IMG/VR virus record: IMGVR_UViG_3300032246_002140
Coordinates: 1-33,213 of that record
Origin: a virus
Length of the DNA: 33,213 nucleotides
Direction: 5' to 3' (one strand)
The notes below the pieces were generated by a model, which was given only the letters and a program-made list of their open reading frames with translations, made no database searches and was not told where the DNA came from. Shown in pieces: positions 1-33,213 of the stretch (position 1 is the stretch's first letter; each line of letters begins with the position of its first letter). The translations under genes and the position numbers were made by a program.

Positions 1-14
1 CATTGAAGATAATA
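1..14. repeat. Terminal 14-bp repeat, left copy (assembly overlap)
   Basis: The 14 bases CATTGAAGATAATA are identical to bases 33200-33213. The transporter reading frame at the right end continues in the same frame through this copy, so the simplest reading is an overlap left when a circular or circularly permuted genome was opened. A short true terminal repeat cannot be excluded. Confidence 0.9.
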
Positions 15-86
15 GGCGGTGCACTTTGGGTGAGCTTCTTTTTGTGGATGAACAGAAATGCAAATACAAATAACCAAGCAGTTTAA
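1..86 (+). CDS. yhhQ: Queuosine-precursor transporter (YhhQ/VUT family), C-terminal end
   Basis: This is the 3' end of the gene that starts at 32776. Codons from base 3 read LKII, matching the last codons of the window, then continue GGALWVSFFLWMNRN to a TAA at 84-86. It supplies a final hydrophobic segment followed by a short polar, Asn-rich tail. Joined across the junction the protein is about 169 residues. The end overlaps the start of queD by 29 bases, which suggests translational coupling. See the entry at 32776 for function. Confidence 0.85.
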   Translation, partial: LKIIGGALWVSFFLWMNRNANTNNQAV

Positions 87-459
87 ATTCTATGCCGCGC
101 ACCGTAATGAACAAATCGGTGGGAAATGTGCTTCACTTCATGGTCATCGGTACGCTGTTTCTGTCACCGTTGAAGAACCAATGAAATCCAGCGTTTCAAT
201 TCTGTTTGAGGAAATTGAAAACAAAGTCAACCCGGTCATTGATTCCATGGATCATTCCTTGCTTCTCAATGTCAATGATCCCGCGGCATCAATACTGATT
301 GAATCAGGAGCTTGTGACAAAGTCTGTCTCCTACCTTTTGTCACCTCTGCCGAGAATCTCGCAACACATTTGTTGCAACTGATTCGCGATACAGGCCTTA
401 ATGTAATTGAATTGGCGTTACAGGAAACCGATACCTCCACAGTCACGGTGAAACTATGA
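58..459 (+). CDS. queD: 6-carboxy-5,6,7,8-tetrahydropterin synthase QueD
   Basis: QueD (T-fold, 6-pyruvoyl-tetrahydropterin synthase family) converts 7,8-dihydroneopterin triphosphate to CPH4, the second step toward 7-deazaguanines. At 133 residues it has normal family length. The zinc ligands are visible as H15 (YAAH) and H28/H30 (HGH). The likely catalytic Cys is C24, with the usual C-x3-HGH spacing. D65-H66, the TSAENLA motif near residue 96 and E123 in LQET complete the active-site set. The ATG is used because the protein begins directly with the conserved first strand; no strong ribosome site is visible. It overlaps the transporter upstream by 29 bases and queE downstream by 4 (ATGA), so it belongs to a coupled modification operon. 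Confidence 0.93.
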   Translation: MQIQITKQFKFYAAHRNEQIGGKCASLHGHRYAVSVTVEEPMKSSVSILFEEIENKVNPVIDSMDHSLLLNVNDPAASILIESGACDKVCLLPFVTSAENLATHLLQLIRDTGLNVIELALQETDTSTVTVKL

Positions 460-1091
460 GCTACAAAGTCAATGAGATATTCTGGTCGCCTCAAGGTGAG
501 GGAATGAGAGCAGGACAGATGAGTGTCTTCATCCGCCTTACCGGGTGCAACCTCAGATGCAGTCGTGATCAAAGTGACAAATCTCCCGGTGGATTTGATT
601 GTGATACCGAGTTTGTTTCCGGTACATGGATGGACAAGGAACAAATCGTCTTTGCCGCAATGTCATTGGTCAACCAACCAGAAAGTTGGTGGGAAGAAAA
701 TAAGCCATGGGTCGTATTCACCGGCGGCGAACCATCCTTACAACTTGATCCCGAATTGGTTGAAGCACTTCACCAAAAGAACTTCCTTTGTGCCATTGAA
801 ACCAATGGTTCCAATTCAGTCGACCATCTTAACCTTGACTGGATTACTGTCAGCCCAAAAGTCGCGGAACATTGTGTTAGACAAAAGACCGCCGATGAAG
901 TAAAGTATGTAAGGGGATACGGTCAGGGAATTCCTGTTCCATCATGCACTGCAAAGCATCAACTAATTAGTCCTGCATTTTCTGGCGGTAACATCGACAA
1001 GGATGCTTTGCAATGGTGTCTCAAACTCATCAAGGAAAATCCGCAATGGCGACTGTCAGTACAACAACACAAGACTTGGCAAGTCCGTTAA
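456..1091 (+). CDS. queE: 7-carboxy-7-deazaguanine synthase QueE (radical SAM)
   Basis: QueE contracts CPH4 to 7-carboxy-7-deazaguanine (CDG) using S-adenosylmethionine and a 4Fe-4S cluster. The N-terminus has the family hallmark WSPQGEG (10-16). The cluster cysteines appear to be C31, C35 and C49 (GCNLRC ... FDCDT), an atypical CX3CX13C spacing with an 11-residue insertion relative to the usual CX3CX2C. TGGEPSLQ (about 89-96) is the SAM-binding GGE motif, VSPK follows near 131, and the C-terminus LSVQQHK resembles the usual LSLQTHK. The 211-residue length is typical. It overlaps queD by 4 bases and the PRTase-FolE gene by 46 bases. Confidence 0.92.
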   Translation: MSYKVNEIFWSPQGEGMRAGQMSVFIRLTGCNLRCSRDQSDKSPGGFDCDTEFVSGTWMDKEQIVFAAMSLVNQPESWWEENKPWVVFTGGEPSLQLDPELVEALHQKNFLCAIETNGSNSVDHLNLDWITVSPKVAEHCVRQKTADEVKYVRGYGQGIPVPSCTAKHQLISPAFSGGNIDKDALQWCLKLIKENPQWRLSVQQHKTWQVR

Positions 1092-1981
1092 CATGGCACG
1101 ACATTCAATGTCATGCAAAAGAATTGGTAACCAGAAACCCCAAGGCCAAAATGGTCTGGGGTATTCCAATTGGCGGTATACCAGTCGCCGCACTTACAGG
1201 ATTACCAATTGCCTGCCCCAAACATTCCACAGTTGAATCGTTACTTGCATCCTATGATCCAACCACAACACTTGTCGTTGATGATATCGCCGATTCCGGC
1301 CGCACACTTCAACCCTACATTGAAGCAGGGTTTCTTGTCGATTCCATCTACAGGAAGCCCTACACTCCTGCCCATATCGCACCTTTGGCCATTGTGGCCA
1401 AAGACTGGGTGATCTTCCCTTGGGAGCGATCCGGAGCCCCGGAAGATGCCGTAGTTCGCCTGCTTCAATGGATCGGCGAGGATCCAAACAGGGAAGGCCT
1501 CAAGGACACTCCCAAGCGAGTAACCAAAGCCCTCAAGGAAATGACAGCAGGAAAGCAACTTGATCCAAAGCAGATCCTTGGAACCGTCTTCGATGAAAAC
1601 AGTGATCAGATGATCGTGGTCCGCGGTATAAGATTCAGCAGTCTTTGCGAGCACCATATGCTACCATTTTCAGGAACCGCAACCATTGGCTACATTCCAA
1701 GACGCAAGGTCGTTGGTCTCTCAAAAATTCCAAGACTGGTAAATGTCTTTGCCAAACGGTTGCAAGTGCAAGAAAGAATGACAAACCAGATTGCCCATGC
1801 ACTTATGGAAAATCTCCAACCACTTGGAACCGGGGTCGTTATCAAAGCCCACCATTCCTGCATGGGATGCAGAGGTGTCATTCAACCAGATGCAGAAATG
1901 ATCACCAGTGCAATGGTAGGATGTATGAGAGAAGATCCATCAGCCAGAGCAGAACTAATGCAATTCTGTAAAGAGGGATAA
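1046..1981 (+). CDS. folE: Phosphoribosyltransferase domain fused to GTP cyclohydrolase I (FolE)
   Basis: The C-terminal half (about 132-311) is a standard GTP cyclohydrolase I, which makes dihydroneopterin triphosphate, the substrate of QueD. It shows IGEDPNREGLKDTPKRV, the zinc motif C201-E-H-H204 and H270-x-C272 before RGV. The N-terminal half (about 15-130) is a type I phosphoribosyltransferase: the PRPP loop is D79-D-I-A-D-S-G-R-T87, preceded by a hydrophobic strand and followed by DWVIFPWE. I infer purine salvage that could raise the guanine nucleotide supply for FolE, but the substrate is unknown. ATG 1046 is preferred over 1013 because AAGGAAA lies about 8 bases upstream. It overlaps queE in another frame. 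Confidence 0.9.
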   Translation: MATVSTTTQDLASPLTWHDIQCHAKELVTRNPKAKMVWGIPIGGIPVAALTGLPIACPKHSTVESLLASYDPTTTLVVDDIADSGRTLQPYIEAGFLVDSIYRKPYTPAHIAPLAIVAKDWVIFPWERSGAPEDAVVRLLQWIGEDPNREGLKDTPKRVTKALKEMTAGKQLDPKQILGTVFDENSDQMIVVRGIRFSSLCEHHMLPFSGTATIGYIPRRKVVGLSKIPRLVNVFAKRLQVQERMTNQIAHALMENLQPLGTGVVIKAHHSCMGCRGVIQPDAEMITSAMVGCMREDPSARAELMQFCKEG

Positions 1982-1984
1982 ACC

Positions 1985-2455
1985 ATGGCGAACTTAAGCA
2001 CATTGAAAGTCAAGCAGGTTGAAGACGCACTTAGAAAGTGCTTTGGTAATATCGCATCTGCGTCCAGAATGCTTGGAGTTGATCGTGCCTCTGTTTGGCG
2101 CGCCATAAAAAGATGGCCAGAACTTGAGACCGTACTTGATTCCATGAGGGAAACAATGCTTGACAATGCAGAGACTGCATTGAACAAAGCCATTCTCGCA
2201 GGAGAGTCGTGGGCGGTCTGCTTCTTCCTGAAGACACAAGGAAGAAAGCGCGGATATTCTTCATCTTCTGCAAGTGCCATTCATCCTATCTTGGCAGAAA
2301 TAAGACAGGCCGAAGCAGATCTTCTTGCAACCCTTGGTCAATTACTTCTCACTCCGCGAAGTCGATCATCGTCACGATTGGCCGGTGACGATATGCAACA
2401 AGTAATTGATGTACAAGATCCCGAGCAGGCCAGAATTCTTAAACTGATGTCCTGA
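1985..2455 (+). CDS. Probable terminase small subunit (HTH protein)
   Basis: At 156 residues and directly upstream of the large terminase (1-base TGATG overlap), this is the expected place for the small subunit, which recognises phage DNA and starts packaging. Residues 21-46 form a helix-turn-helix (NIASASRMLGVDRASVWRAI). The middle segment with AETALNKAILAGESWAVCFFL followed by KTQGRKRGY is characteristic of phage small terminase proteins. The C-terminus is Ser/Arg-rich and probably flexible. Identity rests on position plus this pattern. A second protein with a P27-like look lies at 30597, so which one acts as TerS is not settled. Confidence 0.75.
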   Translation: MANLSTLKVKQVEDALRKCFGNIASASRMLGVDRASVWRAIKRWPELETVLDSMRETMLDNAETALNKAILAGESWAVCFFLKTQGRKRGYSSSSASAIHPILAEIRQAEADLLATLGQLLLTPRSRSSSRLAGDDMQQVIDVQDPEQARILKLMS

Positions 2456-3981
2456 TGCTACCATCAAAAAACTTTCAGTCCTTTTGTGAAAAGTTTCTCT
2501 CACACACAAAAGGTGCCAAAGGCAACCAGCCGTTGAAACTTGATGACTGGCAAGTCAAGGATATTATCCGTCCACTATTCGACACGAGACTTGAAGACGG
2601 CAGAAGACAGTATCGCAAATGTCTTGTCATGATTGGACGAAAGAACGGCAAAACAACACTCGCGGCCGCTGTCGCACTTTATATGCTTTTTGTAGACAAT
2701 GAACCGGGTGCGGAAATTCTCTCTGCCGCCTGTGATTCCGATCAGGCAGCACTTGCATTTGACATCGCCAAGCAGATGATCACCCAGAGCCCAATACTCT
2801 CAAAAAAGTGCAAGGTATACCGCAGACATATTGAAGCACAGCGCGGGGCAATTTATAAAGTCATTGCCGCCGATGCCTCAGGAAATCTCGGTCATAATAT
2901 CAGCACTTTGATTTTTGATGAGCTTCTTACACAAAAGAGCCGCGACCTGTACGAATCCCTTGTCACTTCAATGGGCGCAAGATCCGAGCCTCTTGCATTC
3001 ATGATAAGCACCAGTGGTCATGATCGTGGATCGTTGTGCTATGAATTGTACCACTATGCGAAACAAGTCAGGGATGGAGTCGTAATTGATCCCACATTCC
3101 TCCCGGTCATCTATGAAGCACCTCAGGAATCAGACTGGAAAAATGAAGCCACTTGGCGAATTGCAAATCCCGGTCTTGATAAGTCAGTCACCTTGGAATA
3201 TCTCAGGGATACTTGTCATGAAGCCCAGAACAATCCTGCAAGGGAACAATCGTTCCGTCAATTCCATCTGAACCAATGGGTGGAGTCCGCGGCCAGATGG
3301 ATTGGTTCCGAAGCTTGGAACTCATGCGAAAGCAATCCTGTCGGTCTTGAAGAAGTCCCTTGCTATGCCGCACTTGATTTGTCATCAAGAACAGACCTCA
3401 CATCTTTTACCTTGGCATTTCCAATTACAGGATCCATTCATCTCAAAACATTTACTTGGACTACTTCCGCGATGGTGGGAAAACGAAAGGATACAAACCG
3501 CATTCGGTATGATTCATTCATTCGTGACGGCTGGCTTGAATCCATTCCCGGTGAAATCATTGACTATGAAGTCATCTTGCAACGAATCACAGAAATCGCA
3601 GAACAATACCGTATCAGGGAAATCGCTTGCGATCCATGGAATGCGGAGTTCCTCATGCAGAAACTTGAAGCCGCCGGTTACATTGTCAAAGAATTCCGTC
3701 AGGGATTCCGCACCATGTCGCCGCCCACAAAAGACTTTGAAGCCGCGGTATTACAAAAACAAATCAGTCATGATGGTAATCCGCTTCTCCGCTGGTGTAT
3801 TGATAATGTGGTCATTGAATATGACGCAGCAGGAAACGCCAAGCCATCAAAGAAAAGATCGGTAGAAAGAATTGATGCCGCGGTGTCATCCATCATGGCC
3901 TTTGCCAGAGCTCGCACTGCCGAGGCTACAGGAATTGATGGCACCTCAATTTACGAAAATCGCAATTTTCTTTTCATGTGA
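2455..3981 (+). CDS. terL: Terminase large subunit
   Basis: This is the ATPase and nuclease motor that packages DNA into proheads. The 508 residues fit the Terminase_1 (HK97-like) family. The Walker A variant is G61-R-K-N-G-K-T67, Walker B is LIFDE with D155/E156, and the coupling motif SGHD follows near 184. The C-terminal RNase H-like nuclease begins with ALDLSSRTDLT, where D308 is a likely metal ligand. The later DPWNAE (about 396-401) holds a second conserved Asp. The start overlaps the previous stop by one base. After the stop, about 50 non-coding bases lead to the portal gene. Confidence 0.95.
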   Translation: MLPSKNFQSFCEKFLSHTKGAKGNQPLKLDDWQVKDIIRPLFDTRLEDGRRQYRKCLVMIGRKNGKTTLAAAVALYMLFVDNEPGAEILSAACDSDQAALAFDIAKQMITQSPILSKKCKVYRRHIEAQRGAIYKVIAADASGNLGHNISTLIFDELLTQKSRDLYESLVTSMGARSEPLAFMISTSGHDRGSLCYELYHYAKQVRDGVVIDPTFLPVIYEAPQESDWKNEATWRIANPGLDKSVTLEYLRDTCHEAQNNPAREQSFRQFHLNQWVESAARWIGSEAWNSCESNPVGLEEVPCYAALDLSSRTDLTSFTLAFPITGSIHLKTFTWTTSAMVGKRKDTNRIRYDSFIRDGWLESIPGEIIDYEVILQRITEIAEQYRIREIACDPWNAEFLMQKLEAAGYIVKEFRQGFRTMSPPTKDFEAAVLQKQISHDGNPLLRWCIDNVVIEYDAAGNAKPSKKRSVERIDAAVSSIMAFARARTAEATGIDGTSIYENRNFLFM

Positions 3982-4031
3982 CTATTGTTTCCCAAGAAAT
4001 CCATTAAAATAATTAGCACTAAGAGGTCGCC

Positions 4032-5555
4032 ATGGAATTGACTTTTACAGCAGATACTGAAAGCCGGGCAACCAAAGTGCCATTGGTTACAAACCAACCA
4101 CTTGGTTACACGGTATTGAGCAGCTTTACTGACTCATCCATTTCAGTTACCGAAGACTCCGCACTTGGAGTCGCTGCATTCTTTCATGGAATCCGGATAG
4201 TTTCCGAAACAGTCGCCACCTTGCCATTGAATGTCTATAAACGAACCGGTGATGATGGAAGAAAACTCGCGGTAAATCATCCTGCATTTGATCTTCTGCA
4301 TGATTCCCCAAATCCTGAATCTACAGCAGCAGCTATTCGCGGTGGTCTTCAGGCCCAAGCCATGCTGCACGGAAACTCATTCGCTGAAATTGAATGGAAT
4401 GATCCGGAACTTAGAGACTATCCAATTGCAATCTGGCCATTGTCCTATGACACGGTCAACGCTTGGCGTGATGATAACGGTCAACTCTTTTATCGCATTC
4501 AACCACTTGGTGGTGATTATGTCGATATGGATCCCCGTGACATTTTGCACTATCGTGGTTTGGCATTGGATGGTTTTTGGGGAAAATCCATTCTCAGAGT
4601 TGCAAGAGAATCCTTGGCACTCGGTCTTACCTATGATCGTCATGCCGGTAAATTCTTTGGCAATGGTGCCAAACCCGGAGTCGTGATTAAACATCCCGGC
4701 AGACTCGGTGAAGAAGCGGTCAAACGACTTCGTGAGGGGTGGGAGCGGATTCATAAAGGCATTGAAAATTCCGGCCGTGTCGCCATCCTTGAAGAAGGTA
4801 TGGATGTCTCCGCTTTTACAATCAACAATGATGACGCCCAGTTTCTTGAATCCAGAAAATTCACTATCGAAGAAGTGGCAAGATGGTTGAACATATCCCT
4901 AAGCAGACTAAGGGTTTCCGGAGCGACTGCATTCACAAGTCCTGAAGATGATGCCATTGATTATGTCGTCAATACGGTCAGACCTTGGCTCGTCAGGATT
5001 GAACAGGAGAACAATAAGAAACTGTTTCCCGGTGGAAAGTATTTTTGTGAGCACGCAGTCGAAGGATTACTTCGCGGAAATATCGCAGCCAGATACCAGT
5101 CCTATGCGGTCGCAAGGAACTGGGGTTGGTTCTCGGTTAATGACATTCGCAAACTTGAAAACCTTCCTGCCATTGATGGTGGCGATGCTTATATGCAACC
5201 ACTTAACATGGCCGCACTTGGTCAAGCAACCGGGCCAGCAACAAATCCTGTCAGCGAACCAGCACTTGTCGCTGTCGATCCTACATCACCTTTGCCACCT
5301 GTTTCCAAACCGGTCGAGCCTGTCGCACCACCAACTGACATTTCATCTACTGCACTTAACGGTGCACAAGTTGCAAGTCTACTTGAAATTGTCTTGCAAG
5401 TATCCCAAGGACTTCTTACCAAAGAGTCTGCAAAAGCACTTGCATCCGCGGCATTCCCAACACTTAGCATTGACATTTTGAACCGCATTTTTGATCCGGT
5501 CAAAATTCAACCGCAACCAACAGACCCAACACAATCCGCGGAGATTCCAAAGTGA
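4032..5555 (+). CDS. Portal protein (HK97 family)
   Basis: The dodecameric portal forms the DNA gate at one capsid vertex. The 507-residue protein has family features: LPLNVYKR near 58-65, LLHDSPNPE (about 85-93), QAMLHGNSFAEI (about 110-121), the HYRGLALDGFWGKS stretch (about 174-187) and FFGNGAKPGVV near 209. The C-terminus after about residue 400 is Pro/Val/Ala-rich (for example PVSKPVEPVAPP) and is probably disordered. AGAGG lies 6 bases before ATG 4032. It follows terL and overlaps the protease start by 4 bases (GTGA). Confidence 0.95.
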   Translation: MELTFTADTESRATKVPLVTNQPLGYTVLSSFTDSSISVTEDSALGVAAFFHGIRIVSETVATLPLNVYKRTGDDGRKLAVNHPAFDLLHDSPNPESTAAAIRGGLQAQAMLHGNSFAEIEWNDPELRDYPIAIWPLSYDTVNAWRDDNGQLFYRIQPLGGDYVDMDPRDILHYRGLALDGFWGKSILRVARESLALGLTYDRHAGKFFGNGAKPGVVIKHPGRLGEEAVKRLREGWERIHKGIENSGRVAILEEGMDVSAFTINNDDAQFLESRKFTIEEVARWLNISLSRLRVSGATAFTSPEDDAIDYVVNTVRPWLVRIEQENNKKLFPGGKYFCEHAVEGLLRGNIAARYQSYAVARNWGWFSVNDIRKLENLPAIDGGDAYMQPLNMAALGQATGPATNPVSEPALVAVDPTSPLPPVSKPVEPVAPPTDISSTALNGAQVASLLEIVLQVSQGLLTKESAKALASAAFPTLSIDILNRIFDPVKIQPQPTDPTQSAEIPK

Positions 5556-6136
5556 TCAAAGAAACCCGATTCGTTGAATTAAGGGCTTTAACTGTCAATC
5601 AGGAATCGAAACGAATTGTCGGAGTTGCGGCAGCTTATAATACTTTGTCCGCAGATCTTGGTGGATTCAAGGAAAGAATCGCGCCCGGTGCCTTCACAAG
5701 ATCCTTGCAGGAAAATGACATTCGCGCCCTGTATGATCATGACAGCGGAAAAATACTTGGAAGAACTTCCGCAAGCACTTTGCAACTCAGTCTGACAGAT
5801 ACCGGATTGGAGTTCGCTTTGACTCTGCCAAATACCAGCTACGCGGCTGATCTTGCAACCCTTATGGCTCGTGGCGATGTCGCTGCTTGCAGCTTTGGAT
5901 TCTATACAAGAAAACAATCTTGGGGGCCTCGTGAAAAAGAGTCCGGATTAAAAGTCCGTATTCTTGAGGATGTAGACTTGCGGGAGATTTCCATCGTGGG
6001 AGATCCTGCATATCCTGTCGGCACTTCCGCCGCTTTGCGGTCGCTTTCCGAATGGCGATCCAAGGTTTCCCTAGTTCGGAATCGTGGTTTGTTTTCTTTC
6101 TTTCAACGGCGAATGCCAAGGATCAAGAATGTCTAA
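5552..6136 (+). CDS. Prohead maturation protease (HK97 gp4 / peptidase U35 family)
   Basis: This is a serine protease that trims the capsid protein scaffold during prohead maturation. The 194 residues begin at a GTG codon overlapping the portal stop. Family signs are IVGVAAAYN (22-30), ERIAPGAF (41-48), the likely catalytic H63 in LYDHD and S114 in ACSFGF, followed by DLREISIVGDPAYP with a conserved acidic residue near 145. Its position between portal and capsid is the canonical HK97 order. The last 8 bases overlap the capsid start. Confidence 0.93.
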   Translation: MIKETRFVELRALTVNQESKRIVGVAAAYNTLSADLGGFKERIAPGAFTRSLQENDIRALYDHDSGKILGRTSASTLQLSLTDTGLEFALTLPNTSYAADLATLMARGDVAACSFGFYTRKQSWGPREKESGLKVRILEDVDLREISIVGDPAYPVGTSAALRSLSEWRSKVSLVRNRGLFSFFQRRMPRIKNV

Positions 6137-7451
6137 AACGGAATTGTTGAATACGCGGTCTCAATTCATGGAACAATGGGAAAATATTCTCGCCATTACG
6201 GAACGGGAATTGACTCCTGAAGAAACCCAGATGATTGACGACCTCAAGGCAAAAGTCGATGACATCGACAACAGACTTAAATCCCTTGAAACTACCGAGG
6301 CAGAGGAACCACCAGCCGAAGCATCCGCGCCTCCAGCACCTGCGAAAAATTCTCGTCCTATTGAAGACCTCAGGAATGAGCACGCACGACGACAAACCCG
6401 GAAAGTCAATCCTGCTCCCGGCTATGTCCGCGATTACAATGATCGTCAAGCCACCAGAGATTCTGCAATGGCTTTTCGTGGGTGGTGCCTTGGTCGTGAA
6501 GCGACTGAAGAACAGCGCGCTGCGGCACATAGGGTCGGCCTAAACCTTGATGGTCCTTTGACTGTCAACTTGAATCCTACTGAAGAACAACGCGCACAAT
6601 CTACCGCCGTTGGTGCCGGTGGTTATACCATTCCCCAAGGGTTTCTTGCGGAACTGGAAAAGAAGCGAGCCTTCTTTAATAACCTTCGTACCGTCGCAAG
6701 GGTGATTCGCACTTCAAGTGGCAATCAAATGCCCATGCCAACGGTAGATGATACCGGTGTTTTGGCAGCTCAAGTCGCCGAAAATACCGCAACCGCAGCT
6801 GCAGACTTTACTGTTGGTCAAGTCATGTTTGGTGCCTACACAATCAAGTCTGTAGTTACCTCATCCCTTGAACTTCTGCAAGACTCAGGACTAAACCTTG
6901 GAGCCATCGTTGGTGAGCTTCTCGGTGAAAGACTCGGTCGCCTTGAAGCCCAAGCCTTTGCGGTAGGAACTGGTACGGGCCAACCGCAAGGAATTGTCAC
7001 CGGTGCGAGTGCAGGAAAGACGACTGCCGCCGCAACCGCAATTACTGTCAATGAACTTTATGATCTTGTAAACTCGGTTGATATGGCATACCAGTCAACC
7101 GGTGCATTCATGATGAACCAGTCCATTTGGACTTACATCCTGAAACTGCAGGATCTACAAGGTATCAACCTTCTCCAACGAGTTATTGGCTACGCTGAAG
7201 GTGCACAACCAATGCTCTTTGGCAAACCGGTAATCATCAACAACAACATGGAAGCATCGCCAACTACCGGTAAAGTTACCGCTATCTTTGGTGACTTCTC
7301 CAAGTTTTATATTCGTGATGCAGGACCAATCATCATTCGTCGTTCGGATGATTTCCTCTTCACTTCCAATGCAGCTGCATTCATGGCAACTGAAAGAATC
7401 GACTCTCGTGTCGTTCAATCTGCTGCCATCAAAAAGCTCAGCCAAGCCTAA
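6129..7451 (+). CDS. Major capsid protein (HK97 fold)
   Basis: This is the main shell protein, 440 residues from ATG 6129. That start has AAGGA six bases upstream and gives the usual MSKTELLNTR opening; the longer frame from 6084 lies inside the protease gene. Residues 1-75 are charged and helical (a delta-domain scaffold with ELTPEETQMIDDLKAK), then a Pro/Ala-rich linker (about 75-90). The fold proper starts after roughly residue 150, consistent with removal of the N-terminus by the adjacent protease. GGYTIPQGF (about 161-169) and the GTGTGQPQGI strand are typical of the family. A strong terminator follows immediately. Confidence 0.95.
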   Translation: MSKTELLNTRSQFMEQWENILAITERELTPEETQMIDDLKAKVDDIDNRLKSLETTEAEEPPAEASAPPAPAKNSRPIEDLRNEHARRQTRKVNPAPGYVRDYNDRQATRDSAMAFRGWCLGREATEEQRAAAHRVGLNLDGPLTVNLNPTEEQRAQSTAVGAGGYTIPQGFLAELEKKRAFFNNLRTVARVIRTSSGNQMPMPTVDDTGVLAAQVAENTATAAADFTVGQVMFGAYTIKSVVTSSLELLQDSGLNLGAIVGELLGERLGRLEAQAFAVGTGTGQPQGIVTGASAGKTTAAATAITVNELYDLVNSVDMAYQSTGAFMMNQSIWTYILKLQDLQGINLLQRVIGYAEGAQPMLFGKPVIINNNMEASPTTGKVTAIFGDFSKFYIRDAGPIIIRRSDDFLFTSNAAAFMATERIDSRVVQSAAIKKLSQA

Positions 7452-7465
7452 GATTTACCACATTG

Positions 7466-7489
7466 AAACCCGGAGTCTTCTCCGGGTTT
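7466..7489 (+). terminator. Rho-independent terminator after the capsid gene
   Basis: A perfect 10-bp stem (AAACCCGGAG / CTCCGGGTTT) with a TCTT loop is followed by a T-rich run (CTTGTTCTTCTTTATTT). It lies 15 bases after the capsid stop. It probably makes the highly expressed capsid mRNA end here, with read-through needed for connector and tail genes. Confidence 0.85.
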
Positions 7490-7520
7490 CTTGTTCTTCT
7501 TTATTTCAGGAAACAACGAA

Positions 7521-7730
7521 ATGCAGAATAAATACAGGGTTCTTCAGTCCATCGTTGGCACTTCACCTTTGACTGGTCAGGAAATATCCTATCGCCCCGG
7601 TGAACAGATCGAATGGGATGAAAAGGAAATTCCAGCCATGATTGAAGCCGGTATTCTCGCACCTGTCGTGCGAACAATGGAAACGCCAGAATCAGTCAAA
7701 CCAAAAACAAAACACAAGGAAACCAGATAA
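7521..7730 (+). CDS. Small head-region protein, unknown
   Basis: This 69-residue protein lies between capsid and head-tail connector genes. AGGAAA lies about 7 bases before ATG 7521; an in-frame upstream codon at 7491 would fall in the terminator tail and is less likely. The sequence RVLQSIVGTSPLTGQEISY then a segment ending in IPAMIEAGILAPV resembles the short pre-connector proteins found at this place in many HK97-like phages, but I cannot assign a function. The C-terminus is Lys-rich. Its stop is directly followed by the connector ATG. Confidence 0.75.
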   Translation: MQNKYRVLQSIVGTSPLTGQEISYRPGEQIEWDEKEIPAMIEAGILAPVVRTMETPESVKPKTKHKETR

Positions 7731-8273
7731 ATGGGTTTGCCCACTCTGTCTGAAGTCAAACTGCATTTGCGAGTTGATGGTGATCAGGAAGATTCCTTGA
7801 TCCTCTCTTTAATCGCGTCTGCAGTTGAACACTTTGAACAATCGACCCGCAGAGTATTGGCTCGCAGAACCATCGTTCAAAAACAAAATGGTCTTTTGTC
7901 GCGCGACATTATCATGCTTGAAAAAGGTCCGGTAACCTCTGTCACTTCATTGACAATCAGAAAAGACGATGGCACCTTTGTAACCATTCCACCAACAGAT
8001 TACATTGTCAATTGCGGCCAAACAGAAACAATCCCACTACTGGCACTCAGAACAAATGCACAAATACCACAACCAGATAATTATCCCGGTTCTGTCGTAG
8101 TTACCTATGTTGCCGAAACAACCGATATTCCACAATCAATTAATGCCGCGATCAAATTACTTGTCGCCCATTGGTACGAAAATCGTCAAGCAGTTGGTCC
8201 TACCGGTGGTGGCGAAGTTCCTTTGGCATATTCATCCATTGCCACCAAATACTTGTGGGGTGCTTACCTTTGA
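7731..8273 (+). CDS. Head-tail connector (gp6-like adaptor)
   Basis: The 180-residue protein opens with LPTLSEVKLHLRVDGDQEDSLI, the standard N-terminus of HK97 gp6-like connectors (phage_connect family), which form a ring below the portal. AVEHFEQSTRRVLARRT and the closing AAIKLLVAHWYENRQAVG also fit the family. It starts directly after the preceding stop and overlaps the next gene by 4 bases (TTGA). Confidence 0.88.
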   Translation: MGLPTLSEVKLHLRVDGDQEDSLILSLIASAVEHFEQSTRRVLARRTIVQKQNGLLSRDIIMLEKGPVTSVTSLTIRKDDGTFVTIPPTDYIVNCGQTETIPLLALRTNAQIPQPDNYPGSVVVTYVAETTDIPQSINAAIKLLVAHWYENRQAVGPTGGGEVPLAYSSIATKYLWGAYL

Positions 8274-8611
8274 AAATAGGCGACTTGCGGCATTATGTCG
8301 CACTACAATCTTACAATGATTCAACCGATGCCTATGGTAAAACAATCAGGACATGGGAGACTTATGCAACTGTTTGGGCCCAAGTTACTCCCACTACCAA
8401 TTCTGAATCCATCAACGGTTTGCAACTCAATTCGTCTACAACTCATGCAGTCCTGATTCGTTATCGTGACGATGTTCAATCCAATCATCGCATCCTTCAT
8501 GGATCAAGGATCCTCAACATTCAAAGCGTCAGAAACCTTGATGAAATGAAAATCGCCCTTGGCATCGTCTGTCAGGAATCTTGCGATATGTCCTCAGGGA
8601 TTCCCCAATGA
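8270..8611 (+). CDS. Head closure / head-tail joining protein (SPP1 gp16-like)
   Basis: A TTG start at 8270 overlapping the previous stop gives a 113-residue protein beginning MKIGDLRHYVALQ, which is exactly where family members begin (Phage_H_T_join). Later hallmarks are TWETYATVWAQVTP, VLIRYRDDV and ILHGSRILNIQSVRNLDE. These proteins close the portal channel and bind the tail. ATG-initiated extensions upstream run antiparallel to family expectations and were discarded. It overlaps the next gene by ATGA. Confidence 0.88.
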   Translation: MKIGDLRHYVALQSYNDSTDAYGKTIRTWETYATVWAQVTPTTNSESINGLQLNSSTTHAVLIRYRDDVQSNHRILHGSRILNIQSVRNLDEMKIALGIVCQESCDMSSGIPQ

Positions 8612-9366
8612 TCAGGGTTTCAACGCGACAGGTGGAACAGGAATTCAAGGAATGGTTGCATTTTGTCAGCATTGATGCCAGATCAGCAGAAACAAAACGG
8701 GCCTTTGCCAATGTCCTCAAATACGGAATGAAAGCCGTAGAGAAAAGAGCCAAAGCATTAGCCAAACCAAAAAGAAAACTCCGCAAAAGAAAAGGATTCA
8801 CTCCACCACCAAAAAGAACCGGAATGCTTCGCAAAAGTTTTCGTGTCAAAAGCGGAGTCGCGAAAAAGGGAAAAGGATTGCCTTATGCCGTTGTAGGTCC
8901 AAGTAAAAAAGTCTCAGCAGAAATGAATGTCGGCGGCCGTACCATGTTAGTCAAACCATCCAAGTATGCACACTTGGTCGAGTTTGGATTTATGGCCAAG
9001 CATAGAAAGAAAACACAAAAAGCACCCAAGAGAAAACTACTTGGTCACACAGTCGAAACTTTTAAAGTTTCGCGCCCTCGTCGTGGTTCCTTGCAACACA
9101 CCTTGAAACAATTCACCAAAGGTGCAAACAGATTATCTTTTGGAAAGTTATTCCATCTGTATGCCAAAATTCTTACTCTGTTCGGTAAAGGATCCACTTG
9201 GGTTCCCGGCCAATATATTCTTGAAAGAGCATACAAGGAATCGACTGGACAAATTAAAAGTGGTATCATGGATCGTATGGGTGCAGAAGTAAAAAAGCTC
9301 TTTGCAAAAGTCGCAAAGAGAAAAGCAAAGAAAGCAGCACTTGACGCTGCGAAAGGACCAAAATAA
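8608..9366 (+). CDS. Neck/tail completion protein (HK97 gp10 family), long and Lys-rich
   Basis: Start 8608 overlaps the preceding stop (ATGA), giving 252 residues. RTGMLRKSF (about 71-79), a central AEMNVGGRTMLVKPSKYAHLVE region and YAHLVEFGF mark the HK97 gp10-like family. It is longer than the usual 120-180 residues: extra lysine-rich segments (KRKLRKRK near 55-62, KKTQKAPKRK near 130-139) and a C-terminal helix rich in Lys/Ala suggest nucleic-acid contact or insertion. The function is in head-tail completion, inferred from family and position. Confidence 0.8.
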   Translation: MIRVSTRQVEQEFKEWLHFVSIDARSAETKRAFANVLKYGMKAVEKRAKALAKPKRKLRKRKGFTPPPKRTGMLRKSFRVKSGVAKKGKGLPYAVVGPSKKVSAEMNVGGRTMLVKPSKYAHLVEFGFMAKHRKKTQKAPKRKLLGHTVETFKVSRPRRGSLQHTLKQFTKGANRLSFGKLFHLYAKILTLFGKGSTWVPGQYILERAYKESTGQIKSGIMDRMGAEVKKLFAKVAKRKAKKAALDAAKGPK

Positions 9367-9782
9367 TGTCTCTTGCTTTTGCTCGTGCATTCCGCGCTTT
9401 TCTACTTGGCAAGCCATCGGTACAGAATGTCCTGCCCGGTGGAATTCATCCCGATATGATTCCTCAGGAGGCACAATTTCCCGCAGCTGCTTACACGGTC
9501 TCAAGCACTCCTGTTGCATCCATTACCGGTATTCTTCCGGTCCGCAGCGCAGATCTTGTTTTGCACCTCAGAGGAAATAATCCAACACAAATTGAAGAAG
9601 CTTCAACCGCAATACAAAATGCAATTGCCGAAACACCCGGTCATATCACAGAACAAAATGCACTTATTGCCGGTCTTAGAATCACTTCTGATTCAGCAGA
9701 TGTTGAAGTCATTAGTGATGGTGACGATGAACCATACCATACCGGAGAGTTGAATATTTCCGGGTGGGTGAGAGAGCTGTAG
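9366..9782 (+). CDS. Tail terminator / completion protein
   Basis: The gene starts on the last base of the previous stop (TAATG). The 138-residue protein has FPAAAYTVSSTPVASITG and a long helix region (ASTAIQNAIAETPGHI), the pattern of DUF3168-like tail terminators that cap the tube and join it to the head. Position between gp10-like and tube genes supports this. No catalytic motifs are expected or seen. Confidence 0.7.
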   Translation: MSLAFARAFRAFLLGKPSVQNVLPGGIHPDMIPQEAQFPAAAYTVSSTPVASITGILPVRSADLVLHLRGNNPTQIEEASTAIQNAIAETPGHITEQNALIAGLRITSDSADVEVISDGDDEPYHTGELNISGWVREL

Positions 9783-9806
9783 GTTTTTTAACATAAGGAG
9801 TTTGTC

Positions 9807-10271
9807 ATGCCAGAATCATTTCCTGCCCCAACATTGCTGACTGTAGCGGATGTCACTCCGCCACAAGGCGCGGCATTGTCTTACAATACCGGTGGTCAAA
9901 CTCCGGTAGAAGTGCCCATTTTGAATCCAACCAACATTTCCGGTTTGTCAATTACTCTTGCGGATATTGTCATCAACGGTATTCCATTGACAGCAGAACT
10001 AAAGGTCCCGGGTAAAAAGTCCTATTCGGACATTACCGTTACCGCTACTTACAACAAGTCGGAGTTCACCGGTATTCAAACCGCTCTCAACGCCAGATCA
10101 CCTATTACTTTGAAACTCGTGAGTGCTGGCAGTTTGGCGCCCGCTCCTGCAACTACGACTGTGTCCTTTGCAGGATATTTCAAATCCATTCAAACCCCAT
10201 CGGTCGCTGATAACAATGAGCCATTGACTTATGAATTCAGCATGATGGTCAACACTGTAACAGTTGCGTAG
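9807..10271 (+). CDS. Major tail (tube) protein
   Basis: This 154-residue beta-rich protein has a strong ribosome site (AAGGAG, 8 bases before ATG). It lies between the terminator and the G/GT chaperones, where siphophages encode the tube subunit. KVPGKKSYSDITVTATYNKS and the ending NEPLTYEFSMMVNTV match the usual tube-protein pattern of a loop followed by paired strands. The short intergenic space and the good ribosome site fit high expression. Confidence 0.8.
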   Translation: MPESFPAPTLLTVADVTPPQGAALSYNTGGQTPVEVPILNPTNISGLSITLADIVINGIPLTAELKVPGKKSYSDITVTATYNKSEFTGIQTALNARSPITLKLVSAGSLAPAPATTTVSFAGYFKSIQTPSVADNNEPLTYEFSMMVNTVTVA

Positions 10272-10279
10272 GGTCCACC

Positions 10280-10609
10280 ATGAAATTCCAACGAATTCTG
10301 ATAGTAGAAAATGAACCCGGAAAACCTGAAAAGATTCCGGGTATGACTGGAAAAGTCCATATCCGAAAGATTCCATTGGGTGACGCAAAGTCGCTTGTCA
10401 ATCTTGATGGAATGGAGGGATACTCAAAAATTCTTGAACTGTCATTATGTGACGCTTCAGGTCATTTACTTGAACCGGATGAGATTAACCAGATTCCTTT
10501 TGATGCCTCACAAGCACTTGCAACAATCGCAACAGACTGGAATGGTCTGTCTGGCAAGTCACAAAAGGAATTGGAAAAAAACTCAGTAACCAGCCAGACA
10601 GAAGACTAG
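10280..10609 (+). CDS. Tail assembly chaperone, short form (gpG-like)
   Basis: A 109-residue protein between tube and tape measure genes. It is the expected 'G' product that coats the tape measure during tail assembly. It begins with beta-type sequence (GKVHIRKIPLGDA) followed by helices. Near its 3' end, at codons 99-101, lies the heptamer A AAA AAC, in the correct phase for -1 slippage. Ordinary translation ends at TAG 10607-10609, while slippage gives a 208-residue fusion ending at 10905. Confidence 0.85.
   Translation: MKFQRILIVENEPGKPEKIPGMTGKVHIRKIPLGDAKSLVNLDGMEGYSKILELSLCDASGHLLEPDEINQIPFDASQALATIATDWNGLSGKSQKELEKNSVTSQTED
10576..10582 (+). promoter_or_regulatory. Programmed -1 frameshift site
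   Basis: The heptamer A AAA AAC has the X XXY YYZ form with its codons phased to the G reading frame (GAA AAA AAC). After slippage the ribosome enters the frame of the T product, whose first codons (LSNQPDRRLVFALAGHLGRT) read like the normal start of a phage T domain. This is the conserved G/GT tail-chaperone arrangement. Confidence 0.85.
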
Positions 10610-10905
10610 TCTTTGCCTTGGCTGGACATCTCGGTAGAACGGTGGCAGAACTTGAAGCCACTATGTCTGTCGAAGAATTTACCGAATGGGCTTTGTTACA
10701 ATCCATTGAACCATGGGGTGGTGGCAGACTTGATGTTTTGTCAGCACTTCAACAACACGCAAGCCTTGCACCTTGGATCAAAGGCAAGATCGATGTCACA
10801 GCCTTGATACCGAATTGGGGAAAGAATTCCTCAAATACTACTTTCACTTTTGCAGAGTCTGCAAGTCAGTTAATCGAAAGGGCGAGAGCGATAGCAAATG
10901 GCTAA
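10582..10905 (+). CDS. Tail assembly chaperone, T extension (made as GT fusion)
   Basis: This frame adds 107 residues to the first 101 residues of G after -1 slippage. The segment RRLVFALAGHLGRTVAEL then MSVEEFTEWALLQ is a typical T domain, which recruits tube subunits to the tape measure. Independent initiation at ATG 10618 is possible but would cut off the conserved RRLVFALA part and has no clear ribosome site. Its end overlaps the tape measure start by 8 bases. Confidence 0.85.
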   Translation, partial: LSNQPDRRLVFALAGHLGRTVAELEATMSVEEFTEWALLQSIEPWGGGRLDVLSALQQHASLAPWIKGKIDVTALIPNWGKNSSNTTFTFAESASQLIERARAIANG

Positions 10906-12394
10906 GGAAGCAATCGCAAATCCCACAGTTACACTCGGTCTTGATTCAACCCCACTAACCAAGGGTCTTGATGATGCCGCTACAAAAGCAGCTGCCGCTG
11001 CAAAAAAAGTGGGAGAAGCCGTAGCCAAAACAGGACCAAAAGTAAAACAGGAAATACAAAAAGCCCTTCAAATAAAACCCGGTGATATGTTCGGTGCAGG
11101 ATTTGGAGCACAAGTTGGAAGGTTAATTGCAGCCGCGGTCAAGTCGCCACTTAATGCCCTAAAAATAACCAATGAAGCTACTTCACCTGTAAACATGGCT
11201 CTTGAATTATTGGGAAAGGCAAACAGAGTCCTTGGTGCACCTGTCCGCGCTTTAATGGCCAGAGAATCCGATCAGGCCCATGCCGATAATCAGCCAATCC
11301 TGAATGCCAGTTCAACCACAATGACCGCGGTATTCGCAAGACTTTCAAATGAAATTGAACAACTTGCAGCCGATGCGCTAGTTGGTCTTGATAAAGCCTT
11401 TAATTTTCGTGCGATTCTTGAAGGTTTTCGTGGAGTCGTGTCCGGTGTCCGGTCATTACTTGCGGCGGCATTTGGCCCATTGGTCGCGGTCGTTGATAAT
11501 CCCAACACATTACAGGAAGCATTCAAGCAAGGTCAGCAAATCGCGCTTGAAGGCTTCAAAATGTTGGCCGAATATCTCATCGATGTCAGTGACAAAATTG
11601 TCAAACTAAGCAATGTCGTTTTGCAATCATTCAATGCACTCATGCCTTTTCTTCCCTACTCAAAAAGCATGGAAGAAAAGATCACAGCATGGCAAGAAGC
11701 AAATGCAAAAATGGTTCAGATTCCCGGCAATCCAATGGCCGGTCGTGGTGGGATAAATCCTCTTAATGCACCCAGAAATCAAAGAGTACTTGGTGCCAGA
11801 GCCGATGCAATCAAAGCATTGGGATTTGATAAACCAGCCGACTTGATTCCTGATGTCGATGTTCAAGGTCTCAAAGCCGGTGTCAAGAAAATCGCGGATG
11901 CTTTTGTTCCTGCACAAGCGGTCCCTTGGGATATGGCATTCAAATCACTAAGGGAATTTGTTACCGGACTTGGTGATGCAAAGAATCCTCTTGATCAATT
12001 CAAAAATGATGTCGAACGATTCGCGGTCATTTATAATGATGCAACCGCAGCAGCTGTTGATGGTGCCCAACTTTGGCGAGCATTCAGGATGAAAGATCAG
12101 GCCCAAGACGCATTTGGTGCACGACTTCAAGGATTGATTGGCGGTACACTTCAAACCCTGCAATCTGCTGGCATTTCATCCCGTATTACTTCGGCAGCCG
12201 AAGTCGGATCTTCTGCATTGGTTGAAGCCATCGTCAGAGCGTCAGCACAAGCCGGTAGTCCTGATGACATTCAAAAACAAATCAAGGCCGCCATTGAATT
12301 ACAATTGGAACAACAAAGACAACAAACAAAGTTGCAAAGACAAATCTTTGAAGCAGCCAGATCCGGTGGCCTACTTGGATTAGGGAGACTCTAA
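10898..12394 (+). CDS. Tape measure protein (short)
   Basis: Position directly after the G/GT genes and a long, Ala/Lys/Gln-rich helical composition identify the tail length ruler. It has 498 residues. By the usual relation of roughly 1.5 Angstrom per residue, this would give a short tail of about 75 nm. The N-terminus (LGLDSTPLTKGLDDA) is typical of tape measures. A hydrophobic region (about 185-205, GVRSLLAAAFGPLVAVV) may enter the host membrane. The C-terminus is a Gln-rich helix (LEQQRQQTKLQRQ). No lytic domain is visible. Confidence 0.85.
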   Translation: MAKEAIANPTVTLGLDSTPLTKGLDDAATKAAAAAKKVGEAVAKTGPKVKQEIQKALQIKPGDMFGAGFGAQVGRLIAAAVKSPLNALKITNEATSPVNMALELLGKANRVLGAPVRALMARESDQAHADNQPILNASSTTMTAVFARLSNEIEQLAADALVGLDKAFNFRAILEGFRGVVSGVRSLLAAAFGPLVAVVDNPNTLQEAFKQGQQIALEGFKMLAEYLIDVSDKIVKLSNVVLQSFNALMPFLPYSKSMEEKITAWQEANAKMVQIPGNPMAGRGGINPLNAPRNQRVLGARADAIKALGFDKPADLIPDVDVQGLKAGVKKIADAFVPAQAVPWDMAFKSLREFVTGLGDAKNPLDQFKNDVERFAVIYNDATAAAVDGAQLWRAFRMKDQAQDAFGARLQGLIGGTLQTLQSAGISSRITSAAEVGSSALVEAIVRASAQAGSPDDIQKQIKAAIELQLEQQRQQTKLQRQIFEAARSGGLLGLGRL

Positions 12395-13404
12395 TGGGTG
12401 TAGCCTATGTCGAGCATCCGGGCTCAACAGATTCCGTTGATGCAAAATTAACCAGAAATACAACTCGCCGTTTCACAGCAGAATCAGACCTTGATCTGTC
12501 CGCTGTCCTCCTGTCTTTGATGTTCAGTACTGATAATGACATTTACATCGGAACTCCGCACCCGGACCTTGATATTCTTTATTGCACAAACATCAGCACA
12601 ACCAGAGACGAAAACTCTGTCCTGCCAAGAATCATTTACACAGTCGAAGTCACCTATTCAAATAACCTTGATAGTGGTGGAGCATCATCGAATTCAACCG
12701 GTGGGTCCGCATCCTCTGCAACAGCAGGACAACAACAGGGAGTGCCACCAGAAGATCGACAAACAAACCCGTTGTTTCGGCCTGTCGATATCCGGATCAG
12801 CAATGCAACTCAGGAAATGTCCTGCCTGAAAGCCTACCGCGTTCCAGATGGAAAAATTATTCCTTATGTCAACACGGTCGGCGATGCAATCTTGCCACCA
12901 CTTACACGGTCGGCACCAACTTCCCGTATCACAATTGGTCGCAACAACCTTATTTATCCCGGTAATTTGGTACCGGATCTTGGCAAGATCAATGACAGGG
13001 ATTTGGTCATCCCGATCATGAATGCCTCTTTTCCAAAGTGGTCTTTGAAATTCACCGGTATGGAAGCAGAACCGGTATATGAAAACGGAATATCCTACTG
13101 GCGCATTACTTTAACCATTGAAATGGGCACACAACAAAGCGAGCACGGAGATTACTATGGTTGGATAAAGACCGTTGCCAATATGGGCAAAAGAGAATTC
13201 GCCGACGCTGGCAAGTCCACTAAAATACTTACAGATCAATTCACCGGTCAACCACTAACAGAGCCGGACTTTCTTACAGAAGTTGGAACACAGATCAACA
13301 AAAAGGATGCGAACGGAAACTATAATCCAAACTGGGTGGATAGCATTCATTACCTAAAATTCCGTCCTGACAGTGATTTCAATATGGCAGCACTTTGGAC
13401 CTAA
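12394..13404 (+). CDS. Tail protein, probably distal tail or tip component
   Basis: Starting on the last base of the tape measure stop (TAATG), this 336-residue protein stands where distal-tail or baseplate proteins are encoded. It is mostly beta-strand in character, with a Ser/Gly/Ala linker at about 92-112 separating a small N-terminal domain from a larger one. IGRNNLIYPGNL and the strand pair around WSLKFTGMEAEPVY are notable but I do not recognise a named family. The role is inferred from position only. Confidence 0.6.
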   Translation: MGVAYVEHPGSTDSVDAKLTRNTTRRFTAESDLDLSAVLLSLMFSTDNDIYIGTPHPDLDILYCTNISTTRDENSVLPRIIYTVEVTYSNNLDSGGASSNSTGGSASSATAGQQQGVPPEDRQTNPLFRPVDIRISNATQEMSCLKAYRVPDGKIIPYVNTVGDAILPPLTRSAPTSRITIGRNNLIYPGNLVPDLGKINDRDLVIPIMNASFPKWSLKFTGMEAEPVYENGISYWRITLTIEMGTQQSEHGDYYGWIKTVANMGKREFADAGKSTKILTDQFTGQPLTEPDFLTEVGTQINKKDANGNYNPNWVDSIHYLKFRPDSDFNMAALWT

Positions 13405-13408
13405 TACC

Positions 13409-14629
13409 ATGAGCGGAATTGTATTTGATCTTGATTCAGCCCGTAGGATTGCAACAGCAACCCGCGGATATGAACAGTCACTTTCTGCACCTGAACCAAC
13501 CACATATCAAACCGATGGTTCCTATGGTCGCATGATGTTGGTTCAAACCGATGTTTTACCAGCAGGATATACCGGCGACCTTGCAGCCCTTGGGTCTGTA
13601 GTTGAAAAGTCTCCTGATGGCAAAATTCATTCAATCTGTCCGGCATGGATCAAGGATGTAAACGGTAAAGCATTATCGGCAAATACCACATACCAAGCCA
13701 GATACTCAGGAGCCTTGAAACAAGATGCCGTAGTGAATGGCACCACAATTCAAAAAGAACTTGGTTTGTATTTGGTACAAGTCACCGGTGGTGGATTCGG
13801 TCTAGTTTATCTATACCCGTGGCGGTACGATTTGATTTCAGCAAAATTAAAAAATGGAACTTACACTTATGCACTTTGTGTGATATGGGCAGAAGATAAT
13901 CCAGACACAACAGAATGTGAAGTATTTACCGAGTCGAGCTACTTCGATTTTCGCACAAACCGTTCAGCGGATTACTTGACTCAGTCAGGCACAGGAAATG
14001 GAGATCTCTATTTGCAACACCTGTTTAAAGTTTTTGAATTCAATGGTGCAAGATCATTCACGATAAAAGATATCGAGCTTGCACCGTTTCACATTTGGGC
14101 CGCCTCTTCGCAACAAATGATTTTAAACAAGTCTGATTTTTATCCGCGAACAGATTTTTCAAGCGATACGGTCGATGGCGGAAACCATATTGGAAGCCCT
14201 TATATGTTTACAAGAAGGGTAAAGAAGAATGCGGATGGCACGCCGCAATCCGTGCCGGTTTCAATGTACGGAAATAATGCCAGTTATCTCATGCGGCCAT
14301 TTTTAAAAACAGACCTTTGGCCAGCGGACCAAAATTTTAACAAGGTAAACACCTATACGCCAAACTCACAAATCATCAAATTTTTGAAAATGGATACCAG
14401 CTACAAGCAGCAAGGATTGAATGGGATCATTGGTCCTAACGCAACTGGCGCGGCAGTTACAATCAAAAGCTACTGCGAAGATCCTTTGGGCATTGGTTAT
14501 CCTGCCGCCGGGGTGTCGTATATCCTCAACTCAATTAACGGCAAGCTGACAGCTACTGCTGTTGGTCGTCTTCCCAATTCTCCGATGTATGTCGCACCAA
14601 CAAATCCACCAACTGGTGGAGCCACTTAA
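13409..14629 (+). CDS. Tail-associated structural protein, unknown
   Basis: Start ATG 13409 (five bases after the preceding stop) gives 406 residues beginning MSGIVFDLDSARRI. The protein is rich in aromatic residues, Thr and Asn, with no signal peptide or catalytic motif that I can see. The C-terminal tail is Pro/Thr/Gly-rich (PTNPPTGG). Position between tip and fibre genes suggests a baseplate or tail-tip part. An alternative start at 13373 lies inside the preceding gene. Confidence 0.6.
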   Translation: MSGIVFDLDSARRIATATRGYEQSLSAPEPTTYQTDGSYGRMMLVQTDVLPAGYTGDLAALGSVVEKSPDGKIHSICPAWIKDVNGKALSANTTYQARYSGALKQDAVVNGTTIQKELGLYLVQVTGGGFGLVYLYPWRYDLISAKLKNGTYTYALCVIWAEDNPDTTECEVFTESSYFDFRTNRSADYLTQSGTGNGDLYLQHLFKVFEFNGARSFTIKDIELAPFHIWAASSQQMILNKSDFYPRTDFSSDTVDGGNHIGSPYMFTRRVKKNADGTPQSVPVSMYGNNASYLMRPFLKTDLWPADQNFNKVNTYTPNSQIIKFLKMDTSYKQQGLNGIIGPNATGAAVTIKSYCEDPLGIGYPAAGVSYILNSINGKLTATAVGRLPNSPMYVAPTNPPTGGAT

Positions 14630-14926
14630 ATGGTCAACAAACGCGGTACACATAGAAACCCAAGCCCTAGGCGAAAGGAAGCACCTAGGGCTTTGACTAC
14701 TGCACAGCGCGGCTATGATCACACTTGGCAGAAACTACGGAAATGGAAACTTGCAACCGATCCATTCTGTGTTGTCTGCAATGAATCGGCAGATCAGGTC
14801 GACCATATTGTCCCAATATTTGATGGCGGCGAAAGACTTGACCCAGCAAATTTGCAAAGCCTTTGCATTTCTTGTCACAGCAGGAAAACAACAATAGACA
14901 AAAACGCAAGAAATCAGATAAGATAA
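14630..14926 (+). CDS. HNH endonuclease
   Basis: The 98-residue protein carries a complete HNH domain: RGYDHTWQKLRKWKL, two zinc cysteines in FCVVCN (about 46-49), the catalytic DHIVP (about 57-61), N75 in DPANLQSL, and a second Cys pair in CISCHSRK (about 79-86). HNH nucleases of this size often assist terminase-mediated packaging, but those usually sit beside the terminase. Here it follows a tail gene directly (stop then ATG), so it may instead be a mobile or cargo gene. The N-terminus is basic (RNPSPRRKEAPR). Confidence 0.9.
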   Translation: MVNKRGTHRNPSPRRKEAPRALTTAQRGYDHTWQKLRKWKLATDPFCVVCNESADQVDHIVPIFDGGERLDPANLQSLCISCHSRKTTIDKNARNQIR

Positions 14927-14944
14927 AACAAAAGGGAACTTGCC

Positions 14945-16762
14945 ATGCCTTACATCATTGCCGATCGCATCAAGGAAACAACTACCAAAGAAGGCATTGG
15001 CCCAATCATTCTTGATGGTGCCACGAAGTCCTGTCTGCCATTCTCATCGGCCATGTCTGTTGGCGACAAATGCTCTTATACAATCGTATCGAAAACCGCG
15101 GATGAATGGGAAACAGGACTTGCAACCTATTCCGCGCCCAACACTTTGACACCAACACAAGTAATGACGAGCAGTAATAACAATCAGCCGGTTGTTTTTA
15201 CATCTGGTCCAAAAGATGTCTTTATGGGTCCAACAAGTTGGAACCTGCCAAACTTTAATCCTGAAACTTTCACCATATCAAATGCCAATACCGTTACAGC
15301 AATTACTGTTGAATCAGGTAATGGCAACAATCTTACTCTTGCAGCAGGAAATGGAATCGGTACCGGTGCTGGTGGCAATATCGTTTTGCAACCCGGAACA
15401 CAAGCGACAAGTGGTGGCAATGGTATTTGTATCATTCAGGGAATGACAGTAGGAACAAGTAAAGGAGACAACTCAAATCTAGTCCTTGGTCTGGGTGCTC
15501 TTAACTCATTAGATCCCGGCATAGGTAATATCGCCATTGGAGCATTTGCTTTAGAAAAATCAACTTCTAATGAAACGATCGCAATTGGAATTTCTTCAGG
15601 TGGAAGAGGAACACTAACTCACGACTCTTCTATTTTGATTGGTAGCAACACTGCAACTAATGGAGTAGCGAATAATTCTGTTGGTATTGGTAGCGGCACT
15701 TTACGCGCTGGCGGAACAGATACTGTTTCTATTGGTGTTTATTCGGGAAGAACCAAAACAGACAAATCTGTACTAATTGGTCGTTCTGCGGGATACAACA
15801 CAGGCAACGAAAACATTTGCATAGGATATCAATCTGCTTACAATTCTTCCGCATCAACCAAAAGCATTTATATTGGAAGCGCAAACTATTACGGAACTAT
15901 TCAAGCTGGATCCAATTCCATTGGAATTGGCCACTATCAACCACTAATAGAATCAGATACAATTTTAATAGGAAATTATGATACAAAAAAATTCATCATT
16001 GGAGCCCAAAGCATTAGGGCGTTACAACCTGTTAACTCAGCTACAGTTACTGCCATGTATACTTCTTTTGAAACGCTAATCATAAATTACGATAGTAGTG
16101 GACAATCTTTATTTAAAATGGGAGACATAGTTTCAATTACTGGAAACCCAAATCCAGAATTGAATTTTACAAACAAAACAGTTACTATGGCTGATATCGG
16201 TCAAGTCGCTTTTAATTATACAGGCCCTGCAATTAGTGACTATAGTCCTTGCACTCTTGTAAAAACAGCTACCGGTAATCCCTTTACAATCTATGCTGGT
16301 GATGGATCTGGTGGCGGCAATGGTGGCAACGTTGTTTTGCAACCCGGTGGACATGGAACAACTGGTTTCAATGGGGCGGTGGTCGTAAATGGTGTTTTGA
16401 AAGTATCCGGGTTTCTTTCATTTGCATCTTCATCTGAAGCACTGTCAGCCCCCACGAATAATTTTGCACTAAGTACAGCGGCATTTCAAAGGATCAATTG
16501 CACGGTCGCATCGACTGTCACCGGAATCGCGCCACCAGATGGCGGATACCATGAAAACGGCCGAATCATTAACCTGTACAACATTGGAACTGCAAACATG
16601 ACATTGGCTCATAACAGCACTTTGTCGATTTCTGACAACAGATTTTTTTGTTCAACTGGAGCCAACATTGTCGTTGCTCCAAACCAAAGAGTCGTTTTGA
16701 TTTATGATTTAATCAGCAACGGTAGCGGTCTCCAAGGGTGGCGAGTTTCCAACATTCACTAG
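14945..16762 (+). CDS. Tail fibre / receptor-binding protein with YadA-like beta-roll
   Basis: A 605-residue protein with AAGGGA ahead of the ATG. The N-terminus (ADRIKETTTKEGIGPI, then SFSSAMSVGD-like and EWETGLATYS) is a common tail-fibre attachment module. Residues about 185-350 contain at least ten repeats with a core [ST]-x-x-I-G (AIGAFAL, AIGISSG, VGIGSGT, VSIGVYSG, VLIGRSAG, ICIGYQS, IYIGSAN, IGIGHYQ, ILIGNYD), the pattern of trimeric YadA-like head beta-rolls that bind surfaces. A GGNIVLQPG-type module occurs on both sides of this block (about 146 and 461). The C-terminal 120 residues form a separate beta domain. The repeat block is visibly richer in A/T than its flanks. Confidence 0.85.
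   Translation: MPYIIADRIKETTTKEGIGPIILDGATKSCLPFSSAMSVGDKCSYTIVSKTADEWETGLATYSAPNTLTPTQVMTSSNNNQPVVFTSGPKDVFMGPTSWNLPNFNPETFTISNANTVTAITVESGNGNNLTLAAGNGIGTGAGGNIVLQPGTQATSGGNGICIIQGMTVGTSKGDNSNLVLGLGALNSLDPGIGNIAIGAFALEKSTSNETIAIGISSGGRGTLTHDSSILIGSNTATNGVANNSVGIGSGTLRAGGTDTVSIGVYSGRTKTDKSVLIGRSAGYNTGNENICIGYQSAYNSSASTKSIYIGSANYYGTIQAGSNSIGIGHYQPLIESDTILIGNYDTKKFIIGAQSIRALQPVNSATVTAMYTSFETLIINYDSSGQSLFKMGDIVSITGNPNPELNFTNKTVTMADIGQVAFNYTGPAISDYSPCTLVKTATGNPFTIYAGDGSGGGNGGNVVLQPGGHGTTGFNGAVVVNGVLKVSGFLSFASSSEALSAPTNNFALSTAAFQRINCTVASTVTGIAPPDGGYHENGRIINLYNIGTANMTLAHNSTLSISDNRFFCSTGANIVVAPNQRVVLIYDLISNGSGLQGWRVSNIH
15371..15396 (+). repeat. Direct repeat flanking fibre beta-roll, copy 1
   Basis: This 26-base stretch encoding GGNIVLQP matches 16322-16347 at 23 of 26 positions. 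The two copies bracket the A/T-richer receptor-binding block. Confidence 0.7.
16322..16347 (+). repeat. Direct repeat flanking fibre beta-roll, copy 2
   Basis: Second copy, encoding GGNVVLQP. The shared run GTTTTGCAACCCGG is exact between the copies. Confidence 0.7.
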
Positions 16763-16771
16763 GAGTTACAT

Positions 16772-17116
16772 ATGCCAGACAATTTGATACCACCTATTCC
16801 ACAAATCACAGCAACCGAAGTGACGGTCGTTCCACCAGCACCCGCTGTCACTTATGACCAGTGGTTTTTAACCTCTGTTTATGTCAACCACAAAGGTGGT
16901 CCTGTTTATGATCTTGAATGTTTCTGGACAAAAGGAAACAATCAGGAACTTTCTGAAATCACTACAAATAATGTCGTCAGGAATATTGCCAATCCATCAA
17001 GTCTTGTGGAGCAACTTGGTTTTGATTTCCTTAAGACAAACCCGGATGTCGCTACGATCATTCCGCAGTTTCTTGAGGTGATGTCCAAGGTCGCGAAAAA
17101 GCAGGGAGTTTTATAA
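16772..17116 (+). CDS. Hypothetical tail-region protein
   Basis: A 114-residue protein with a clear AGGAG ribosome site. The N-terminus is Pro/Val-rich (IPPIPQITATEVTVVPPAP) and probably extended, followed by a small beta domain (WFLTSVYVNHKGGPVYDLECFW) and a C-terminal helical part (NPDVATIIPQFLEVMSKV). I do not recognise the family. Location after the fibre suggests a fibre-associated or accessory virion protein. Confidence 0.65.
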   Translation: MPDNLIPPIPQITATEVTVVPPAPAVTYDQWFLTSVYVNHKGGPVYDLECFWTKGNNQELSEITTNNVVRNIANPSSLVEQLGFDFLKTNPDVATIIPQFLEVMSKVAKKQGVL

Positions 17117-17117
17117 T

Positions 17118-17282
17118 ATGTTCGGTGACGCGCCCTATGCCAGTTCACCTTATGGTGAACAATCTGTTGTGGTTTCATCAAAGCAGGGTGCGGTTCGTAT
17201 TTTTGATCAGGAACTTTATTCCATTACTTTGGAAGACTCGCGGATCTACTTGGCAAAAGTAAAGGATGCGGTGGCATTATGA
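17118..17282 (+). CDS. Small hypothetical protein (54 aa)
   Basis: The frame starts two bases after the preceding stop and reads MFGDAPYASSPYGE, then SVVVSSKQGAVRIFDQELYS and so on, ending with a stop that overlaps the next ATG by 4 bases (ATGA). Tight packing on both sides and a Gly/Pro/Tyr-rich virion-like N-terminus support a real gene. No function is visible. Confidence 0.65.
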   Translation: MFGDAPYASSPYGEQSVVVSSKQGAVRIFDQELYSITLEDSRIYLAKVKDAVAL

Positions 17283-17551
17283 CTTATGACATTGGCGACC
17301 TAATCCTGTTGAGTTGTTCTTTTACCGATATTGCCGGTATTCCAACTGATCCAACTGCAGTTCAATGCACGATCAAATTGCCTAATGGATCTACTCAATT
17401 TCTTGTCTTGCAAAAAGCCGATAGTGGTTCCTACTTTACAGAATTCGCACCCACTATTAGCGGCCTGTATTATTATCGGTTTGCCGGTATTGGTGCGGTA
17501 ACCGCAGCAGAAGAAGGTACTTTCTTTGTTCGTAAAAAGGAGACTGCATAG
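17279..17551 (+). CDS. Small beta-rich protein, Ig-like, unknown
   Basis: This 90-residue protein has alternating strands (DLILLSCSFTDIAGIPTDPT, TIKLPNGS, YFTEFAPTISGLYYYRFAG) like a small immunoglobulin-type or 'nucleotide-free' virion decoration domain. It overlaps the upstream gene by 4 bases and ends directly before the holin-like gene. A role as a virion accessory protein is inferred. Confidence 0.65.
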   Translation: MTYDIGDLILLSCSFTDIAGIPTDPTAVQCTIKLPNGSTQFLVLQKADSGSYFTEFAPTISGLYYYRFAGIGAVTAAEEGTFFVRKKETA

Positions 17552-17827
17552 ATGGAAGAATTTGTCACAGCGATTGAGCGAATTGGGTTTCCTATCGCAA
17601 TGATTATTTTTGGCGCATGGTATTTTCTTTTACCTTTGCGTGATGCTGCATTGCGATTTGTTGGAACTCTTGAAAAACTCTTGGTCCAAGCAGGACAGGA
17701 CATAAGCACATTGAAGGGAGCAACAGCGAACATCATTCAAAAGTTTGATGTCACTACGGAAACTGTCACCGATACAAACAAAAAAGTCACAGAGTTTATT
17801 GCACCAAAGAAAGAAGGTAAAGAATGA
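17552..17827 (+). CDS. Holin-like small membrane protein
   Basis: A 91-residue protein with one clear membrane segment (about 11-28, IGFPIAMIIFGAWYFLLP) followed by a charged helical tail with coiled-coil character (VTTETVTDTNKKVTEF). Size, topology and location just before the probable lysis enzyme fit a phage holin or a holin-associated protein of the XhlA type. The assignment rests on topology and place, not on a family motif. Confidence 0.55.
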   Translation: MEEFVTAIERIGFPIAMIIFGAWYFLLPLRDAALRFVGTLEKLLVQAGQDISTLKGATANIIQKFDVTTETVTDTNKKVTEFIAPKKEGKE

Positions 17828-18357
17828 TTCATGCAGCACTTGTCTTCGCGGTATTGGCCGCGCCGCCTGTCATCCGGGTGGAGCCAAATCAAACCACAAT
17901 CAAGCAGAATTCAATCACTATAACCATTCAGCAGGATGGTTCTATTCTGGTAAAGGGCCCTACGATTGATCTGGTTTTGCCGGGCACCAATTCACCTTTA
18001 CCTTTGCCACCAGATCCCAAGCCTGTTCCCGATGAAGACATCCTTAAAAGCGCGGTACAATCGATTTACGGAGGGCTTCAGGAATCAACAAAAGCAGCCG
18101 ATGCACTTGCTCTTGCCCGGTCGTATCGTGCGATCAATTGGCATCAAATCACGACGGTAGGTGATTTGGCAAACTCTCTTCGTGGAGTCGTTCCTGCAAC
18201 ACGATTCGCACCTGTCAGGGAAAGAACCGGCAGGGAAATTCTCGCGCTCTTTGGTGATGATCCCGATCAACAAATCACTAATGACATGAAAGATAAGGGT
18301 CGTGTTTTATTCGCACGAATTGCAACCATTTTGGAGGATGTCGCCAATGGCCGATAG
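17824..18357 (+). CDS. Secreted or membrane-anchored protein with Pro-rich linker
   Basis: Overlapping the holin-like gene by ATGA, this 177-residue protein begins with a hydrophobic leader (MIHAALVFAVLAAPP) resembling a signal peptide with possible cleavage near residue 13. A beta segment follows (NSITITIQQDGSILVKG), then a Pro-rich stretch (PLPLPPDPKPVPDED, about 58-72), then a helical C-terminal domain (DILKSAVQSIYGGLQ ... GREILALFGDDPDQQ). It may act at the cell envelope in lysis, possibly in a spanin-like role, but no lipobox is visible. The function is unknown. Confidence 0.6.
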   Translation: MIHAALVFAVLAAPPVIRVEPNQTTIKQNSITITIQQDGSILVKGPTIDLVLPGTNSPLPLPPDPKPVPDEDILKSAVQSIYGGLQESTKAADALALARSYRAINWHQITTVGDLANSLRGVVPATRFAPVRERTGREILALFGDDPDQQITNDMKDKGRVLFARIATILEDVANGR

Positions 18358-19246
18358 TTATGTTCCGGGTTGGGTAGATGATCCTGCCGCAGTCGAGTCT
18401 ATCGCGGAGCTTCAACCGCTTCCCGAATTTGGGAACACGGAAGCCGGTCAGGATTCCGAGCCGATTCCATCCCAGGTTTTTTTGTGGGATATTGCAAAGA
18501 AGATTACCGGTAACATTTTGCCACCTTATGCCCAAGGATCCATTGGATCCTGTGTATCATTTGGAACCGCACGAGCCGTTCAATACTCGATGTTGGGTGA
18601 AATCCTTAACGGTGAGCCGGAAGACTTTCGCGAGATCGTGGAAGAAGCAATCTACGGATTGGCTCGTGTGGAGATTGGTGGTAACAGAATTCGTGGTGAT
18701 GGTGCTGTTGGTGCCTATGGTGCCCAAGCGGTCAAGGATTTTGGTATTCTTGACAGAGCGATTCATGGTCGCCACGATTTAAGGAAATACTCTGAAGCCA
18801 CCTGTCGTGATTGGGGTCGCAATGGATTACCCAACGACTTGGAACCAATCGCGAAAATGTTCCCGATAAAGAATATTACCAGAATACGGACTTGGGATGA
18901 AGCCAAGCGAGCACTTGCTAACCTGTATGGAATCGCGGTCTGCTCCAGTCAGGGATTCACGATGGAAAGAGATAAAAACGGATTTGCAAGACCTCGTGGT
19001 ACTTGGCAACACTGTATGTGTCTTGATGGTTATAGTGAGGATGGTAATGAATCAGGACACTTTAAAAACAGTTGGGGAGCACATTCACATTCTGGGCCCC
19101 AAGGGATTGGTGATCCCGGTCCTTGTGGATTTTGGACAGACTCTGAAGTCATCGATAGAATGTTACGATCAGGAGACTGTTGGGCCTTTTCCGGAGTTGA
19201 AGGATTCCAGAAAAAGCACCAGCGAATTGACTGGTCAAAAGTATGA
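18347..19246 (+). CDS. Papain-like (C1A) cysteine peptidase, candidate lysis enzyme
   Basis: The 299-residue protein from ATG 18347 (GGAGG 9 bases upstream) has the complete papain set: Q63 of the oxyanion hole and C69 in QGSIGSCVSFGTARA, H222 in WQHCMCLDGY, and N241 in FKNSWGAH. It has no signal peptide at its start, as expected for a holin-released enzyme. It directly follows the holin-like and signal-peptide genes and no lysozyme, amidase or other endolysin is visible in the window. I infer that it may degrade envelope protein during lysis. It could instead be a virion or maturation protease. Confidence 0.85.
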   Translation: MADSYVPGWVDDPAAVESIAELQPLPEFGNTEAGQDSEPIPSQVFLWDIAKKITGNILPPYAQGSIGSCVSFGTARAVQYSMLGEILNGEPEDFREIVEEAIYGLARVEIGGNRIRGDGAVGAYGAQAVKDFGILDRAIHGRHDLRKYSEATCRDWGRNGLPNDLEPIAKMFPIKNITRIRTWDEAKRALANLYGIAVCSSQGFTMERDKNGFARPRGTWQHCMCLDGYSEDGNESGHFKNSWGAHSHSGPQGIGDPGPCGFWTDSEVIDRMLRSGDCWAFSGVEGFQKKHQRIDWSKV

Positions 19247-19314
19247 TGAGAAAGCACAAGTTGAGAAGGCCGCCAATTAGGCGGCGGCAATTGAAACCCA
19301 AAAGGAGAAATGTC

Positions 19315-19623
19315 ATGATTGAAGCCGAGTATCCAAAAGATCTTCCTGTATCCTCGCTCAATACTTTATTGAGTCGTCTTCGTGGGTCGGCATCAAATGC
19401 CGAAGCAATCCATGCTGCATGGGTCGTACTTGGTTACGGTCTGCATTTGGGAATGCCTGTCAAAGTATTTGGCGACAATGAAGCCACATTGAAAGAAGAG
19501 GCTGCCATCATGGAACTACTTGAAAACGAGCCTAATGTGGCCGGTGGTCCTTTGGCATCTATTGCTTTGAGCGTGGTAATTAAGCTCGCGTTGAAGATTC
19601 TTTCGGAATCCATCCTGTCTTAG
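19315..19623 (+). CDS. Hypothetical protein with hydrophobic C-terminus
   Basis: ATG 19315 is chosen because of the strong AAAGGAG seven bases upstream. An in-frame ATG at 19243 would add a very basic 24-residue extension overlapping the peptidase stop. The 102-residue protein has two helices (LNTLLSRLRGS, AEAIHAAWVVLGYG) and a hydrophobic end (ASIALSVVIKLALKI, about 82-97) that could be a membrane segment. It closes the late gene block before a strong terminator. Possible lysis accessory; function unknown. Confidence 0.65.
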   Translation: MIEAEYPKDLPVSSLNTLLSRLRGSASNAEAIHAAWVVLGYGLHLGMPVKVFGDNEATLKEEAAIMELLENEPNVAGGPLASIALSVVIKLALKILSESILS

Positions 19624-19874
19624 CCAAGGAAATCGCGGCCCGTAGCCAAGCCGTTTAGCCAACCAATCGCTCCCGAATTTTAAAATCCGGGAGTTTTTTT
19701 TTGCAATCGTATCTCATTGCCACCAAAGGACTTACGACAAACCGGGGAAAATTCGCGGCCTGATTTTGCAGACTCCCGTTGCATTCCAATCGATCCCCTG
19801 CGATACTACTTAGACCAAGGCAGTCAGCCGCGGTACCCAACCAAAGGGGATTTGGTAAAAGAAGGATCAGAACC
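19624..19874. other. Intergenic region between late and early blocks
   Basis: It contains three copies of TAGCCAA (19621, 19643, 19656), the terminator at 19670-19702, and about 170 bases leading to the first small early gene. A promoter for the early block is expected here, but I cannot point to a clear -35/-10 pair. No tRNA-like fold was found. Confidence 0.6.
19670..19702 (+). terminator. Rho-independent terminator ending the late block
   Basis: CTCCCG and CGGGAG pair around an A/T-rich inner palindrome (ATTTTAAAAT), and a run of nine T residues follows. It lies about 50 bases after the last late gene. Confidence 0.9.
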
Positions 19875-20120
19875 ATGTCACGACAAACCAAGCAAAACAC
19901 AATCGACGAACTCTGCGACAAGCTGGTGTTCCAATACAACAGATTGACTGAAGCACGGGACGAACTGAACCACTTGGATTATTACCTAAGATCTTCCAAA
20001 TTCAATGAGGACACCACAGTCCAAGTATCCGATATCCTTTTGAGAATCCAAGACCTTAGGACAATCCTTTTTAGGCCGGTAGGACTTGGGTTTAGTCCGG
20101 CCGAACTTAAGACCAAGTAA
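19875..20120 (+). CDS. Small hypothetical protein, helical
   Basis: GAAGGA eight bases before ATG 19875 decides the start; a longer frame from a TTG at 19779 has no such site. The 81-residue product is charged and helical (DELCDKLVFQYNRLTEARDEL), suggesting a coiled coil. It is the first gene after the late-block terminator and its stop lies within the first copy of the ribozyme-bearing repeat. No family is recognised. Confidence 0.65.
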   Translation: MSRQTKQNTIDELCDKLVFQYNRLTEARDELNHLDYYLRSSKFNEDTTVQVSDILLRIQDLRTILFRPVGLGFSPAELKTK

Positions 20121-20215
20121 CCCTACTGATGAGTTCGCGGCGGCGAACGAAAAGGGCAGAAGCCCTTATAGGATGCACACTCTTTACACACAAGCAGGAG
20201 ATTTGATTATGACAG
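20119..20215 (+). repeat. 97-bp direct repeat, copy 1 (ribozyme + leader + start codon)
   Basis: It matches 20527-20623 at 95 of 97 positions. It spans the end of the upstream gene, a hammerhead ribozyme, a 40-base leader with an AGGAG site, and the ATGACAG start of the next gene. Both differences lie in the loop of ribozyme stem III. Confidence 0.95.
20122..20172 (+). ncRNA. Type I hammerhead self-cleaving ribozyme, copy 1
   Basis: All parts of the motif are present in order: helix I 5' strand CCTA (20122-20125); core CTGATGA (20126-20132); stem II GTTCGC-GGCG-GCGAAC (20133-20148); core GAAA (20149-20152); stem III AGGGC-AGAA-GCCCT closed by A15.1-T16.1; H17 = A at 20168; and helix I 3' strand TAGG (20169-20172). 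Both strands of helix I are perfectly complementary, as are stems II and III. Cleavage is predicted between 20168 and 20169, leaving a 40-base 5'-OH leader for the gene at 20209. Confidence 0.93.
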
Positions 20216-20526
20216 AAAATCAAACCATACCAGTAGCACATTCAAAATGTCTTTTCTGCGGAACAAAATGCAAGGTTACAAAAGACGGTGCCATATCAAA
20301 ACACGGCAGCAAACAACGGGGTGCGACCAATTCTGTTTTTTGTCCCGGTTCCAGTTTTCCTTGGAATGCAACAAATAAAGATCTCGCCAATAGTTTCCTA
20401 AGATTGGCAGATCGTCTTGAAGAAGTTGGTGCCAAATATGGGACCAAGGAAAGTGCTTGGTTCAACATCGGCCGGTTGTATCCAAATGACTTAAGAACAT
20501 TGGCGGAAAAATACTTGACCAAGTGA
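20209..20526 (+). CDS. Zinc-ribbon-like hypothetical protein between two ribozymes
   Basis: The 105-residue product from ATG 20209 has AGGAG eight bases upstream, within the repeat. An in-frame ATG at 20173, just after the cleavage site, would add 12 residues (MHTLYTQAGDLI). The N-terminal third has Cys at C14, C17, C21 and C45 (KCLFCGTKC ... VFCPGS) with a nearby H31, consistent with a small zinc-binding domain. The rest is helical (LANSFLRLADRLEEVGAKYG). Its message would be cut out as a 408-base RNA by the flanking ribozymes. The function is unknown. Confidence 0.7.
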   Translation: MTENQTIPVAHSKCLFCGTKCKVTKDGAISKHGSKQRGATNSVFCPGSSFPWNATNKDLANSFLRLADRLEEVGAKYGTKESAWFNIGRLYPNDLRTLAEKYLTK

Positions 20527-20623
20527 AACCCTACTGATGAGTTCGCGGCGGCGAACGAAAAGGGCGAAAGCCCTTATAGGATGCACACTCTTTACACACA
20601 AGCAGGAGATTTGATTATGACAG
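20527..20623 (+). repeat. 97-bp direct repeat, copy 2 (ribozyme + leader + start codon)
   Basis: Second copy of the repeat at 20119-20215, with the same position relative to the flanking genes. The upstream stop is TGA here rather than TAA, with two extra bases before the repeat proper. Confidence 0.95.
20530..20580 (+). ncRNA. Type I hammerhead self-cleaving ribozyme, copy 2
   Basis: Helix I is CCTA (20530-20533) with TAGG (20577-20580). The core is CTGATGA (20534-20540) and GAAA (20557-20560). Stem II is GTTCGC-GGCG-GCGAAC, and stem III is AGGGC-GAAA-GCCCT. Compared with copy 1 only the stem III loop differs (AGAA to GAAA), so all pairings and core bases are kept. Cleavage is predicted between 20576 and 20577. 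Confidence 0.93.
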
Positions 20624-20862
20624 TCAACGAATTGAAGATGGAACTAAAAGCCATCAATTCCAAATTGGATACAGTCAACGAATTGAAAAGCGAGTTGCAG
20701 TCTGCAAAAGAAAAAATGAATGCAGTAATGATTTGGACGGTATCAAGTGTCGTTCTGCATCTGTTTTTTCTTGCGGTGCTTTTCCAGATATTCAACTGTC
20801 CCGGTATCCGGATTATTACTACAGGCGGCGGTAACGGTTCCATCTTTACTGAAAGGCGATAG
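20617..20862 (+). CDS. Small membrane protein with coiled coil
   Basis: ATG 20617 follows AGGAG in the second repeat; an in-frame ATG at 20581 would add the same 12-residue leader peptide as in the previous gene. The 81 residues comprise a heptad-like helix (ELKMELKAINSKLDTVNELK) and one membrane segment (about 37-58, AVMIWTVSSVVLHLFFLAVL), then a Gly-rich tail. Possible host-takeover or superinfection protein. The function is not known. Confidence 0.65.
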   Translation: MTVNELKMELKAINSKLDTVNELKSELQSAKEKMNAVMIWTVSSVVLHLFFLAVLFQIFNCPGIRIITTGGGNGSIFTERR

Positions 20863-20869
20863 GTGTCAA

Positions 20870-21088
20870 ATGAATGAAATGAAATTTGGTCATCTTGAGA
20901 TTGGCGATGTCTTCTGTTTTCCATTGGAACACTATGACAATAAGGGTTTGTTTTACCGAGTCCGCCCAGTTTGTCCGATGGTGAAAACCTCAAAAACAAC
21001 TTGGGTCTATAAAGGTGAAGACGAACAACACACAGTTGAAACTGTCCGTGTCAAGGTTTTGAAACAATTACAGACTAGGGAGGTTTAA
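20870..21088 (+). CDS. Small hypothetical protein (72 aa)
   Basis: ATG 20870 is the first ATG after the previous stop and has AGGTG about 5 bases upstream. The product MNEMKFGHLEIGDVFCFP... resembles small phage proteins that begin with a 'GDxF' strand, followed by YRVRPVCPMV. It ends in KQLQTREV, the same last six residues as the following gene, because of a short repeat spanning gene end, ribosome site and next start. Confidence 0.6.
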   Translation: MNEMKFGHLEIGDVFCFPLEHYDNKGLFYRVRPVCPMVKTSKTTWVYKGEDEQHTVETVRVKVLKQLQTREV

Positions 21089-21094
21089 TTATGG
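21069..21094 (+). repeat. 26-bp junction repeat, copy 1
   Basis: It matches 21293-21318 at 23 of 26 positions. It covers the end of one gene (LQTREV stop), the GGAGG/GAGG ribosome site and the next ATG, so genes here have been exchanged or duplicated with their translation signals. Confidence 0.75.
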
Positions 21095-21312
21095 CCACGC
21101 CACTTGAGCTCAGAAAGGCACTCAGGAAATCCGGGCTGCCGTATAACATCATCAAAAGAGATGGATCATGGTATGTCTATGGCGGCGATTCCCATCAATG
21201 GAAAAGCACTTGCCTTTTCGCATCTACCTTGTCAGGGTTAAGTGCCAATCAATGGGTCAATGAAATTCGGGATTTGGCAAGCAAAGAAACACTACAGACC
21301 AGAGAGGTTTAA
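21091..21312 (+). CDS. Small HicA-like basic protein, unknown
   Basis: A 73-residue protein with GGGAGG before the ATG. The N-terminus LELRKALRKSGLPYNIIKRDGSWYVYGGD has the look of a small alpha-beta domain with a basic helix followed by strands. It somewhat resembles dsRNA-binding-like (HicA) folds, but the catalytic His is not convincing. It ends with LQTREV like its upstream neighbour. I leave the function open. Confidence 0.6.
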   Translation: MATPLELRKALRKSGLPYNIIKRDGSWYVYGGDSHQWKSTCLFASTLSGLSANQWVNEIRDLASKETLQTREV

Positions 21313-21318
21313 TCATGG
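21293..21318 (+). repeat. 26-bp junction repeat, copy 2
   Basis: Second copy, with the GAGG ribosome site feeding the gene at 21315. Confidence 0.75.
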
Positions 21319-21518
21319 CTAGTTACAAGATCATTCGTCACTATGAAAACGGTAAGGTTTCCAAAGTGATTCGCCGCGGTGTCACATTACACGATGCACA
21401 GTCGCATTGTCGTAATCCTGAAACTTCTTCAACCACGGCAAGATCTGAAGCGGCAGTTTGTCACACAAGAAAGTACGGTAGGTGGTTTGATGGATACACG
21501 GAGGACAAGAAAAATTGA
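21315..21518 (+). CDS. Small conserved phage protein (67 aa)
   Basis: The sequence MASYKIIRHYENGKVSKVI then RRGVTLHDAQSHCRNPETSS closely resembles a small protein seen in many phage early regions, with a strand-strand-helix layout and a conserved 'T-L-x-x-A-Q-x-H-C-x-x-P-E-T-S-S' stretch. It has no known biochemical function. GAGG lies ahead of the ATG in the junction repeat, and the stop overlaps a TTG start of the next gene. Confidence 0.7.
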   Translation: MASYKIIRHYENGKVSKVIRRGVTLHDAQSHCRNPETSSTTARSEAAVCHTRKYGRWFDGYTEDKKN

Positions 21519-21778
21519 AAGACTACACACACAATAAACGCGTTGGAAATTTTCCAGAGATTCCGGCAGGTACTATCCTGCCAGATGGTTCCAAGGTGGT
21601 TGTCTATTTGACTCCAACTGGCAAGAGAAAATCCTATCGCCTTATAAAAGAGTTTGATAAAGTCATCGCACTTGGTTGCCTGATTCCTTATTGTCGCCTT
21701 GGGATTCTTTATCCTCAGTCAGGTAAAGAGAACAGAGGCATAGTCGTTCATCGTGAGCGAGTTCAATTTGGTTCCTAA
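21515..21778 (+). CDS. Small hypothetical protein (87 aa), TTG start
   Basis: A TTG overlapping the preceding TGA by 4 bases, with GGAGG about 9 bases upstream, gives 87 residues. The first half is small and beta-like (GNFPEIPAGTILPDGSKVVVY). It is followed by LTPTGKRKSYRL, then LIPYCRLGILYPQSGKENRG. The protein is basic. No domain is recognised. Confidence 0.6.
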   Translation: MKDYTHNKRVGNFPEIPAGTILPDGSKVVVYLTPTGKRKSYRLIKEFDKVIALGCLIPYCRLGILYPQSGKENRGIVVHRERVQFGS

Positions 21779-21794
21779 TTTTCAGGAGATTATC

Positions 21795-22226
21795 ATGTTT
21801 CGATTTTCGGTCAGAAAAGAATCTGCAACAATTGAAATTGCAGAACTGCGGTCCCAACTTGAAGCCGCTACTGCAACAATTGCAGAACAGAATTATGCAA
21901 TAAAAGAATATCAAGACAAGTATCGCCCAATCTGTAATGAATTGTGTGAACTGACTTTGGCGCACAATGAATTGAAAGAACAGTTTGCCAATGCAAATAA
22001 AACAATTGAAGGTCTTGAAATTCAAGTTGGTCCACTCATTGAAGAACTTGAACAATCTGTTAAGGAATATGAACGACTTGCGAACTTTTCAGGGAGGCAG
22101 CAAGATCAGTTGAAAAGGATTTGCAGAATGATCCTTTCAAATTTGCATGATCTGCCAATGCCCGATTGGCACATGATCAAACTAACCAGCAAGCAGGTAC
22201 ATGAAATCGGAGGCATAGAACAGTAA
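21795..22226 (+). CDS. Coiled-coil protein, unknown
   Basis: The start at 21795 has AGGAG six bases upstream. The 143 residues are largely a long heptad-type helix (about 10-95, with TIEIAELRSQLEAATATIAE and EGLEIQVGPLIEELEQSVKE), then a short basic C-terminal region (QLKRICRMILSNLHDLP). It may be a structural or regulatory scaffold for early proteins. The function cannot be read from the sequence. Confidence 0.65.
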   Translation: MFRFSVRKESATIEIAELRSQLEAATATIAEQNYAIKEYQDKYRPICNELCELTLAHNELKEQFANANKTIEGLEIQVGPLIEELEQSVKEYERLANFSGRQQDQLKRICRMILSNLHDLPMPDWHMIKLTSKQVHEIGGIEQ

Positions 22227-22411
22227 TGTTACGACCAATCGATGTCGATATTCTTGGCGGTTGTGTGTCAATTGCAACCGCACTTCATGACACTATCGAA
22301 GATGAAACTTTGCCCAAGCATCTACGAAAGATCCAACTTGGGAATCTGTTGGATCTCTTGAAGATCATTCAGGACCAAATTAAAAACGGAGAACAAAATG
22401 CAAGACAATGA
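22226..22411 (+). CDS. Small hypothetical protein (61 aa)
   Basis: Coupled to the previous gene by a TAATG overlap and to csrA by a 14-base overlap. The product is helical (ILGGCVSIATALHDTIEDET, LRKIQLGNLLDLLKIIQDQI). No known motif. Its position directly before a CsrA homologue makes a functional pairing conceivable, but nothing in the sequence shows it. Confidence 0.6.
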   Translation: MLRPIDVDILGGCVSIATALHDTIEDETLPKHLRKIQLGNLLDLLKIIQDQIKNGEQNARQ

Positions 22412-22601
22412 TTACGGCGGATTGGTCCTTACACGAATGCAGGGTCAAGTCATTTTTATTGGCACAAACATTCGTGTTACGGTAGGGAAGATTGAAAAGG
22501 GAAAGGTGCAGCTACACATTACCGCGCCCAAATCCATGGGAATCTATCGGGAAGAAGTCATCTTCGCGAATGATTTCACAAGAAAGATGGTGGGTGAATG
22601 A
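22398..22601 (+). CDS. csrA: CsrA/RsmA-family RNA-binding regulator
   Basis: CsrA binds GGA-containing RNA, often over ribosome sites, and controls translation and mRNA stability. The 67-residue product aligns along its whole length with the family: GLVLTRMQGQVIFIGTNI corresponds to the conserved L-x-L-T-R ... I-G opening, then VTVGKIEKGKVQLHI and APKSMGIYREEV. R51 in YREE is the equivalent of the RNA-binding Arg (R44 in E. coli). GGAG lies 9 bases upstream. The N-terminus is about 6 residues longer than usual. It overlaps genes on both sides. Confidence 0.85.
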   Translation: MQDNDYGGLVLTRMQGQVIFIGTNIRVTVGKIEKGKVQLHITAPKSMGIYREEVIFANDFTRKMVGE

Positions 22602-22780
22602 AACCAGAAACCTATTCCGCCCGACTGCTCAGGTATTTGGATATTGCCATGCAAACAGTTGAAGACAAGATCGCCGACTGTAATGATGAACCAGTCAGGA
22701 AGCGGGTAGCGGAATCATTTTTGGCCGGTCTCAAAACGGCCAAACAAATTGCGCTTGATGTACAGGATACCAACAACTGA
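22598..22780 (+). CDS. Small helical protein (60 aa)
   Basis: An ATGA overlap with csrA (22598-22601) suggests coupled translation. The product is helical and charged (RLLRYLDIAMQTVEDKIADC, FLAGLKTAKQIALDV). No family is recognised. Confidence 0.6.
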   Translation: MKPETYSARLLRYLDIAMQTVEDKIADCNDEPVRKRVAESFLAGLKTAKQIALDVQDTNN

Positions 22781-22793
22781 AAGGATCTTTGGA

Positions 22794-22961
22794 ATGCAAG
22801 TAAATGCAAATGAAATCATTCGTGATTTGCAAATTGCGATTGAAGTAGCGAATGGATTGAAAGAAGATTTTCAATCTGCAAGTCCGTTTGCTGCTGGGTT
22901 ACAGGCGGCGTTGATAATTGTCGAACGAATTACCGAGTCACAAACAACTGAAAGGAAGTGA
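22794..22961 (+). CDS. Small helical protein (55 aa)
   Basis: AAAGGA about 8 bases before ATG 22794 decides the start. The product (NANEIIRDLQIAIEVANGLK, FAAGLQAALIIVERI) is a helical hairpin in character and shows partial resemblance to the preceding small protein (both carry a FxAGL motif followed by a helix), so they may be paralogues. The function is unknown. Confidence 0.6.
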   Translation: MQVNANEIIRDLQIAIEVANGLKEDFQSASPFAAGLQAALIIVERITESQTTERK

Positions 22962-22964
22962 CAC

Positions 22965-23750
22965 ATGGGGTTCTTGGATCGCATTGAAAAGAATAAAGGT
23001 AAGCCACCAAGAATGTTTATCTATGGTGGCGAAAAACTTGGCAAGTCAACTTTTGTGGCACAATGTCCCGGTGTGATATTCCTGCCAACAGAATCAGGAC
23101 TTGATGCCATACTTGAAGATGTACCACCACAACTTGAATCCTTGGATCAGATCAAGGCGGCGATAACGGAATTGATTGAGCAGGACCACGATTACCAAGC
23201 GGTCGCGATTGATACTTTGACCGGACTTGAGCGATTGATTCATGAGGACATTTTGTCCAAGGACAGAGCAAAAACAATTACCGCCGCCTGTGGTGGATAC
23301 GGTGGTGGATATGTTCGTGCTGCGGAAATCCTTAGGGAAATTCTGTCCGGTCTTGATGTCCTCAGGAACAAGCGGAACATGGCGGTATTCTTAATTGGTC
23401 ATGCTGTCAGCAAGACCTTTGCCAATCCTGAAGGCCCAGCCTATGACAGATGGCAACCGCGTGGTCATGAAGCCTTTATCAATCTTGCGATTGAATGGGC
23501 AGATCTCGTGGGCTACATTGGCTACAAAGAAAGGGTTGGTACGGATGAACAGGATTCCAAAGGCAGGGTTGTCGCCAAGGGAATCCTAGGGGAATCAGGA
23601 ACTCAACGGGTGTTGAGACTTGATGGTGGCCCAGCCTGCCGCGCTGGGTCACGATGGTTAATGCCAAGGGAAATTGCCTTGGATTGGAACCGATTTGCGG
23701 CAGAGTTGTCCGGTGCTAGAAAAATTGGCACACAATCAGGAGGTAATTAG
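22965..23750 (+). CDS. AAA ATPase, Sak4-like recombination protein (AAA_24)
   Basis: The 261-residue protein has the RecA-type core of AAA_24/Sak4-like phage proteins, which promote single-strand annealing or act as ATPases in replication. Walker A is the variant G-G-E-K-L-G-K-S-T (about 21-29), Walker B is VAIDTLTGLE (about 81-90), and FLIGH near 143-147 is the sensor strand. It is followed by a DUF669 protein, the usual partner of such ATPases in phage recombination modules. A recombination role is established for Sak4 and inferred here. Confidence 0.8.
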   Translation: MGFLDRIEKNKGKPPRMFIYGGEKLGKSTFVAQCPGVIFLPTESGLDAILEDVPPQLESLDQIKAAITELIEQDHDYQAVAIDTLTGLERLIHEDILSKDRAKTITAACGGYGGGYVRAAEILREILSGLDVLRNKRNMAVFLIGHAVSKTFANPEGPAYDRWQPRGHEAFINLAIEWADLVGYIGYKERVGTDEQDSKGRVVAKGILGESGTQRVLRLDGGPACRAGSRWLMPREIALDWNRFAAELSGARKIGTQSGGN

Positions 23751-23751
23751 C

Positions 23752-24219
23752 ATGGGTAATCTTTCAGACTTTGATGCAGGATCTGTCGATGGCACCTTTG
23801 GATATTCCGCTTTGCCAGCTGGAAACTATTCTGCGGTACTTGAATCTACCGAAACCAAACAGAGCAAGGCCGGTGATTCCCACTACATCCAATTCACTTG
23901 GGTGATTAGTGACGGTCATTTTGCAGGAAGAAAATTGTGGGATATCGTCATGCGAAAGCATGACAACCCAACAGTCATTCAGATTGGCAATCGCAAATTG
24001 AAAGGGCTTGTCGATCAGTTTGGTCCTGCAACAGATACCAGCGAATGGCATGATCGCGAACTCGTTTTGAAAGTCACACAAAGAACCGATAAGTCCTCTG
24101 GTGAAATTCAAAACCAGATTGTTGGATATGATTCCAATGTCGTGGCAGAACCGGTGAAGATTGAACCGAAACAAACCGCTTCAATCAATCGTGGTTCCAA
24201 AACCCCGTGGGGAAAATAG
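23752..24219 (+). CDS. DUF669-family protein, probable ssDNA-binding partner
   Basis: The 155-residue protein has a perfect AGGAGG eight bases upstream. NLSDFDAG, FGYSALPAGNYSAVLEST, YIQFTWVISDGHFAGRKLWD and NPTVIQIGNRKLKGLVDQFG are the standard DUF669 order. The family sits beside Sak4 or ERF-type recombinases and behaves as a single-stranded DNA-binding protein in several phages. The C-terminus is short and basic (NRGSKTPWGK). A strong terminator follows. Confidence 0.85.
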   Translation: MGNLSDFDAGSVDGTFGYSALPAGNYSAVLESTETKQSKAGDSHYIQFTWVISDGHFAGRKLWDIVMRKHDNPTVIQIGNRKLKGLVDQFGPATDTSEWHDRELVLKVTQRTDKSSGEIQNQIVGYDSNVVAEPVKIEPKQTASINRGSKTPWGK

Positions 24220-24235
24220 CCCAAGGGATTTGTCC

Positions 24236-24272
24236 AAAGGACAGGCTTAGTGAAGAGCCTGTCCTTTTGTTT
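24236..24272 (+). terminator. Rho-independent terminator
   Basis: A 12-bp perfect stem (AAAGGACAGGCT / AGCCTGTCCTTT) with an 8-base loop is followed by TTGTTT. It ends the block from 19875 through the DUF669 gene. Confidence 0.88.
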
Positions 24273-24315
24273 CCTGCATTGAAGCACTTACTTCAAACAC
24301 AAGCGAGATTTGAAA

Positions 24316-25986
24316 ATGATCCTTAGAGATTATCAAGGTGAAGCGATTGAATCCATCTATTCGGAATTTAGGGACGATGCACAGTCTGCATTGGTTGTGA
24401 TTCCTACGGGTGGTGGGAAGACTCCGGTAATTGCAAGACTTGCAAAAGACTTGGCAAGTCATGGTGGCAGGATGGTAATCATCGCCCATGTAAAAGAGTT
24501 GTTGATTCAGGCGGTAGAAAAGATCCGCGCGACAGATCCCGATCTTGACATTGGAATCTATTCGGCAGGACTTGGGTCCAAGGATACTGGCAACCAGATT
24601 CTTGTGGCAGGAATTCAATCTGTTTACAATCAAGCCTCACGACTTGGCAAGCGGGACTTGGTTGTCATCGATGAGTGTCATCGGATACCGGAAGATTCCA
24701 ATACCCGGTATCGGATTTTCATTTCAGAACTCATGCTTGAGAATCCCGACTTGAAAGTCTGCGGACTGACAGCGACACCTTATCGCATGGATGATGGTCC
24801 AATCTATGGTGATGGTCAACTCTTTACAAAGATTTGTTATGAAGCAGGGATTCCGGATCTTATTTCCAAAGGGTATTTGTCATCACTCAGGAATAAAGCC
24901 GGTGCCAATTCCGCCGTGCCAAATCTTAAGGAAGTGCATTCCAGAGGCGGCGACTTTATCCCAACAGAACTTGAAGCCGCGGTCAATAAGGATCTATTGG
25001 TCGAAGCTTTTGTTCGTGACATTCTTGAGAAAGCCAATGACAGAAAGTCCGTTTTGATTTTCGCGGTAAGTATCTCTCATGCCGAAAACATTTGGCAAAA
25101 ACTTTCGCACCTTGGTGAAGTCGCGGCAATCATTACCGGTGATTCCCCAAGTCCTGAAAGGGCGGTGATGATTCAGCAATTCAAGGATGGTGCCATTCGT
25201 TTCTTGGTGAATGTCATGGTTTTGACAGAGGGATTTGATGCACCTGCAATTGACTGTGTCGCATTGGCAAGACCAACACAATCGGCAGGACTTTATTACC
25301 AGATGGTCGGTCGCGGATTCCGTTTGGCATCTGGCAAGAATGACTGTCTGATTCTGGATTATGGTGGCAACATTCAAAGGCATGGTCCTATTGATCAGAT
25401 CGTCGGAAAATCAAATGGTGGAAAGGCTGACGCCTTTCTTGCCAAGGAATGTCCTGTATGTGGTGAGATCGTTCAGGTCGGTGTCATGAAATGTCCAGAC
25501 TGCGGACACGAATGGCCGCCTAGGGAACAATCCAAACCGGAAACAAAACCAGATGAGGACAGTCCTATTCTTGCAGGATTGATCTCGGTCAACAAAAGAC
25601 TCGTGAAAGATATTTACTACTCCTGCCATACCAAGGCAGGATCAGATGGTACCGCACCAAGAACATTGAAAGTCACCTATTGCATGGGTGTGGCGAATGA
25701 GGTTAGCGAATGGATTTGTATTGAACATTCCGGGTGGGCAAGGGAGCGCGCGGAAAAGTGGTGGAAGAAACGGTCCCAAGCACCTTGTCCTGATTCTGTC
25801 GAAGAAGCAATAAGACTCTGCAAAGCCGGAGCTCTTGCCAACACTTTGGAAATTGAAACGGTCAGGAAACCGGATAAGAAATTTCCCGAGATAGTCAAAT
25901 ACAAATTGGAGCCCATACCAAAGTGGAAGCAGGAGACACAGGTTTTGGAACCGGTAACAAACAGTGAGGAAGATTTGCCCTTCTGA
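24316..25986 (+). CDS. Superfamily 2 DNA helicase with C-terminal zinc motif
   Basis: Probably unwinds DNA during replication or recombination. The 556-residue protein carries SF2 motifs: Q-like start LRDYQGEAI, motif I PTGGGKT (about 34-40), motif II DECH (about 118-121), motif III LTATPYR (about 153-159), motif V FLVNVMVLTEGFDAP and motif VI QMVGRGFR (about 331-338). After the core, CPVCGEIVQVGVMKCPDCG (about 377-395) is a four-Cys zinc ribbon. The remaining 150 residues contain a WEK-type basic region (ERAEKWWKKRSQ). ATG 24316 is preferred over the TTG six bases earlier; no strong ribosome site is visible. Confidence 0.93.
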   Translation: MILRDYQGEAIESIYSEFRDDAQSALVVIPTGGGKTPVIARLAKDLASHGGRMVIIAHVKELLIQAVEKIRATDPDLDIGIYSAGLGSKDTGNQILVAGIQSVYNQASRLGKRDLVVIDECHRIPEDSNTRYRIFISELMLENPDLKVCGLTATPYRMDDGPIYGDGQLFTKICYEAGIPDLISKGYLSSLRNKAGANSAVPNLKEVHSRGGDFIPTELEAAVNKDLLVEAFVRDILEKANDRKSVLIFAVSISHAENIWQKLSHLGEVAAIITGDSPSPERAVMIQQFKDGAIRFLVNVMVLTEGFDAPAIDCVALARPTQSAGLYYQMVGRGFRLASGKNDCLILDYGGNIQRHGPIDQIVGKSNGGKADAFLAKECPVCGEIVQVGVMKCPDCGHEWPPREQSKPETKPDEDSPILAGLISVNKRLVKDIYYSCHTKAGSDGTAPRTLKVTYCMGVANEVSEWICIEHSGWARERAEKWWKKRSQAPCPDSVEEAIRLCKAGALANTLEIETVRKPDKKFPEIVKYKLEPIPKWKQETQVLEPVTNSEEDLPF

Positions 25987-25994
25987 AAACAAAA

Positions 25995-26023
25995 CGAGCC
26001 CCAAGGAAAACCCTTGGGGCTCG
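25995..26023. other. Strong hairpin after the helicase gene
   Basis: A 12-bp stem (CGAGCCCCAAGG / CCTTGGGGCTCG) with an AAAAC loop. The T-tract needed for termination is on the minus strand (AAAACAAAA precedes the stem on +), so it could stop opposing transcription or stabilise the 3' end of the helicase mRNA. Confidence 0.7.
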
Positions 26024-26149
26024 CGGCACACTGCAAGAACTTCGACAACAAAAGCCACCATTGGGAGGTGGTGACCTACTTCAATTCTAGCAGGCCAAAC
26101 AAATCCCACAAGTCATTCAGTTTTTTTTTACTTGAAAGGTAATAAGGCT

Positions 26150-28348
26150 ATGGGTAATTCGTCAAGATTTGCAGCCCACTATTCGTCCCTTGGACTTCGT
26201 CCGGTTCCAATACCGCTTGGTTCCAAAGGTCCGGTCCTCAAGCATTGGCCATTCTATGAATTCAATTCCCTTGACTTTGAAGACGATTGCAATGTCGGGA
26301 TTATTCTCGGTAATGGAATCGTCTGCATTGATCTTGATTGTGAGATGGCGGTTGAATTGGCCAATCAATATTTGCCGCCAACAGATTGTATTATCGGTCG
26401 TGAGAATAGGCCGCGCTGTCATTGGTTTTATCGGTGTGATCTTCCAAACAAATCCCACAAACTGCACCTTGAAACCGGAGTCATTACGGTAGTCGATGTA
26501 CTCTGCACGAACAAGCAGGTGGTGGTTGGTCCATCGGTCCATCCAAGTGGTGACAAATACGATGCATTTGAGGGTGAGCCATCAAAGGTGGATCCTGAAA
26601 CCCTAAGGGAAAAGGTCGCGGAACTTTTCGCGGCGGTACGATCCACCATCCTTGATACCGGATCCAAGGAAATCCAGAGGATTCAAGCACCCAAGATTCA
26701 AGCAGGATCGCCGATCATTCGTGACAATGGCGATGCACCCGGCACAGCCTACAGCCGGGAACACCCGGGTGAACTTCTTGCCAAACATGGCTGGTCATTC
26801 CTATCGAGGAACTCCAGCGGAAAAGAACATTGGTCAAGGCCCGGAAAATCCCCTGCCGGAATCTCCGCAGATCTTTCTGTGATAGATGGTGTCTGGAAGT
26901 TTTACCTTTACACTTCCTCAGCACCTTATCTTGAACAAGGAAAGGCCTACAGTCCTCATGCACTTCTGGCGGTACTGGAATTCAACGGAGACTTTTCCGC
27001 CGCTGCATCACACTTGAGACAATTGGGTTATGGTGCCAATGAGATCATTGAAGACCCATGCCCCGGTCTGAATGAATCCCGTTTTGAACCGGTCGATATT
27101 CCCGCGGAAACAATTCCACTATCCGACTTCCCACAAGAATGTCTTACATACCCGGGTTTTATTGGGATGGTCGTTGATCACAATCTGAAAACCACAGGAC
27201 AAAAGCAACCAGAGCTTGCCATTGGATCCGCGCTGGCACTTCTATCAACAGTCGTTGGCAATCGTGTCAAGTCCTTTTGCAATTACACAACATTACCAAA
27301 CCTCTTTATCCTTGCACTTGGGAAAACCGGATCAGGAAAAGATCATGGCCGCCGCATCAACAAAAGAATCCTTGAAGAGTCAGGGTTTCCGGATCTTGTT
27401 GGATCTTCCCAAATAGGATCAGATGCAGGACTTCTCGCAGCACTTGAAACAAACCCGGTAGGACTTTATCAACTTGATGAAGTCGGCGACTTTCTCCAAA
27501 TGACAAAGTCAGCAGGAACCGCAAGCTATCTTGCGAAGATCGCACCACTACTTAAGGAACTCAAAACTTCTGCCGGTGGATCCTTTCGCGGCCCGGCACT
27601 TGCATCCGGTACCAAGGAACTAAGGCATCCTTATCTCGTCGTCCTTGCAACCACTACACCAAGCGGGTTTTGGGAAACGGTAACAAAGGCACAAGCACGG
27701 GATGGTTTGTTGTCACGATTCCTTGTCTTTGAATCTCCGGGCTATGTCAATTCTTCGGTGGCAATTCGTGAGGATATCCCACAGGAAATTATTCGTCTGG
27801 TCAAATGGTGGCGGAATGAATCCTCGCCACAAGGTAACCTTGATCCCAATTACATTTGGGCAGAAGTGGAACCGGCGGCGATGGATCGGTTTGTCATTCA
27901 CGAACAACAAATCCGTGAGCGACAAATTGAAGATGACAAGACCGATTCCCTTAAAGCCGAACTATGGTCTCGCACTCCGGAAAATACAAACCAGCTCGCA
28001 CTACTTGCAGCCTGTTCCAGAGTCATCGGTAAACCCGGTGAGATCCCAACAGTCACAATCGATGACATGAATTGGGCCATTCGTTTAAGTAATTACCAAA
28101 CCAGAAGAATGGTAACTCGCGGTCAAAAACAGATTAGCGAAAATGATTGGGAAAGGGATTTGAAGAAAGTCAAGGCAATTTTGTACGATGGAATTACCAA
28201 AAGCAAACTAGCCTACAAATGCCAAACCATACCGCACAACAGATTCCGCGAGGCCATTGACCGCCTCATTCTTACCGGAGAAATTACCGCTGTGGAAATC
28301 ATCAAGCAGAAGATAGGGCGCCCAATCACAATCTATCGGACTAAATGA
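26150..28348 (+). CDS. Primase-polymerase fused to RepA/DUF3987-type helicase
   Basis: A replication initiator of 732 residues. The N-terminal part is an archaeo-eukaryotic Prim-Pol: AAHYSSLGLRPVPIPLGSK, the metal Asp pair in IVCIDLDCE (about 57-65) and H92 in PRCHWFYR. The C-terminal part is a hexameric-type ATPase: Walker A LGKTGSGKDHGRR (about 390-402), Walker B LYQLDEVGDF (about 439-448) and LVVLATTTPSGFW. No DNA polymerase gene is visible, so replication likely depends on the host enzyme once this protein primes and unwinds. Start ATG 26150 is preferred over TTG 26132, with AAGG ahead. A non-coding region with possible origin features follows. Confidence 0.85.
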   Translation: MGNSSRFAAHYSSLGLRPVPIPLGSKGPVLKHWPFYEFNSLDFEDDCNVGIILGNGIVCIDLDCEMAVELANQYLPPTDCIIGRENRPRCHWFYRCDLPNKSHKLHLETGVITVVDVLCTNKQVVVGPSVHPSGDKYDAFEGEPSKVDPETLREKVAELFAAVRSTILDTGSKEIQRIQAPKIQAGSPIIRDNGDAPGTAYSREHPGELLAKHGWSFLSRNSSGKEHWSRPGKSPAGISADLSVIDGVWKFYLYTSSAPYLEQGKAYSPHALLAVLEFNGDFSAAASHLRQLGYGANEIIEDPCPGLNESRFEPVDIPAETIPLSDFPQECLTYPGFIGMVVDHNLKTTGQKQPELAIGSALALLSTVVGNRVKSFCNYTTLPNLFILALGKTGSGKDHGRRINKRILEESGFPDLVGSSQIGSDAGLLAALETNPVGLYQLDEVGDFLQMTKSAGTASYLAKIAPLLKELKTSAGGSFRGPALASGTKELRHPYLVVLATTTPSGFWETVTKAQARDGLLSRFLVFESPGYVNSSVAIREDIPQEIIRLVKWWRNESSPQGNLDPNYIWAEVEPAAMDRFVIHEQQIRERQIEDDKTDSLKAELWSRTPENTNQLALLAACSRVIGKPGEIPTVTIDDMNWAIRLSNYQTRRMVTRGQKQISENDWERDLKKVKAILYDGITKSKLAYKCQTIPHNRFREAIDRLILTGEITAVEIIKQKIGRPITIYRTK

Positions 28349-28396
28349 TAAGACCACAATAAAGACCTTGCGAGTCTCATGTTAGTCAAAAAGCTA

Positions 28397-28441
28397 CCTC
28401 CGCTGTCTCTTATCAAAAGTTAAGGGTCGGCGGAGGGTTTT
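28397..28441 (+). terminator. Terminator-like hairpin after primase-helicase
   Basis: CCTCCGC (28397-28403) pairs with GCGGAGG (28430-28436), with an inner CTTA/TAAG pair, then GTTTTC. The loop is long and the T-run short, so termination is probable but not certain. Confidence 0.5.
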
Positions 28442-28527
28442 CAATTGAAGTATCTAAGAGATCCTAATGGGAGGAAATTGATCGTAAAGTGGTTGGTGAC
28501 AAGGGTTTGGGTACAGGGAAGACTTAC

Positions 28528-28564
28528 TTATATATATATAAAAAAAAAAAAATTATATATATTA
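28528..28564. other. 37-bp A/T-only tract
   Basis: Alternating TA repeats, then 13 consecutive A residues, then ATATAT-type sequence with no G or C. It would melt easily and stands directly beside the CTTNCCTATCTT repeats. Confidence 0.85.
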
Positions 28565-28701
28565 CTTCTTCCCTATCTTCACAGCCATCTTACCTATCTT
28601 CTCCATCTTACCAAATCTCTTGGTCTTTGTCTATCTCTTGATCTTGGAAAACCCAGAGAAAACTAATTTTGTCAGCTACCAAATTGGTAGGAAATGGAAT
28701 T

Positions 28702-28782
28702 GGCCTAGGATCGACGATCTTTTGCCAACTTGACCCAATTCCCGGTTTAAGGAAAATAATGCGGCAGAAGCGATCCTAGGCC
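28702..28782. repeat. 12-bp inverted repeat with 57-bp spacer
   Basis: GGCCTAGGATCG (28702-28713) is the exact reverse complement of CGATCCTAGGCC (28771-28782). Each arm contains the palindrome CCTAGG. It could form a long hairpin or serve as paired protein sites. Confidence 0.8.
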
Positions 28783-28922
28783 CCAAGGAATTGAAGAGGC
28801 CAGGGAAATCAAGGGAACAAATCCCTTCACCCACTTGGAACCGAGTTTCCATCTGTCGCCTCTGCCGGGGCCGTCTTACCACCAAAAACAAACTTCGCAA
28901 ATTTGGATAGACTTTGATTACG

Positions 28923-28941
28923 CCTGATGAATGACATCAGG
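28923..28941. other. Hairpin CCTGATG-AATGA-CATCAGG
   Basis: A perfect 7-bp stem with a 5-base loop about 135 bases before the sigma-factor gene. It has no T-run and may be an operator. Confidence 0.55.
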
Positions 28942-29075
28942 AAGATAATCCTGTATGTCTTTTGATGTCGTTGGATGAATGTGCTTTGAAAAATATTTGA
29001 CAACAAATTTGCATCAACTCGTCTTGCGAACAGCCGCCGCCTTTTGTAACCTTTTCGTTGGGAGGTGGCGAAAGA

Positions 29076-29699
29076 ATGTTTGCAAAATTACAAACAATCA
29101 AGAAGAACATTTGCACGCATCGATTGAATATCCACGAAAAAAAACTTCAGCCAATGACTGAAGACCAAAAACAATTGGTCGAAAAAAACAAAGGCCTAGT
29201 CTATTTCATGGTCTCAAAATATCCGTCTGTCTACATGGCAGATGAAGACATGGTCGCGGAAGCCTTTTATCTCACTTGTCGCGTCGCTCAGGAATACAAG
29301 CCGGAAATCAATGTCAAGTTTTCAACCGTCGCAATCAAGTCATGGCGAAGACATTTGAAAAGAATCAGTGATATTTGTTCCGCAAAAAGAAACGGATACA
29401 AAGTCACACAACCTTGGCGACAAGTCCTCACAGATGATGGTTCAAAAATGGATGAAGACTTCGCATCAGAACCAACACACTTTGAACCAGCAGAACTAAA
29501 GGAACTTGAAGAAATCGCAACAAAAATATTTCAGGAACTACCACAGAAAATGAAGCTGGTTTTGGAAATGAGAAAAGCCGGTATCACACTTGAAGCCATT
29601 GGAAAAAAACTTGGCAAAACAAAAGAGGGAATAAGGTACACAGAATCCGAAGCATTAAAGCACGCACTTGAAATGTACAGGATAAGGACCACAAGATGA
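29076..29699 (+). CDS. Phage RNA polymerase sigma factor (sigma-70 type)
   Basis: The 207-residue protein would redirect host RNA polymerase to phage promoters. Region 2 is recognisable in NKGLVYFMVSKYPSVYMADED then MVAEAFYLTCRVAQEYKPE and FSTVAIKSWRRHLKRI (about 38-95). Region 4 is the C-terminal helix-turn-helix LPQKMKLVLEMRKAGITLEA then IGKKLGKTKEGIRYTESEA (about 152-195). GGAGG lies 10 bases before ATG 29076; an internal ATG at 29154 would remove only the basic N-terminal extension and has no ribosome site. It overlaps the next gene by 4 bases (ATGA). Confidence 0.85.
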   Translation: MFAKLQTIKKNICTHRLNIHEKKLQPMTEDQKQLVEKNKGLVYFMVSKYPSVYMADEDMVAEAFYLTCRVAQEYKPEINVKFSTVAIKSWRRHLKRISDICSAKRNGYKVTQPWRQVLTDDGSKMDEDFASEPTHFEPAELKELEEIATKIFQELPQKMKLVLEMRKAGITLEAIGKKLGKTKEGIRYTESEALKHALEMYRIRTTR

Positions 29700-30028
29700 A
29701 AAAAGACTATCCTGCAATCCTTGCAAACATGATCGCCGCGGCACAAATGCCAGAGCCCAAAAAGGAATACAAATTCCATCCCGTCAGAAAGTGGCGAATT
29801 GATTTGGCATGGCCTGATTTGAAACTCGCGGTCGAAGTGGAAGGTGGCATCTGGATTCGCGGTCGCCACACAAGACCAAGTGGATTTATCGCGGACATGG
29901 AAAAATACAACAATCTTTGTCTACTCGGTTGGTCCTTACTCCGGGTCACAACACAACAAGTCAGGAATGGAAAAGCACTTGAGCTAATCGAATTATGGAT
30001 CAAAAGGAATTACATTTATGACAACTGA
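29696..30028 (+). CDS. PD-(D/E)XK nuclease (Vsr/DUF559-like)
   Basis: The 110-residue protein shows a restriction-endonuclease fold signature: RKWRIDLAWPDLKLAVEVEGG with D36, E47 and E49, then a helix (SGFIADMEKYNNLCLLGWSL) and LLRVTTQQVRNG. This order (D, then E-x-E, then a helix ending in W-x-x-LRV) matches small phage nucleases related to Vsr/DUF559. Possible roles are recombination, junction processing or host DNA degradation. It overlaps the sigma gene by 4 bases and the next gene by 11. Confidence 0.8.
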   Translation: MKKDYPAILANMIAAAQMPEPKKEYKFHPVRKWRIDLAWPDLKLAVEVEGGIWIRGRHTRPSGFIADMEKYNNLCLLGWSLLRVTTQQVRNGKALELIELWIKRNYIYDN

Positions 30029-30293
30029 AGATGAACCGGATTCCTTTTATGAAATCAAAACGGTTACAACAAAAGCAATCGAAGTCAGGATAGAAAGAAT
30101 ATTGCACGAGTTTGGTCCGCGATTGGAACCTTGGGAATGGGGTAAAATTTTTGAGATCTTTTGTCCTGAACTTTACAGAGGAAAGAAAGTAAAGCCACCT
30201 ATGCCATCCGTTTCAGACAACAAAAGGTCGCTGTTCCATCGTGAAAAGAAAACCTACTTCCTCACTTTTGAACAACACATAACAGATAAGTAA
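30018..30293 (+). CDS. Small hypothetical protein (91 aa)
   Basis: It overlaps the nuclease gene by 11 bases. The sequence is charged, with a helix (AIEVRIERILHEFG), WEWGKIFEIFCPELYRGK and a basic end. No family is recognised. Genes coupled to Vsr-like nucleases often act with them, but nothing here proves it. Confidence 0.6.
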   Translation: MTTEDEPDSFYEIKTVTTKAIEVRIERILHEFGPRLEPWEWGKIFEIFCPELYRGKKVKPPMPSVSDNKRSLFHREKKTYFLTFEQHITDK

Positions 30294-30596
30294 AGGGTTT
30301 TGTTTCCATAAAAACTTACCAAAAAGTAACCAAAACCGGGTGGCAAGATAGGCAAAATGGACCGTTTTTGATGGTAAGGTTTGTGGTAAGATAGGTAAGT
30401 TTGGTAAAGTTGGGGGTTTGGAGAGTCCGGGGTACCAGAGGCCCCGAAAAACGGCCCGAAGCGCCTGACCGACCCACGAACCTCCAGTTTTTTTGGCTGC
30501 CAATTTCAGGGAAATTTCAAGGGATTTCCCCTGAATTCCTTGGCAAACTTGGGAACTTATCCGGGGTTTGACAAGATAGGGAAAAGAGGTGAGAAA
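30294..30596. other. Non-coding region with GGTAAG/AAGATAGGNAA repeats
   Basis: This 303-base region contains GGTAAG or GGTAAA at 30373, 30385, 30394 and 30403; related GGCAAG/GGCAAA at 30342/30351; and an inverted CTTACC at 30315. AAGATAGGNAA occurs at 30345, 30388 and 30573. A hairpin lies at 30505-30535. A promoter or operator for the modification and packaging operon that follows is likely here. Confidence 0.6.
30505..30535. other. Hairpin upstream of the modification operon
   Basis: TTCAGGGAAAT and ATTTCCCCTGAA pair with a single bulge around a short loop. No T-run follows on +, so it may be a regulatory RNA fold or a protein site. Confidence 0.5.
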
Positions 30597-30887
30597 ATGA
30601 AAAGAGGACGACGGCCAAAGGCCAAAGACGATGGCAGTCAATTGCCGTTGACTCCACCACCCAGCATGAAATATCCGGCAGAGAAAAGAGCCTATTTGAG
30701 CCTAAGGGAATCCGCGGTACGACTTGGTGTCTCTCGTGCATCCGATCTTGAAACCATTTGTGTGGCAGCCAAGAGAATGGCACGACTTGAAATCCTGTAC
30801 AAAAAACTGGAAACCATTATTGAATCAGATCAGTTGATTGTTGGTGTCACTAACAAAGCGAGTGTGAAAAATGACGATAAGGAATAG
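30597..30887 (+). CDS. P27-like small terminase candidate or DNA-binding protein
   Basis: The 96-residue protein from ATG 30597 (AGAGGTGA upstream) starts with a basic stretch (MKRGRRPKAKDDG) and continues with helices (RAYLSLRESAVRLGVSRASD then LETICVAAKRMARLEIL). This layout of a GRRPK-type N-terminus followed by two helices and 'D-L-x-x-I-x-x-A' is like the P27 family of small terminases. The similarity is weak and a TerS-like protein already precedes terL. It overlaps the ParB-like gene by 17 bases and opens the modification operon. Confidence 0.5.
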   Translation: MKRGRRPKAKDDGSQLPLTPPPSMKYPAEKRAYLSLRESAVRLGVSRASDLETICVAAKRMARLEILYKKLETIIESDQLIVGVTNKASVKNDDKE

Positions 30888-31623
30888 AATCAAAGAACTC
30901 CGGATGATTAAAGCATCCGCCTTGCAACCCAATCCCAAGAATTGGCGCACTCATCCGCACAAACAAAAGGATGCACTCAAGGATATTTTGAAGGAAGTAG
31001 GATTCAGTGGAGCCGTAATTGCACGGGAATTGGGTGATGGAAAATATGAATTAATCGATGGTCATCTTAGGGCAGAGACATCATTGAATCAGGAGATCCC
31101 GGTACTTGTCGTGGACCTCACAGAAGCCGAAGCAGACAAGATCCTTGCAACCCATGATCCATTGGGTGCCATGGCAGGAACCGACTTTAAAAAAGCAGAG
31201 GAACTATTCGCATCGATTGCAACCGAAAGCGAAGCACTCGCGGCAATGATGCAGGAAATGCTAGGTGATCAAACAACACTTGATGAAGACAAACCCGATG
31301 GCACCACACTTGCCAAGCTAACCATCGGTGGATATGAAACCAGACACAATGTCGCCATGGGTGAACGGTGGGAGATTCTCGGTAAGCATTCCCTACTTGT
31401 CACCGGTGTCATAAATGATTGGCCAACATGGATTCCACTACTTAGGGAAATGGGCGAGAGTACCATGTTTGCACCTTATGCCGGACCTTTGGCACTTCTT
31501 TCCTCCGCGGCACAAGTTCGCAGAATCTGTATCGTTCAACCTGTCCAGTATGTCGCTAACCTTATCCTTGATTGGGCAGAAGACACTTACGGAACTGAAG
31601 CAGTCGTAAAGGTCGGTGAGTAA
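30871..31623 (+). CDS. ParB-like protein with degenerate methylase-type C-terminus
   Basis: The N-terminal 110 residues are a ParB/sulfiredoxin-type domain: SALQPNPKNWRTHPHKQKDA, VIARELGDGKYELIDGHLRAE with D63-G-H-L-R67, and LVVDLTEAEADKILATHDP. Such domains are often fused to adenine methylases. Here residues 165-250 look like a collapsed remnant: WEILGKHSLLVTG resembles the 'W-x-L-G-x-H-x-L-L-x-G' opening and ANLILDWAEDTYGTEAVVK the closing helix of those enzymes, while the DPPY catalytic centre is absent. Its place directly before DpdA (TAATG overlap) suggests a role in DNA modification or its targeting. A later in-frame ATG (30904) is possible. Confidence 0.75.
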   Translation: MTIRNRIKELRMIKASALQPNPKNWRTHPHKQKDALKDILKEVGFSGAVIARELGDGKYELIDGHLRAETSLNQEIPVLVVDLTEAEADKILATHDPLGAMAGTDFKKAEELFASIATESEALAAMMQEMLGDQTTLDEDKPDGTTLAKLTIGGYETRHNVAMGERWEILGKHSLLVTGVINDWPTWIPLLREMGESTMFAPYAGPLALLSSAAQVRRICIVQPVQYVANLILDWAEDTYGTEAVVKVGE

Positions 31624-32456
31624 TGAATGCACCAGAATATTTTCTTGCCTGTGATTTGAACCTTGGTAAAATCGCAGCACTTGCAGGACACAAGTCAATC
31701 CTTGTGCCCGTCAACCTTATCAAAAAGAAAAGAGACATCGAAGACATCAAGCGGTGGGCCCATAGTGGAATCAAGATTATCATCGACTCCGGTGCATTTG
31801 ATCTTTGTGCCAAGCACTCGTCAAAGCACAATATCCCACTACAAAAAGTATTCGGCATGGCTCCGGAAAACATTGACGGATTCGCAAAGCTCTTTGAAGA
31901 CTTTGATGAAATCGCGCGCGAACTTCAGGACCATGTATTCGCGGTCATTGAAATTGATCTCGGTGGCAAGAAACGGAAAAGAGCCACAAGGCAAACCCTT
32001 GAAGATAAAGGTCTTAAAGTCTGTCCCGTAATCCATCCAATGCACGATGGGTGGGATTACTTGGATGAACTTGCAACCAAGTATGATAAAATCTTCGTTG
32101 GCAATCTCGTGGATGCCAATGTCGAAGACAGGGAAATTGCCATGGGTAAACTTATCTTGTGGCGAATAAAGAACCCCAACATATGGATTCATCTATTGGG
32201 AGTCACTCCGTCACCACTAACCACAGCCATGCCACCAAGCTCCGGCGATTCATCAACTTGGTACTCCTGTGTCAGACAGTTTCAGACTTGGCGAGCATAT
32301 GCCTGTTACGAAAGACTCGCGGGATTTGGTCGCGATATGGCCTATGTCCCAAAGTCGCCAGATCATAGTTACGAAAAAGCCAAACGAGTCGCCGCCCTAC
32401 AATATCGCGCACAGGAGCTCGGTATCCAACATTACTTCAAGGAGCTACTCAAATGA
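31623..32456 (+). CDS. dpdA: DpdA-like DNA guanine transglycosylase (7-deazaguanine insertion)
   Basis: DpdA enzymes, relatives of tRNA-guanine transglycosylase, swap guanine in DNA for a 7-deazaguanine. The 277-residue protein has TGT-like marks: IIIDSGAFDLC with D55-S-G-A-F59 (the DSGGF-type motif that holds the substrate base), VCPVIHPMHDGWDYL and KIFVGNLVD in the barrel, and GDSSTWYS with D209 in the DSxSW-like motif of this group. The TGT C-terminal CxCxxC zinc site is not visible, as expected for the short phage forms. It is coupled to the ParB-like gene and to the T-fold gene by overlaps, and queD, queE and folE lie in the same operon. Confidence 0.82.
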   Translation: MNAPEYFLACDLNLGKIAALAGHKSILVPVNLIKKKRDIEDIKRWAHSGIKIIIDSGAFDLCAKHSSKHNIPLQKVFGMAPENIDGFAKLFEDFDEIARELQDHVFAVIEIDLGGKKRKRATRQTLEDKGLKVCPVIHPMHDGWDYLDELATKYDKIFVGNLVDANVEDREIAMGKLILWRIKNPNIWIHLLGVTPSPLTTAMPPSSGDSSTWYSCVRQFQTWRAYACYERLAGFGRDMAYVPKSPDHSYEKAKRVAALQYRAQELGIQHYFKELLK

Positions 32457-32788
32457 ACACACTTACAACCATTTGGATCCAGCTACAGTTTGAAGGATTC
32501 CATCATTGGAAGTATGCACCTGATGAAGTCGATTGGCTCCGCAATCGCCATCGTCACCTATTCCATGTCCGTGTCGAATGGCAAGTAGGACATAATGACA
32601 GGGACCGCGAGTTCTTTATTGAGCAGGATCGTGTCCGCAATCTCATTACCACCATTCAATCCACCAAACCGGAATGCGAACAATGGTCGTGCGAAGAATG
32701 GGCCAATCAGATCCTCATTGAAACCAAAGCATTCCGGGTCGATGTTTCCGAGGACGGAGAAAACGGAGCGACCGTATGCTGCCAGTAA
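32453..32788 (+). CDS. Divergent QueD-like (T-fold) protein without the catalytic Cys
   Basis: A 111-residue protein overlapping dpdA by ATGA. It reads like a shortened T-fold enzyme: FEGFHHW (H17/H18) at the first histidine position, RHRHLFHV (H33-x-H35) in place of HGH, CEEWANQI in place of T-x-E-N-L-A, and VSEDGENGA in place of the final E-T motif. The Cys that precedes HGH in QueD is missing, so it probably does not perform the QueD reaction. Given the context, it may process a pterin or 7-deazaguanine, or act as a binding protein. The assignment is inference from pattern and position. Confidence 0.5.
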   Translation: MNTLTTIWIQLQFEGFHHWKYAPDEVDWLRNRHRHLFHVRVEWQVGHNDRDREFFIEQDRVRNLITTIQSTKPECEQWSCEEWANQILIETKAFRVDVSEDGENGATVCCQ

Positions 32789-33213
32789 TTGGCTACCTCA
32801 TCGCGGCCTGTGCGGCAAATGTCGTGGTCACAGTCTTTGGATATTCCGCACTTCCATTTACCGCATTCGCCATCATTCCTTTTGATCTCACCACAAGGGA
32901 TGTACTTCATGAACGGTGGCACGGTAATTGGCTGGCACTCAAAATGACCGCATTGGTAATTGCCGGATCTTTTCTTGCATGGTTATTTTGTAACGGATCA
33001 ACAGAGGTTTGTGTCGCATCGGCAATATCCTTTGCGGTCGCAGGTATCGTCGATTCTGTCATCTACCACATTCTGTCCAACAGAACAAAGTGGTTAAGGA
33101 TGAACCTCAGCAATGTCCTCTCATGCTCGGTGGACAGCATCTGTTTTCCCATGATCGCCTTTGGCACCTTGTCTCTTTCTTTGGCCTCTTCCCAAATCGC
33201 ATTGAAGATAATA
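32776..33213 (+). CDS. yhhQ: Queuosine-precursor transporter (YhhQ/VUT family), main part
   Basis: YhhQ proteins import 7-deazaguanine precursors (preQ0, preQ1) through the inner membrane. The window holds the first 146 codons; the last 23 codons and the stop lie at 15-86, giving about 169 residues. Marks of the family are AIIPFDLTTRDVLHERWHG (about 32-50), the WLRMNLSNVLSCSVDS stretch with the conserved N and DS, and four to six membrane segments. It is shorter than the usual ~220 residues. GGAG lies 8 bases before ATG 32776. It overlaps the T-fold gene by 13 bases and queD by 29. Confidence 0.88.
   Translation, partial: MLPVIGYLIAACAANVVVTVFGYSALPFTAFAIIPFDLTTRDVLHERWHGNWLALKMTALVIAGSFLAWLFCNGSTEVCVASAISFAVAGIVDSVIYHILSNRTKWLRMNLSNVLSCSVDSICFPMIAFGTLSLSLASSQIALKII
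33200..33213. repeat. Terminal 14-bp repeat, right copy (assembly overlap)
   Basis: Identical to bases 1-14. Removing one copy makes the transporter frame continuous across the junction. Confidence 0.9.

Follow-up and report, generated by a model that had tools for sequence, protein, structure and literature searches.

Organization of the locus

The window, by which we mean the whole 33,213-nt stretch of viral DNA that was analyzed, is recognizable as phage DNA from its genes for terminase, portal and major head protein. Within it, two hammerhead ribozymes on the same strand, 408 nt apart, surround a single ORF in a group of small genes (Table 1), which were called as ORFs with start signals rather than by trained prediction. 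A single nucleotide separates the TAA stop codon of the upstream gene (20118-20120) from stem I of hammerhead 1. Likewise, 3 nt separate the TGA stop codon of the gene between the hammerheads (20524-20526) from stem I of hammerhead 2. The terminator-like hairpin ahead of this gene group was recognized as an inverted repeat with a T run; the terminator scan did not list it.

Table 1. Features of the hammerhead locus, in window positions
Feature	Positions	Strand	Remarks
Terminator-like hairpin and T run	19670..19701	+	3' of the upstream gene block, ahead of the hammerhead gene group
Upstream gene, 81 aa	19875..20120	+	No confident family
97-nt repeat, copy 1	20119..20215	+	Hammerhead, leader, Shine-Dalgarno, start codon
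Hammerhead ribozyme 1, type I	20122..20172	+	Cut predicted at 20168|20169; held-out model R1, 30.0 bits
Leader 1	20169..20208	+	Predicted new 5'-OH end UAGGAUGCAC..., AGGAG, until ATG; from sequence
408-nt RNA freed if both ribozymes cut	20169..20576	+	Inferred from the two predicted cleavage sites
Gene between the hammerheads, 105 aa	20209..20526	+	CxxC...C motif
97-nt repeat, copy 2	20527..20623	+	Differs from copy 1 at two loop III positions (98% identity)
Hammerhead ribozyme 2, type I	20530..20580	+	Cut predicted at 20576|20577; held-out model R1, 31.9 bits
Leader 2	20577..20616	+	Identical to leader 1; from sequence
Gene 3' of hammerhead 2, 81 aa	20617..20862	+	Hydrophobic stretch

Each ribozyme is part of a direct repeat, spaced by 408 nt, whose unit also holds the 40-nt leader, an AGGAG and the ATG. 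A sequence-only reading of this locus had held that the two copies differ only in the stem III loop and that they have a leader and a start codon in common. Both claims are borne out, as the repeat contains no differences beyond the two in loop III and as leader and start codon fall inside it in both copies. The common leader and start codon are thus explained by one duplication of the 97-nt cassette, which, to judge from the 98% identity of the copies, is recent.

The 105-residue product had been described as zinc-ribbon-like. The CxxC...C motif can indeed be read, but the protein has no Pfam match and its PHROGs match is weak (E 0.028), so that the label goes back to the motif reading. No relative of this protein was found in named-phage DNA and protein searches or in an IMG/VR peptide search, and the named-phage searches returned nothing useful for the hammerhead region or for four cluster loci either. 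Five ORFs at 19875-21312 and the next ORF at 21315-21518 have no match in the close relatives of the window phage, and its terminase-matched relatives contain no hammerhead and hence no orthologous copy to align. The lack of both ORF matches and hammerheads in these relatives indicates that the locus is a variable accessory region, and that the element is not needed by the lineage of the window phage.

Elsewhere in the window, positions 1-14 and 33200-33213 both carry CATTGAAGATAATA, and these shared ends may mean that the record, though classed as linear, covers an entire genome, either circular or with terminal repeats. Genes of the 7-deazaguanine type are found at 58-1981 and 31623-32456 (PTPS/QueD-like, radical-SAM-like with a weak resemblance to QueE, GTP cyclohydrolase I and queuine tRNA-ribosyltransferase-like), which suggests modified phage DNA or RNA. 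The stretch from 28350 to 29050, between primase-like and sigma-factor-like genes, contains no convincing gene.

Predicted fold and cleavage sites

Both copies have the CUGAUGA and GAA core elements, and every position that defines a type I core is as expected (C3 U4 G5 A6 N7 G8 A9, G12 A13 A14, the A15.1-U16.1 pair and, as H17, the A that precedes the cleavage site). Three stems meet at this core: an open-ended stem I of 4 bp (CCUA/UAGG in both copies), a stem II of 6 bp (GUUCGC-GGCG-GCGAAC in both copies) and a stem III of 6 bp (AAGGGC-GCCCUU around a loop of either AGAA or GAAA). These motifs and their coordinates confirm the earlier assignment of two type I hammerheads with intact cores. 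A hammerhead pattern matches the window twice, as compared to 0.03 matches expected in shuffled windows, and the two matches, which are on the + strand only, are the two ribozymes and nothing else. The minimum free energy fold of each isolated 57-mer is the hammerhead (z-scores of -3.1 and -3.6). The two predicted cuts lie 408 nt apart, and their positions, as first proposed, are supported by the sequence, by the held-out covariance model described below and by comparison with other phages.

The stems had also been called fully paired. While all pairs are intact, stem I has just 4 bp and is predicted to compete poorly when long flanks are included. Stem III, and for the most part stem II, stay predicted in longer flanks. 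Stem I competes with other pairings, and its probability with 100 nt of upstream sequence is 0-0.27 by a secondary-structure prediction that is blind to tertiary contacts. In some context lengths the end of the upstream gene pairs with stem II of hammerhead 1 (20085-20150), and such modelled pairing could possibly link translation to cleavage.

The short stem I and its competing folds would fit a relic, that is, a duplicated and inactive hammerhead-like leader that has been kept just for its ribosome-binding site. A relic would also be consistent with the absence of the element from close relatives and with the recent duplication that left the copies 98% identical. However, every core base and every stem pair is intact in both copies, with the changes confined to a loop, and the same element recurs with covarying stems in many phages, albeit in a set that was filtered for structure. 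We therefore regard a relic as unlikely.

Assignment to the hammerhead family

Given that the predicted fold is that of a hammerhead, its behavior in Rfam deserves comment. A scan of the window at the Rfam gathering score gives no match. When 86 bases are scanned alone, the best match is copy 2 to RF00163 (Hammerhead_1) at 16.9 bits, well below the cut-off of 34 bits, even though the window copies have the type I topology and the identical catalytic core of that family. A score below threshold had been named in advance as evidence against the ribozymes, and formally that is the outcome. The Rfam hammerhead models at their set thresholds, however, also miss the evident hammerheads at eight further phage loci, indicating that the Rfam model is insensitive for phage ribozymes of this kind. 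The Rfam threshold is a detection aid and not a defining property of a hammerhead.

We built our own covariance model on 28 hammerheads, all of them from phages other than the window phage. This held-out model assigns 31.9 bits (E 8e-8) and 30.0 bits (E 3e-7) to the two window copies, and the next-best match in the window scores 9.8 bits.

Hammerheads in other phages

A pattern with the stem I of the window (CCUA...UAUAGG) matches 12 IMG/VR viral contigs, whereas the reversed pattern matches none. Across 85,000 bacterial and archaeal genomes (257 billion bases) it has one match, in Neptunomonas, which is without a stem II hairpin and which we treat as chance. IMG/VR, searched with the exact sequence and with a stem-II pattern, yielded no close copy of the window hammerhead; the sole stem-II pattern match, L067, was rejected, as it is not followed by any ORF start that has a ribosome-binding site.

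A second pattern constrained the core plus some of stem III, with stem I left free. Among the 86 distinct matches listed, stem I has at least 4 bp in 68 and 0-2 bp in 18, and there is none with 3 bp. This bimodal distribution tells real hammerheads from chance matches without selecting on stem I. Structural filtering then left at least 91 distinct hammerheads at 64 loci (roughly 80-90 ribozymes, from about 60 phage contigs). A few of them resemble chance hits that have no leader gene. The sample is pattern-based, comes from the matches listed and is biased to CUGAUGAG cores and C-C stem III. The filtered set contains 95 two-sided changes with 99.7% of cells paired, counts that are partly built in because the set had already been filtered for pairing. 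The genes 3' of the hammerheads belong to no family common across phages, and we have thus dropped the idea of a function tied to one gene.

In L119 (2365) and L131 (5715), the hammerhead has a far longer stem III of about 56 nt that holds internal repeats. In G036 (L231), positions 15561-15601 contain a hammerhead-like core and stem II with no matching stem III or return strand of stem I, upstream of two intact hammerheads; this is perhaps a decayed copy.

Position relative to gene starts and stops

The commonest layout among these phages begins with the stop codon of one gene and a hammerhead; a spacer of about 25 nt that includes a ribosome-binding site then leads to the ATG of the next gene. 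For 60% of the 91 hammerheads listed, the region 15-60 nt past the cut contains a start codon that is served by a Shine-Dalgarno sequence and opens an ORF of 40 aa or longer, as compared to 6.6% of random positions drawn from the same loci; without the Shine-Dalgarno requirement, the values are 71% and 20%. The commonest spacing from cut to start in this set is 22-27 nt. For the gene before the hammerhead, a frame of 60 or more codons ends between -40 and +7 relative to the core in 74% of cases, as compared to 30% in a control in which the ribozyme segment was implanted at random, and 27 of 80 upstream stops begin 7-10 nt before the core, which is the edge of stem I. This enrichment of stops and starts places the hammerheads at gene junctions. 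The window fits the same geometry, with stops at -8 and -10 and with ATGs 40 nt past the cut.

The most extended example is a phage (G023, IMGVR_UViG_3300006924_000032) with nine hammerheads at 4448-8718, one before each of nine small ORFs. They lie about 20-34 nt ahead of the ATG, and several of the upstream ORFs end within stem I. In this series (locus L230), the leader start TTAATC is invariant while stems II and III are varied. A similar observation was made at L154 (6034-8020), where five hammerheads occur in 2 kb; all five leaders have the ribosome-binding stretch TGCAATGGAG, and stems II and III differ.

The sequence-only reading had considered a tandem pair that frames a coding segment to be unusual. 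This is not supported, given the nine serial hammerheads in one phage and the report of Perreault et al. 2011 that hammerheads flank single prophage genes, for which they proposed the cutting of long transcripts into single-gene mRNAs (PMC3088659). Several of those tandem sets cleave in vitro, and an A. tumefaciens set does so in E. coli (PMC3088659). Like the window, the prophage clusters consist of several same-strand hammerheads that flank single small phage genes. Unlike them, the window pair arose from one recent duplication that included leader and start codon, and the present survey goes further in that the geometry of stop, ribozyme, about 25 nt and ATG was measured over many phages. 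The "HHphage" hammerhead of haloviruses HF1 and HF2 resembles the window in its position just before a phage start codon. It differs in being a core variant from an archaeal host and in its shorter distance to the start codon, which in HF2 is 13 nt (PMC3088659) as opposed to 40 nt in the window. The HF2 transcript has its 5' end within 3 nt of the cut (PMC3088659).

Cleavage ahead of a gene could in principle lower its expression. As in glmS, the cut would expose a 5'-OH leader to host nucleases; by analogy, in B. subtilis RNase J1 breaks down glmS RNA that bears a 5'-OH (PMC3328962), and the phage host may possess a similar enzyme. Such an off-switch seems improbable to us, since ribosome-binding sites follow the cut at tight spacing, which suggests that translation of the cleaved RNA is intended, and since the HF2 transcript that starts near the cut is a major species (PMC3088659).

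A possible circular RNA

The 408-nt RNA of the window could also be imagined to close after cleavage by both ribozymes, so that the 105-aa gene would be carried on a circular mRNA. Closure would occur either because the CCUA of the 3' hammerhead pairs with the UAGG at the 5' end of its own RNA and the ends religate, or because the host supplies a ligase, for instance RtcB, that joins them. The two stems I are identical, and the CCUA of copy 2 pairs with the UAGG that copy 1 leaves behind, so that religation is possible in principle. Of 29 pairs of neighboring hammerheads (from other phages plus the window), 59% can cross-pair over at least 4 bp, as compared to 8% of random pairs, although related phages are entered more than once in this count. 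Moreover, neighbors have stem I in common (0.75, versus 0.38 between phages), while their stems II and III are barely more alike (0.59 and 0.61) than those of different phages (0.56 and 0.55). Retrozymes and viroid-like circular RNAs likewise have two direct-repeat hammerheads with compatible ends and a potential unit-length RNA. The window differs from these in its DNA phage context, its internal ORF and the ribosome-binding site at each cut, and there is no evidence here of a circle, reverse transcription or rolling-circle replication.

The circular mRNA that had been thought conceivable therefore survives as far as end pairing is concerned, but other observations weigh against it. Whole records were scanned as well, and of the 36 with a match, 31 have a single hammerhead; release of a gene-length circle thus cannot be the shared function. 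About 40% of neighboring pairs are unable to cross-pair. Common leaders would explain a common stem I equally well, as would an upstream stop codon inside stem I, which is the case in the phage with nine copies. A search for RtcB, the one ligase family covered, found no match in 12 records (the window and 11 other hammerhead phages), though a host enzyme could serve. Finally, Perreault et al. sought circles and found none (PMC3088659). We consider it very unlikely that the 105-aa gene is expressed from a circle. The broader proposal is that many phages use hammerheads to punctuate entire operons, at up to nine serial junctions, and that the single-gene RNAs released between neighbors with a common stem I, as in the window, religate into translatable circles or swap leaders; this, too, strikes us as very unlikely.

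Probable cutting of phage mRNA at gene junctions

The presence of ribozymes exactly between genes in many unrelated phages suggests cutting into single-gene messages, and not circles. The cutting of polycistronic phage RNA at gene junctions by hammerheads in gene leaders is, in our judgment, probably the best explanation for these elements. As the polycistronic RNA is transcribed, the ribozyme would fold right after the upstream stop codon, and in the window its cut would fall 40 nt ahead of the start codon of the following gene. This would leave the upstream message with the two hairpins of the ribozyme and a 2',3'-cyclic phosphate at its 3' end, whereas the downstream message would open with a 5'-OH, followed by a short leader that contains its ribosome-binding site. 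Each gene would thereby obtain its own mRNA, with a stability and a translation independent of its neighbors. A processed mRNA had been suggested for this locus from the outset, and the sequence, the held-out model and the comparison with other phages are consistent with it. Two hammerheads are found here because the cassette of ribozyme, leader and start codon was duplicated.

The sequence, structure, position and duplication of the two ribozymes are directly established, as is the recurrence of the geometry in many phages. From these we infer cleavage in cells and an effect on expression. The short stem I, which structure prediction finds to be a poor competitor in long flanks, argues against junction cutting, as do the lack of hammerheads in the terminase-matched relatives and the decay that a 5'-OH end can bring about, as in glmS RNA of B. 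subtilis (PMC3328962).

A 2017 review described the role of phage and bacterial hammerheads as an open question (PMC6155905). Relative to the open-access literature, gene-flanking phage hammerheads have been known since 2011, and the recurrent junction geometry is a useful addition. The Rfam hammerhead models at their set thresholds overlooked the ribozymes in all eight phage loci tested. The geometry survey yields a short list of phage loci for direct testing, one of them with nine copies, and the shared arrangement of stop, ribozyme, about 25 nt and start points to one simple job for these hammerheads, namely the cutting of mRNA at gene junctions.
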